Virus record (IMG/VR): IMGVR_UViG_3300046616_000354 | Coordinates: 1-35,519 of that record | Origin: a virus | DNA length: 35,519 bases | Strand: one strand, 5' to 3' | Shown: positions 1 through 35,519 of the stretch, piece by piece | How positions within the stretch are numbered: position 1 is the first letter of the stretch | Layout: each line of letters begins with the position of its first letter | Position numbers and translations under genes: made by a program | The notes under the pieces: model-generated | Told to the model about the DNA's origin: nothing | Databases searched by the model: none | Seen by the model: only the letters and a program-made list of their open reading frames with translations

Positions 1-431
1 ACTCGGCGCGGCAGCGGGACTACCTCCTGGAAGCGAAGGAGGCCACCACCCAAGCCGAAGTGCTGGCCATCTTCCAGGCGGCCAAGCAGGCGGGCGCGCC
101 CGTCGCCTACCAGGAGCAGATCAAGGCCATCGGGTTGACCAAGCCCGCAACCACCACGCCGAACCCCGAGCAGTCGGCGGAGGCCGAGCAGCAGACGCCG
201 CCCCCGCCCGAGGACGGCGAGGAGGTCTACGAGGCGGAGTTCGTCGACGACCCGGCCGACGTGCAGGGAATCTGGTTCCAGGTCATCGCCGCGGCCGGCG
301 CGCACAACCTGACGACGGAACAGGTGGAGGCCGGGTTCGCGCAGCGGCACGGCGGGCTGCACCCGTCGGGCGCGACGGTCGCGCAGATGACCGGGTACCT
401 CGCGGCCGTCAAGGCGGGTGAGGTCCAGTGA
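1..431 (+). CDS. C-terminal part of a probable RecT-like or accessory recombination protein (5'-truncated)
   Basis: The reading frame (first full codon at base 3) is open to the left edge, so the start lies outside the window. About 142 residues are visible. They form two short helical segments (around residues 1-45 and 85-140) joined by a Pro/Glu-rich linker with a run of prolines. Helical tails of this kind end many actinophage RecT single-strand-annealing proteins, and the next genes are an exonuclease and a RuvC-like nuclease, so a RecT C-terminus is my best guess. The catalytic core is not visible, so this rests on context. The stop overlaps the GTG of the next gene by 4 bp, which implies translational coupling. 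Confidence 0.4.
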   Translation, partial: SARQRDYLLEAKEATTQAEVLAIFQAAKQAGAPVAYQEQIKAIGLTKPATTTPNPEQSAEAEQQTPPPPEDGEEVYEAEFVDDPADVQGIWFQVIAAAGAHNLTTEQVEAGFAQRHGGLHPSGATVAQMTGYLAAVKAGEVQ

Positions 432-1156
432 CCTGGTACCTCGACCGCATGTGCGGATTCGACCTGGAGACAACCGGCGTCCGCCTCGAAGAGGACCGCA
501 TCGTCACCTCCTGCGTCGTCCACTGCGGCGGCAAGCAGCCCACCCAGTCCTTCAACTGGCTGGCCGACCCCGGCATCGAGATCCCCGAGGGCGCCGCGAA
601 GGTCCACGGCATCACCACCGAGCGCGCCCGCGCCGAGGGCCGCCCGGCCGCCGAGGTCGTCGAGCAGGTCATCGCCGCCCTCGCCGAGTCGGTAGTCGCT
701 GGCCTGCCGATCGTCGCGATGAACGCCTCGTTCGACCTCACGATCCTCGACAGGGAGGCACGCCGCCACGGAGTGCAGCCCCTCACGGACATCGTGAGCA
801 ACGGCCTCCGCGTCATCGACCCGCGAGTCCTCGACAAGCAGGTCGACCAGCGGCGCAAAGGGCAGCGCACCCTCACCGCACTGTGCCAGCACTACCAAGT
901 GCCCCTCGACGGCGCACACACGGCGGACGCCGACGCCATCGCCGCGTGCCGAGTCGCATGGCGGCTGGGCTCCGTGTTCCCGCGGCTTGGGGAAATGAGC
1001 CTCGACGACCTGCACCAGGCCCAGATCAAGTGGGCCGAGGCGCAGGGCCGTTCGCTGGCTGGCTACTTCCGACGGACGCCCGGCAAGGAGCACTTCGCCG
1101 ACGGCGTGCGCGTCGAGTGGCCTCTCGTCCCGGCGCCGGCCGGGGGTGAGGCGTGA
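428..1156 (+). CDS. DEDDh-family 3'-5' exonuclease (DnaQ/RNase T-like)
   Basis: A 242-residue protein with all three exonuclease motifs of the DnaQ fold. Motif I is FDLETTG with D12 and E14, motif II is NASFD with D103, and motif III holds H164 and D169 in an HxxxxD arrangement, which defines the DEDDh type. These residues bind two metal ions that hydrolyse DNA or RNA from the 3' end. The segment between motifs I and II contains the KVHGIT pattern typical of the family. GTG at 428 overlaps the upstream stop. It probably works with the neighbouring recombination genes as a proofreading or end-processing nuclease. The family call is firm; the substrate is not known. Confidence 0.9.
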   Translation: MTWYLDRMCGFDLETTGVRLEEDRIVTSCVVHCGGKQPTQSFNWLADPGIEIPEGAAKVHGITTERARAEGRPAAEVVEQVIAALAESVVAGLPIVAMNASFDLTILDREARRHGVQPLTDIVSNGLRVIDPRVLDKQVDQRRKGQRTLTALCQHYQVPLDGAHTADADAIAACRVAWRLGSVFPRLGEMSLDDLHQAQIKWAEAQGRSLAGYFRRTPGKEHFADGVRVEWPLVPAPAGGEA

Positions 1157-1482
1157 TGTTCGTTGCCCGCCCCCGATACGCCGCCCTCCGCGCCCGCTAC
1201 CAACAGGTCGTCGAAGAACGAGACGACGCCGTGAAACTCGCCGCGGAACGCCTGTCGACCATCACCCGCCAAGCCGAAGAGATCACCCGGCTCCGCGACC
1301 ACACCCCGGACACCCCGCTCCCGCAGCCCCGGCCCGTTCAGGGCGACGCGGAACTGCGCCGGCAACTGCACCTCGCACGCCGGGCCTTGGCCTCACTCGA
1401 CCAGCAGTGCCGCACCTTGCAGTCCTCGAACGAGGCGCAGGCCCGGGAACTCCGCGACCTCCGCGAGGGGAGCACCTCGTGA
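1156..1482 (+). CDS. Small coiled-coil protein, function unknown
   Basis: 108 residues, not recognised. Two helical stretches (about residues 8-46 and 62-103) are rich in Arg, Glu, Gln and Leu with heptad-like spacing and are split by a Pro/Thr-rich hinge, which suggests a short coiled coil or helical hairpin. I chose ATG 1156, which overlaps the preceding TGA; a GTG one codon earlier at 1153 is also possible. A purine-rich GGTGAGG lies just upstream. It sits between an exonuclease and a RuvC-like nuclease in a run of coupled genes, so it may be an accessory subunit, but nothing in the sequence proves it. Confidence 0.7.
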   Translation: MFVARPRYAALRARYQQVVEERDDAVKLAAERLSTITRQAEEITRLRDHTPDTPLPQPRPVQGDAELRRQLHLARRALASLDQQCRTLQSSNEAQARELRDLREGSTS

Positions 1483-1733
1483 CCGAGCAGATCGCTGTAG
1501 GGGCGTGCGCGCTCATGGTCAGCCTCGCCGGGCTCACCGCCGTGGCCCGGGTGTGGCCTGCGACCGTCCGCGGCCGACACCGGGCCCCACTGCTCCGGCC
1601 GGTGGAAGCCCTCGTACAGGTGACGACGCGCTGTCGGGCCGAGGGCCGCGACACGGTCCATGCGCGGACCCGGGTGACGAACGAACTGATCTGCCGCTCC
1701 TGCGGCCACTTCTCCACGGAGGGACCCCAGTGA
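1479..1733 (+). CDS. Small membrane protein with a C-terminal Cys pair
   Basis: 84 residues from GTG 1479, overlapping the upstream stop by 4 bp. Residues about 4-25 form one hydrophobic helix (IAVGACALMVSLAGLTAV), followed by a basic region and a CxxC-GH motif near the C-terminus (CRSCGH) that could bind zinc. The pattern fits a membrane-anchored small zinc-binding protein. I do not recognise the family. The gene is coupled to the RuvC-like gene downstream through another 4-bp overlap. Confidence 0.65.
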   Translation: MTEQIAVGACALMVSLAGLTAVARVWPATVRGRHRAPLLRPVEALVQVTTRCRAEGRDTVHARTRVTNELICRSCGHFSTEGPQ

Positions 1734-2362
1734 CCACCGCGCCCACCCTCTTCGACACCACCACACCGGCCCTCCTGGCACCGCCTGTGCTCGAGACCCG
1801 GCCCCTCGTCGTCGGCCTCGACATCGCCCTCATCACCTCCGGCGTGGCCGGCCCCGGATGGGCCGACCACTTCCGCACCGGCGACCGCCGCGGGGAACAG
1901 CGCCTCACCCACATCGTCGAGACCGCAGCCACCTTCTACCGCAACGCCGACTTCGTCCTCATCGAGGGCGCCGCCTACTCCATGGCCAAGCAGGTCGGCC
2001 ACGACGAGATGTCCGCCGCCCGATGGATGATCCGCTGCGACCTCTGGTGCCGCGGTATCCCCTTCGCCGTCGTCACCCCCGACTCGCGCACCATCTACGC
2101 CACGGGGCGCGCCCGCTGGAAGGACGAGGAGGGGAGGAAGCTCACCCCGAAGCAGGTCAAGGGCAAGGTCCGTGACGAGGCGTCCCTCCGCTACCAGCAG
2201 GACTTCAGTGGTACGGCCCGCTACGACGAGGCCGACGCCTACGTACTGATGGCGATGGGCATGGACTGGCTCGGCTACCCGCTGGCCGAGGTCCCGGAGA
2301 CCCACTCCCGGGCGCTGAAGGGCGTGGCCTGGCCGACGACCACCGTGGCGGTGGCGCGATGA
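1730..2362 (+). CDS. RuvC-like Holliday junction resolvase (RNase H-fold nuclease)
   Basis: 210 residues from GTG 1730. The core VVGLDIAL places an acidic residue (D31) at the end of the first strand, FVLIEG gives a second (E79), and the C-terminal RYDEADAYVL gives D166 and D169. This D-E-D-D set with that spacing is the two-metal site of RuvC-type resolvases, which cut four-way DNA junctions. Many actinophages carry such a gene in the recombination block, as here beside an exonuclease. It likely resolves branched DNA before packaging. An unstructured N-terminal tail of about 24 residues precedes the fold. The fold assignment is strong; junction specificity is inferred. Confidence 0.85.
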   Translation: MTTAPTLFDTTTPALLAPPVLETRPLVVGLDIALITSGVAGPGWADHFRTGDRRGEQRLTHIVETAATFYRNADFVLIEGAAYSMAKQVGHDEMSAARWMIRCDLWCRGIPFAVVTPDSRTIYATGRARWKDEEGRKLTPKQVKGKVRDEASLRYQQDFSGTARYDEADAYVLMAMGMDWLGYPLAEVPETHSRALKGVAWPTTTVAVAR

Positions 2363-4068
2363 TCAAGAAGATTCGGACCGCCACGCACAGGCCGGCCGTC
2401 AGGCGCCGACGCTTCCGCCACGACGAATACGTCGCCGTCGACCTCTTCAGCGGCTTCGGCGGGCTCACCAAGGGCATCGAGGACGCCGGATTCACCACGA
2501 TCATGGCCGCGAACCACAACGAGTACAAAGTCCAGGTCCACGAGCGGAATCACCCCGACGCCGAGCACTGGATTGCCGACCTGGTCGACCCTGACGCCGC
2601 CGACTACCACTCCGCCCGCGACCTTCCCTCGGCTGACCTCTTGGCCGCAGGAGTGAGCTGCGTCAACCACTCACTCGCCAACACGATCAAGGCGTACGAG
2701 CAGGGCCAGTCCCTGTTCGAGCTGGAGGACCCCGACTACGAGGCGCGCGTCACCAGGTCCGAGCGGGACCGAGCGACCGCGAACTGCGTCCTGCAGTACG
2801 CCGCCAAGCACCACCCGCGACTCATCCTCGTCGAGTGCACCACCCAGCTCACCTCATGGGGGCCCGCGGTCCAGGGCAAGGCCAAGGTCGGGGACGGCAG
2901 CACCTACCGGTGGTGGCTCAACCAGTTCGATCTGCTCGGCTACCGGCACAAGGTCCTGTACCTCAACAGCCAGTTCTTCGGGGTCCCGCAGTCCCGGGAC
3001 CGCGGCTACTGGGTGTTCGTCGACAAGTCCCTGCCGATGCCCGACCTGGAGCACCGGCCCGTGTCGCACTGCGGGCGCTGCGACAAGGACGTCGAGGCGG
3101 TGTGGACGTGGAAGACCGGCATCACTCCGACCGGCACGGTGATGTACGGCAAGCAGTACGAGTACCGGTGCCCGTCCTGCCGCCGCCCCGTCGTCCCGCC
3201 GATGACGCCGTCGCTGGCCGCGCTCGACCTCACCGATCTCGGCAGGCGCATCGGCGACAAGCCGGTCAAGACGTTCAAGGACGGCTTCGTCGGGCCGCTC
3301 GCGCGGTCGTCGATGGCGCGAGCGGAACGGTGCCGCCGCCGCTTCGCCGACTTCCCGGCGATCCTCATGCCGGCGAAGGGCGTGCACGGCTCGGAGCGGC
3401 TCCTGCTGCAGCCGATGGCGACGCAGACCAGCCAGCAGGAGACCGCGATCCTGTCGACCGGGCCGGTCGTCCAGCCGCTGTGGGCCCAGGACGCCGCTGA
3501 CGGACTGGCCGCACCGGCGATGGCGCTCGCGGTGGACAACTTCCAGGGTGCCGCGCGCGGCGCCGGGGAGCCGCTGCCCACCCAGGTCGGGTCGGAGACC
3601 CTCGCCGTGCTGTCCTCCGGTGTCATCCCGTACCGGAAGAACACGCTGCCCACGCTGCACAGCGAGGCGATGCCCACCTTCACCTCGGAGCAGATCCCGG
3701 CGGTGCTGACGGCCGCCGGCTGGTACAAGCAGAACGGCCCCAGTGGGAACGAGACCGCGCCTCACCCGGTCACGGACCCGCTCGGCACTCTCACCTCACG
3801 TGACACGACCGCGCTGCTCATGGCCCAGTGGCAGGCGTCGCTCGCCGAACTGCCGCTTGAGGACTGCTTCTACCGGATGATGGCGGCGCACGAGATCGGC
3901 CGTGGCTGCGGCTTCGACGTCGACTTCAACGACTACCGCGGCTCCTTCACCGTCTGGGGCTCCGCCCGTGACCAGGTCGACGGGTTCGGCAACGCAGTCT
4001 CCCCGAAGGTCGGTACCTGGATCGGGGCCCGGCTGCGGGCCGTCCTCCACGGGACGGTGGCGGCATGA
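2359..4068 (+). CDS. DNA cytosine-C5 methyltransferase, atypical, with internal zinc ribbon
   Basis: 569 residues. Motif I, which binds S-adenosylmethionine, is DLFSGFGG (D28-G35). Motif VIII is QSRDR (Q211, R213, R215). The catalytic region departs from the standard enzyme: motif IV reads GVSC with Cys101 but Ser in place of the usual Pro before it, and motif VI is VECTT with Glu159 but Cys in place of the Asn of ENV. Two Cys pairs (C238/C241 and C271/C274) form a zinc ribbon in the target-recognition region. The catalytic Cys and Glu remain, so it is probably active on cytosine, perhaps protecting phage DNA from host restriction. No partner endonuclease is nearby. ATG overlaps the upstream stop. 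Confidence 0.85.
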   Translation: MIKKIRTATHRPAVRRRRFRHDEYVAVDLFSGFGGLTKGIEDAGFTTIMAANHNEYKVQVHERNHPDAEHWIADLVDPDAADYHSARDLPSADLLAAGVSCVNHSLANTIKAYEQGQSLFELEDPDYEARVTRSERDRATANCVLQYAAKHHPRLILVECTTQLTSWGPAVQGKAKVGDGSTYRWWLNQFDLLGYRHKVLYLNSQFFGVPQSRDRGYWVFVDKSLPMPDLEHRPVSHCGRCDKDVEAVWTWKTGITPTGTVMYGKQYEYRCPSCRRPVVPPMTPSLAALDLTDLGRRIGDKPVKTFKDGFVGPLARSSMARAERCRRRFADFPAILMPAKGVHGSERLLLQPMATQTSQQETAILSTGPVVQPLWAQDAADGLAAPAMALAVDNFQGAARGAGEPLPTQVGSETLAVLSSGVIPYRKNTLPTLHSEAMPTFTSEQIPAVLTAAGWYKQNGPSGNETAPHPVTDPLGTLTSRDTTALLMAQWQASLAELPLEDCFYRMMAAHEIGRGCGFDVDFNDYRGSFTVWGSARDQVDGFGNAVSPKVGTWIGARLRAVLHGTVAA

Positions 4069-4397
4069 GCCACTACACCGGGGCCGTTCCCAACACCAAG
4101 CGCCGTGACCCCGTGTGGCAGGACGACGCGCTCTGCCGCAAGGACGACGTCGACAAGGAGCTGTTCTTCCCCGACCGCTCCGACAAAAAGGCCATCGCCG
4201 AAGCCCGGAAGGTCTGCTGGACCTGCCCCGTCATCCAACGCTGCCTGGAGTACGCGTACCGCAATCAGGAAGACCGCGGCACGTGGGGCGGCCTCACCGA
4301 GTGGGAACGGCGCGCCAAGCACGGCCGCAGCCGCAAGGACACCGGACGCGGTGCGGGCATTCAGGCACCGGGCCGCCGCAGCAAGGCCGCCGCATGA
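4065..4397 (+). CDS. WhiB-family Fe-S transcription factor
   Basis: 110 residues with the four cysteines of WhiB proteins: C24, then C51-xx-C54 and C60, which hold a 4Fe-4S cluster. The GTWGG turn at about 72-76 matches the family GVWGG motif and is followed by a basic tail rich in Arg and Lys for DNA contact. WhiB-like proteins are restricted to actinobacteria and their phages and act through the sigma factor to change promoter use; some phage versions interfere with host WhiB function. ATG overlaps the methyltransferase stop by 4 bp. Family assignment is firm; its target genes are unknown. Confidence 0.95.
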   Translation: MSHYTGAVPNTKRRDPVWQDDALCRKDDVDKELFFPDRSDKKAIAEARKVCWTCPVIQRCLEYAYRNQEDRGTWGGLTEWERRAKHGRSRKDTGRGAGIQAPGRRSKAAA

Positions 4398-4621
4398 CCG
4401 GCCGAAAGCGGCGCCGCGCCCCGCCGTCAGTCCCGGGCGGACTCCTCGACTGGACCGACTCCTCGCACTGGTCCTGGACCGCCAAACCCTGCCGCTACTG
4501 CGGCAACGACACCAACCTCCGCGACAGCAAGCGGTCCCCGGCGCACAAGACGTGCGCCGAGACCGCCCTCGCCCAACAAGCCGCAGAAGCCGTCGACATC
4601 TACCAGAACGGAACCCTGTAA
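4394..4621 (+). CDS. Small zinc-finger-like protein
   Basis: 75 residues from ATG 4394, overlapping the whiB-like stop by 4 bp. A basic N-terminus is followed by WTAKPCRYCG, then His and Cys about 20 residues on (AHKTCAE), giving a possible CxxC...HxxxC zinc site. The C-terminal part is a short helix. Proteins of this kind are frequent next to actinophage DNA-metabolism genes, but I know no specific function. Confidence 0.65.
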   Translation: MTGRKRRRAPPSVPGGLLDWTDSSHWSWTAKPCRYCGNDTNLRDSKRSPAHKTCAETALAQQAAEAVDIYQNGTL

Positions 4622-5059
4622 ATGCCCAAGCTCAGCCCCGCCGACGTCCCCGAGGTCAAGCTCGACGCGGCCGCCGCAGCCGTCGAAGCCTCCATGACCC
4701 GCGAGCAGCGACGCGGCCTCTTCGAGAAGCCCGGCACCGTCGTCTACGCCATCGTCGAACTCACCTCGAAGTCCTACACCGGCCACGCCGAGGACGAGGA
4801 CAAGCCCGCACAGGTCAAGGTCCGCGTCACCGGCTGCGAGGTCGCCCGCACCGACGAGGACGCCAAGTCGCTGATCGAGGCCCGCCGTGCGATGTACCGC
4901 GGCCGGCAGATCGACGGCACGTTCGACGAGGTCGGCCAAGGCCCGATGCGCCCGGATGCGTCGCTCGCCGACCTGATGGCGGACAAGCCCACCGAGGGCG
5001 AGCTGAAGGAGTACAAGCGGCGCCGCGAGCAGGAGCGCCAGGACGAGTACGTCCGCTAG
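4622..5059 (+). CDS. Conserved phage protein of unknown function
   Basis: 145 residues from ATG 4622, directly after the TAA of the previous gene. The middle part is beta-rich (TVVYAIVELTS, QVKVRVTGCEV) and the C-terminus is a charged helix rich in Lys, Arg and Glu. I have a sense of similar proteins in Streptomyces phages near recombination genes but cannot name the family. It is the last gene of the first operon; two hairpins follow. Confidence 0.7.
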   Translation: MPKLSPADVPEVKLDAAAAAVEASMTREQRRGLFEKPGTVVYAIVELTSKSYTGHAEDEDKPAQVKVRVTGCEVARTDEDAKSLIEARRAMYRGRQIDGTFDEVGQGPMRPDASLADLMADKPTEGELKEYKRRREQERQDEYVR

Positions 5060-5096
5060 CCATCCGCCCGGCGGCCGGCCCCCCACGGCCGCCATT

Positions 5097-5132
5097 CCCG
5101 GGGCCCGCGCTTCCCCCAGAGCGGGCCCCGGG
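5097..5132 (+). terminator. GC-rich hairpin ending the first plus-strand operon
   Basis: A perfect 12-bp inverted repeat (arms 5097-5108 and 5121-5132) with a 12-nt loop lies 37 bases after the stop of the last gene. There is no T run, which is common for terminators in high-GC actinobacteria. Confidence 0.65.
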
Positions 5133-5146
5133 ACCCACAGCAGAAA

Positions 5147-5171
5147 GCCCCGCACCAGCACGGTGCGGGGC
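5147..5171 (-). terminator. Terminator for the minus-strand HTH gene
   Basis: A perfect 10-bp stem (5147-5156 with 5162-5171) and 5-nt loop. Read on the minus strand it is followed by TTTCTG, a T-rich tail, so it most likely stops transcription from the gene ending at 5198. Together with the hairpin at 5097 it insulates the two convergent units. Confidence 0.7.
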
Positions 5172-5197
5172 CCCGGGGCAGAGAGGAGGAGACGGTG

Positions 5198-5437
5198 TCA
5201 GGACTCGGCGATGTTCCGCGCGGCGTTGATGTCGCGGCTCAGCTTCGGGGCCGGCGCAATCCGCGCGACCCACTCGCGCGTCATGCCAGACCAGCGCGCC
5301 ATGTCCGACGGACCGACACCCTCGGCGCGCCACTGCACGAACAGCTCGCGCAGCTCTCCGTCGGCGCGCTTGAAGGCCTCCTCGGCCCGTGCGCGCTTCT
5401 TCGCAACGGCCCTGATCTGAGTCTCGGCATCGGTCAT
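5198..5437 (-). CDS. Small helix-turn-helix protein, candidate repressor
   Basis: 79 residues from the start at 5437; ATG 5446 and earlier starts up to 5524 are open too. I prefer 5437 because the protein then matches the architecture of the HTH protein at 19319-19537: a charged N-terminal helix, then a C-terminal HTH with the shared signature GMTREWVARI. The HTH region is AEGVGPSDMARWSGMTREWV. It is transcribed divergently from the replication initiator gene, and tandem repeats lie between them, so it probably controls replication gene expression. No clear Shine-Dalgarno is seen. DNA binding is inferred, not shown. Confidence 0.65.
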   Translation of the reverse strand: MTDAETQIRAVAKKRARAEEAFKRADGELRELFVQWRAEGVGPSDMARWSGMTREWVARIAPAPKLSRDINAARNIAES

Positions 5438-5475
5438 ACGGGCCATGTTGCCATGCGCGGTCACAGTTCCGCTAC

Positions 5476-5518
5476 GCGATCGCGGTATGCGGTCGCGAAT
5501 GGCGTATGCGAACGGTAT
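5476..5518. promoter_or_regulatory. Tandem operator-like repeats in the divergent control region
   Basis: Three repeats of the form GCGAW-N(2-4)-GTAT occur at 5476-5488, 5495-5507 and 5508-5518; the first two are 19 bp apart. They lie between the minus-strand HTH gene and the replication initiator gene. A TATTCT at 5516-5521 could serve as a -10 box for the plus strand, but no good -35 is visible. Likely binding sites for the HTH protein next door. Confidence 0.45.
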
Positions 5519-5602
5519 TCTCATTGCAGGGTAGATCGAAAGCCGCCCTGAACTGGGGGTTCCTTCGACATGCCCTGATCAGCACAACCGAGAGAAGGAC
5601 CG

Positions 5603-6403
5603 TTGAGCCTCGACGCGCAGGACTGGGTCTGGAACCACTCCCAGGCCAAGAGCACCGCCCGCCTGGTGCTGCTCGCCATCGCCGATAAGGCGTCCGGCGC
5701 CGACTGCTCTGCGTACGCGGGCACCACCATGCTCATCCAGCGCGCCAACGCCGCACGGTCCTCCGTCATCGTCGCCGTCGACCGCCTCGTCGAGTCCGGC
5801 GAACTCGGCATCGTCGAAGGCGTCACCGGCCCCCGCGGCGAGACCCGCTACACCCTCCCCAAAGCCGTCGGTCACCGCCGCGAAGGGGGTCCGAAATCCG
5901 GACCCCCTCGGAATTCGGACCGGTCCGAAAACCGGACCCCCCGGGGTACGGAATCCGGACCCCCCCGGTCCGAAAACCGGACCCCTACCGGTCCGAAATC
6001 CGGACCCCATAACGCAGTTAACGCAGAGACAACAGAAGGAACGCAGAAGAGAGAGCCGCGCACCGCACACAACACCAGCGCACCGCAGCCACAGAGGCCC
6101 CGGCCTGACGGCCGCCTCCCCCTCGACGAAGCCGACTTCCGCATCACCGACACCATGCGCCGCTGGGCAGGCGCCACCTTCCCCAGCCTCGACATCGAGC
6201 ACGAGACCCAGCAGTTCATCAGCCACCACCGCGCCGAGGGCAGCCGCCGCCACTCCTGGCCCGACGAATGGCAAAAGTGGATTCGCCGCTCCGCGAAGTA
6301 CGCGTCCGAGCGCGCCGCACGACCATCGCTCCGCTCCGTGTCCGGCGACTGGCAGCCCTACACCAACCCCACCGACCACTCCGTCTACGAGAACGGATTC
6401 TGA
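5603..6403 (+). CDS. Replication initiator-like protein (lambda O-like) carrying the origin iterons
   Basis: 266 residues from TTG 5603, with GAGAAGGA at the proper distance upstream; no ATG or GTG lies in this part of the frame. Residues 1-85 form a winged-helix domain of the kind found in phage replication initiators (segments RLVLLAIADKAS, SSVIVAVDRLVESGELGIV). Residues about 93-140 are a low-complexity linker rich in Gly, Pro, Ser and Arg, encoded by the iteron array. The C-terminal domain (about 165-266) is Trp-rich. A DnaC-like loader follows at once. This is the arrangement of lambda O and P: an N-domain binding iterons inside its own gene and a C-domain contacting the loader. No sequence similarity to lambda O is claimed. 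Confidence 0.75.
   Translation: MSLDAQDWVWNHSQAKSTARLVLLAIADKASGADCSAYAGTTMLIQRANAARSSVIVAVDRLVESGELGIVEGVTGPRGETRYTLPKAVGHRREGGPKSGPPRNSDRSENRTPRGTESGPPRSENRTPTGPKSGPHNAVNAETTEGTQKREPRTAHNTSAPQPQRPRPDGRLPLDEADFRITDTMRRWAGATFPSLDIEHETQQFISHHRAEGSRRHSWPDEWQKWIRRSAKYASERAARPSLRSVSGDWQPYTNPTDHSVYENGF
5885..6006 (+). repeat. Iteron array, probable replication origin
   Basis: Five 17-bp dyad-symmetric units close to GGTCCGAAAWCCGGACC lie at 5888-5904, 5922-5938, 5945-5961, 5967-5983 and 5990-6006, plus a degenerate copy at 5905-5921. The last four are spaced 22-23 bp, about two helical turns, placing them on one face of the DNA. The first extends to a perfect 9-bp-arm inverted repeat (5885-5907). 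All lie inside the initiator gene. Confidence 0.8.
6007..6055 (+). other. A+T-richer stretch with AACGCAG repeats, candidate DNA unwinding element
   Basis: Directly after the last iteron the base composition falls to near 50% GC, against about 70% around it, and AACGCAG occurs three times (6011-6017, 6020-6026, 6040-6046). In lambda and in iteron plasmids, such a stretch beside the iterons is where the duplex first opens. The role here is inferred from position and composition. Confidence 0.55.
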
Positions 6404-6405
6404 CC

Positions 6406-7137
6406 ATGACCGAACCCGAGAACCTCACAGAACACCGCCCCTCCGCACTCGCCAACCTCATGGCCGGAATCGCCGAGCGCCACCCGCAGATCCAGGCCGG
6501 CCCCGTCGAAGACGAACCCACCCCCGACGAGCCCGGCCACCCCGAATACCACCGCGCCCGCCGCGCCGAATGGGCCCTCGGCCGCTGGACCACAGCCACA
6601 CCGCCCCGCTACCGCCAAGCCACCACCACCCACCCCGACATCCAGCAGTGGGCCGACAACGTCGGCACCAACCCCGAGACCGCCGGATCCCTCCTCCTCA
6701 CCGGAACCACCGGCACCGGCAAAACCCACCAGGCATACGGCGCCCTCCGACGCATCGCCGAAGCCGGACCCCACCGCTACGAGATCATCGCGACCACGGC
6801 CGCCGACATGTACGGACTGCTCCGCCCCAAAGGATCCGAGCGCGGAACAGAAGCCGAACTCGAACGACTCGCCCGCATCCCGCTGCTCCTCCTGGACGAC
6901 CTCGGCTCCGCGAAGTCCAGCGAATGGACCGAGGAGGTCACCTACCGGCTCATCAACGAGCGGTACAACGCCTGCCTCCCGTCGATCTACACCAGCAACC
7001 TCCCCGCCACATCGCCCGACGGCCGAGACATCACCAGCGCCCTCGGCGAACGCATCGCGTCTCGCCTCTCCCAGGACACCCACGTTGTCGCGATGGCCGG
7101 CCCCGACCTCCGCCGCGGACTCAGGAGCGTCTCGTGA
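6406..7137 (+). CDS. DnaC-like AAA+ ATPase, helicase loader
   Basis: 243 residues from ATG 6406. The Walker A motif is GTTGTGKT (residues 100-107) and Walker B is LLLLDDLGS (D164, D165), followed by SEWTEEVTYRLINERY and the sensor region IYTSNLPA, all characteristic of DnaC/IstB-type ATPases. Such proteins load the replicative helicase at the origin. Its place directly after the initiator gene, 2 bp downstream, supports that role. No replicative helicase gene lies in this window, so it may recruit the host DnaB. Confidence 0.9.
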   Translation: MTEPENLTEHRPSALANLMAGIAERHPQIQAGPVEDEPTPDEPGHPEYHRARRAEWALGRWTTATPPRYRQATTTHPDIQQWADNVGTNPETAGSLLLTGTTGTGKTHQAYGALRRIAEAGPHRYEIIATTAADMYGLLRPKGSERGTEAELERLARIPLLLLDDLGSAKSSEWTEEVTYRLINERYNACLPSIYTSNLPATSPDGRDITSALGERIASRLSQDTHVVAMAGPDLRRGLRSVS

Positions 7138-7427
7138 ACGCCGACGACCCCCGCATGGCCAACGTCGAATGCGAACTCGCCCGGCTCGACTACGAGAACG
7201 GCAAGAACGGCCTGGAGATCGCTGAGGGATGGGTCACTGCCTGCCTCCACGCGGTCTTCACCATCCGCGAGCAGCGCGCCAAAGACCCCCGGTCCTTTCC
7301 CGGATACGGCGACGCCACCCCTGAGGAAACCGCCCGCCGAATTGTCGCCCGCCTGCTCGACGCGGGATGGCGACCGGCAGACGCCGACTGTCTCGACCTG
7401 CCACCCGTACCCGACGCAGCTGGGTGA
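7134..7427 (+). CDS. Small protein of unknown function
   Basis: 97 residues from GTG 7134, overlapping the loader gene stop by 4 bp. Mostly helical, with one aromatic-rich segment (EGWVTACLHAVF) and a Pro-rich C-terminus. Not recognised. Coupling to the loader gene suggests expression with the replication genes. Confidence 0.65.
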   Translation: MNADDPRMANVECELARLDYENGKNGLEIAEGWVTACLHAVFTIREQRAKDPRSFPGYGDATPEETARRIVARLLDAGWRPADADCLDLPPVPDAAG

Positions 7428-7678
7428 CCCGAGCCCCCGAGCACGCCATCCGCTGCCCCTGGTGCAACGCAGCCCCCAGCAACCGCTGCACCACCCCCCG
7501 CGGCCGCCGACTCCCCATCCCCAGCCACGACGCCCGCATCACCGCATGGACCACACAGGAGGACCCGTGCCCGACATCACCGACGCCGCCCTCACCGTCA
7601 TCCGCGCCGCCCTCCAAGACGCCCACCTCCTCGACGAAGACCACGACGCCAGCACCCGGCGCGTGGCCCAGTACCTGA
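7424..7678 (+). CDS. Small zinc-finger protein with C-terminus overlapping the next gene
   Basis: 84 residues from GTG 7424, a GTGA overlap with the upstream stop. The first 45 residues match a pattern common in Streptomyces phages: CPWC, then a Cys nine residues later, a TPRGR turn, a His and ARITAW. After residue 48 the sequence becomes Ser/Thr/Pro-rich and looks like an out-of-frame reading of the next gene, which begins at 7567. Either the genes truly overlap by 112 bp or the natural end of this gene has been lost. Confidence 0.6.
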   Translation: MTRAPEHAIRCPWCNAAPSNRCTTPRGRRLPIPSHDARITAWTTQEDPCPTSPTPPSPSSAPPSKTPTSSTKTTTPAPGAWPST

Positions 7679-7734
7679 TCAGCAGCGGCTACACCATCAC
7701 CCCCGACATCCGCGAACAGCCCGCCGCAGCCTGA
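7567..7734 (+). CDS. Small helical protein of unknown function
   Basis: 55 residues from GTG 7567, preceded by a strong AGGAGG at about 7558-7563. The sequence is acidic and helical (ALTVIRAALQDAHLLDEDHD) with a short C-terminal strand region. The good ribosome site favours this frame as the real one in the overlap with the gene starting at 7424. Function unknown. Confidence 0.65.
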   Translation: MPDITDAALTVIRAALQDAHLLDEDHDASTRRVAQYLISSGYTITPDIREQPAAA

Positions 7735-7766
7735 CCGCACCCCACCCACACGACAGGACACACCCC

Positions 7767-8159
7767 ATGACCAACCACCGCCCCGCCACGACCATGCGAG
7801 AGATCCGCGAAGGCCTCGCCCACGTGAAGCCCGACGTCCCCGAGCCCACCGTCCTCCCGACCCGCTACGCCGTCAGCTGCCTGCCCGAAGGCCACGACGA
7901 CCGGTGGACGTTCACCATCCAGATCCGCTACCGAGGCCGCGGCCGGTACGCCATCGAGCACGGCATCCGGCAGTACGGCACCGACGGGACGTGGTCCTAC
8001 GAGCCGGACTGGGCCGAGGACGGCAGCGACGAGAAGGCCGAGGACGCGTGGCTGGACGCCCACCGCTTCGACCACGACACCGCGCTGCGGCTGGCCAAGG
8101 AGCTGGCGCCGCGGCTCACCTACCGGGGCCGGACCGTCGCCGACGCACTCACCGCCTGA
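7767..8159 (+). CDS. Conserved hypothetical protein
   Basis: 130 residues from ATG 7767. The centre holds a beta-rich segment with paired Trp and Tyr (DRWTFTIQIRYRGRGRYAIE, then TWSYEPDW) and an acidic helix toward the C-terminus. No motif I can name. It closes a run of small genes after the helicase loader; the next 120 bases are non-coding and carry repeats. Confidence 0.65.
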   Translation: MTNHRPATTMREIREGLAHVKPDVPEPTVLPTRYAVSCLPEGHDDRWTFTIQIRYRGRGRYAIEHGIRQYGTDGTWSYEPDWAEDGSDEKAEDAWLDAHRFDHDTALRLAKELAPRLTYRGRTVADALTA

Positions 8160-8217
8160 CCGCGCACACGCAACCCCCCACACACCGCCCACCAGCCCGC
8201 CACCAGGCCCCGTCCAC

Positions 8218-8270
8218 TACTGAACAACCGGTCAGTAACACCACCGCCCATACTGAACAACCAGTCAGGA
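8218..8270. promoter_or_regulatory. Pair of dyad operator-like repeats upstream of the PAPS-reductase-like gene
   Basis: Two 20-bp direct repeats, 8218-8237 and 8251-8270, share 18 positions and begin 33 bp apart. Each has its own dyad: TACTGA, eight bases, TCAGTA in the first copy, and TCAGGA at the right end in the second. They lie just ahead of GTG 8280 in an otherwise gene-free gap of 120 bases. The second copy overlaps the AGGAG ribosome site, so a bound protein could block transcription or the site of translation start. Confidence 0.5.
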
Positions 8271-8279
8271 GCAGCACCC

Positions 8280-9116
8280 GTGACCGACCGACCGCCCGAC
8301 ACCATCCGCGCCTTCAGCTTCGGCGGCGGCCAACAATCCGTCGCCTGCCTCGTCCTCGCCAGCCAAGGCCGCATCGACTACCCGCTGTTCCTGTTCGCCA
8401 ACGTCGGCAAGGACAGCGAGCAGCCGGAGACCCTGCGCTACGTCGAGGAATACGCCCGCCCGTTCGCCGCCAGCCACGGCATCGAGCTCGCCGAGCTCAG
8501 CCGTGTCGGTCGAGCCGGGCCGCGCCGCGGTGAGACGCGCACGCTCCTTGCCGACCTGGAACGGCCGGACTCGAAGAGCATCCCTATCCCGGTCCGTATG
8601 GCCGGGGCCGGTCCTGGCACCCGCCAGTGCACCGACCGCTACAAGATCAAGGTCATTGCTGACGAGCTGGCCCGGCGTGGCGCCACCGAGGAGCGGCCGG
8701 CGACCGTCGGGATCGGGATCAGCCTCGACGAGATCCACCGGGCGAACAACCGGAGCCGCATCCCGCACGAGAGCGTCACGTACCCGCTGCTCGAACTCGG
8801 GTTGCGGCGCACCGACTGCCAGCGCGTCATCACCGCCGCAGGGCTGCCCGTCCCGCCTAAAAGTGCGTGCTGGTTCTGCCCGATGAAGCGGCCGACCGAG
8901 TGGCACGAACTGCGCCGCACCCAGCCCGAGCTGTTCGAGCATGCCTGTGCCCTGGAGGACCAGCTTGTCGAACGGCGGACCCGTCTCGGCAAGGACCCGG
9001 CGTATCTCACCGGGCTCGGCCGGCCGCTGCGCCAGGCGATCCCCGAGGGCGTCGACCTGCTGCCGATGTTCGACGAGGCCGACGGTGCCTGTGACTCCGG
9101 CTACTGCTTCACCTGA
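8280..9116 (+). CDS. PAPS reductase-like (PP-loop, adenine-nucleotide alpha-hydrolase fold) protein
   Basis: 278 residues from GTG 8280. The N-terminal SFGGGQQS (residues 13-20) is the PP-loop that binds the pyrophosphate of an adenine nucleotide in PAPS reductases and DndC-type sulfurtransferases. Further conserved Cys occur in TRQCTDRYKI (about residue 118), CWFC (about 198-201) and at the C-terminus, which could hold a metal or Fe-S cluster. Many actinophages have this gene; a role in sulfur transfer or DNA modification has been proposed but not established. It has its own upstream repeats and a strong terminator, so it appears to be a separate unit. Confidence 0.85.
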   Translation: MTDRPPDTIRAFSFGGGQQSVACLVLASQGRIDYPLFLFANVGKDSEQPETLRYVEEYARPFAASHGIELAELSRVGRAGPRRGETRTLLADLERPDSKSIPIPVRMAGAGPGTRQCTDRYKIKVIADELARRGATEERPATVGIGISLDEIHRANNRSRIPHESVTYPLLELGLRRTDCQRVITAAGLPVPPKSACWFCPMKRPTEWHELRRTQPELFEHACALEDQLVERRTRLGKDPAYLTGLGRPLRQAIPEGVDLLPMFDEADGACDSGYCFT

Positions 9117-9124
9117 CCGCAGCA

Positions 9125-9159
9125 CCGGCCGCCCCCTGTCGCAACCAGGGGGCGGCCGG
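9125..9159 (+). terminator. Strong hairpin terminator after the PAPS-reductase-like gene
   Basis: A perfect 14-bp stem (9125-9138 with 9146-9159) and a 7-nt loop begin 8 bases after the stop codon. No T tail is present. Confidence 0.75.
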
Positions 9160-9195
9160 CCCGGACATCCTCTCGCACGATCAAGGAGCCACACC

Positions 9196-9972
9196 ATGAC
9201 CGACCCCCGCATCGCTGTCCTGTCCGCCCTGTCCTCGCCCGGCTGGCATCCCGTCCCCGAAGCGCACGGCATGCCGTGGGATGAGGCCGAGCAGCTGCTC
9301 GCCGCCTACGACGCTTCCCGAGCTGCCGCTGTGCCGTCTGCGCCCGCCGACCGGGAGGCGGGACCCGCCGCGCTACGCGAGGCCGCCGCGTTCTACGAGA
9401 GCGTGATGCAGCAGTCGCTCGATCCCGACCGCGACCCGCGGTACTGCACCGCGGTCCGGGACGTCGTGATGGGACTGCGCCACAGGGCCGACGAGGCGCA
9501 GCAGGACGCGACGCAGCTCCCGTACATCCACGTCGATGACGACGGCGACCAGCTCGACATCGGCGCCGTCATGGCCAGCACCTACGACGGCGAGGCCCCC
9601 GTCGTGTACGTGGCCGCCGACCAGCACCAGGGAGACCAGGTGGCAACCGTGTATGTCCGGCCGGAACGCGTGGACGAGGTCATCGCAGCGCTGCGCTCGG
9701 CACGTCAGCAGGCCGAGACGCTGCCCGCCGTCGGGGCGCAGCGGCCCGAGACGCAGGCCGAGGACCCAGCACGCATCGACCGTCTACGGCCCGAGTTCTT
9801 CGAGCACGCCAGCGTCGAATCGATCGACGTCAAGATCCAGCGGGCACAGAGGCAGCAACGCCAATGGGGGAATCGACTGCAGACGCTGACCATCCTGCGA
9901 CAGGCCCGCGTCATGCAGAAGGAACTCGGCGAGTGGCCCGCCGCCGTGTCCCAGCCCGGCAAGGAGGCCTGA
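9196..9972 (+). CDS. Hypothetical protein with C-terminal coiled coil
   Basis: 258 residues from ATG 9196 with AAGGAG at 9183-9188. The first half contains Asp- and Glu-rich segments and beta-like strands (APVVYVAADQ, VATVYVRPE). The last 60 residues are helical and rich in Gln and Arg (KIQRAQRQQRQWGNRLQTLT), suggesting a coiled coil. I do not recognise the family. First gene of a ten-gene run that ends at 12716. Confidence 0.65.
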   Translation: MTDPRIAVLSALSSPGWHPVPEAHGMPWDEAEQLLAAYDASRAAAVPSAPADREAGPAALREAAAFYESVMQQSLDPDRDPRYCTAVRDVVMGLRHRADEAQQDATQLPYIHVDDDGDQLDIGAVMASTYDGEAPVVYVAADQHQGDQVATVYVRPERVDEVIAALRSARQQAETLPAVGAQRPETQAEDPARIDRLRPEFFEHASVESIDVKIQRAQRQQRQWGNRLQTLTILRQARVMQKELGEWPAAVSQPGKEA

Positions 9973-9974
9973 CC

Positions 9975-10154
9975 ATGGCCACCAACCCGAACACCGGCGG
10001 TTTCACCGGGATCAGCCTCGCGGGCACCTGGGAGTGCGGCAGCTGCGGCGCCACCGGCGACGGCTGGTACGACGAGGACGACGGCCTCGTCCTGCACGAC
10101 GAGAACGGGCAGCCCCTCGCTCCCGACGACCACGTCTGCGGGGAGTCGTCGTGA
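9975..10154 (+). CDS. Small Cys-containing zinc-ribbon-like protein
   Basis: 59 residues from ATG 9975, with AAGGAGG at 9961-9967 inside the previous gene. WECGSCGATG gives one CxxC pair, and a His and Cys near the C-terminus (DDHVCGE) could complete a metal site. Strongly acidic between them. Function unknown. Confidence 0.65.
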   Translation: MATNPNTGGFTGISLAGTWECGSCGATGDGWYDEDDGLVLHDENGQPLAPDDHVCGESS

Positions 10155-10393
10155 TTGCTGAGGCCATCGACACCGCTGTCTCCGTCGGTTGGGCCATCGT
10201 CGCCTGGATCGTCCTCACATCGGCCGCCGCCTGCCTCGCCCTCTACACGGCCGTGGTCGCGGTCGCCACACCGATACGGGCCGCGTACCGGGCACTCACG
10301 GCCGCTCTCGCCGCCTGGCGCGCCCTCACCGCACTCGCCGAGCGTCCCGACCGGTACAAGCCCCGACAGCGCCCGCTGTGGGCCGCCGCGTGA
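10151..10393 (+). CDS. Small membrane protein
   Basis: 80 residues from GTG 10151, a 4-bp overlap with the gene before. One long hydrophobic stretch, about residues 9-40 (VGWAIVAWIVLTSAAACLAL), may cross the membrane once or twice and is followed by a basic amphipathic helix. Not recognised. Confidence 0.6.
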   Translation: MIAEAIDTAVSVGWAIVAWIVLTSAAACLALYTAVVAVATPIRAAYRALTAALAAWRALTALAERPDRYKPRQRPLWAAA

Positions 10394-10524
10394 GCCGCGT
10401 CGATTGGGGCTGGGTCCTCGGCGTCGCCATCACCTGCTGGCCGTTCGCGTTCTGCGCCCTCCTCGCCATCCGGCGGGGCGGGCGCGCCCTCACCACCCAC
10501 ATCCACACACGGAGGACCCGATGA
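10390..10524 (+). CDS. Very small membrane protein
   Basis: 44 residues from GTG 10390, overlapping the previous stop. A single membrane helix (WVLGVAITCWPFAFCALLAI) is followed by a basic tail rich in Arg, the positive-inside pattern of a C-terminus in the cytoplasm. Coupled to both neighbours by 4-bp overlaps, which is the main support for it being real. Confidence 0.55.
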   Translation: MSRVDWGWVLGVAITCWPFAFCALLAIRRGGRALTTHIHTRRTR

Positions 10525-10931
10525 CCACGCCGCCCCGCCACTTCCAACTCCACCGCGACACCGACATCTCCGGCGTCAGCGGCACCGGCCACGTCGCCGA
10601 CGGCGTCATCTTCAGCGACGGCCACGCCGCCGTCCACTGGCTCGGCCGCTGGCCCACCACCACCCCCCACCCCGAGGGAATCGTCTCCGTCAAGGGCGTC
10701 CACGGGCACGGCGGCGCCACCCGCATCGTCCTCCTCGACAGCCCCGAGGCGCGCCTCGCCCGCATCGCCGACGCGCACGTTCCGGAGCAGTTCCCCGGCG
10801 GCCTGGTCAGCGGCCTCTGCGTCGAGTGCGAGCAGCGGTACCCGTGCCCGACCCGCGTGTGGGCCACCACCGAGCGCGATCCGCTCGCGACTTGGGACCC
10901 GGCCGACGACGACCCGGAGGCGCAGCGATGA
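10521..10931 (+). CDS. Conserved actinophage protein with C-terminal Cys motif
   Basis: 136 residues from ATG 10521, with GGAGG about 10 bases upstream. The N-terminal half carries segments I know from many actinobacterial phage and genome proteins (DISGVSGTGHVADGV, FSDGHAAVHW, HGHGGATRIV), a small beta-rich domain. The C-terminus has CVECEQRYPCP, a likely zinc site also seen in the protein at 12492-12716. Function unknown. Confidence 0.75.
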   Translation: MTTPPRHFQLHRDTDISGVSGTGHVADGVIFSDGHAAVHWLGRWPTTTPHPEGIVSVKGVHGHGGATRIVLLDSPEARLARIADAHVPEQFPGGLVSGLCVECEQRYPCPTRVWATTERDPLATWDPADDDPEAQR

Positions 10932-11230
10932 CCAACCACGGCCGCTTCCTCTGCGCCATCTACGCCGCCGTCACCCTCTGGCTCGCCCTCTGCACCATCG
11001 CCACCCTCGGCCACGTCCCCCTCTGGACCAGCATCATCATGGCGGCCGCATCCATCGCCACCATCGTGGCCGGCCTCCGTGAATCCACCCACGCCGACGA
11101 ACAACGGGCGCTGCGCGGCGAGCTGGAGCGTGCAGCCCGGCCCGCGGTTGTCCGGCCCGTGATCAGCCAGGCCGAACGCGCGGCCTTCGACGAGCTGGTG
11201 GCTGGGCTCGGCATGGACGACGCGGCATGA
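10928..11230 (+). CDS. Small two-helix membrane protein
   Basis: 100 residues from ATG 10928. Two hydrophobic helices, about residues 7-27 and 32-50, are followed by a charged cytoplasmic-type helix. Gene overlaps on both sides by 4 bp. No family recognised. Confidence 0.65.
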   Translation: MTNHGRFLCAIYAAVTLWLALCTIATLGHVPLWTSIIMAAASIATIVAGLRESTHADEQRALRGELERAARPAVVRPVISQAERAAFDELVAGLGMDDAA

Positions 11231-11394
11231 CCGGGCCGAGCCGTACACCCCGGGGCGAGCACACGCCCGCCCCGGGCGCCACCTGGCAGCAACTCGCCCG
11301 CACCGAGCAGGTCATCGACGACGACCAGCCCGACCCCGCACCGAACCGCGCCACCCGGCGTGCCATGCAGCGCGCAGCACGGAGGAACAAGTGA
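11227..11394 (+). CDS. Very small basic protein
   Basis: 55 residues from ATG 11227, overlapping both neighbours by 4 bp. Pro-rich N-terminus, an acidic middle and a strongly basic C-terminal helix (RATRRAMQRAARRNK). Such a tail could touch nucleic acid. Support comes mostly from the overlap pattern. Confidence 0.6.
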   Translation: MTGPSRTPRGEHTPAPGATWQQLARTEQVIDDDQPDPAPNRATRRAMQRAARRNK

Positions 11395-11966
11395 ACGACC
11401 TCGCCCCGATCCGCCACACCGTCGACACTCTGAACAGCGACTCACTCGACGCCCTGTACACGAGCCTGGAGCGAGCCGAGGCCGCCATCGACCGAGCGCA
11501 GGACGCCGCTGCTCTCCACCGCCAGGGACTGCTCACCACAGCAGAGCTGTACGCCGTGATCGAGGCCACCCCCGCGCCCGGCCCGGCAGCGACCGAAGCG
11601 ACCGAGCCCGCCGACATCCAGCTCACCCGCAAGCTCGGCCACGGCCTCATCGTCACCGCTGCCCCGCCCCGAGCCCGCATGGCGCTCGCACTCCTCAACA
11701 TGCCCAGCTGCGGCGCAGGCGTGGTGAACGCCGGACAGATCAACATCGGCGACCAGGTCCTCTACCAGGTGACCGGGTACGACCCCGAGCACGCGTCGCT
11801 GCTGCTGGAGTTGGTGGAGGACTGGCGGCCCAAGCCCGGCGCCACGCTGACCGAGGCCGACGTCGAGGAATTGAAGGCGCGGTGGCTGGCCACGTACGGC
11901 AACAATCAGGGCGCGCACCCCGTGACAGAGCTGCGCCCGACCGGAGAGGAGCAGCCCGGTGTCTGA
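11391..11966 (+). CDS. Hypothetical protein
   Basis: 191 residues from GTG 11391, with AGGA at 11381-11384. The N-terminal third is helical (LDALYTSLERAEAAIDRAQD); the second half has beta strands around INIGDQVLYQVTGYD. No recognised motif. Overlaps the next gene by 8 bp. Confidence 0.65.
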   Translation: MNDLAPIRHTVDTLNSDSLDALYTSLERAEAAIDRAQDAAALHRQGLLTTAELYAVIEATPAPGPAATEATEPADIQLTRKLGHGLIVTAAPPRARMALALLNMPSCGAGVVNAGQINIGDQVLYQVTGYDPEHASLLLELVEDWRPKPGATLTEADVEELKARWLATYGNNQGAHPVTELRPTGEEQPGV

Positions 11967-12495
11967 CCTGCACGGCTGGATCACCCAACAGATCGACCAC
12001 ACCGAAGCCATCGCCCTCGAAGCGACACCCGGCCCCTGGCACGTCACCGAGTACAACTGGTCCACCGACTTCGACGCCGGCATCGGCACCTCGCCCGGAG
12101 AGGTCGACGTCGTCGGCCACGGCTACGAAGGCGGCGGGGTTGAGTACCTGCAGGATGCGATGCATATCGCCGCCCATGATCCGGCCGCCGTGCTGCGCCG
12201 CTGCACCGCAGACCGCAAGATCCTCGAAGTACACAAGCCCCACGGCGGACGCGGATACGGCGGCCACGCCTGCACCGGATGCGGCGAACTCAACGAGGAC
12301 TGGGCTGTCGAGCACGCCAACGATTGCCCGACCCTGCTCGCGCTTGCCGAGGGCTACGGCCTGACCTCGGAGGCCCTCACGACCATCGACCGGCCGATCC
12401 CAGAGCCGTACGTCGTTCGCTTGTCAGGCCCGCGCCCGGATACCCGTCGTGTCCCGCCGGCACTGCGCGGCCCCAACTGGAAGGCGCGCCCGTGA
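11959..12495 (+). CDS. DUF6221-like protein with Cys-pair insertion
   Basis: 178 residues from GTG 11959. It follows the DUF6221 pattern known from Streptomyces and its phages: an N-terminal helix, ATPGPWHV, then HIAAHDPAAVLRRCTADRKI, and a C-terminal LLALAEGYG. A CTGCGE segment in the middle adds a likely zinc site. The function of DUF6221 proteins is not known. A second member lies on the minus strand at 12878-13234 and a possible third at 18254-18526. Confidence 0.75.
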   Translation: MSDLHGWITQQIDHTEAIALEATPGPWHVTEYNWSTDFDAGIGTSPGEVDVVGHGYEGGGVEYLQDAMHIAAHDPAAVLRRCTADRKILEVHKPHGGRGYGGHACTGCGELNEDWAVEHANDCPTLLALAEGYGLTSEALTTIDRPIPEPYVVRLSGPRPDTRRVPPALRGPNWKARP

Positions 12496-12716
12496 TCGCC
12501 CACGACCAGGCCAGCGAGCCCGCCCGTGCGCTCCTCGCCGCGTTCGACGAAGTCCAGCTCGCCGAAATGCTCGCCGCGGCCAGTACCCGAGTCCGTCGTA
12601 TCCGGGAGCTGCACCGGGAGGACTACGGGTCCTGCGCCGAATGCACGCACGAGTCTGGCGTGGCGTTCCCGTGCCCCACCATCCGCGCGCTCAACGGCCC
12701 GCCCGTGGCATCCTGA
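12492..12716 (+). CDS. Small zinc-finger-like protein
   Basis: 74 residues from GTG 12492, overlapping the previous stop by 4 bp. An N-terminal helix (ALLAAFDEVQLAEMLAAAS) is followed by CAEC, His and PCPTIRAL, the same CxxC...PCPT arrangement as the C-terminus of the protein at 10521-10931. Last protein gene of this operon; a tRNA-like element begins 7 bases later. Confidence 0.7.
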   Translation: MIAHDQASEPARALLAAFDEVQLAEMLAAASTRVRRIRELHREDYGSCAECTHESGVAFPCPTIRALNGPPVAS

Positions 12717-12722
12717 ACGGGT

Positions 12723-12789
12723 TCCCTCGTAGCTCAACTTGGCAGAGCGCCCGGCGGGGAGGTTGCGCGTTCAAATCGCGTCGAGGGAA
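12723..12789 (+). tRNA. tRNA-like element lacking the anticodon loop
   Basis: The 67 bases fold as a tRNA in every part but one. The acceptor stem is 12723-12729 with 12782-12788 (7 bp, perfect). The D-arm is 12732-12735 with 12745-12748, and its loop has GG. The variable loop is AGGTT. The T-arm is 12765-12769 with 12777-12781, and its loop is TTCAAAT. Between the D-arm and variable loop only ten bases remain (12750-12759), able to form CCC/GGG with a 4-base loop, so the 7-base anticodon loop is missing. A tRNA of this kind would be 74 bases, exactly seven more. CCA is not encoded (CGC follows). It may be a decayed tRNA, a processed leader or mimic, or an integration-site remnant. Confidence 0.6.
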
Positions 12790-12810
12790 CGCCCGCTCCC
12801 ACGTAACGCG

Positions 12811-12841
12811 AAGGCCCCGACCATCTGCCGGTCGGGGCCTT
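12811..12841 (+). terminator. Bidirectional hairpin terminator
   Basis: A perfect 12-bp stem (12811-12822 with 12830-12841) and a 7-nt loop lies between the plus-strand operon plus tRNA-like element and the convergent minus-strand gene ending at 12878. It can serve both directions. Confidence 0.75.
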
Positions 12842-12877
12842 CGTCGTGTGCGGGGTGTCAGCCCCAGGTGGTGTCGC

Positions 12878-13234
12878 TCACGGCGCCCACTCCTCTGCCT
12901 TGTAGCCAGGCCGGTCAGCGTAGGCCAGGGCGAACATGCGTAGCGTCCGTTCCAGCGCAGACGCGAACCCGCTCGTGAACGTCTCGTGGTAGTCGTGGGC
13001 GCGTTCGGCGAGGCGTAGCAGGTCCCGCTTGGCGTCGACCTCCCGCAGTTCCTGAGGCGACCGCTCTTGGTACGTCACATTGGCGGGGTCTTCGGTGGCC
13101 CCGCAGTAGAGGCAATCGCCGTCGTCCTCGTCGACGGAGGGCTCCAAGCACCAGGGCTCATGCCAGGCAGGCACCGCGATCGGGGACGCGTCGGCGTCGA
13201 GCTGGGCACGCAGCCACTCCACCAGGTCATCCAT
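12878..13234 (-). CDS. DUF6221-like protein with Cys pair
   Basis: 118 residues from the ATG at 13234. It opens with MDDLVEWLRAQLDADAS, the DUF6221 start, has REVDAKRDLLRLAER in the middle and ends ALAYADRPGYKAEEWAP, close to the family C-terminus. A CLYCGA segment near residue 40 gives a Cys pair where other members have other insertions. It overlaps the upstream HTH gene by 8 bp, so both are probably on one message. Function unknown. Confidence 0.8.
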   Translation of the reverse strand: MDDLVEWLRAQLDADASPIAVPAWHEPWCLEPSVDEDDGDCLYCGATEDPANVTYQERSPQELREVDAKRDLLRLAERAHDYHETFTSGFASALERTLRMFALAYADRPGYKAEEWAP

Positions 13235-13538
13235 CGTCAGCTTCCTTCCTCGGCCGATTCGTACCCGAGCCTGAGTAGCCCGCCTCGATGTCCTGCACCG
13301 TGCGAAGCGACACACCGAGCATCGTCGCGATCTTCCGGTACGACACCGGTTTCGGCTGCTTCGCCCGCTGCTCCAGCACGAACCGGCGGCGGTCCTCCCG
13401 CCACTTCTTCGCCCGGGCGGCCTGATCGGCGAGCACCTCGCTGATTGCTCGCGCGCGCTCCTCCGGGTCGGGGATCGCCTCCACCTCGTCCATGGCGTTG
13501 ATCACCCGCTGAGCCTCCTCGGTCACACCCGGCCTCAT
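13227..13538 (-). CDS. Helix-turn-helix DNA-binding protein
   Basis: 103 residues from ATG 13538. Residues 67-88 form a clear HTH (SYRKIATMLGVSLRTVQDIE) of the sigma-region-4 or Hin type, preceded by a long charged helix. Upstream on the minus strand, TACACT about 30 bases before the start could be a -10 box, but the -35 is poor. The frame stays open as far as 14297; I chose this start because upstream the sequence loses gene-like composition and overlaps the divergent genes. Likely regulates its own unit or the divergent operon at 13692. Confidence 0.7.
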   Translation of the reverse strand: MRPGVTEEAQRVINAMDEVEAIPDPEERARAISEVLADQAARAKKWREDRRRFVLEQRAKQPKPVSYRKIATMLGVSLRTVQDIEAGYSGSGTNRPRKEADDG

Positions 13539-13691
13539 CTCGATAGGGCGGGCCGCTTGCCATGAGTGTAGGGGGTCCCATACATTCAAGGAAGCAGCCC
13601 AACGCTGCTGATGCACAAAGCCCCCGGCCCGGCGCTGCGAACGCCACATGGACCGGGGGCACCCACCCTGACTCTCACGAAAGGGCAGGCA

Positions 13692-13946
13692 ATGCCCGAC
13701 TTTACCGACCGCGCCCCACGCAGCGAAGCCCCCCGCACCCTCCTGATCACCATGGCCGACCGCCTCGACCAGGACCCCGAGCACGACCCCGGCGCACCGC
13801 TTGCCCCCGGCGAGCGCATCGACCTGGTCCGCGACCTCAGCGGCGACAACCCCAGCGCGCTCCTCGACATCACGCCGCCCATCACTGCGCCGATCAGCCG
13901 CAGCGCCTACGCGGCCCGGCTCCGCACGATCGCGGGTGTCCGATGA
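13692..13946 (+). CDS. Small protein of unknown function
   Basis: 84 residues from ATG 13692, with AAGGGCAGG just upstream. Segments include TLLITMADRLDQDPEHDPGA and a Pro-rich C-terminal helix. First gene of the operon diverging from the HTH gene. Not recognised. Confidence 0.6.
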   Translation: MPDFTDRAPRSEAPRTLLITMADRLDQDPEHDPGAPLAPGERIDLVRDLSGDNPSALLDITPPITAPISRSAYAARLRTIAGVR

Positions 13947-14104
13947 GGGAGCCCGTCGACACCGACCCGCAGGCCAGCGCCGCGGAACTCCTGCGCCGCG
14001 CCCAGCAGGACTACGCCGCCACGCAAGCCGCCGCCCGCGAAAAGCAAGCACAAGGCGGACCCGGCACACGTCAGGGAATCCTCCCGGGCGGAGGCGCCCG
14101 CTGA
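13943..14104 (+). CDS. Very small helical protein
   Basis: 53 residues from ATG 13943, overlapping the previous stop by 4 bp and sharing one base with the next ATG. A Gln/Ala-rich helix (ELLRRAQQDYAATQAAAREK) with a Gly-rich tail. Supported by its place in the overlap chain. Confidence 0.55.
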   Translation: MREPVDTDPQASAAELLRRAQQDYAATQAAAREKQAQGGPGTRQGILPGGGAR

Positions 14105-14322
14105 TGGGCTTCTTCCTCGACCGCCGTCTGAAGGCCGCGAACCCGTACGCGTCGAACCCGTCCACCAAGGACCGCGAGAAAGCCGCCCACAAGGCCACCA
14201 AGGAAGGCCGCCGCACCGGCGGCTCCCGCCGCAGCGTCCGCAGAAACGCCGCCCAAGGCCAAGCCTGGGATGACGCCGATCGCGAGCAGGACCACAAGGG
14301 CCCCTGGTACCGGCCCCGCTAG
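14104..14322 (+). CDS. Small basic protein
   Basis: 72 residues from ATG 14104 (TGATG overlap). Strongly basic with many Arg and Lys in the middle (KEGRRTGGSRRSVRRN), so possibly a nucleic-acid binder; starts MGFFLDRRLK. Not recognised. Confidence 0.6.
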   Translation: MGFFLDRRLKAANPYASNPSTKDREKAAHKATKEGRRTGGSRRSVRRNAAQGQAWDDADREQDHKGPWYRPR

Positions 14323-14344
14323 ACCATCCGCCCCACCAGATCGG

Positions 14345-14379
14345 CCGGCCCCCGCGAAATCTCCCCCCGCGGGGGCCGG
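14345..14379 (+). terminator. GC-rich hairpin
   Basis: A perfect 12-bp stem (14345-14356 with 14368-14379) and an 11-nt loop, 22 bases after the stop at 14322 and ahead of the lipoprotein gene. Likely ends the small operon or attenuates read-through. Confidence 0.65.
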
Positions 14380-14403
14380 TCTCACCCCAGGAGACCCACG
14401 CTC

Positions 14404-14739
14404 ATGAAGATCCGCCACGCCCTCGCCGCGATACTCGCCGCCGCCGTACTCGCCCTCACCGCCTGCACCAGCACCACCCCGAACACCGACCCCACCCCGG
14501 CCCCCAAGCCCGCGGCCATCGACACCACCACCACCACCAGCAGCGACGACATGACGCAAGCCATCGTCGATCTCTCGTGGGCGCAGCAGACCGAATCCGA
14601 CAAAGACGCCATGTGCTTCGGCCTCGCGCTCTACGGCACCGACTGGGGTGCCAAGCAGATGCGCATCGGCGCCGGCAACGAGTCCGTCGACTGGGACCAG
14701 GCCGCGCAGCTCGTCGAAGTGAAGTGCGCGCAGCGCTGA
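14404..14739 (+). CDS. Small secreted lipoprotein
   Basis: 111 residues from ATG 14404 with AGGAG at 14389-14393. A basic start, a hydrophobic core and a lipobox LTAC place the lipidated Cys at 21, followed by a Thr/Pro-rich linker. The mature part is about 60 residues with two Cys. Lipoproteins made by prophages can act in superinfection exclusion, but this one is not recognised. It opens the membrane-protein module. Confidence 0.75.
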   Translation: MKIRHALAAILAAAVLALTACTSTTPNTDPTPAPKPAAIDTTTTTSSDDMTQAIVDLSWAQQTESDKDAMCFGLALYGTDWGAKQMRIGAGNESVDWDQAAQLVEVKCAQR

Positions 14740-14775
14740 CCGCACCGCCCCTCTCCCCGCCACCCGGAGACCACC

Positions 14776-15903
14776 GTGAAGACGCCCAGCGACCGCCCCA
14801 AGGTCACCGACCTGCAACGCCGACTCATCATCGCCGTCGCCACCGGAGCGGCCGTGATCGCAGCGATCGGCTTCGTCGGCTCCTACGCCGCGGTCGCCAA
14901 GCTCGCCACGGCTAAAGGCTTCGGCGCCTTCGCGCACGCCTTCCCCATCGGCATCGACGCCGGAATCCTCGTCCTCCTCGCCCTCGACCTCCTCCTCACG
15001 TGGCTGCGCATGCCGCTCGCCATGCTCCGCCACACCGCATGGCTCCTCACCACCGCCACGATCGCGTTCAACGCCGCAGCCGCCTGGCCCGACCCCATCG
15101 GCACCGGCATGCACGCCGTAATCCCGGTCCTGTTCGTCGTCGTCGTCGACGCGGCCCGCCACGCGATCGGACGGACCGCCGACATCACGGCCGGACGTCA
15201 CATGGATTCCGTCCGCATGGCGCGCTGGTTCCTCGACCCGATCTCCACGTTCCGGCTGTGGCGCCGGATGAAGCTGTGGGAGCTGCGCTCCTACGACCAG
15301 GTGATCAAGCTGGAGCAGTCCCGGCTCGTCGAGCGGGCCCGGCTGCGCGCGCGTTACGGGCGGCGCTGGCGCAGCAAGGCTCCGGTGTCCGCGGTCATGG
15401 CGCTGCGCCTGACCCGCTACGGGCGGGCTCTGGCCCCGGTCTCAGGTGTCCTCGACATCGAGCACGCCCCGGCTCAGCCTGCACTGCCCCCGGCTGAGCC
15501 GTTGAGCCGTGAGCCTGAGCCCGGCTCAGACCGTGAGCCCGACCGTGAGCCGGGCTTTGAGACGACCGTGCAGACCGCGCTCACCGTCGCCGCACCCGAG
15601 CCCGCACTCCCCTCGACTCCGCCGCCCGTCCGGCCCGTTGACCAGCAGGGATCACGTGAGCCCGTCTTGAGCCCGGCTGAGCCCACCCTCGTGAGCCGCC
15701 CTGAGCCGAGCGAGCCGGACCCTGAGCCCGGAGCCGATCGGATCGAGCAGCAGATCGTCACCCTCGCGTCCCGACTCAGGGACGGGGAGCGGCTCACGAA
15801 GGACACCGCGGCTCAACTCCTCGGCGTGAGCCCGGCCACCGCAGGCCGTCGGCTCAAGGCTGCGCACGGACGGCTCAGCGACGGGACGGGGTTCTACCCG
15901 TGA
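14776..15903 (+). CDS. DUF2637/SpdB-like membrane protein with C-terminal HTH
   Basis: 375 residues from GTG 14776. Four hydrophobic helices lie within residues 15-130 (LIIAVATGAAVIAAIGFVGS; GIDAGILVLLALDLLLTWL; two more). The region fits DUF2637, the family of Streptomyces plasmid spread proteins (SpdB) that help plasmids move between hyphal compartments. Residues about 230-330 are a Pro/Glu-rich linker, and residues about 338-375 form a helix-turn-helix (TKDTAAQLLGVSPATAGRRL). The linker and HTH coding region carries 19 copies of TGAGCC or its complement. Membrane part plus DNA-binding end suggests tethering of DNA to the membrane (inference). Confidence 0.8.
   Translation: MKTPSDRPKVTDLQRRLIIAVATGAAVIAAIGFVGSYAAVAKLATAKGFGAFAHAFPIGIDAGILVLLALDLLLTWLRMPLAMLRHTAWLLTTATIAFNAAAAWPDPIGTGMHAVIPVLFVVVVDAARHAIGRTADITAGRHMDSVRMARWFLDPISTFRLWRRMKLWELRSYDQVIKLEQSRLVERARLRARYGRRWRSKAPVSAVMALRLTRYGRALAPVSGVLDIEHAPAQPALPPAEPLSREPEPGSDREPDREPGFETTVQTALTVAAPEPALPSTPPPVRPVDQQGSREPVLSPAEPTLVSRPEPSEPDPEPGADRIEQQIVTLASRLRDGERLTKDTAAQLLGVSPATAGRRLKAAHGRLSDGTGFYP
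15471..15877. repeat. Dense TGAGCC hexamer array
   Basis: Thirteen copies of TGAGCC (starts 15495, 15503, 15510, 15516, 15534, 15546, 15657, 15668, 15678, 15692, 15702, 15723, 15827) and six of its complement GGCTCA (15471, 15523, 15791, 15810, 15851, 15872) fall in 407 bases. Chance would give well under one. They lie in two codon phases for TGAGCC and three for the complement, so codon or residue preference does not explain them. Two more (16814, 16820) occur in a later gene of the same module. Confidence 0.85.
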
Positions 15904-16064
15904 TCCTCACCGTCCTCTGCCCGCTGGCCGCGCTCCTCGCCGCGATCGGCCTCCACCGCATTGCGCCCCGCCGCGCACCCGGCCTCTACCTGTGGCCGGC
16001 CGCCTGCACCGTCATCCTCCTCGCCCTGCCTACTGCGTACGTCGCCACGATCTGGAGCCACTGA
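15900..16064 (+). CDS. Very small two-helix membrane protein
   Basis: 54 residues from GTG 15900, a 4-bp overlap with the DUF2637 stop. Two hydrophobic helices (LTVLCPLAALLAAIGL and AACTVILLALPTAYVA) with an Arg-rich turn between them. Small Spd-like membrane proteins often sit beside spdB genes in Streptomyces plasmids. Identity otherwise unknown. Confidence 0.6.
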   Translation: MILTVLCPLAALLAAIGLHRIAPRRAPGLYLWPAACTVILLALPTAYVATIWSH

Positions 16065-16065
16065 A

Positions 16066-16572
16066 ATGCCGTACACCCTGATCAGTCTGGGTGGTGTCGC
16101 CGTCGGCGTCGGCATCGTCCTCATGTACCTCATCCGCTGGTGGTTCAAGGAGAAGCGCCAGTGGACCGCCCTCGTCCCGTTCGTTCTCTCCCACATCTAC
16201 GGGCTGCTCGCCGCGCTCGCCACGTTCGGCGCAGCATCTGCACTCGGCGTCGTCACCTGGGCCGTCATCTGGGCTGCGAACGCCGCCGGATACCTTGGCC
16301 TCGTGTGGGGTGTCGGCGGCAACGACCGCGACGTGACCCGCGGGAACCCGGTCGCGCTCACCGACGGCGGGTTCGTGATCGTGTTCCTGTTCACGCTCGT
16401 GTTCATCGCCCTGATCAAGTGGGCGCCCAAGGTGCCGAACGGAAAGCTGTACGCGGGCGCCTTCTCCGGGATGTGCCTGGCCTTGTCCGGCGGCGTAGCA
16501 GGGGTGGCCGCGGTGCCGCTCGGCAGCGCGGCGAACCTGTTGGGATCCGGGTTCACGGGGGCGTTCGGATGA
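16066..16572 (+). CDS. Integral membrane protein of the Spd-like module
   Basis: 168 residues from ATG 16066 with GGAG at 16054-16057. Four or five hydrophobic helices (about residues 5-25, 42-65, 68-85, 103-120, 130-155) and few charged residues. No enzyme motif. Its neighbours are SpdB-like, which suggests a membrane complex, but I cannot name the family. Confidence 0.7.
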   Translation: MPYTLISLGGVAVGVGIVLMYLIRWWFKEKRQWTALVPFVLSHIYGLLAALATFGAASALGVVTWAVIWAANAAGYLGLVWGVGGNDRDVTRGNPVALTDGGFVIVFLFTLVFIALIKWAPKVPNGKLYAGAFSGMCLALSGGVAGVAAVPLGSAANLLGSGFTGAFG

Positions 16573-17243
16573 GCGCCACGGGGGAGCCGGAGGTGGAGGC
16601 CGACGACGCCGAGGAGCCAGGGGAGTCGGGGGAGCCGGACGGAATGAGCGAGCGCACGGCGAAGATCGTGATGCTCGTGGTCGGCCTGCTGGCGATGTGG
16701 GGGATCGTCGCCGTACTCCCGGAGACCGCGTATTTCGTGGCGGGGATCATGGCGTGCCGAGGTTGGGAGAAAGCCCGCGGATGGATCGGCCGGCGCGGCG
16801 AGGACGAGGCCAGTGAGCCTGAGCCGGAGGCCGACGAGACGGTGGTTGGTGCCGCGGAGACGTGGCGCGTGCCGACGTTCCACGAGCTGTGCGAGTCCCT
16901 CGCCCGCGTGGGTACGCCGCACGCGCACATCGCCGTCCTCGCCCACGACTTGGGCACGACGCCCGAGCGGGTGCGGGAGGCGCTCGACGCGTGCGGTGTC
17001 CAGGTGGAGGCCGTACGTATGCAGGGCAGGGGCTCATCCACGGGCGTGAAGGGCGACGCTCTCCCCACTCCCCGATCGACCCTGGGGGGTGTTGTTGGCG
17101 CAGGTCAGCCCGCCAACAACGACAACGACAACGCCTCGGCGACAACCCCAGAGAAGGGGTTGCGTGTAGAGGCCATCGGGCAGGCCGGGACCGTCATCCA
17201 CAACCCGGCCGATGCTGTCCGCCACCACGAGATCGGCCAGTAG
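16569..17243 (+). CDS. Membrane protein with cytoplasmic helical domain, Spd-like module
   Basis: 224 residues from ATG 16569, overlapping the previous stop by 4 bp. An acidic N-terminus is followed by two close hydrophobic helices (about residues 35-70), a Glu/Pro-rich segment, and a helical domain around residues 100-145 that resembles a winged helix (FHELCESLARVG, LGTTPERVREALDACG). The C-terminal 70 residues look disordered, with a run of Asn and Asp. The build, membrane anchor plus possible DNA-binding domain, parallels the DUF2637 protein upstream. Confidence 0.65.
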   Translation: MSATGEPEVEADDAEEPGESGEPDGMSERTAKIVMLVVGLLAMWGIVAVLPETAYFVAGIMACRGWEKARGWIGRRGEDEASEPEPEADETVVGAAETWRVPTFHELCESLARVGTPHAHIAVLAHDLGTTPERVREALDACGVQVEAVRMQGRGSSTGVKGDALPTPRSTLGGVVGAGQPANNDNDNASATTPEKGLRVEAIGQAGTVIHNPADAVRHHEIGQ

Positions 17244-17257
17244 CAGAACATTCTCGG

Positions 17258-17285
17258 CCCCGTCGCGAACTCTCCCGCGGCGGGG
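17258..17285 (+). terminator. Hairpin after the Spd-like module
   Basis: A 10-bp stem with one G-U pair (17258-17267 with 17276-17285) and an 8-nt loop, 15 bases past the stop at 17243. No T tail. Confidence 0.5.
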
Positions 17286-17308
17286 TCTCCGTGCGTCATC
17301 CTGAGCTC

Positions 17309-17488
17309 ATGCCGGCCACGCTGAAGTTCACGGGAGAAGAGAAAGACTTGACGCTCGACGAGCTTGCCGCGTTCGTGGAGGCCGCGCGGAACGCCCGGGT
17401 GCCGGGCGGCAACCCGGTCCGTGCGGAGCTGTCGATGAGCGGGAAGATCAAGCAGGTTGAGATTGCGGTCGCCGAGGACGACGACTGA
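17309..17488 (+). CDS. Small protein of unknown function
   Basis: 59 residues from ATG 17309; GTG 17291 upstream in frame is an alternative. Pattern: a strand, a helix (LDELAAFVEAARNARV) and two strands (RAELSMSGKIKQVEIAV), a compact alpha/beta fold. Followed by two hairpins, so likely a short transcript of its own or the end of a read-through one. Confidence 0.6.
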   Translation: MPATLKFTGEEKDLTLDELAAFVEAARNARVPGGNPVRAELSMSGKIKQVEIAVAEDDD

Positions 17489-17515
17489 CCGCGCCTGCCA
17501 CACTGGAGGCTGCAC

Positions 17516-17579
17516 GCCGGGTAGCGCCCGGCACCCTGGGAGATGACCCTCACCGCACTTCCCCCCTTGCGGTGGGGGT
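17516..17579 (+). terminator. Two hairpins, the second a likely terminator
   Basis: A small 6-bp stem at 17516-17532 precedes a 12-bp stem (17546-17557 with 17568-17579, one G-T pair) with a 10-nt loop, followed by TGTCGTCGTT. Confidence 0.65.
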
Positions 17580-17616
17580 TGTCGTCGTTCCGGGGCCGGT
17601 TGTCGGTGGCCGGCGC

Positions 17617-17622
17617 TACGAT
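17617..17622 (+). promoter_or_regulatory. Possible -10 box (TACGAT) of the lipoprotein gene
   Basis: TACGAT lies 30 bases upstream of ATG 17652 in the gap after a terminator. A TTGTCG at 17600 is only 11 bases away, too close for a standard -35, so this rests on the -10 alone. The run GGGGGGA before the ATG is the ribosome site. Confidence 0.35.
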
Positions 17623-17651
17623 CCGGGCCACACACCGTCCTTGGGGGGACC

Positions 17652-18068
17652 ATGCGCCACACCACCACCGTCCTGCTCGCCACCCTGCTGCTCGCCGGGG
17701 GCGCCGTCGGCTGCTCGAAGTCCGGCGACGAGAACGCCAAGGACTGCTCCACCGCGCTCACCGAGAGGACCGGAGGCAACTCCACGGACAAGCCGACCGT
17801 CAGCGAGGCGAAGGAGCGGGTCGACGCGTTCGACAAGACGCTCGCCGGCATGGTCCGGTCCGGGTACGAGAGCTTGGCCAACGACGCGTTCGCCAAGCTG
17901 GAAAAGAAGACCGAGCAGGGCGGGAAGGAACGACCGGAGGCGTGCAAGTCGCTCGCGAAGGACGACTACACCGCGCTGCAGATGGCCACGGCGATCAATG
18001 GTTTGGGCTGGACGGGCAAGGGTGGCCAGTTTGACAAGCTGAAGATGGCGGACGGTCTCGGCAGCTAG
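17652..18068 (+). CDS. Secreted lipoprotein
   Basis: 138 residues from ATG 17652. A signal peptide with lipobox AVGC (Cys21) is followed by a Ser/Asn-rich tether and a helical domain rich in Lys and Glu (about residues 48-105) with Cys near 30 and 97. It has its own terminators on both sides, the mark of an independently expressed moron. Surface lipoproteins of temperate phages often block superinfection; that is possible here but not shown. Confidence 0.75.
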   Translation: MRHTTTVLLATLLLAGGAVGCSKSGDENAKDCSTALTERTGGNSTDKPTVSEAKERVDAFDKTLAGMVRSGYESLANDAFAKLEKKTEQGGKERPEACKSLAKDDYTALQMATAINGLGWTGKGGQFDKLKMADGLGS

Positions 18069-18089
18069 CGTCCGCCTCGACGTGCAGAG

Positions 18090-18130
18090 GCCCCGCTCCG
18101 GATCTGTCCCGGGCGGGGCTGTTGTTGTGT
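18090..18130 (+). terminator. Terminator with T-rich tail
   Basis: A 12-bp stem with one mismatch and one G-T pair (18090-18101 with 18108-18119) and TGTTGTTGTGT after it. The following 120 bases to 18253 hold no gene I can support, only a 7-bp inverted repeat (GACACTC near 18159, GAGTGTC near 18192). Confidence 0.75.
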
Positions 18131-18253
18131 CCTCCCCACAGGTCGGCACGGGGGAGGACACTCTTCCGGATGGAAGGCCGACACCAAAAGGAGTGTCGAC
18201 GGCAGGCTACCGGCTGGACAGGCGGTCCGTGCAGGGTTCGGGCGGGGCCGTCG

Positions 18254-18526
18254 TCATGTGGTGGGCGGCGCTTTCGGGTCCGTAGGCAGCCGCCACTCGT
18301 CTCGGAAGTCGCTGCGATCGCGGTACTCGAATCCGTGTAAGCGGAGCACGACCCACGCCGCGTTACTGACGGTCACTCCGCCGCCGTATGGCTCGTCGAT
18401 GCCGTATACGAGGTGGCATTCGACTGCGGTGATCTGGTCGCGGAGCTCATTGAGTTCGGGGTCGGTGTGGTCGGGGCCAGCTTCGGCGTAGCGGGCGAGG
18501 AGGTACTCCACGAGGGGATGACTCAC
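18254..18526 (-). CDS. Small acidic protein, possibly a divergent DUF6221 relative
   Basis: 90 residues from ATG 18526. Starts SHPLVEYLLARYAEAGPD and ends VLRLHGFEYRDRSDFRDEW, both loosely like the ends of DUF6221 proteins, though the middle (VECHLVYGIDEPYGGG) is different. I hold the family link as a guess. Last gene of a four-gene minus-strand operon, overlapping the one before by 4 bp. Confidence 0.6.
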   Translation of the reverse strand: MSHPLVEYLLARYAEAGPDHTDPELNELRDQITAVECHLVYGIDEPYGGGVTVSNAAWVVLRLHGFEYRDRSDFRDEWRLPTDPKAPPTT

Positions 18527-18807
18527 GTCGGCTCCTCGCCCGGACGCACCGGACCCGCGCTGAGGTAGCGCTCCTTGTTCGCTTCACGGATGCGGAAGCT
18601 CCAACGAAGGCGGCGCTGCTCTCCCGCGAGGATCTCTTGCCCATCACGCCGCATCTTCTTCGCCACGGATGCCTCGGTCTCGTTGAGGATCCCGTGCATG
18701 GCGAGTGTGCTGGACAGGTAGTGGACGGTGTCTTCCAGTTGCTGCACGCGCTGCTTGAGGTTGTCGATCTGCTCTTCCGGTGTGATGGGCTCCGGGCGGT
18801 CGCTCAT
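18523..18807 (-). CDS. Coiled-coil protein of unknown function
   Basis: 94 residues from ATG 18807. Residues 11-40 (EEQIDNLKQRVQQLEDTVHY) show heptad spacing of Leu and Val typical of a coiled coil; the rest is basic and helical. ATGA overlaps on both sides couple it to its neighbours. Confidence 0.65.
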   Translation of the reverse strand: MSDRPEPITPEEQIDNLKQRVQQLEDTVHYLSSTLAMHGILNETEASVAKKMRRDGQEILAGEQRRLRWSFRIREANKERYLSAGPVRPGEEPT

Positions 18808-19322
18808 GCGCTCTGCTCCTTCTTCGGTCGGCCTCCCTTGCGTGCGCGCCGCTCGGCCAACTCCTGGTCGGCGGCGGCGAGCTCGGCGCGCTCATGCTCG
18901 TTGCCGTGCTGCTCGACGAACGTGCGGACGTGGTCGACGAGGTCGGCGCTCCGGTCGATTCCCTCGCGAGCGGCGGCTGTTCCGTAGGCGTCCCACAGTC
19001 GGCGGGGGATCCGGAAGCGGGTGACGAAGGTGTGGTCCAGCTCGCTCGCGGGGACGCGCGGCTTTGGCGGCTTGGGCACGTGCTGGACGTTGTGCGCGGG
19101 TTTCTCCGTCTTGATCGCCTCGGTCTCGATGGCCAGCGCCTCGGCCCGCGTGTCGTACCAGACGACGGCCTGCCGGGTGACCTGCGGCCACCATGGCTTT
19201 TGTTTCGCGTGGTTGCTCCAGCGCGTGCCGAAGCGCTGGGTGACGCCGACGTACAGCAGCGTTTCATCGGCTGCGTAGAAACGGTAGACGGCTGCGCGTT
19301 CCTCGGCGGTGAGCACGGTCAT
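18804..19322 (-). CDS. GIY-YIG nuclease-like protein with C-terminal helical domain
   Basis: 172 residues from ATG 19322. The N-terminal domain has the GIY-YIG order: VYR (12-14), YVG (24-26), Arg30 and Arg34, a His, then AIETEAI with a likely catalytic Glu near 66, and Asn78. Residues 95-135 (FRIPRRLWDAYGTAA) resemble a ribbon-helix-helix or similar DNA-binding unit, then a charged helix. GIY-YIG enzymes cut DNA in homing, repair and restriction; host-defence or exclusion roles are possible. It is not a homing endonuclease in an intron here. The operon partner upstream is an HTH protein. Confidence 0.75.
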   Translation of the reverse strand: MTVLTAEERAAVYRFYAADETLLYVGVTQRFGTRWSNHAKQKPWWPQVTRQAVVWYDTRAEALAIETEAIKTEKPAHNVQHVPKPPKPRVPASELDHTFVTRFRIPRRLWDAYGTAAAREGIDRSADLVDHVRTFVEQHGNEHERAELAAADQELAERRARKGGRPKKEQSA

Positions 19323-19537
19323 GAGGGCTTCACCTTTCCGTCCCGGATGCGGGCGACGTACTCGCGGGTGAACCCGGACGCCTTGACGACCTCGTTCAGC
19401 CTGCCGCGCACGGGCTCTTCTCCGCGCTTCTCGGGGAAGACCTGCGGGATCAACTCGAAGATGCGGGCCTTGTCCTGCGCCATGCGTTCGGTGAGCTGCT
19501 GGATCTCTTCGATCTTCTGCTCGTCGGTGTCTGCCAT
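19319..19537 (-). CDS. Small HTH protein, candidate repressor
   Basis: 72 residues from ATG 19537. A charged N-terminal helix (IEEIQQLTERMAQDKARIFE) is followed by an HTH ending GFTREYVARIRDG, the same signature as the protein at 5198-5437. It heads the minus-strand operon. A promoter TTGAGT-18-TACTGA places the transcript start at about the ATG, so the message may be leaderless, which is common for Streptomyces repressors. Palindromes between it and the divergent gene at 19646 are its probable targets. Confidence 0.7.
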   Translation of the reverse strand: MADTDEQKIEEIQQLTERMAQDKARIFELIPQVFPEKRGEEPVRGRLNEVVKASGFTREYVARIRDGKVKPS

Positions 19538-19541
19538 GACT

Positions 19542-19613
19542 TCAGTATGCCATCTCAGTAGGCGAACTCAATGGGCCAACTCGGTTGACATGAGTACTGA
19601 GTAGGCCTACTCT
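19542..19613. promoter_or_regulatory. Divergent promoters with paired palindromic operators
   Basis: Plus strand: TTGACA (19585-19590), 17 bases, TACTCT (19608-19613). Minus strand: TTGAGT (19571-19566), 18 bases, TACTGA (19547-19542). A perfect 14-bp palindrome GAGTAGGCCTACTC at 19599-19612 covers the plus -10. A second site matching it at 11 of 14 positions (19556-19569) lies between the minus -35 and -10. The two are 43 bp apart, about four helical turns. Confidence 0.75.
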
Positions 19614-19645
19614 GTAGACACAAGGAAACGAGCAAGGGGGACCCG

Positions 19646-20029
19646 ATGACTGCCGCCACCCGCACCCGCCGCAACACCCTCCGCACCGCCGTGAAGACCT
19701 CGAAGGCCCTCGGCTACCGCACCCTCTCCGGTGTGATCGGCGCCCTCGTCGAGACCGGCCGGCTCGTCCGCACCGGCGACTTCCTCGACCGCGTCGGCGG
19801 CAGCGACCTCCCCGACGGCAAGAAGTCCTGGTTCGGCCGCCACGTTGCCAAGGCGTACCGCGCGGTTCACGGCGGTGACGCGGTCCGCGTCTGGTCCCAG
19901 CACCGGACGACCGGCAAGTGGATTCACGTTCTGGTCTACGGCCCCATCGACGAAGCCCTGTACGAAGGCCTCCGGTCGTACAAGGGAACGCAGCACCTCC
20001 TCGCCGACACCTACGCGAGGTGCGCATAG
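19646..20029 (+). CDS. Conserved phage protein of unknown function
   Basis: 127 residues from ATG 19646. Basic N-terminus, a central segment GKKSWFGRHVAKAYRAVHGG and a C-terminal part with strands (KWIHVLVYGPIDEALYEGLR). No recognised domain. It is transcribed from the plus promoter of the divergent control region and preceded by a purine-rich AGCAAGGGGGA ribosome site, so it is the first gene under that operator. Confidence 0.65.
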   Translation: MTAATRTRRNTLRTAVKTSKALGYRTLSGVIGALVETGRLVRTGDFLDRVGGSDLPDGKKSWFGRHVAKAYRAVHGGDAVRVWSQHRTTGKWIHVLVYGPIDEALYEGLRSYKGTQHLLADTYARCA

Positions 20030-20089
20030 ACCAACTTCACGGCGCAGCAGAGGAACCAGACCACCAGCCAGACCCGCAAGGAGCCGTCC

Positions 20090-20509
20090 GTGTCCGTCCG
20101 CCTCTGCTGGACCTGCAAGCAGCCCGCCACTCATACCCTCACCCGAGACGGCTCCATCCCGTTGGACGCCTGCGACAACTGCACCCGCATCGACCGGTCC
20201 GAGGCTGAGTCGCGCGGCTGGACTATCGCACCCATCACTGGCACGGTCCGTGAGCAGGCGCAGGCCAAGATCGCGGACACGACCGCCACCGAATCCTTCG
20301 GACCGGTCGACTTCCGGGACGTCGCCGCCGGGGACCGGATCCGGTTCCTCACCAACGACAACGGCTACGGCGGGCGCGGAATGTACTGGCGCACCGGCAC
20401 GGCCATCACCACCACGCCGAAGACGGTCACCATCCGCTGCGAGGACGGCTCAACCGCCCGGCTCCGTGCGGCCGACTGGAGTGCACGCGACCCGGAGAAG
20501 GCAGCCTGA
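20090..20509 (+). CDS. Protein with N-terminal zinc ribbon
   Basis: 139 residues from GTG 20090 with AAGGAG about 10 bases before. CWTC (6-9) and CDNC (28-31) form a four-Cys zinc ribbon. The C-terminal half is beta-rich (DRIRFLTNDNGYGGRGMYW, KTVTIRCEDGSTARL), an SH3-like or similar small barrel. Family not recognised. Confidence 0.65.
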   Translation: MSVRLCWTCKQPATHTLTRDGSIPLDACDNCTRIDRSEAESRGWTIAPITGTVREQAQAKIADTTATESFGPVDFRDVAAGDRIRFLTNDNGYGGRGMYWRTGTAITTTPKTVTIRCEDGSTARLRAADWSARDPEKAA

Positions 20510-20569
20510 CCCGCACACCGCGCCAAGAACGAGCCTGGGGCCCGCACCATCGGCCTCGCCACGGTCACC

Positions 20570-20638
20570 GTGCTCTACCCCGTCGACTGCCCCATCACCA
20601 CCCGCGTCCAGCTGCTCGCCGACGCACTCGCCGCCTAG
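20570..20638 (+). other. Possible mini-ORF or gene remnant
   Basis: Between 20510 and 20647 no standard gene fits. The frame of the upstream gene stays open after its stop and ends in a peptide with gene-like composition (YPVDCPITTRVQLLADALAA) at TAG 20636. The only usual start is GTG 20570, giving 22 residues with no good ribosome site. It may be a decayed gene or a read-through extension. Confidence 0.25.
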
Positions 20639-20647
20639 GAGGCCGCC

Positions 20648-20878
20648 ATGACCACGTACACCCCCGCCATCGGCGACCGCATCCTCGTCCGCCGCACCCC
20701 CGGCAACCACGGCTCCGTCGGCGTCATGACCGGCCTCGTCCTCGACGTCCTCACCATTGGCGGCGTCGACGGCATCCTGCACTTCAAGTGCGACCAGGGC
20801 GGCCGCGTCTACCTCGCCACCAACGAGCAGATGGCCGAGATCGGGAAGACGCAGACGATCGAGCGCGCGCCCGAGTAA
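20648..20878 (+). CDS. Small beta-rich protein of unknown function
   Basis: 76 residues from ATG 20648 with TAGGAGG at 20636-20642. Short strands (DRILVRRTPG, SVGVMTGLVLDVLTIGG, RVYLAT) suggest a small barrel. No family recognised. Confidence 0.65.
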   Translation: MTTYTPAIGDRILVRRTPGNHGSVGVMTGLVLDVLTIGGVDGILHFKCDQGGRVYLATNEQMAEIGKTQTIERAPE

Positions 20879-20943
20879 CCCGATGGACCCTCCACTCCCG
20901 CCCCGCCAAACCGCCGACCGTCCGCCGCCCAGGAGAACTTGCC

Positions 20944-21675
20944 ATGCGCACCTACGCCACCGCCCAACTCATCGGCGACCGCAGCCACCAGTGCGACGCC
21001 ACCGCCGTCTACACCGCCCCGTCCGGCGCCCGGGCGTACGTCCTCCTGGACGGCATCGGGTCCACCGACGAGATCCGCGACTGGACCCGCGACGCGGCCC
21101 GACGCGTTGCCCGCGCTGCCGCACGCCGCGGCGACGCCGAGGCCGGCCTCCGCGCGGTGTACGCCCGGTACGCGGCCGAGCCGGACCGTCAGGGCCCGTG
21201 GGCGCGTTACCCGGAAGCGTGCGCGGTCGTGGCCGTCGCCGCACCCGGCCGGCCGCTCACGGTCGCTTGGTGTGGGGATGTCCGCGCTTACGTCCTGGTC
21301 CGCGGTACGGTCCAGCGGCTCACCGAAGACCACAACCTGCGCAGGGTGTTCCCTGCCCGCGACGGCCGGCCTGGCGGGAACCGCAACATCATCACGTCCT
21401 GCCTCGGCTCCACGTACACCGACGACGAGACGAAGGCCGAGTTCGGGCACCCGGCGATCGAGTCCGTCACCCGCTACGCGGAGGACTGCCGTCTCCTCCT
21501 GGCGTCGGACGGCGCGTACGAGCCGCTGGAGGACTCTCTCCGCAACCTCGCCGATCACTTGATCGGCACCCCGGCGGAGGCCGCCCGCGAGTTCACCGAG
21601 TCCGCGATCGCCCACGCTGGCCCGCACGTTGACAACGCCACCGTTCTGGTCGCCGACCTCCGGCCCACTAGCTGA
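20944..21675 (+). CDS. PP2C-like serine/threonine protein phosphatase
   Basis: 243 residues from ATG 20944, with AGGAGA upstream. The metal-binding motifs of the PP2C (PPM) fold are in order: DG in LLDGIGS (D36, G37), CGDVRAYV (D112), LLASDGAYEPL (S188, D189, G190) and VDNATVLV (D230, N231). The first motif near residue 18 is weak. Such enzymes remove phosphate from Ser or Thr of proteins with Mn or Mg. In a phage it could counter host kinases or alter host signalling; no kinase is seen near it. The length suits a compact bacterial PP2C. The family call is firm; the substrate is unknown. Confidence 0.85.
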   Translation: MRTYATAQLIGDRSHQCDATAVYTAPSGARAYVLLDGIGSTDEIRDWTRDAARRVARAAARRGDAEAGLRAVYARYAAEPDRQGPWARYPEACAVVAVAAPGRPLTVAWCGDVRAYVLVRGTVQRLTEDHNLRRVFPARDGRPGGNRNIITSCLGSTYTDDETKAEFGHPAIESVTRYAEDCRLLLASDGAYEPLEDSLRNLADHLIGTPAEAAREFTESAIAHAGPHVDNATVLVADLRPTS

Positions 21676-21732
21676 TCCATCAGCAGCCCGCCATCACCCG
21701 CAATCGCCAGACCCGAACCGAAGGAGCCAGCC

Positions 21733-22203
21733 GTGGACTTCCGCGACGCCCTCAACATTGTCACCGCCGAACTCACCCCCCAGCCCTGGGACTACACCAC
21801 CCCCGACGGGACCACCCTCCGCGTCATCCCCGCCGGCCTGACCGCCGACGTGGGCGACGCCGAGGTGTACATCCGGATCACCCGCGCCGACGCCACCGGC
21901 CTCGGCGACTACGGGATCACCGGACCGGACAGCCGGGGCGTCGCCGAGGTCGGCGTCACCACCACGGACCTGCCCAAGGTGATCGAGGCACTCACCGAGC
22001 GAGGGTGGTGGGCCGACAACACGTTGGTCTCTGGGGCCCTGCTGGTTGCGGCAGCTTCCGGAGGGGTGGTCGTGGGCGTCACGGAGAATCACGGCGCCGG
22101 ACAGCACGTCGACGTCGGGATCGTTCTTCCGGAATCCCAGCGGCTGCCGCTCGCGTCCGCGCTGCGCCGCGCGTTGGACGTCGCCCGCGGCTGGGAGGAC
22201 TGA
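21733..22203 (+). CDS. Hypothetical protein
   Basis: 156 residues from GTG 21733, with AAGGAG at 21720-21725. Alternating strands and short helices (TLRVIPAGL, AEVYIRITRA, HVDVGIVLPESQRLPLASAL). Not recognised. Last gene before the packaging operon; a strong terminator follows. Confidence 0.65.
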   Translation: MDFRDALNIVTAELTPQPWDYTTPDGTTLRVIPAGLTADVGDAEVYIRITRADATGLGDYGITGPDSRGVAEVGVTTTDLPKVIEALTERGWWADNTLVSGALLVAAASGGVVVGVTENHGAGQHVDVGIVLPESQRLPLASALRRALDVARGWED

Positions 22204-22224
22204 CCGACCGACCCACCGCACAGC

Positions 22225-22273
22225 AGAGGGCCCGATCCCCGGTCTCGCCACCGCCCCGGGAATCGGGCCCTCT
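22225..22273 (+). terminator. Long hairpin terminator between early and structural genes
   Basis: An 18-bp stem with one mismatch (22225-22242 with 22256-22273) and a 13-nt loop, 21 bases after the stop at 22203. It separates the early genes from the late operon. Confidence 0.8.
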
Positions 22274-22311
22274 CGCGTGCGCACCACCGTCCACCAGTTG
22301 CACACCCTCGC

Positions 22312-22338
22312 TAACATCACACCATGGTTACCGGTAAC
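22312..22338 (+). promoter_or_regulatory. Candidate late promoter and palindrome over the TerS start
   Basis: TAACAT at 22312-22317 could be a -10 box, which would start the message at about the ATG (22324), so it would be leaderless; no Shine-Dalgarno is visible. A perfect 12-bp palindrome GTTACCGGTAAC (22327-22338) lies right after the ATG. A -35 is not clear. Confidence 0.45.
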
Positions 22339-22899
22339 AAGCCACCCGTACCGGCCGAACCCCCACACGAGGGCAGCGGCCAGACCGCCGAGCCCGCACC
22401 CCACGCAACCCGCGACGCCCGCGGCAAGTTCGTCCGCAGCATCGACACCGTGCGCCGCGACGCCGCCGCCGCCGAATACCTCGCCGAACACCCCGGCACC
22501 AGCTACCGCGAACTCGCAGAGCGATTCGGCTACTACGACAAAGGCACAGCATGGCGGGGCATCCAGGCAGCGAAAGCCGACGTTGCCCGGCCCGCCGTCA
22601 CCAAGCTGGTCCAGGCCGAGTCGGACGAACTCGACTCTCTGTACGTGATGGCGCTGGAGATCATCGAGCGGAACCACGTCGTGGTGTCCCACGGCAAGGT
22701 CGTCACCATGCGCGACCCGGACACTGGTGAGGAGCGGCCGCTCCAGGACGACGGCCCTAGGCTCCAGGCCATTCAGATGGCGCTCCGCATCCGCGACCAG
22801 TACCAGAACCTCCACGGCCTGAAGCAGCCTGCGCAGGTCGCAGTGTCCGGGGCCGTCCGGTACGAGGTCGTCGGCGTCGACGACGCGGACCTCACGTGA
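22324..22899 (+). CDS. Terminase small subunit-like protein
   Basis: 191 residues from ATG 22324. After a Pro-rich N-terminus, residues about 45-75 form an HTH-like unit (SYRELAERFGYYDKGTAWRG) of the kind that recognises the packaging site. The C-terminal half is helical. The position directly before the large subunit, overlapping it by 4 bp, makes TerS the best call. The sequence alone gives only moderate support. Confidence 0.75.
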   Translation: MVTGNKPPVPAEPPHEGSGQTAEPAPHATRDARGKFVRSIDTVRRDAAAAEYLAEHPGTSYRELAERFGYYDKGTAWRGIQAAKADVARPAVTKLVQAESDELDSLYVMALEIIERNHVVVSHGKVVTMRDPDTGEERPLQDDGPRLQAIQMALRIRDQYQNLHGLKQPAQVAVSGAVRYEVVGVDDADLT

Positions 22900-24239
22900 C
22901 CACGGCGCTCGACCAGGACGCGATCGTCCGGTACGAGCCGCGGGGGGCCGCCCGTGAGCTCTTCCGCGCGAGGGATTCGGAGTTGGTGATCGCAGGGCCC
23001 GCCGGCACCGGGAAGAGCCTCGCCGCGCTGTTCCGTGTGCACCTCGCCGCGCTGCATAACCCCGGTATCCGCTGCCTCATCGCCCGCAAAACTGGGGTCT
23101 CGCTCACCTCGACGACGCTGGTGACGTACGAGAAGAAAGTCGCTGCGGACGCGCTGGCCCGCAGCATCGTCACCTGGTTCGGCGGGTCGGCCCGGGAGGC
23201 CGCCTGCTACCGGTACTCCAACGGCAGCGTCATCGTCGTCGGGGGCCTCGACAAGCCCGAGAAGATCATGTCGTCGGAGTACGACCTCGTGTTCGTCGAC
23301 GAGGCCACCGAACTCACCAAGACGGACTGGGAGTCCATCAGCACCCGCCTCCGCAACGGCGTCCTCTCCTGGCAGCAGCAGATCGCCGCATGCAACCCCA
23401 GCCATCCGACGCACTGGCTGAAGCAGCGCGCCGACGACGGCACCGCCCGCATGCTCGTCTCCCGCCACAAGGACAACCCGGCCTACGTCAACGCGGACGG
23501 GACCCTCACGGCGAAGGGCGTCAACTACTTCGAGAAGCTCGACAAGCTCACCGGCGTCCGGCGGCTGCGGCTCCGCGACGGGAAGTGGGCGGCGGCCGAG
23601 GGCCAGATCTACGAGGCGTGGGACGACGCGATCCACATGGTCGACGCGGTCAAACCAACGGCCGCATGGACCCGCTGGGGCACGGTCGACTTCGGGTTCA
23701 CGAACCCCTTCGTCTATCAGGACTGGTGGGAGGACCCCGACGGCCGCCTGTACCTGGCGCACGAGATCTACTACACGCGCCGCCTCGTCGAGGACCACGC
23801 GAAGAACATTAAGGACCTGCTGTTCTATCCGTCTGGGCAGCCTCGCGGGCAGCTCCCGCGTGCGATCTACGCGGACCATGATGCGGAGGACCGGGCCACC
23901 CTGGAGCGGCATTTGGGCCTGTCGACGAAGCCTGCGGCGAAGACGGTCAGCGATGGGATCCAGGCGGTGCAGGCGCGCCTCCGGGTGCAGGAGGACGGGA
24001 GGCCGCGCCTGTTCATCGCGCGGGGTGCGCTGGTGGAGCGGGATCCGGAGTTGGAGTCGGCGTCGTTGCCGGCCTGCGGTGCGGAGGAGATCGCGGGCTA
24101 TGTGTGGGCGGTGAAGCCGGGCAACAGCGGCGGCCTGAAGGAGGCCCCGGTGAAGGAAAACGATCACTCGATGGACGCGCTCAGGTACATGGTCGCAGCG
24201 CGGGATTTGACGGGCCGGACCAGGGTGAGGTGGCTGTGA
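22896..24239 (+). CDS. Terminase large subunit
   Basis: 447 residues from GTG 22896. Walker A is GPAGTGKS (34-41), Walker B is DLVFVDEA (about 125-132), with the coupling motif NPSHPTHW after it. The C-terminal nuclease domain has VDFGFTNP, YADHDAED and ENDHSMDALRY, the acidic residues that bind metal for DNA cutting. Together they drive DNA into the procapsid and cut it to size. Length fits a PBSX-like large terminase. Confidence 0.95.
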   Translation: MTTALDQDAIVRYEPRGAARELFRARDSELVIAGPAGTGKSLAALFRVHLAALHNPGIRCLIARKTGVSLTSTTLVTYEKKVAADALARSIVTWFGGSAREAACYRYSNGSVIVVGGLDKPEKIMSSEYDLVFVDEATELTKTDWESISTRLRNGVLSWQQQIAACNPSHPTHWLKQRADDGTARMLVSRHKDNPAYVNADGTLTAKGVNYFEKLDKLTGVRRLRLRDGKWAAAEGQIYEAWDDAIHMVDAVKPTAAWTRWGTVDFGFTNPFVYQDWWEDPDGRLYLAHEIYYTRRLVEDHAKNIKDLLFYPSGQPRGQLPRAIYADHDAEDRATLERHLGLSTKPAAKTVSDGIQAVQARLRVQEDGRPRLFIARGALVERDPELESASLPACGAEEIAGYVWAVKPGNSGGLKEAPVKENDHSMDALRYMVAARDLTGRTRVRWL

Positions 24240-24415
24240 TGAGGAACCTTCAAGTGAACCCCAAGAAGCTGAAAGATATGCGGCCAGCATCCATGTTGAC
24301 AGGAGGATTTACACTCATCACAGCAGGATGCTGGAATATCTTCGGAACCGGAGTCGGTCTCATCTCCGGAGGAGTCCTCACCTGCGTCCTGCAATGGGTG
24401 CTCGACAGCGACTGA
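24239..24415 (+). CDS. Small membrane protein of unusually low GC
   Basis: 58 residues from ATG 24239, sharing one base with the TerL stop. One or two hydrophobic helices fill residues 20-55 (LTGGFTLITAGCWNIFGTG, GLISGGVLTCVLQWV) after a basic N-terminus. GC content is near 50%, with codons such as AAA, ATA and TTT-like forms rare in the neighbours, so it may be a recent arrival between the terminase and portal genes. Function unknown. Confidence 0.65.
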   Translation: MRNLQVNPKKLKDMRPASMLTGGFTLITAGCWNIFGTGVGLISGGVLTCVLQWVLDSD

Positions 24416-24432
24416 CGTGAAGGAGGGGCCAC

Positions 24433-26535
24433 GTGGGCAAAACCCTCTTCGGCTCCCTCGCCAACGCAGCCAGCAACCTCCGCGCCCGCCCCACTAACAC
24501 CCCCGTCCCCTTCGCCTCCCGCCACCAGTCCTACGGACACGGCCTCTTCGGCTCCAACCGCGGAACCACCGCCGAACTCGGCGCCATGGGCTCCGTCTCC
24601 ACCCTCTTCGCCATCGTCAACAGGACCGCCAAGGCTGAGGCCGGCGTCGAGTGGAAGCTCTACCGCAAGGCCAAGTCGGGGAAGAAGGAAGACCGCGTCG
24701 AGGTCACCAGCCACGCGGCCCTCGACCTGTGGAACAAGCCGAACGCGTTCTACACGCAGTCCGAGTTCGTTGAGGCCGGAGCGCAGCACAAGCAGCTGAC
24801 GGGCGAAACGTGGTGGGTCATCGCCCACAACGAGAACGTGAGCCTGCCGCTGGAGCTGTGGCCGGTGCGCCCGGACCGTATGCGGCCAGTGCCGGACCCG
24901 GAGAAGTTCCTGCTGGGCTACATGTACACGGGCCCGGACGGGCAGGAAGTGGCGCTCGGTATCGACGACGTCATCCTGATCCGCACCCCGCATCCGACGG
25001 ACCCGTACCGGGGTATCGGCCCCGTGCAGGCACTCCTCACCGACCTCGACGCGGTGCGCTACTCGGCTGAGTGGAACCGGAACTTTTTCCTCAACAGCGC
25101 TGAGCCAGGCGGGATCATCGAGGTCCCCAACGGCCTGTCCGACGGCGAGTTCAACGAGCTCCGCGACCGGTGGAACGAGCAGCACAAGGGGGTCGCGAAC
25201 GCGCACCGCGTCGCGATCCTCGAACACGGCGTCTGGAAAGACCGCAAGTTCACACAGACGGACATGCAGTTCGTCGAACTCCGCAACGTCTCCCGGGAAA
25301 TCATCCACGAGGCCTTCGGCTTCCCCCGCCCCATGACCGGCGCCGTCGAGAACGTCAACCGGGCCAACGGGGACGCCGGCGAGAGGATGTTCGCCCGCTG
25401 GCTGGTCGTGCCGGACCTGGAAGCGGTGAAGGACGCACTGAACCACAAGCTGCTCCCCCTGTACGGGCCGACCGGCGCCGGGCTGGAGTTCGACTACGCC
25501 AACCCGGTCCCGGAGGACGTCGATCAGGAAGCGACGCAGCTGACCTCTCGCTCGAACGCTGCGGCGGCGCTGGTGCAGGCCGGGTTCGACCCTGCGGGCA
25601 CCCTGTCCGCGGTCGGCCTGCCTGAGATTCCGTACGCGGGCCCTGCCGCTCCGGTCCCGGCCGGCCCTGCTCCGGCCGCGCTGCTCCAGCGTCCGCAGGC
25701 AGCGCTCCCGGCGGCCCGGACCGAGTGGGACATCGCGGTGGCGCAACTCCTCAACACCCAGGACGCCACCACGCTGGAACAAGTTCGCGCCGACCACGAC
25801 GACGCCCTCTCACAGCTCCTCGACCGGTGGATCCCCATCGAAGACCGGTGGATCAACACGCTTGGCGACCAAATCCGCACCGCCGTCGACGATGACGACA
25901 CCGCCGCCCTCGCCTCCCTCACCGTCGACAGCGACCACGCGGCCGATGTCCTGCGCGAGGCACTCGGCGGGATGGCGAAGCGCGCGGCCGGCCGGATGGT
26001 CGATGAGGCGGCAGCGCAGGGCGTCACCGTGGACGCACCGGAGTTGGACGAGGCAGTGACGAACCGGCTGGGTGTCGGGCCGCTGCGGGCTGTGTTCGGG
26101 TCTGAGCTGGTAGGGATCGCTGCGGCGACGGCTGGACTCCTCGGCTCCGGGCTGGCGTCGACGGCGGGACGTGAAGCGCTGCGGCTGCTCACTCCCGGCG
26201 CGGACGGCGCGGGCGTGGCACGCCAGGTGAAGAGCTTCCTGCGGGGCCTGTCGAACCGTTTGAAGCTCGATCAGCTGGGTGGGGCGCTGCACCGGGCCAC
26301 GAACTTGGGCCGGGTGGCGACGCTGGAGGCCGCTCCGGTTGCCACGTACACGGCCAGCGAGGTCAACGACGCGAACCGGTGCACACCTTGCTCGGAGATC
26401 GACGGCACTCAGTTCGCCGACTTGGACGCGGTGCGTGCCGCGTACGGCGCCGGACCGTATCGGCTGTGCCAGGGCGGGATTCGCTGCCGCGGGACTGTCG
26501 TGGCGACGTGGGACACGACGGGAGATAACGAATGA
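24433..26535 (+). CDS. Portal protein fused to a MuF-type head morphogenesis domain
   Basis: 700 residues from GTG 24433 with AAGGAGG just upstream. Residues about 1-400 match HK97-type portals (start of the fold near ELGAMGSVSTLFAIVN, and ERMFARWLVVPDLEAVKDAL near the end). Residues about 440-700 resemble Mu gpF head proteins, ending with the Cys-rich pattern CTPCSEIDG, FADLDAVRAAY and CQGGIRCRG. The portal forms the ring through which DNA enters; MuF proteins sit inside the head. Many phages have these as two genes; a fusion is known in some actinophages. Confidence 0.9.
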   Translation: MGKTLFGSLANAASNLRARPTNTPVPFASRHQSYGHGLFGSNRGTTAELGAMGSVSTLFAIVNRTAKAEAGVEWKLYRKAKSGKKEDRVEVTSHAALDLWNKPNAFYTQSEFVEAGAQHKQLTGETWWVIAHNENVSLPLELWPVRPDRMRPVPDPEKFLLGYMYTGPDGQEVALGIDDVILIRTPHPTDPYRGIGPVQALLTDLDAVRYSAEWNRNFFLNSAEPGGIIEVPNGLSDGEFNELRDRWNEQHKGVANAHRVAILEHGVWKDRKFTQTDMQFVELRNVSREIIHEAFGFPRPMTGAVENVNRANGDAGERMFARWLVVPDLEAVKDALNHKLLPLYGPTGAGLEFDYANPVPEDVDQEATQLTSRSNAAAALVQAGFDPAGTLSAVGLPEIPYAGPAAPVPAGPAPAALLQRPQAALPAARTEWDIAVAQLLNTQDATTLEQVRADHDDALSQLLDRWIPIEDRWINTLGDQIRTAVDDDDTAALASLTVDSDHAADVLREALGGMAKRAAGRMVDEAAAQGVTVDAPELDEAVTNRLGVGPLRAVFGSELVGIAAATAGLLGSGLASTAGREALRLLTPGADGAGVARQVKSFLRGLSNRLKLDQLGGALHRATNLGRVATLEAAPVATYTASEVNDANRCTPCSEIDGTQFADLDAVRAAYGAGPYRLCQGGIRCRGTVVATWDTTGDNE

Positions 26536-27608
26536 GCCGGATGTCGGGCCTCATGCTGCCCGCCAACCTCACCCAGGTTGCTGCGCGGCATCGCGAGCAG
26601 GCGGACAAGCTGCGCGCGCAGTACGGGGTCGAACCGCCGCGCTGGTACCGCATCACCAACGCCGCCGCATCGGACGAGGCGGAGGTGATGCTGTACGACG
26701 AGGTGGGTGGCTGGTTCGGCGCGTATGCCGACGAGTTCATCGACGAGCTCGCGCAGATCACCGCGCCCCGCCTGAAGGTGCGCGTCAACTCGCCTGGCGG
26801 GTCAGTGTTCGAGGGCATCGCCATCGCCAACGCCCTCCGGAGCCACCCGGCGGACGTCACGGTGCAGGTCGACGGCCTCGCAGCGTCGATCGCCTCCGTG
26901 ATTGCCCTTGCGGGCGACCGGTTGGTGATGCAGCCGAACAGCATGCTGATGATTCACGACGCGTCCGGGCTGTGCATGGGCGACGCCGGGGACATGCAGC
27001 AGATGGCGGGCCTCCTCGACGCGATCTCGGACAACATCGCTTCCGCGTATGCGGCGAAGGCCGGGGGCACGGCGGCTGACTGGCGGGCCCTCATGCAGGC
27101 CGAGACCTGGTATAGCGCGGACGGGGCGGTGGAAGCGGGGCTCGCGGATGAGGTGGGCGCGCAGCGTGGCGCCGCGGCCGAGCCGGACGCCGAGCCTGAC
27201 CCGGAGATGCGGCAGGAGTACGACCTCACCGCTTACGGCTACCAGGGCCCGTCGCAGCCGAAGGCGCCGGAGCCGACGCCGACGCTGGTCATCAGCATCG
27301 CGGACGCCCTCGACGAGGACACCATGGCGCGGCTGCGGGCCGCGGTGCAGCCCCCGGCTGCCGACGAGCCCGTTGTCGAGCCGGAGCCCGTGGTGGAGCC
27401 GGAAGTCCCGGCCGAGCCCGAGTCTGCCGCCGAGCCCGAGCCCATCGAACCTGCCGAACCCGCGGAGCCCGGCCCCCAGCCGGAGCCCGCTGAAGACGAC
27501 TGGACGGCCATGGTCGCCAGCCTCATCCCCGACGACACCGACGGCTGGTCGGCGCTCGTCTCCAACCTGATCGAGCCCGACACGTCGTCCAGCGCGGCGA
27601 CGGCCTGA
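26532..27608 (+). CDS. ClpP-like (S14) head maturation protease with acidic C-terminal extension
   Basis: 358 residues from ATG 26532, overlapping the portal stop. The ClpP fold is seen in VRVNSPGGSVFEGIAI (84-98), the nucleophile Ser119 in GLAASIAS and His142 in MLMIHDAS. The protease cuts scaffold and capsid delta regions during head maturation. After about residue 260 the chain becomes Pro/Glu-rich with runs of EPEP, and ends in two similar segments (DDWTAMVASLIPDD and DGWSALVSNLIEPD). No separate scaffold gene is present, so the C-terminus may act as scaffold (inference). Confidence 0.9.
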   Translation: MSRMSGLMLPANLTQVAARHREQADKLRAQYGVEPPRWYRITNAAASDEAEVMLYDEVGGWFGAYADEFIDELAQITAPRLKVRVNSPGGSVFEGIAIANALRSHPADVTVQVDGLAASIASVIALAGDRLVMQPNSMLMIHDASGLCMGDAGDMQQMAGLLDAISDNIASAYAAKAGGTAADWRALMQAETWYSADGAVEAGLADEVGAQRGAAAEPDAEPDPEMRQEYDLTAYGYQGPSQPKAPEPTPTLVISIADALDEDTMARLRAAVQPPAADEPVVEPEPVVEPEVPAEPESAAEPEPIEPAEPAEPGPQPEPAEDDWTAMVASLIPDDTDGWSALVSNLIEPDTSSSAATA

Positions 27609-27619
27609 AGGAGGCAACT

Positions 27620-28978
27620 GTGGCACCCACGATGACCATCCCGCGCAACGCCGACGAACTGGCGGAGATGCTCGCGGACGGCGCGAAGCTCCGCGAGGTC
27701 ATGGCCTCGCGAGAGTCCCTGACCGAGTTCATCACCGCCTATGGCAACGCGCTCCAGGGCGAGGGCACCGATCTCAACCGGCTGGTGGCCGAGGAGACGC
27801 AGAGGGTTTTCGCGCAGATGATGCGCGAGAACGGCATGTCCGACGCGAAGGACGGGATCAAGCGCCTCGACCTCGACCCGCAGGCCAAGGGCAAGCGCGG
27901 CGGGATGCTCACCTCCCACCGGCAGGGCACCGCCCACAACCCGACCGCTCCGGGCGCGGTGGTCGACAAGCACTTCGCGAACTCGATCGACTACGTGCGC
28001 AACATCTGGCACAAGAACCCGTCCCCCGACGGGGACAAGCTCGGTGCACTCCGCAACGCGGCCTCCTCGGTGTCGCCGGCGGACGGTGGTTTCCTCGTCC
28101 CGGAGACGCTCCGCTCGCAGCTCCTTCAGCTGGCGCTGGAGCAGGCCGTGGTCCGGCCGCTGGCCACCGTCGTCCCGATGGAGAGCGCCAGGGTTCCTTT
28201 CCCGATGATCGACACCACCACGAACGCGGGCTCCGTGTTCGGCGGGATGGTCGCGTACTGGGGTGAGGAAGGCGCCGCGTTCCAGGACTCCAACCCGAAG
28301 TTCGGCAGGGTCGAGCTCGACGCGAAGAAACTGACTGGTCTGTCAGCCGTCCCGAACGAGCTGCTCCAGGACTCCATCACCTCGTTCTCCGCGCTCATCG
28401 AGACGCTGTGGCCGAAGGCGCTGGCGTTCGAGGAGGACAACAAGTTCCAGACGGGCAGCGGTACGGGCGAGCCCCTCGGCTTCCGCGGCGCAGGTAACTC
28501 GGCCTCGGTCACGGTGACCCGTACCACCGCCAGCAAGATCCAGTACCTGGACGTCATCGCCATGTACGCCCGGATGCTGCCCTCGTCGCTCGGCAACGCC
28601 GTGTGGATGTGCTCCCCGGACGCGCTGCCGCAGCTGCTCCAGCTGTCCCTCACCGTCGGCACCGGCGGCAACAGCGTGTTCGTGGTGAACGCCGCGGCGG
28701 GCATGCCGATGAGCATCTTCGGCCGCCCGCTGATCATCACCGAGAAGGGCGGCATCCTCGGCTCCCGCGGTGACCTCGCGTTCGTCGACCTGTCGTACTA
28801 CCTGGTGGGCGACCGCCAGATCATGACCGCAGACTCCAGCACGGACTACAACTTCGGCACCGACAAGACCACTTTTAGGATCATCCAGCGCGTCGACGGC
28901 CGCCCGTGGATCCAGTCCGCGATCACCCCCGCCAACGGCAGCACCTCCACGCTGTCGCCGTTCGTCGAGCTCCTCTAA
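27620..28978 (+). CDS. Major capsid protein, HK97 fold
   Basis: 452 residues from GTG 27620 with AAGGAGG at 27607-27613. The N-terminal 120 residues are helical and charged, the delta domain removed by the protease. The rest follows the HK97 capsid family: FLVPETLRSQLLQLA, VPFPMIDTT, ELDAKKLTGLSAVPNELLQD, GTGEPLGFRG and PLIITEKGGILGSRGDLAFVDLSYY. It builds the icosahedral shell. Position after the protease is standard. Confidence 0.95.
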   Translation: MAPTMTIPRNADELAEMLADGAKLREVMASRESLTEFITAYGNALQGEGTDLNRLVAEETQRVFAQMMRENGMSDAKDGIKRLDLDPQAKGKRGGMLTSHRQGTAHNPTAPGAVVDKHFANSIDYVRNIWHKNPSPDGDKLGALRNAASSVSPADGGFLVPETLRSQLLQLALEQAVVRPLATVVPMESARVPFPMIDTTTNAGSVFGGMVAYWGEEGAAFQDSNPKFGRVELDAKKLTGLSAVPNELLQDSITSFSALIETLWPKALAFEEDNKFQTGSGTGEPLGFRGAGNSASVTVTRTTASKIQYLDVIAMYARMLPSSLGNAVWMCSPDALPQLLQLSLTVGTGGNSVFVVNAAAGMPMSIFGRPLIITEKGGILGSRGDLAFVDLSYYLVGDRQIMTADSSTDYNFGTDKTTFRIIQRVDGRPWIQSAITPANGSTSTLSPFVELL

Positions 28979-28986
28979 CACCCCTC

Positions 28987-29020
28987 GGCCGCCGTCGGCA
29001 TTCACACCCCGACGGCGGCC
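28987..29020 (+). terminator. Hairpin after the capsid gene
   Basis: A perfect 12-bp stem (28987-28998 with 29009-29020) and a 10-nt loop, 8 bases after the capsid stop. It may reduce transcription of the genes beyond, or protect the 3' end of the capsid message, so that capsid is made in excess. Confidence 0.65.
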
Positions 29021-29075
29021 ACGACCGGGCCGGCAGTGTCGCCCCGGACCGGACCCTAGACGGAAGGAACACCCC

Positions 29076-29516
29076 ATGTCTCAGCGAGCACTCGGTCGAC
29101 TGTTCAACCCCACCCCCGCCGCCGACGGCGTGTGGATCGCCCTCAAGGGGGCGGCCGCAGGCGTCACCTTCAGCTGCTACCTCGCGGGCGCGGTCGGCGA
29201 CACCTACACGCTCCAGGAAGCGAAGGACAACGCGGGCACCGGCGCGCAGAACCTCGTGAACATCTCCGAGTACTGGACGAACACGGGCAACGCATCGGAC
29301 GCCTGGACCCGGCGCACGCAGACTGCGGCGGCAACCGTGGTAACCGCGGCGGCGGCCACGCAGAACGCGATGGTGTGCGAGGTCGAAGGCACGTCGCTGT
29401 CGGACGGTTACCGGTACGTGAAGCTGACCAGCACCGGTGCTGGCACCGTCACCGCGCTTCAGCGGGACCTCGGCGTGATGCGTGCCCCGGCGTCCCTGCC
29501 TGCTACGGGGGCGTGA
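29076..29516 (+). CDS. Probable head structural protein
   Basis: 146 residues from ATG 29076 with GGAAGGAA upstream. Rich in Ala, Thr and Gly with regular strands (GVWIALKGAAAGVTFSCYLA, GYRYVKLTSTGAGTVTAL), typical of small virion beta proteins. Lies directly after the capsid gene, so a head decoration or stabilising protein is likely. No specific family recognised. Confidence 0.6.
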   Translation: MSQRALGRLFNPTPAADGVWIALKGAAAGVTFSCYLAGAVGDTYTLQEAKDNAGTGAQNLVNISEYWTNTGNASDAWTRRTQTAAATVVTAAAATQNAMVCEVEGTSLSDGYRYVKLTSTGAGTVTALQRDLGVMRAPASLPATGA

Positions 29517-29517
29517 C

Positions 29518-29901
29518 GTGGCGTTGTGGCAGTGCGCGGAGTGCACGGCCAAGTACGCGGTCGGCCTGCCGAAGTGCCCTCAGTGCGGGTCGGTGGTGCG
29601 GGTCAACGAGAACACCCAGCCCGAGGAGGAGCAGGACATGGCCAAGGTCACCGTGCACGGCGGCGCCAGCAATGCGGCCGCTGACGAGCAGGAGGGCGGT
29701 GAGGACGTATCAGCTGGGAGCAGCTCCTCGACATCGTCCGAGAAGGACAGCAGCTCGCCCGAGACGAGCGACAGCGCGAGCCCGTCGCGTGCCCGAACGA
29801 CGGGGAGCCGCTCAAAGAAGGCGGCGACGGACAAGGGCTCTACTGCCCCTTCGACGGGTGGCGGCCAGGCGGACGGTACGTCGGCTGCTGACGAGTCCTG
29901 A
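29518..29901 (+). CDS. Zinc ribbon protein with Ser/Glu-rich tail
   Basis: 127 residues from GTG 29518. CAEC (6-9) and CPQC (21-24) form a zinc ribbon; GGASN and acidic stretches follow, then a low-complexity tail of Ser, Thr, Asp and Glu ending in a basic and Gly-rich part. The gene is found in the head module between capsid and connector. Such zinc ribbons occur in other actinophage structural operons; the role is not known. Confidence 0.65.
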   Translation: MALWQCAECTAKYAVGLPKCPQCGSVVRVNENTQPEEEQDMAKVTVHGGASNAAADEQEGGEDVSAGSSSSTSSEKDSSSPETSDSASPSRARTTGSRSKKAATDKGSTAPSTGGGQADGTSAADES

Positions 29902-29941
29902 CCCCATCCACCGCTACGGCACCGAGAGGAGGTGACGAGAG

Positions 29942-31000
29942 ATGATCACGCCGTTCTATGCGACCCGCGAGGAGATCAAGGCCGAGCTGGACGTGAAGGA
30001 AACTGCACGCTCCAACGCGAGGATCGATCGCGCGCTGGCCGATGCGACCGAGGCCGTCGAGGGCCTGACGCACCGAACGTTCTACCCGGTGCAGGACACC
30101 CGCAAGATGGACTGGCCGCCTCGGACCGGGGCCACCCCGTGGATCCTGCGCCTCGACGCGAACGAACTCATCTCCGTCACCTCCCTCACCTCGGGCGGCA
30201 CCTCGATCGCCCCCGGGGACTATCTCCTGCGGCGCGCCGACGACAAGGCAGAGCCCCCGTACACGCGCATCGAGATCAACCTCGGCGGCCCGGCATCGTT
30301 CGGCGGGGGCAGCACCTACCAGCAGGACATCGTGGTGACGGGCCTGTTTGGCTACCGCAACGACGAGACGGCGGCCGGCACCCTTGCCGCGCAGATCGCT
30401 TCCGCGAGCGCGACGACCATCACTGTCGACGGCCCCGCATCCGCGGCGCTCGGTATCGGCTCCCTGCTCCGGGTCGACAACGAGCGGATGATCGTCACCG
30501 GCCGCACCCAGCTCGACACCGGGCAGGGCTTCGGCGACTCAATGACCGCGGCCAACAACGACGTATCCATCGGAGCAGCGAACGGGAGCGCGTACGCGGT
30601 CGGCGAGGTCATCCTCCGCGACTCCGAGCGGATGCTGATCACCGACATCGCAGGCAACCTCCTTACGGTGACCCGCGCCTGGGACGGCACCGTCCTCGCC
30701 GCACACACCGACTCAGCGATCTACGCACCCCGCGTCCTCACCGTGGTCCGTGGCGCCCTCGGTACGACGGCGGCCGCTCACAGCAACGGGGCGAGCGTGT
30801 ACCGCTGGGATGCGCCCGGAAGCGTCCGGCAACTGTGCGTCGCGGAGGCCCTCACGGATCTCCTTCAGGGCCGCTCCGGGTACGCGCGCACCGCGGGCTC
30901 CGGGGAGAACGAGCGGGAAGCCAGCGGCCGCGGGCTGAAGGATCTCCGCGACCGCGTCTACACCAGCCACGGCCGCAAGGCTCGGACGAGGGCGGTCTAG
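29942..31000 (+). CDS. Head-tail connector (adaptor) protein with duplicated insertion
   Basis: 352 residues from ATG 29942 with GGAGG upstream. The N-terminus (YATREEIKAELDVKE, then NARIDRALADATEAVEGLTHR) and C-terminus (SVRQLCVAEALTDLLQGRSG) match gp6-type connectors, usually near 100-200 residues long. Between them, residues about 150-290 are a beta-rich insertion with internal repeats: GIGSLLRVDNERMIVT (171-186) against AVGEVILRDSERMLIT (219-234), and LLTVTRAWDGTVLAAH against VLTVVRGALGTTAAAH. It sits at the head-tail junction. Confidence 0.8.
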   Translation: MITPFYATREEIKAELDVKETARSNARIDRALADATEAVEGLTHRTFYPVQDTRKMDWPPRTGATPWILRLDANELISVTSLTSGGTSIAPGDYLLRRADDKAEPPYTRIEINLGGPASFGGGSTYQQDIVVTGLFGYRNDETAAGTLAAQIASASATTITVDGPASAALGIGSLLRVDNERMIVTGRTQLDTGQGFGDSMTAANNDVSIGAANGSAYAVGEVILRDSERMLITDIAGNLLTVTRAWDGTVLAAHTDSAIYAPRVLTVVRGALGTTAAAHSNGASVYRWDAPGSVRQLCVAEALTDLLQGRSGYARTAGSGENEREASGRGLKDLRDRVYTSHGRKARTRAV

Positions 31001-31002
31001 TC

Positions 31003-31377
31003 ATGCTCCTTGACGTCTCCACCAGCAGCCGCGGCCCCCTCTTCGACGGGCGGGCCCGCGCCGCCGCGAACGCGTACGTCAACCGGTTGGAGCGCGACCT
31101 CGCCGAAGAGGGCCTGTCGATCCTGCGCGGCGAGATGCACCGCGTGTTCCGCAACCCGACCGGCTACTACGAGTCCCGCTGCAAGGTCATCGAAGGCCAC
31201 AAGATCTCCGACAGCCGTGTGGTGTACGGGCCGTGGCTCGCCGGTGTCGGCTCCAGGAACTTCCCGGTGACCAAGTTCCGCGGCTATGACCACTGGATTG
31301 TCACTCGGGACAAGCTCAACGCGCGCAAGGTCGGCATCGGTGAGCGGCTCCTGCGCCGGTACACGGGACGGATGTGA
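31003..31377 (+). CDS. Probable neck or head-tail joining protein
   Basis: 124 residues from ATG 31003. Helical N-terminus (ARAAANAYVNRLERDLAEEG) with RVVYGPWLAGVGSRN and a basic C-terminus. Position after the adaptor and before the tail genes matches the head-closure or HK97 gp10-like proteins. The family is inferred from place and length. Confidence 0.6.
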   Translation: MLLDVSTSSRGPLFDGRARAAANAYVNRLERDLAEEGLSILRGEMHRVFRNPTGYYESRCKVIEGHKISDSRVVYGPWLAGVGSRNFPVTKFRGYDHWIVTRDKLNARKVGIGERLLRRYTGRM

Positions 31378-31841
31378 TCGCCGTGGACCTCGACCTGCTC
31401 ACGTACCGCAGCGCGGTTATGTCGCACGCGCAGGGCCTCGGCCTGTTCGGGAACGTCCTCGACCACGAGCCTGTATCCGCGCCGGGGAGCGGACTGGTCT
31501 ACGCGGTGTGGGTGAAGAATGTCCGGCCGGTCCCGGCCAGGTCGGGGCTCGCGTCGGTGTCGGTGCGGCTGGAGCTGAACGGGCGGGTGTACATGCCCGC
31601 TGACACGGAGCCGCAGGGCGACGTCGACATCGCCGTCACGGGCGCGGTGAGCGGGCTGTTCAACGCGTACTGCGGCGACTTCCAGTTGGGCGGCAGTGTC
31701 GCTGAGGTGGATCTCCTCGGAGAGTACGGGGCGACCATCAGCGCGGACTTCGGCTACACGCGCCTCGACTCGACGACTTACCGGGTGGCCACGCTCACCA
31801 TCCCGCTGATCCTGAACGACGTCTGGAATGAGGTGGCATAG
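31374..31841 (+). CDS. Probable tail terminator or tail completion protein
   Basis: 155 residues from GTG 31374, overlapping the gene before by 4 bp. Alternating strands (ASVSVRLELNGRVYMP) and a C-terminal VATLTIPLILNDVWNEVA. It precedes the first tail-tube-like gene, the usual site of the tail terminator. Identity inferred from order. Confidence 0.55.
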   Translation: MIAVDLDLLTYRSAVMSHAQGLGLFGNVLDHEPVSAPGSGLVYAVWVKNVRPVPARSGLASVSVRLELNGRVYMPADTEPQGDVDIAVTGAVSGLFNAYCGDFQLGGSVAEVDLLGEYGATISADFGYTRLDSTTYRVATLTIPLILNDVWNEVA

Positions 31842-32603
31842 GTGGCCAAAACAGGCGGCCTTGGAGACGCGCTCTACATCGGGGGCAACGACCTCAGCGG
31901 TGACTTCACCGCGATCGGCAACATCGGCGGCGGCCCATCACCGCTCACGACCACAGGCATCGACAAGGGCGCGATGGAGCGGATCGGCGGCGCGCGTGAC
32001 GGCCGGCTGGAGGCGACCGCATGGTTCAACCCGACGCTGTCCCACCCGGTGCTGGCGGCGCTGCCGACGGCGGACGTGCACAGCATGTACTGCCGCGGTA
32101 CGACACTGGGGAGCCCGGCCGCGAACATCGTCGGGAAGCAGGTCAACTACGACGGGCAGCGCGGCCAGGACGGCTCCTTCCCGTTCTCGGTGTCCATGCA
32201 GGCCAACGGGTTCGGCATGGAGTGGGGCTATCTCCTCACCGCGGGCAAGCGCGTCGACGTCGCCGCGACGAACGGGACGGGCGTGGACTTCGGTCTCGGC
32301 AGCTCTCCGCTGTTCAACGGGCAAGCGTTGTTCGGGGCGCAGTGCTATCTCCAGGTGTTCGCGTTCACCGGCACCGATGTGACGATCAAGGTGCAGGACA
32401 GCGCCGACAACGTCTCCTTCGCGGACGTCGCGGGGATGACGTTCACTGCGGTCACCTCCGCGCCCGGCGTCCAGCGGATCGCGACCGCGTCGAACCAGAC
32501 GGTGCGCCGCTACCTGCGCGCCGTGACCACCACGTCCGGCGGATTCACCTCGTGCACGTTCGCGGTGGCCGTGAACCGAAACGACGTGGCGGTGACCTTC
32601 TGA
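31842..32603 (+). CDS. Tail tube-type protein with C-terminal beta domain
   Basis: 253 residues from GTG 31842, directly after the preceding stop. The N-terminal 130 residues share features with the protein at 33032-33439: MAKT-GLG at the start, TGIDKGAMER in the middle and similar strands beyond. Residues about 165-253 are an added beta sandwich (YLQVFAFTGTDVTIKVQDSA, RYLRAVTTTSGGF) like domains that project from the tail tubes of some phages. It may be the major tail protein or a tube partner. Confidence 0.75.
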   Translation: MAKTGGLGDALYIGGNDLSGDFTAIGNIGGGPSPLTTTGIDKGAMERIGGARDGRLEATAWFNPTLSHPVLAALPTADVHSMYCRGTTLGSPAANIVGKQVNYDGQRGQDGSFPFSVSMQANGFGMEWGYLLTAGKRVDVAATNGTGVDFGLGSSPLFNGQALFGAQCYLQVFAFTGTDVTIKVQDSADNVSFADVAGMTFTAVTSAPGVQRIATASNQTVRRYLRAVTTTSGGFTSCTFAVAVNRNDVAVTF

Positions 32604-33025
32604 TGCGTATCGAACCGAACATGCCGGCGCACCTCTATCAGACGTACTCCATCACCGCGCCGATGGATACCACGGTCGTCGCCGCGTGCGAGCAGGTTGC
32701 CTGTCCGGCGTGGCTCAACGGCTGGGACTCCGTCATCGACGAGCGCACCGAACTCGGCCAGCAGCAGGCCGCGTACATCCGCACCCAGTCCCGGCGCACG
32801 TTCCGCGAGATGAAGACGGACGCCGGGCTGACCGTGTTCCGCTTCGAGGCCCACCAGCGGTGCTTTGAGGAGCACCGCACCCGCCCGGAGATCTACCTCG
32901 TCCGCGATGGCGACCACCGGGGCAACCCGACTGGCCGGAAGCGGCAGCACACGCGCCCAGCGGACTGGGTGGAGGACATGGCCGAGAACCAGGGCCACCT
33001 CATCGACCTGAAGCAGAAGGGATAA
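32603..33025 (+). CDS. Conserved tail-module protein of unknown function
   Basis: 140 residues from ATG 32603, overlapping the previous stop. Has CPAWLNGWDSVIDE, TQSRRTFREMKTDAG and VFRFEAHQRCFEEH. Compact and charged, with three Cys. It lies between the two tail-tube paralogues. I recall similar proteins in Streptomyces phage tail regions but no function. Confidence 0.65.
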   Translation: MRIEPNMPAHLYQTYSITAPMDTTVVAACEQVACPAWLNGWDSVIDERTELGQQQAAYIRTQSRRTFREMKTDAGLTVFRFEAHQRCFEEHRTRPEIYLVRDGDHRGNPTGRKRQHTRPADWVEDMAENQGHLIDLKQKG

Positions 33026-33031
33026 CCCACC

Positions 33032-33439
33032 ATGGCGAAGACGAGTGGCCTCGGCTGGAGCGTGTGCTCCGTGGACGATGCGGCGGGCGTCGTCCGCACG
33101 ATCATCAACGACGTCACGAACCTTCAGTTCGCGACCCCCCGCGCGGTGCAGGACATCACGGGCATCGACAAGAGCGCGATCGAGCGGCTCCTGCTGCTTG
33201 CCGACTTTTCGATCACGCTCAACGTCGTGGCCAACTTCGCGACGAACCAGGCGCACGACGTTTTCAAGACCGTCCCCAGCACCTCCGTCGCCCGGACCAC
33301 GACGCTCACCGTCGCTGGCAAGACGCTGGCGAACGAAGTGCTCTTCACCGACTACCCGCTCCAGCGGTCCAACAGCGGCGAGCTCACCGCATCGGTCCCC
33401 GGCGTCCTCGCTGACGGCACCGTTCCGACCTGGGCTTGA
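33032..33439 (+). CDS. Second tail tube-type protein
   Basis: 135 residues from ATG 33032. It begins MAKTSGLGW and carries TGIDKSAIERLL, matching the gene at 31842 at the same relative places, and then a beta-rich part (TTTLTVAGKTLANEVLFTDY). It stands directly before the tail chaperone gene, where the major tail protein usually lies, so this is the likelier tube subunit of the two. No extra C-terminal domain. Confidence 0.7.
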   Translation: MAKTSGLGWSVCSVDDAAGVVRTIINDVTNLQFATPRAVQDITGIDKSAIERLLLLADFSITLNVVANFATNQAHDVFKTVPSTSVARTTTLTVAGKTLANEVLFTDYPLQRSNSGELTASVPGVLADGTVPTWA

Positions 33440-33452
33440 GAGGCACACGCAC

Positions 33453-33860
33453 ATGGGTTACAAGACCAAGGTCAAGACCTACACCATCGCCTTCGCCCCG
33501 GGCCACGAACACCACGGTGCCGAGGCCAGGGTGCGCGGCATGTCCCTCGGCGAGTACATGGAGGCAACCGGCCTCGACGGCGGCGACGGAGACGGGGACG
33601 CCGGCTCCCTGAAGAACTTCATCAGTCACCTCGTGAGCTGGAACCTCGAAAACGAGGACACCGGGGAACCGGTCCCGCCCACCGAGGAGGGCATCCTGTC
33701 GGTGGACCACGACCTGGTCGTGGCCATGAACAACGCATGGATCAAGACCCTCACGGGGGTCCACAACGCCGACCCTTTGCCCGAGAGCTCGACCTCTGGC
33801 GAACCGTCCCCGGCGCCGTCGATTCCGATGGAACCCCTGTCCGAGCCCCTCGCGAGCTAA
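33453..33860 (+). CDS. Tail assembly chaperone, short form (G-like)
   Basis: 135 residues from ATG 33453. Strand-rich start (KTKVKTYTIAFAPGHEHHG), LGEYMEATGLDGG and an acidic middle, then a Ser/Pro/Glu-rich end. Order (after the tail tube gene, before the tape measure) and the frameshift site inside the 3' end identify it as the G-type chaperone that keeps the tape measure protein soluble during tail building. Confidence 0.8.
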   Translation: MGYKTKVKTYTIAFAPGHEHHGAEARVRGMSLGEYMEATGLDGGDGDGDAGSLKNFISHLVSWNLENEDTGEPVPPTEEGILSVDHDLVVAMNNAWIKTLTGVHNADPLPESSTSGEPSPAPSIPMEPLSEPLAS

Positions 33861-34015
33861 GACGAGCCCGACTCCTGCTCGGGCTCCTCGAACGCTTCCC
33901 CGGCTACACCCTCGACACCCTCATGCAGGAAGACACCGAACTCCTGCGCCTCGTGGCAATCGAGAAAGCCGGAACCCCCAACACACCCGACGACGACGGT
34001 GGAGGTGATCCCTGA
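33453..34015 (+). CDS. Tail assembly chaperone, frameshifted long form (GT-like)
   Basis: A -1 shift at the heptamer CCCTTTG (33773-33779) joins the upstream frame, read as C-CCT-TTG, to the downstream frame that ends at 34015. The product would be 109 residues of the short form plus 78 more (ARELDLWRTVPG through LLLGLLERFPGYTLDTLMQ), 187 in all. The heptamer follows X-XXY-YYZ exactly, and the downstream frame has no good start. This is the standard siphovirus scheme; the shift itself is not proven. Confidence 0.75.
33773..33779 (+). promoter_or_regulatory. Slippery heptamer CCCTTTG for -1 frameshifting
   Basis: In the zero frame it reads C-CCT-TTG, so both tRNAs can slip back one base to CCC and TTT. 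It lies 81 bases before the zero-frame stop at 33858-33860, inside the overlap of the two chaperone frames. Confidence 0.7.
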
Positions 34016-35519
34016 TGGCCGATGACGTGACCATCACAGTCCGCGTCAACGACGCAACCGGCCCCGGGATCACCGCTGTCACCCGGCGCGTCGACGGCCT
34101 CGCCCGGTCAGCGAAGGACGGAGGGGGCGCGTTCAAGGATCTGCGGGCGACGATGCTGTCGCTGGCGCCGGCCGCAGTCCCGGTGGCTGCCGCATTGGGG
34201 CCGATCGCGGTGCATGCTGGCGCGGCCGGGCTGGCAGTCGCGGCGTTCGGCGCGGCCGTCATCCCGCAGATCGGGAATCTGAAGGACGCGGCGCAGGCAC
34301 AGGACAAGTACACGGCTGCGGTAACGAAGTACGGGGCCGGGTCGAAGCAGGCCGTCACGGCGCAGCAGCAGGCGGCGCAGGTGCTGGGCGGGATGCCGCA
34401 GGCGACGCAGCGCGCGGCGGCCGCGTATGGGGTGCTGGGGGACAAGTTCAAGGCGTTCTCCGACAGCAGCGCGCGGTTCACGATGCAGCCGGTAGAGCAC
34501 GGGTTCGCGGTGCTTGGCGCGCTGATTCCGAAGCTGACGCCGATGGCGCAGGGTGCGGCTGGCCAGCTGGATCGGCTGGTGAAGGTTGCTGGGGGTGCGA
34601 TCAACACCAGCGGGTTCGATTCCCTGTCGACGAAGGTCAGCGATTTCGCGAACAGCAGTCTGAAGAACGCCGTCGATGGCGCGATCCACTTTGCACGGGT
34701 CCTGTCCGAGGGGAAGTCGTCCGGGCCGATCGCGTCGTTCTTCGCCTACGCCAAGGCGCAGGGGCCGGCGGTCAAGGAGTTGCTGACGAACGTAGCGAAG
34801 GCTGTTTCCAACTTGTTGCAGGGCGCGTCGCAGGCGGGCCCGGGGATGCTGTCGTTGGTCAACGCGTTCGCGAAGCTGGTCGCTGCGGTGCCTCCGTCGC
34901 TGGTCGGCAACCTGATGCAGGTGTACGCCGCGTTCAAGTTGATCAAGTTGGCGGGTGCGGGCATCGGTGTGGCAGCGGAGGGCATCACGTCCCTCCGGGC
35001 GGCTATCGCGGGGCTGACTGCGGCGTCGGCTGCTGCGGGTGGCGGGCTGGCGGGTCTGCGGGCGGCGTTCATGTCTCTGAGCATCGGCGCGCGTGCCGCC
35101 CTCATCACCACAGGCGTCGGCGCCATCGTCGTTGCTCTCGGGATGCTGTCTTCGATGGGGGACAAGACGCCGCCTGACGTCAACAAGGTGACGACGTCCC
35201 TCAAGGGGCTGGCCGAGACAGGGAAGAACACCGGCGAGTCGGCGAAGGCTTGGGGCACGAACTTCGACGGGCTCAGTGAGAGCCTCTCGCGTCTTAACCC
35301 CAAGGGTTTTGACGGGTTCCTCCAGGGCTGGGCCAAGTTCCTGGGAACGGACTCGACGCAGGTCAAGACCGCGAAAGACGACATCGACTCCCTCGATAAG
35401 TCCCTGGCCGATCTCGTCAAGGGAGGTAAGGCGGACATTGCCGCCAAGGCCCTGGAGGCGGTTGGGAAGAAGCTCAAGCCGAAGGACTTCAAGGAGCTCA
35501 AGAGCAGTCTCGACGACTA
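34015..35519 (+). CDS. Tape measure protein, N-terminal part (3'-truncated)
   Basis: 501 residues are visible from ATG 34015, sharing one base with the chaperone stop; the frame is open to the right edge. Opening VTITVRVNDATGPGITAVTRRVD is typical of tape measure proteins, followed by long helices rich in Ala, Lys and Gln and at least two hydrophobic stretches (about residues 50-85 and 360-385). It sets tail length and passes into the host envelope at infection. Third codon positions shift from C toward G and T from about 34150 on, a change from the genes before. Confidence 0.9.
   Translation, partial: MADDVTITVRVNDATGPGITAVTRRVDGLARSAKDGGGAFKDLRATMLSLAPAAVPVAAALGPIAVHAGAAGLAVAAFGAAVIPQIGNLKDAAQAQDKYTAAVTKYGAGSKQAVTAQQQAAQVLGGMPQATQRAAAAYGVLGDKFKAFSDSSARFTMQPVEHGFAVLGALIPKLTPMAQGAAGQLDRLVKVAGGAINTSGFDSLSTKVSDFANSSLKNAVDGAIHFARVLSEGKSSGPIASFFAYAKAQGPAVKELLTNVAKAVSNLLQGASQAGPGMLSLVNAFAKLVAAVPPSLVGNLMQVYAAFKLIKLAGAGIGVAAEGITSLRAAIAGLTAASAAAGGGLAGLRAAFMSLSIGARAALITTGVGAIVVALGMLSSMGDKTPPDVNKVTTSLKGLAETGKNTGESAKAWGTNFDGLSESLSRLNPKGFDGFLQGWAKFLGTDSTQVKTAKDDIDSLDKSLADLVKGGKADIAAKALEAVGKKLKPKDFKELKSSLDD

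Follow-up and report, generated by a model that had tools for sequence, protein, structure and literature searches.

What would a phage gain from a tRNA that cannot decode, and why would such an element be carried at the end of an operon? The question is raised by a tRNA-like element of about 67-68 nt on the plus strand at positions 12,723-12,789 of the window, by which we mean the whole stretch of 35,519 nucleotides analyzed here, a virus record from IMG/VR. The reason why phages carry tRNAs at all is still debated. A non-decoding tRNA that is held by covariation separates decoding from the other uses of the tRNA fold, and makes these other uses testable.

A tRNA fold with a shortened anticodon arm

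Read from the sequence, the acceptor stem of the element (TCCCTCG/CGAGGGA) is formed by positions 12,723-12,729 and 12,782-12,788 and is fully paired (7/7), with two pairs compensated in relatives and the 3′ strand placed also by the class alignment described below. U8-A9 follow the first acceptor strand and G26 follows the D arm at 12,732-12,748 (GCTC-AACTTGGCA-GAGC), which has all four stem pairs, GG in its loop and one loop base that varies among the five class members. A variable loop, AGGTT (12,760-12,764, as in the class alignment), leads to the T arm at 12,765-12,781 (GCGCG-TTCAAAT-CGCGT, 5/5 pairs), and the element ends, after 67 nt, with the discriminator base A73 at 12,789; CCA is not encoded, the next bases being CGC. 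When the bases are named by standard tRNA numbering, U8/A14, A15/U48, G18-G19 with U55-C56, and G26/A44 can all be found by eye. At the place of the anticodon arm there is a mini-hairpin, CCC-GGCG-GGG (12,750-12,759), of 3 bp and 4 nt, as against the 5-bp stem and 7-nt loop of a decoding tRNA. The preliminary description, made from the letters alone, had recognized the tRNA form of the acceptor stem, D arm, variable loop and T arm, all of which we read as well. It had also described the anticodon loop as missing, and indeed the loop is reduced to GGCG, but the change is not confined to the loop, as the whole arm is cut.

A covariance model search, which had been proposed as a check, agrees with this reading. 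In a cmscan run on an 85-base stretch alone, the element matched the Rfam tRNA model RF00005 with 44.6 bits (E = 4e-9; cut-off 29 bits) over all 71 model positions, acceptor, D and T arms included, with four bases standing against 11 model positions in the anticodon region. The covariance model of the class, R1, scored it at 102.6 bits. ARAGORN, run on the whole window, reported neither a tRNA gene nor a tmRNA and missed the element, which was also missed by a default Rfam scan of the whole window and by a lax scan of 301 bases. Thermodynamic stability was dropped as evidence (z about -1): the folding energy of the element is by itself unremarkable (z = -1.07), and the case for it rests on the tRNA model score and on conservation.

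Conservation and covariation among close relatives

With the small protein gene just upstream of the element as query we found six loci. L003 has the same element in the same place, with a single change in the variable loop, and L004 is syntenic on both sides of the site without carrying the element, which shows the element to be a separable module and, being absent from so close a relative, a dispensable one. L009 and L031/L036 came from pattern scans of IMG/VR, and L040, which is the L009 locus as found in the isolate Streptomyces sp. LUP30, came from scanning bacterial genomes. The window, L003, L009, L031 and L036 are the five aligned members of what we refer to as the window class. The shortened form, which the preliminary description had advised looking for in related phages, is thus present in four other records, one of them an isolate, and since these records are independent a sequencing error is ruled out as its origin. 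No intact tRNA was seen at the site in the relatives, as L003 has the same element and L004 has neither element nor tRNA. By BLAST, the window is 94-96% identical to L031/L036 over 12,724-12,791, with no flanking match there, and 91% identical to L040 over 12,706-12,791. The match to L031/L036 stops at the ends of the element, so that, to judge from these alignments, the element as a whole has been preserved in surroundings that otherwise differ. A search for direct homologues in named phages found none near the element, the one match of one search being a Mycobacterium phage tRNA-Pro, and a search of plasmids gave no matches.

In the alignment of the five members all 95 of 95 pair cells are standard. 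Double changes are seen at three pairs (alignment columns 1-66 and 5-62 in the acceptor stem and 28-37 in the mini-hairpin), the last being a change from CG to UA in L031/L036. A control with slid partners gave no double changes; 39 of 500 shuffles reached the count of double-changed pairs, and none of the 500 reached the observed double-change cells and covariation score. Given five related sequences, the covariation provides support for the fold and not proof of it.

Genomic setting

The record is a 35.5-kb virus record with HK97-type head genes (portal, ClpP-like protease and capsid), and it also encodes the large terminase and replication and recombination genes. Its host is likely Streptomyces, as among named sequences the window comes nearest to a Streptomyces phage, over a stretch of 500 bases. 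A side observation in the same record concerns 22,324-22,899 (+), just 5′ of the large terminase gene, which matches phrog_645, labelled RNase E (E = 1.4e-9), and occupies the spot where a small terminase might be expected.

The last gene of the forward operon encodes a small Cys-containing protein (12,491-12,716, +, start codon inferred; the mechanical ORF is 12,279-12,716), and part of residues 60-145 of this ORF is conserved in the six loci with up to 82% identity. Its stop codon is at 12,714-12,716, the element begins six bases downstream, and the next predicted gene (12,878-13,315) is on the minus strand, all of which bears out the earlier placement of the element at the end of an operon. 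A terminator-like hairpin of about 12 bp by sequence fold, with no T run, lies 3′ of the element at 12,808-12,844 (+), where a consensus terminator scan reported no terminator. Two further features of the neighborhood deserve mention. The genes at 11,959-12,495 (+) and 12,878-13,315 (-), which flank the element, both match phrog_6326 and are possibly convergent paralogues. The motif TGGCATCCTG is found at 12,706-12,715 (+), overlapping the upstream stop codon and ending seven bases before the element; it occupies the same place in L003 (at 5257) and in L009, which has copies at 1466, 1576 and 1778, and around the LUP30 element there are three copies and none in the following 20 kb.

This location raises the possibility that the element serves as tRNA punctuation, where RNase P cuts at the element to define where the early operon message ends, in the way that mascRNA defines the end of MALAT1, and the freed RNA is a by-product. 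A bare acceptor/T hairpin can suffice for bacterial RNase P, so that punctuation would leave the preserved D arm and the mini-hairpin unexplained. The position six bases past the stop codon, with the same order in L003, and the preservation of the elbow and acceptor that RNase P and Z recognize (PMC11693755) both fit this explanation, but the position is not constant: in L031/L036 an earlier terminator-like hairpin precedes the element and the next gene follows it, and in L029, L021 and L034, which are outside the window class, it lies by eye shortly upstream of an apparent gene start. We regard punctuation as the main role as rather unlikely.

Distribution in phages and hosts

In bacterial genomes the element is close to absent. 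The class pattern was found in a single stretch among 84,980 species (one genome per species), which is the LUP30 locus. A looser truncated-tRNA pattern again led to LUP30, as the one match among 295 Streptomyces genomes, and a pattern for the G-R-C-R loop introduced below led there once more, in one of 198 actinobacterial genomes.

tRNA genes are the usual attB sites of integrating phages, and a tRNA-like sequence in a phage could be an attP that matches a host tRNA gene, one of the uses considered when the element was first noticed. The cores used by mycobacteriophage tyrosine integrases typically have 30-45 bp in common with the 3′ half of the host tRNA, although about 10 bp also occurs (PMC10865867). 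Three Streptomyces genomes gave short and weak matches only, LUP30's own copy aside, so that the suggested search for the matching host tRNA as an attB came out negative, and a tyrosine integrase was found in none of eight records. Neither the core identity with a host tRNA nor the integrase that would mark such an attP was therefore seen. Serine recombinases are encoded in four of the eight records, including the element-free L004, and the recombinase is about 20 kb away in L003 and about 1.7 kb away in L031. An attachment site is thus extremely improbable.

Full-length kin of the element are found in phages. Among the IMG/VR records that share its D arm and T loop, five have the short form (L003, L009, L029, L031 and L036) as against two that are full-length, a tRNA-Pro(GGG) in L082 and a tRNA-Lys in L083. 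L082 is the top full-length match to the class model, with 65.5 bits compared to 101-103 for the class members, and for this reason the element likely descends from a phage tRNA-Pro. The sharing of a 3′ tail, ACG, which is seen in L082 and L083, was considered as evidence of processing and dropped, as the end definition used for it was unreliable.

The parentage bears on whether the element could be an amino-acid acceptor, charged by an anticodon-independent synthetase for non-ribosomal transfer to a peptide, lipid or protein. The acceptor stem and A73 are kept, and the element of L063 has G3-U70 (pairing by eye), which is the alanine signal, together with an encoded CCA. The window class has C3-G70 instead, and as its acceptor pairs 1-72 and 5-68 (tRNA numbering) vary, no fixed identity element is seen. 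The synthetases for tRNA-Pro and tRNA-Lys, the nearest full-length kin, use the anticodon, and no transferase was recognized among the scanned proteins of the window. Such a role is highly unlikely.

Related elements in unrelated phages

Scans of IMG/VR that were blind to the loop reported further tRNA-like sequences with a short anticodon arm in unrelated phages. Many raw matches were due to chance or lay within tRNA arrays, and those with fewer than four T-stem pairs were set aside. With the Streptomyces class taken as one lineage, a hairpin closed by a 4-nt loop was seen in 11 lineages that have four or more T-stem pairs, and in six of them (the window class, L020, L025, L029, L030 and L057) the loop is G-R-C-R, a motif picked post hoc, so that the unadjusted binomial value of 6e-9 is too favorable. 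The other five are L010, L017, L022, L063 and L080/L081. A scan for GRCR that did not require a stem gave 19 records: nine already known, seven new ones with D and T arms (L087, L088 and L091-L095) and three lacking the D arm. Later GRCR scans gave six, of which three were good (L096, L097 and L101) and three were set aside (L098-L100). Even though it was not required, the stem is fully paired in nine of the ten new elements, L087 having two of three pairs.

Altogether, intact D and T arms with a 3-4 bp hairpin and a GRCR tetraloop were found in the window and 19 other loci, counts that depend on the D-arm patterns GGCAGAGC and GGTAGAGC and come from partial genomes. The loops of these 20 aligned elements are GACG in nine, GGCA in six and GGCG in five (all of the window class), with no GACA. 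The stem partners covary; with identical stems collapsed, 23/24 and 28/28 mini-hairpin pairs are formed, with a shuffle share of 0.0002 each. Acceptor pairing is 7/7 in the five class members and five to seven in the others, taking the better of two registers, with the exception of L020 (three pairs by the script, 6 bp by eye). We also asked how often the element is the sole tRNA-like gene of its record. Of 17 hand-picked, isolated-looking records that bear an element, 15 have no other Rfam tRNA match: ten have a single match of the element's size and five, those of the window class, have none, their element being lost at the fast filter, while the remaining two (L088 and L025) have others. 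The 18th record checked, L004, has neither element nor tRNA match. Because standard tRNA finders such as ARAGORN and Rfam with its default filters do not pick up the window's element, members of the class may be widespread and have gone uncounted.

Some anticodon-short elements lie within tRNA arrays (L016, L017, L022, L030, L035 and L059) and may simply have decayed. In other records (L072:11572-11632, L074:2318-2379, L077 and L079) the scans reported tRNA-likes with just 8-11 bases between the D and T arms and no hairpin. Lactobacillus brevis phages have tRNA-likes without any anticodon hairpin beside other odd tRNA-likes (L026:10260-10430 (-), L053:3000-3058 and L055:1437-1495); in phage Lb they are flanked by a gene for a transcriptional regulator on one side and by the terminase genes on the other, and two in phage 3-SAC12 are annotated as tRNA-OTHER. 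GOLLD and other giant RNA families gave no match over threshold in these three loci. The L. brevis elements, some of them hairpin-free, may embody a similar idea, their kinship with the window element being a candidate one.

Is the window's element, too, what is left of a phage tRNA-Pro gene, decaying or selfish, spread by horizontal exchange and without function? Its nearest full-length relative is indeed a phage tRNA-Pro(GGG) with an identical D arm, and its presence differs between close relatives. A remnant would not be expected to show compensatory changes and full pairing, conservation confined to the element, the same mini-hairpin loop in unrelated phages and near-absence from the 84,980 host species, and we consider this explanation improbable. 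The same compensatory changes, element-bounded conservation and recurrent loop speak for the early view that general decay does not account for the element, and, together with the covarying stem, for the view that it is kept for a use other than decoding.

A possible link to Ro60

YrlA, too, presents a tRNA without an anticodon arm, and the element could be an unpermuted cousin of this Y RNA that works with a Ro protein. The link was hinted at by Microbacterium phage FuzzBuster (MN062720.1), which has an unannotated permuted tRNA-like RNA at about 2960-3120, directly upstream of a gene for a Ro-like RNA binding protein. In this RNA the T arm comes first, followed by an acceptor that GCAA closes and then by the D arm, which presumably makes it a YrlA-like RNA. 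Similar permuted forms are found at L063:2486, adjoining the L063 element, and in L110, in both cases near TROVE genes, and the element of L088 is near a TROVE gene as well.

TROVE was found in four of 32 IMG/VR records tested, the window included, but also over the cut-off in four of 34 control records, at least seven of which also have array-type truncated candidates. There being no enrichment, Ro does not explain the class, and the association was dropped. No TROVE domain (PF05731) was found in the window or in the L003, L009, L031 and L036 records, which may be incomplete. The element is unpermuted and has no Ro-binding stem. YrlA membership was rejected, as the D arm precedes the T arm and a pattern for the permuted form finds nothing in the window. 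A role of the Ro60/Y RNA type is very improbable.

A putative tRNA mimic

The tRNA fold, seen by model and by sequence, the short anticodon arm, the conservation and covariation across unlinked phage contexts and the near-empty host chromosomes together indicate that the element is probably a tRNA mimic that is kept and does not decode. Its transcript would form the last part of the early operon RNA, from which host RNase P and 3′-end nucleases would excise it before CCA is added, processing that we infer from the intact acceptor/T/D surface. It is this surface that RNase P, RNase Z and the CCA enzyme use, as do other proteins that bind the elbow (PMC11693755 and PMC4810234). Being unable to decode and having no anticodon that could be cleaved, the mimic would presumably act by binding to host proteins that hold a tRNA by its elbow or acceptor end, and could be an uncleavable decoy or an inhibitor, most likely against a tRNA-targeting defense or for a takeover of tRNA metabolism.

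Phage tRNAs have been proposed to evade tRNA-targeting defenses by mutations in the anticodon loop (PMC10264068), and for the tRNA-like domain of YrlA, which stayed uncut when tested, competitive inhibition of an anticodon nuclease has been suggested (PMC7790460). The decoy step, which would fit phage biology in the light of these proposals, is put forward tentatively. The statement as a whole, that this is a phage-borne non-coding RNA gene for a minimized tRNA mimic that is processed like a tRNA and acts as a decoy, has a probability that we would place a little short of even. Counting against it are the varying acceptor pairs 1-72 and 5-68, the absence of the element from L004, and those anticodon-short elements in tRNA arrays that may have decayed. 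More speculative is the extension to an undescribed family of phage RNAs: unpermuted tRNAs with a 3-4 bp G-R-C-R hairpin for an anticodon arm, often the sole tRNA-like gene of the record, might be uncleavable, non-decoding mimics that counter tRNA-targeting defenses or take over the enzymes that handle tRNAs, and the tetraloop might give them a second site for recognition. In open-licence papers we found no description of such an element, and one elsewhere is possible; the phrases 'no anticodon' and 'missing anticodon' in this literature concern tRNA repertoires and not structure.

Comparison with known systems

Of the known RNAs, the one nearest to the element is the tRNA-like domain of the bacterial Y RNA YrlA, said to have been described by Chen and coworkers in 2014. 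Like the window element it keeps the tRNA elbow and an acceptor-like stem, lacks the anticodon arm and is carried by a phage (FuzzBuster), and the inhibitor role suggested for it (PMC7790460) resembles the one considered here. It differs in that the YrlA-like RNAs of this analysis have a circularly permuted order and a loop-closed acceptor and lie beside a Ro60 gene, whereas the window element is unpermuted, is about 67-68 nt long and has a GRCR mini-hairpin, with no Ro gene found in its possibly incomplete record. The human mascRNA and menRNA (PMC11693755) are tRNA-shaped RNAs that do not decode, have a changed anticodon arm and lie at the 3′ end of longer transcripts, a layout that the window element would share. 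Mimics of the mascRNA type are cut by RNase P and RNase Z and receive CCA but no amino acid. In mascRNA and menRNA it is the D arm that is smaller, and the stem on the anticodon side is longer and closed by a compact loop, while the window element has a full D arm and a shortened anticodon arm.

Closest in sequence is the phage tRNA-Pro(GGG) of L082, which has an identical D arm and T loop, differs at one T-stem base and shares the ACG after the acceptor. It has, in contrast, a 5-bp anticodon stem with a 7-nt loop, is located inside an array of 33 ARAGORN tRNA genes, and should decode. The tRNA-like domain of tmRNA combines an acceptor with a T arm in the absence of an anticodon loop, as does the window element; unlike in the latter, its D arm is reduced, and tmRNA includes a reading frame for the tag.

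What the first reader, a model, noticed from the sequence alone, without database searches (positions are those of the whole stretch)
15471..15877. TGAGCC hexamer array in the DUF2637/SpdB-like gene, in several codon phases and both strands
Nineteen copies (13 TGAGCC, 6 GGCTCA) lie in 407 bases; random DNA would give about 0.2 to 0.3. I see only single scattered copies elsewhere in the window. They encode Glu-Pro in one phase, Ser-Pro or Ser-Arg in another, and Gly-Ser, Arg-Leu or Ala-Gln in reverse orientation, so protein sequence alone does not drive them. Two further copies sit in the gene at 16569. The encoded protein has membrane helices and a C-terminal HTH. Plasmid transfer in Streptomyces depends on short repeats recognised by TraB-type translocases, so this may be a DNA-level recognition array for a DNA-moving or membrane-anchoring system.
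Basis: partly seen in the sequence, partly recalled or inferred. Interest (0 to 1): 0.85.

Follow-up and report, generated by a model that had tools for sequence, protein, structure and literature searches.

The report
Self-encoded DNA-binding array, membrane-anchored phage protein
A phage of Streptomyces carries, inside the gene for a membrane protein, a dense cluster of one six-letter DNA word that the protein's own tail probably grips, and related phages and plasmids carry different words matched to different tails, pointing to an undescribed family of proteins that tether DNA to the cell membrane.

Summary
In detail: 19 TGAGCC/GGCTCA copies lie at 15471-15877, in all three codon phases and on both strands. 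The array is not protein-driven. Synonymous shuffles average 3.4 (max 10 of 5000). T-ending codons, rare here, cluster just before GAG-CC (9/11 against 12/136 elsewhere). It lies in the disordered linker and C-terminal HTH of a DUF2637 protein (four membrane helices, AF2).

Relatives give the meaning. Homologous phage genes carry equally dense arrays at the same place, but of different words (about a dozen), and the word goes with the HTH type, not the membrane domain: L018 is 95-96% identical in the membrane domain but has another HTH and TGTCCG. On Streptomyces plasmids a homologous HTH comes with an array in non-coding DNA just after the DUF2637 gene, often directly after parAB. There Lys in the recognition helix goes with TGACCG (14/14) and Arg mostly with TGGCCG (8/11). 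76 chromosomal DUF2637 genes lack arrays.

Best reading: the array is the binding platform of the protein's own HTH, tethering phage or plasmid DNA to the membrane, centromere-like. Binding is supported by covariation but untested in vitro; the tethering role is inferred. A TraB-type translocase is not supported.

The parts
14776..15903 (+). DUF2637-HTH gene (375 aa, GTG start), the gene that carries the array
   Evidence: PF10935 E 1.4e-38; PHROG 29003, unknown function; ORF list
14833..15297 (+). DUF2637 domain, residues 20-174, with four predicted membrane helices at 12-46, 52-76, 82-103 and 107-138, followed by further helices to residue 213
   Evidence: Pfam, AF2
15454..15720 (+). low-confidence, probably disordered Pro/Glu/Arg linker (residues 227-315); its codons hold most of the array
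   Evidence: AF2 pLDDT mostly below 50 at 227-260 and 272-315
15727..15879 (+). C-terminal helix-turn-helix (residues 318-368), putative reader of the array; five array copies lie in its codons
   Evidence: AF2 of the domain pLDDT 85, three helices; weak Xre-like HTH E 7e-4, below the Pfam cut-off
15471..15877 (.). array of 19 TGAGCC/GGCTCA sites: + at 15495, 15503, 15510, 15516, 15534, 15546, 15657, 15668, 15678, 15692, 15702, 15723, 15827; - at 15471, 15523, 15791, 15810, 15851, 15872
   Evidence: synonymous-shuffle controls; T3 bias; site turnover
16814..16825 (+). tandem pair of TGAGCC in the second gene downstream; may be an outlying pair of sites or chance
15961..16572 (+). downstream membrane protein of unknown function (PHROG 16379); its VWB relative, gp25, carries in its 5' part the second half of VWB's array

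Best explanation
The array is a set of DNA-binding sites read by the C-terminal HTH of the very protein whose gene contains it. The protein sits in the membrane by its DUF2637 domain (four helices), reaches out with a long disordered linker and ends in the HTH, so many molecules on 15-30 clustered sites would tether the phage DNA to the inner membrane. I think it most likely works as a centromere-like anchor that positions, holds or spreads the element's DNA in the hypha (segregation, or membrane attachment of replicating DNA). The linker is free of structural constraint, so its codons can house the sites; phage clades do this, while plasmids put the same kind of array in the non-coding DNA just after the gene. 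The reading head and the word diversify together. Shown: the array, DNA-level selection on it, and covariation of word and HTH. Inferred: physical binding (about 0.88), membrane tethering (about 0.65), a segregation or positioning role in particular (about 0.4).
For: (1) DNA-level selection: 19 copies against 3.4 in synonymous shuffles, 0/300 for any hexamer; T-ending codon before GAG-CC 9/11 against 12/136, family 156/194 against 203/2511; 67 aligned site positions in 12 relatives, only 6 shared by 10 or more, yet every gene keeps 15-34 copies. (2) Same place, different words, by HTH type: TGTCCG, TGTTCG, TGATGCG, TGAGGCG, CGGCTGC, CGGATGC, CGGGTTC, CGGGTGC, GGGTCCG, GGGGCG. (3) The word follows the HTH: same-word pairs 76% and different-word pairs 28% identical in the C-terminal domain, 85% against 75% in the membrane domain; L018 against window/L002 95-96% identical membrane domain, 28-30% HTH, other word. 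(4) Outside coding DNA: a homologous HTH (31-39% identical) on plasmids has TGACCG arrays, mostly 11-20 copies, both strands, in the intergenic stretch after DUF2637. (5) Helix residue and word co-change: Lys 14/14 TGACCG; Arg 8/11 TGGCCG, with at least two changes of the TGGCCG label forced on the tree. (6) One word across two genes: VWB's CGCACCC array runs from gp24 into gp25. (7) Negative control: 0 of 76 chromosomal homologues exceed shuffles. (8) Plasmid context parA-parB-DUF2637-array. (9) Architecture membrane-linker-HTH.
Against: No binding was measured. The integrated VWB type (integrase and attP) needs no partition while integrated, so for phages the role may lie in early infection or lytic growth. 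On plasmids with parAB the array could serve ParB, although SCP1 ParBs use three 13-19 bp inverted repeats each rather than hexamer arrays (PMC13245405). Two Arg plasmids carry a mixed array and one has none. Word and HTH are adjacent on the DNA, so part of the covariation in phages is linkage.
Confidence: 0.6

Rival explanations
1. The array is the replication origin, as in lambda, whose iterons lie in the middle of the O initiator gene.
For: Same layout: sites in the linker-coding part of a DNA-binding protein's own gene; lambdoid origins lie in the middle of O (PMC7466680). Some DUF2637 genes sit near dnaB or DnaC-like genes.
Against: This phage has its own O-like initiator and DnaC-like loader at 5603-7137, and the O-like gene carries a separate in-gene array (CGGACC, 10 copies at 5888-6006, three phases, both strands). 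DUF2637 is a membrane protein, and plasmids with ParAB have it too.
Confidence: 0.13
2. The protein is a membrane-bound transcription regulator and the array an operator or roadblock controlling its own gene or operon.
For: HTH plus membrane domain; array in and beside its own gene.
Against: 15-34 sites are far more than operators need; sites lie 700-1100 bp into the gene or after its stop, not at a promoter; copies elsewhere in the window are at background.
Confidence: 0.13
3. The array is a TraB/FtsK-type translocase loading site (clt with TRS repeats).
For: Streptomyces TraB reads repeated 8-bp motifs with a C-terminal winged HTH (PMC4170104, PMC3583192); HTHs of several DUF2637 phages weakly resemble FtsK gamma (PF09397 E 0.005-0.3, below cut-off).
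Against: No such motor found in the ORFs scanned; the words track the DUF2637 HTH; the window's own HTH has no FtsK-gamma match.
Confidence: 0.06
4. Another protein, such as plasmid ParB or an unidentified phage protein, reads the array, and the DUF2637 HTH reads something else.
For: Plasmid DUF2637 genes follow parAB.
Against: No ParB-like hit in the window ORFs scanned; SCP1 plasmid ParBs bind a few long palindromes; a single helix residue of DUF2637 co-varies with one base of the array.
Confidence: 0.06
5. The hexamers are a by-product of Glu-Pro/Ser-Pro/Arg-Leu repeats or of codon bias.
For: The linker is rich in EP and SP.
Against: Three phases, both strands; synonymous-shuffle and T3 tests; arrays in non-coding plasmid DNA.
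Confidence: 0.01

Closest known systems
SpdA2 and sps of Streptomyces plasmid pIJ101 (PMC4170104)
   Same: DNA-binding protein of a Streptomyces mobile element whose binding sites lie inside its own coding region; synonymous removal of the sites lowers segregational stability.
   Different: Small, with a zinc-finger-like hit, not described as a membrane protein; 2-3 copies of one 12-bp palindrome conserved across plasmids; here a membrane protein with 15-34 short sites whose word changes with the HTH.
Phage lambda O protein and in-gene origin iterons (PMC7466680)
   Same: Sites in the middle of the gene of the protein that reads them.
   Different: O is a soluble initiator; this phage has its own O-like gene with its own in-gene array.
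StbA and stbDRs of plasmid R388 (PMC3098194)
   Same: One DNA-binding protein reading an array of short repeats, needed for plasmid stability and positioning.
   Different: StbA sites are 9-bp direct repeats upstream of the operon; no membrane domain and no in-gene array in the passages read.
TraB and clt/TRS of Streptomyces conjugative plasmids (PMC4170104, PMC3583192)
   Same: Membrane-associated protein with a C-terminal HTH reading plasmid-specific repeats of 7-8 bp.
   Different: TraB has an FtsK-like motor; DUF2637 proteins have none; plasmids with DUF2637 arrays encode TcpC-like or T4CP-like conjugation genes separately.
RacA and ram sites of Bacillus subtilis (PMC6593407)
   Same: HTH protein binding centromere-like sites and tethering DNA to the membrane.
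   Different: RacA is anchored at the pole through DivIVA; only a weak profile match to the RacA DNA-binding domain (E 0.11).
SpdB2 of pSVH1 (cited in PMC4170104)
   Same: Integral membrane protein of a Streptomyces plasmid that binds DNA and oligomerises.
   Different: Reported as non-specific DNA binding; homology to DUF2637 not tested here.

Membership tests
DUF2637 (PF10935) | Pfam profile over the gathering score | tested here: met
   132.8 bits against cut-off 22.8
SpdA/sps | 2-3 copies of the 12-bp palindrome CGTCACGTGACG in the gene of a 117-163 aa protein | tested here: not met
   The gene encodes 375 aa and the enriched word is TGAGCC, a non-palindromic hexamer in 19 copies
Lambda-O-type in-gene origin | O-like replication initiator family | tested here: not met
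   DUF2637 gene hits only unknown-function PHROGs; the O-like gene is at 5603-6403
TraB/FtsK translocase with clt | FtsK/SpoIIIE motor domain | tested here: not met
   No motor domain in the protein or in the other window ORFs scanned
TraB/FtsK translocase with clt | FtsK-gamma-like reading domain | tested here: inconclusive
   Weak PF09397 matches in some phage relatives (best E 0.005, below cut-off), none in the window protein
ParABS partition | ParA-type ATPase and CTP-dependent ParB next to parS palindromes | tested here: not met
   No ParA/ParB hit in the window ORFs scanned; plasmid relatives do lie next to parAB
Single-protein centromere system (StbA-like) | DNA-binding protein reading a clustered repeat array on its own element | tested here: inconclusive
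   Array and HTH present, covariation strong; binding itself not testable here
Single-protein centromere system (StbA-like) | Loss of protein or array causes segregational instability | not testable with these tools
   needs an experiment
Membrane-tethered DNA anchor | Transmembrane domain plus specific DNA-binding domain | tested here: inconclusive
   Four long N-terminal helices and a C-terminal HTH in AF2; membrane insertion and binding not measured

The most novel reading that the evidence does not exclude
DUF2637-HTH proteins with their arrays are a new class of centromere system: an integral membrane protein that by itself ties a phage or plasmid to the membrane through a self-encoded hexamer array, with an open-ended set of protein-word specificities that lets many such elements coexist in one multi-genomic hypha.
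Probability: 0.38. Interest if true: 0.9.

Novelty: new variant of a known kind. Interest (0 to 1): 0.8.

Why it matters
DUF2637 occurs in all 61 Streptomyces genomes sampled, usually in several copies, yet in the 5.39 million open papers searched the term appears in one paper, once, in a potato-scab genome report whose passage was not read. The arrays give the first concrete hint of what the mobile-element versions do, and a natural data set of about a dozen HTH-word pairs, one differing by a Lys/Arg and A/G exchange, from which a recognition code could be read. It would make the question of how phages and plasmids position DNA in multi-genomic hyphae directly testable, and adds a clear case of DNA sites hidden in a disordered protein linker.

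Tried and rejected
Protein-repeat or codon-bias artefact: rejected by phase and strand spread, synonymous shuffles and T3 bias. Universal TGAGCC signal for DUF2637: rejected, words differ by clade. Arrays in L202-L206 (GCTTCGG-like): enriched against the locus but not against synonymous shuffles, so not counted; L028 also fails the shuffle test on its top hexamer and L043, L044 and L047 show nothing. Chromosomal DUF2637 genes: no arrays; their C-termini look different. GCGCGC/CGCGCC arrays 2.3-2.5 kb downstream in Gilgamesh-type phages (most of L049-L060, L152) and TGCGCA palindromes (L086, L143): real clusters, but their link to DUF2637 was not tested. PDB fold searches: only generic HTH matches, none with E <= 0.001; nothing for the membrane domain. 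RacA similarity by profile: weak, and not found with a plasmid C-terminal domain as query.

Full report
WHAT IS THERE. The window is part of a tailed phage: terminase, portal, head protease and major head protein genes lie at 22.9-29.0 kb, an O-like initiator and a DnaC-like loader at 5.6-7.1 kb. It is a virus record held without a host name; close relatives of the DUF2637 gene lie in Streptomyces genomes, phages and plasmids, so the host is inferred. The gene 14776-15903 encodes a 375-aa DUF2637 protein. AlphaFold gives four long helices (12-46, 52-76, 82-103, 107-138), further helices to 213, a low-confidence stretch to 315, and a confident three-helix HTH at 318-368. The 19 TGAGCC/GGCTCA copies at 15471-15877 are real and lie over the low-confidence linker and the HTH codons.

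IT IS A DNA-LEVEL FEATURE. Synonymous shuffling within the gene gives 3.4 copies on average and never more than 10 in 5000. Allowing any hexamer, 0 of 300 shuffles reach 19. These controls are conservative, because the protein's composition is itself shaped by the sites. T-ending codons are rare here (12/136) but used in 9 of 11 codons that precede GAG-CC. Among twelve relatives the linker falls to 46% identity and individual sites come and go (67 aligned positions, 6 shared by at least ten members), but every gene keeps 15-34 copies.

DIFFERENT WORDS FOR DIFFERENT HEADS. In homologous phage genes the same region carries a different word: TGTCCG (L014, L018, L046, L199), TGTTCG (L015, L019), TGATGCG (L028, L030), TGAGGCG (L032), CGGCTGC (L026, L027, L034, L035, L038, L045), CGGATGC (L024, L040, L208), CGGGTTC (L031), CGGGTGC (L036 = phage VWB), GGGTCCG (L037), GGGGCG (L025, L039, L041, L063); L209 (TGCCAG) and L201 (CTGGCG) add two more with other C-termini. 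L028 is the weakest: its top hexamer does not beat shuffles. Words group by C-terminal domain: identity there is 76% within and 28% between word groups, against 85% and 75% in the membrane domain. L018 is 95-96% identical to the window and L002 in the membrane domain but has another HTH and TGTCCG. In the FtsK-gamma-like group the recognition-helix residues change with the word (QRRAP with CGGCTGC; Q[AP]RA[TQ] with CGGATGC; Q[AK]KAQ with CGGGT[TG]C). L208, found later, has QARAQ and, as this table predicts, GGATGC.

OUTSIDE THE READING FRAME. Some Streptomyces plasmids carry a DUF2637 protein whose C-terminal domain is 31-39% identical to the window's. There TGACCG copies, mostly 11-20, on both strands fill the non-coding stretch right after the stop codon, in order parA-parB-DUF2637-array where the annotation reaches that far. 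Where the helix reads xxKTGQR the array is TGACCG (14 of 14); where it reads xxRTGQR it is TGGCCG in 8 of 11, mixed in two (11 against 6-7), and absent in one. The first part of this set suggested the rule; L218-L231 were fetched afterwards and fit it except L221 (no array) and L230 (mixed, a near-copy of L215). On the domain tree starred branches force at least two changes of the TGGCCG label, so common descent alone is an unlikely explanation. In VWB the word CGCACCC continues from gp24 into the next gene, gp25. Chromosomal DUF2637 genes, 76 tested, have no array.

HOW IT MOST LIKELY WORKS. Shown: array, selection on DNA, covariation of word and HTH. Inferred: the HTH binds the array; many membrane-held copies bind it together; DNA is thereby tethered to the membrane. 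I favour a positioning or segregation role (centromere-like) because of the parAB neighbourhood on plasmids, the array size, and the Streptomyces precedent SpdA2/sps, whose in-gene sites act in segregational stability (PMC4170104). For integrating phages such as VWB (integrase and attP) the role may instead fall in early infection or lytic replication. The origin is probably elsewhere: the O-like gene has its own in-gene array (CGGACC, ten copies at 5888-6006), as lambda O does (PMC7466680). [quoted passage not shown] the present arrays fit neither set exactly.

LIMITS. No binding data. The counts by relatives are not fully phylogeny-corrected. The plasmid set is 25 loci with a [KR]TGQ helix from one HTH clade (14 Lys, 11 Arg), plus one Ser variant with TGACCG (L229). 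The record is a fragment, so the absence of integrase or partner genes cannot be stated for the whole phage; not every window ORF was scanned. The literature search covers only open-access papers; DUF2637 appears in one of them, once.

Noticed in passing
window 5888-6006: In-gene array of CGGACC/GGTCCG (10 copies, three phases, both strands) inside the O-like initiator gene 5603-6403: probable replication origin of this phage.
   Followed up: partly
L141 17716-18299 (VWB gp25): VWB's CGCACCC array extends from gp24 into gp25, whose extra N-terminal half is absent from the window's homologue.
   Followed up: partly
L152 7296-8077; most of L049-L060 about 2.3-2.5 kb downstream of the DUF2637 ORF: Gilgamesh-type phages have a dense GCGCGC/CGCGCC array, in L152 mostly in a 740-bp gene-free stretch near DUF2637, a Sak4-like ATPase and a DnaC-like loader; which protein reads it is unknown.
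   Followed up: no
L086 6691-7053, L143 4694-5097: Arrays of the palindrome TGCGCA overlapping and following the 3' end of long DUF2637 genes of another C-terminal type.
   Followed up: no
L037 6439-6571: Second, 6-bp-phased GAGTCC array downstream of the GGGTCCG in-gene array.
   Followed up: no
window 2359-4397: C5 cytosine methylase gene followed directly by a WhiB-family gene.
   Followed up: no
window 20788-21675: PP2C/SpoIIE-like phosphatase gene (PHROG 5650) about 1.2 kb before the terminase gene.
   Followed up: no
window 18804-19322 (-): GIY-YIG endonuclease domain protein.
   Followed up: no
window 8280-9116: PAPS-reductase-like protein (PHROG 424).
   Followed up: no
L229 1201-1365: Plasmid DUF2637 with Ser at the Lys/Arg helix position still has a TGACCG array (13 copies), so the code is not a simple two-state switch.
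   Followed up: no
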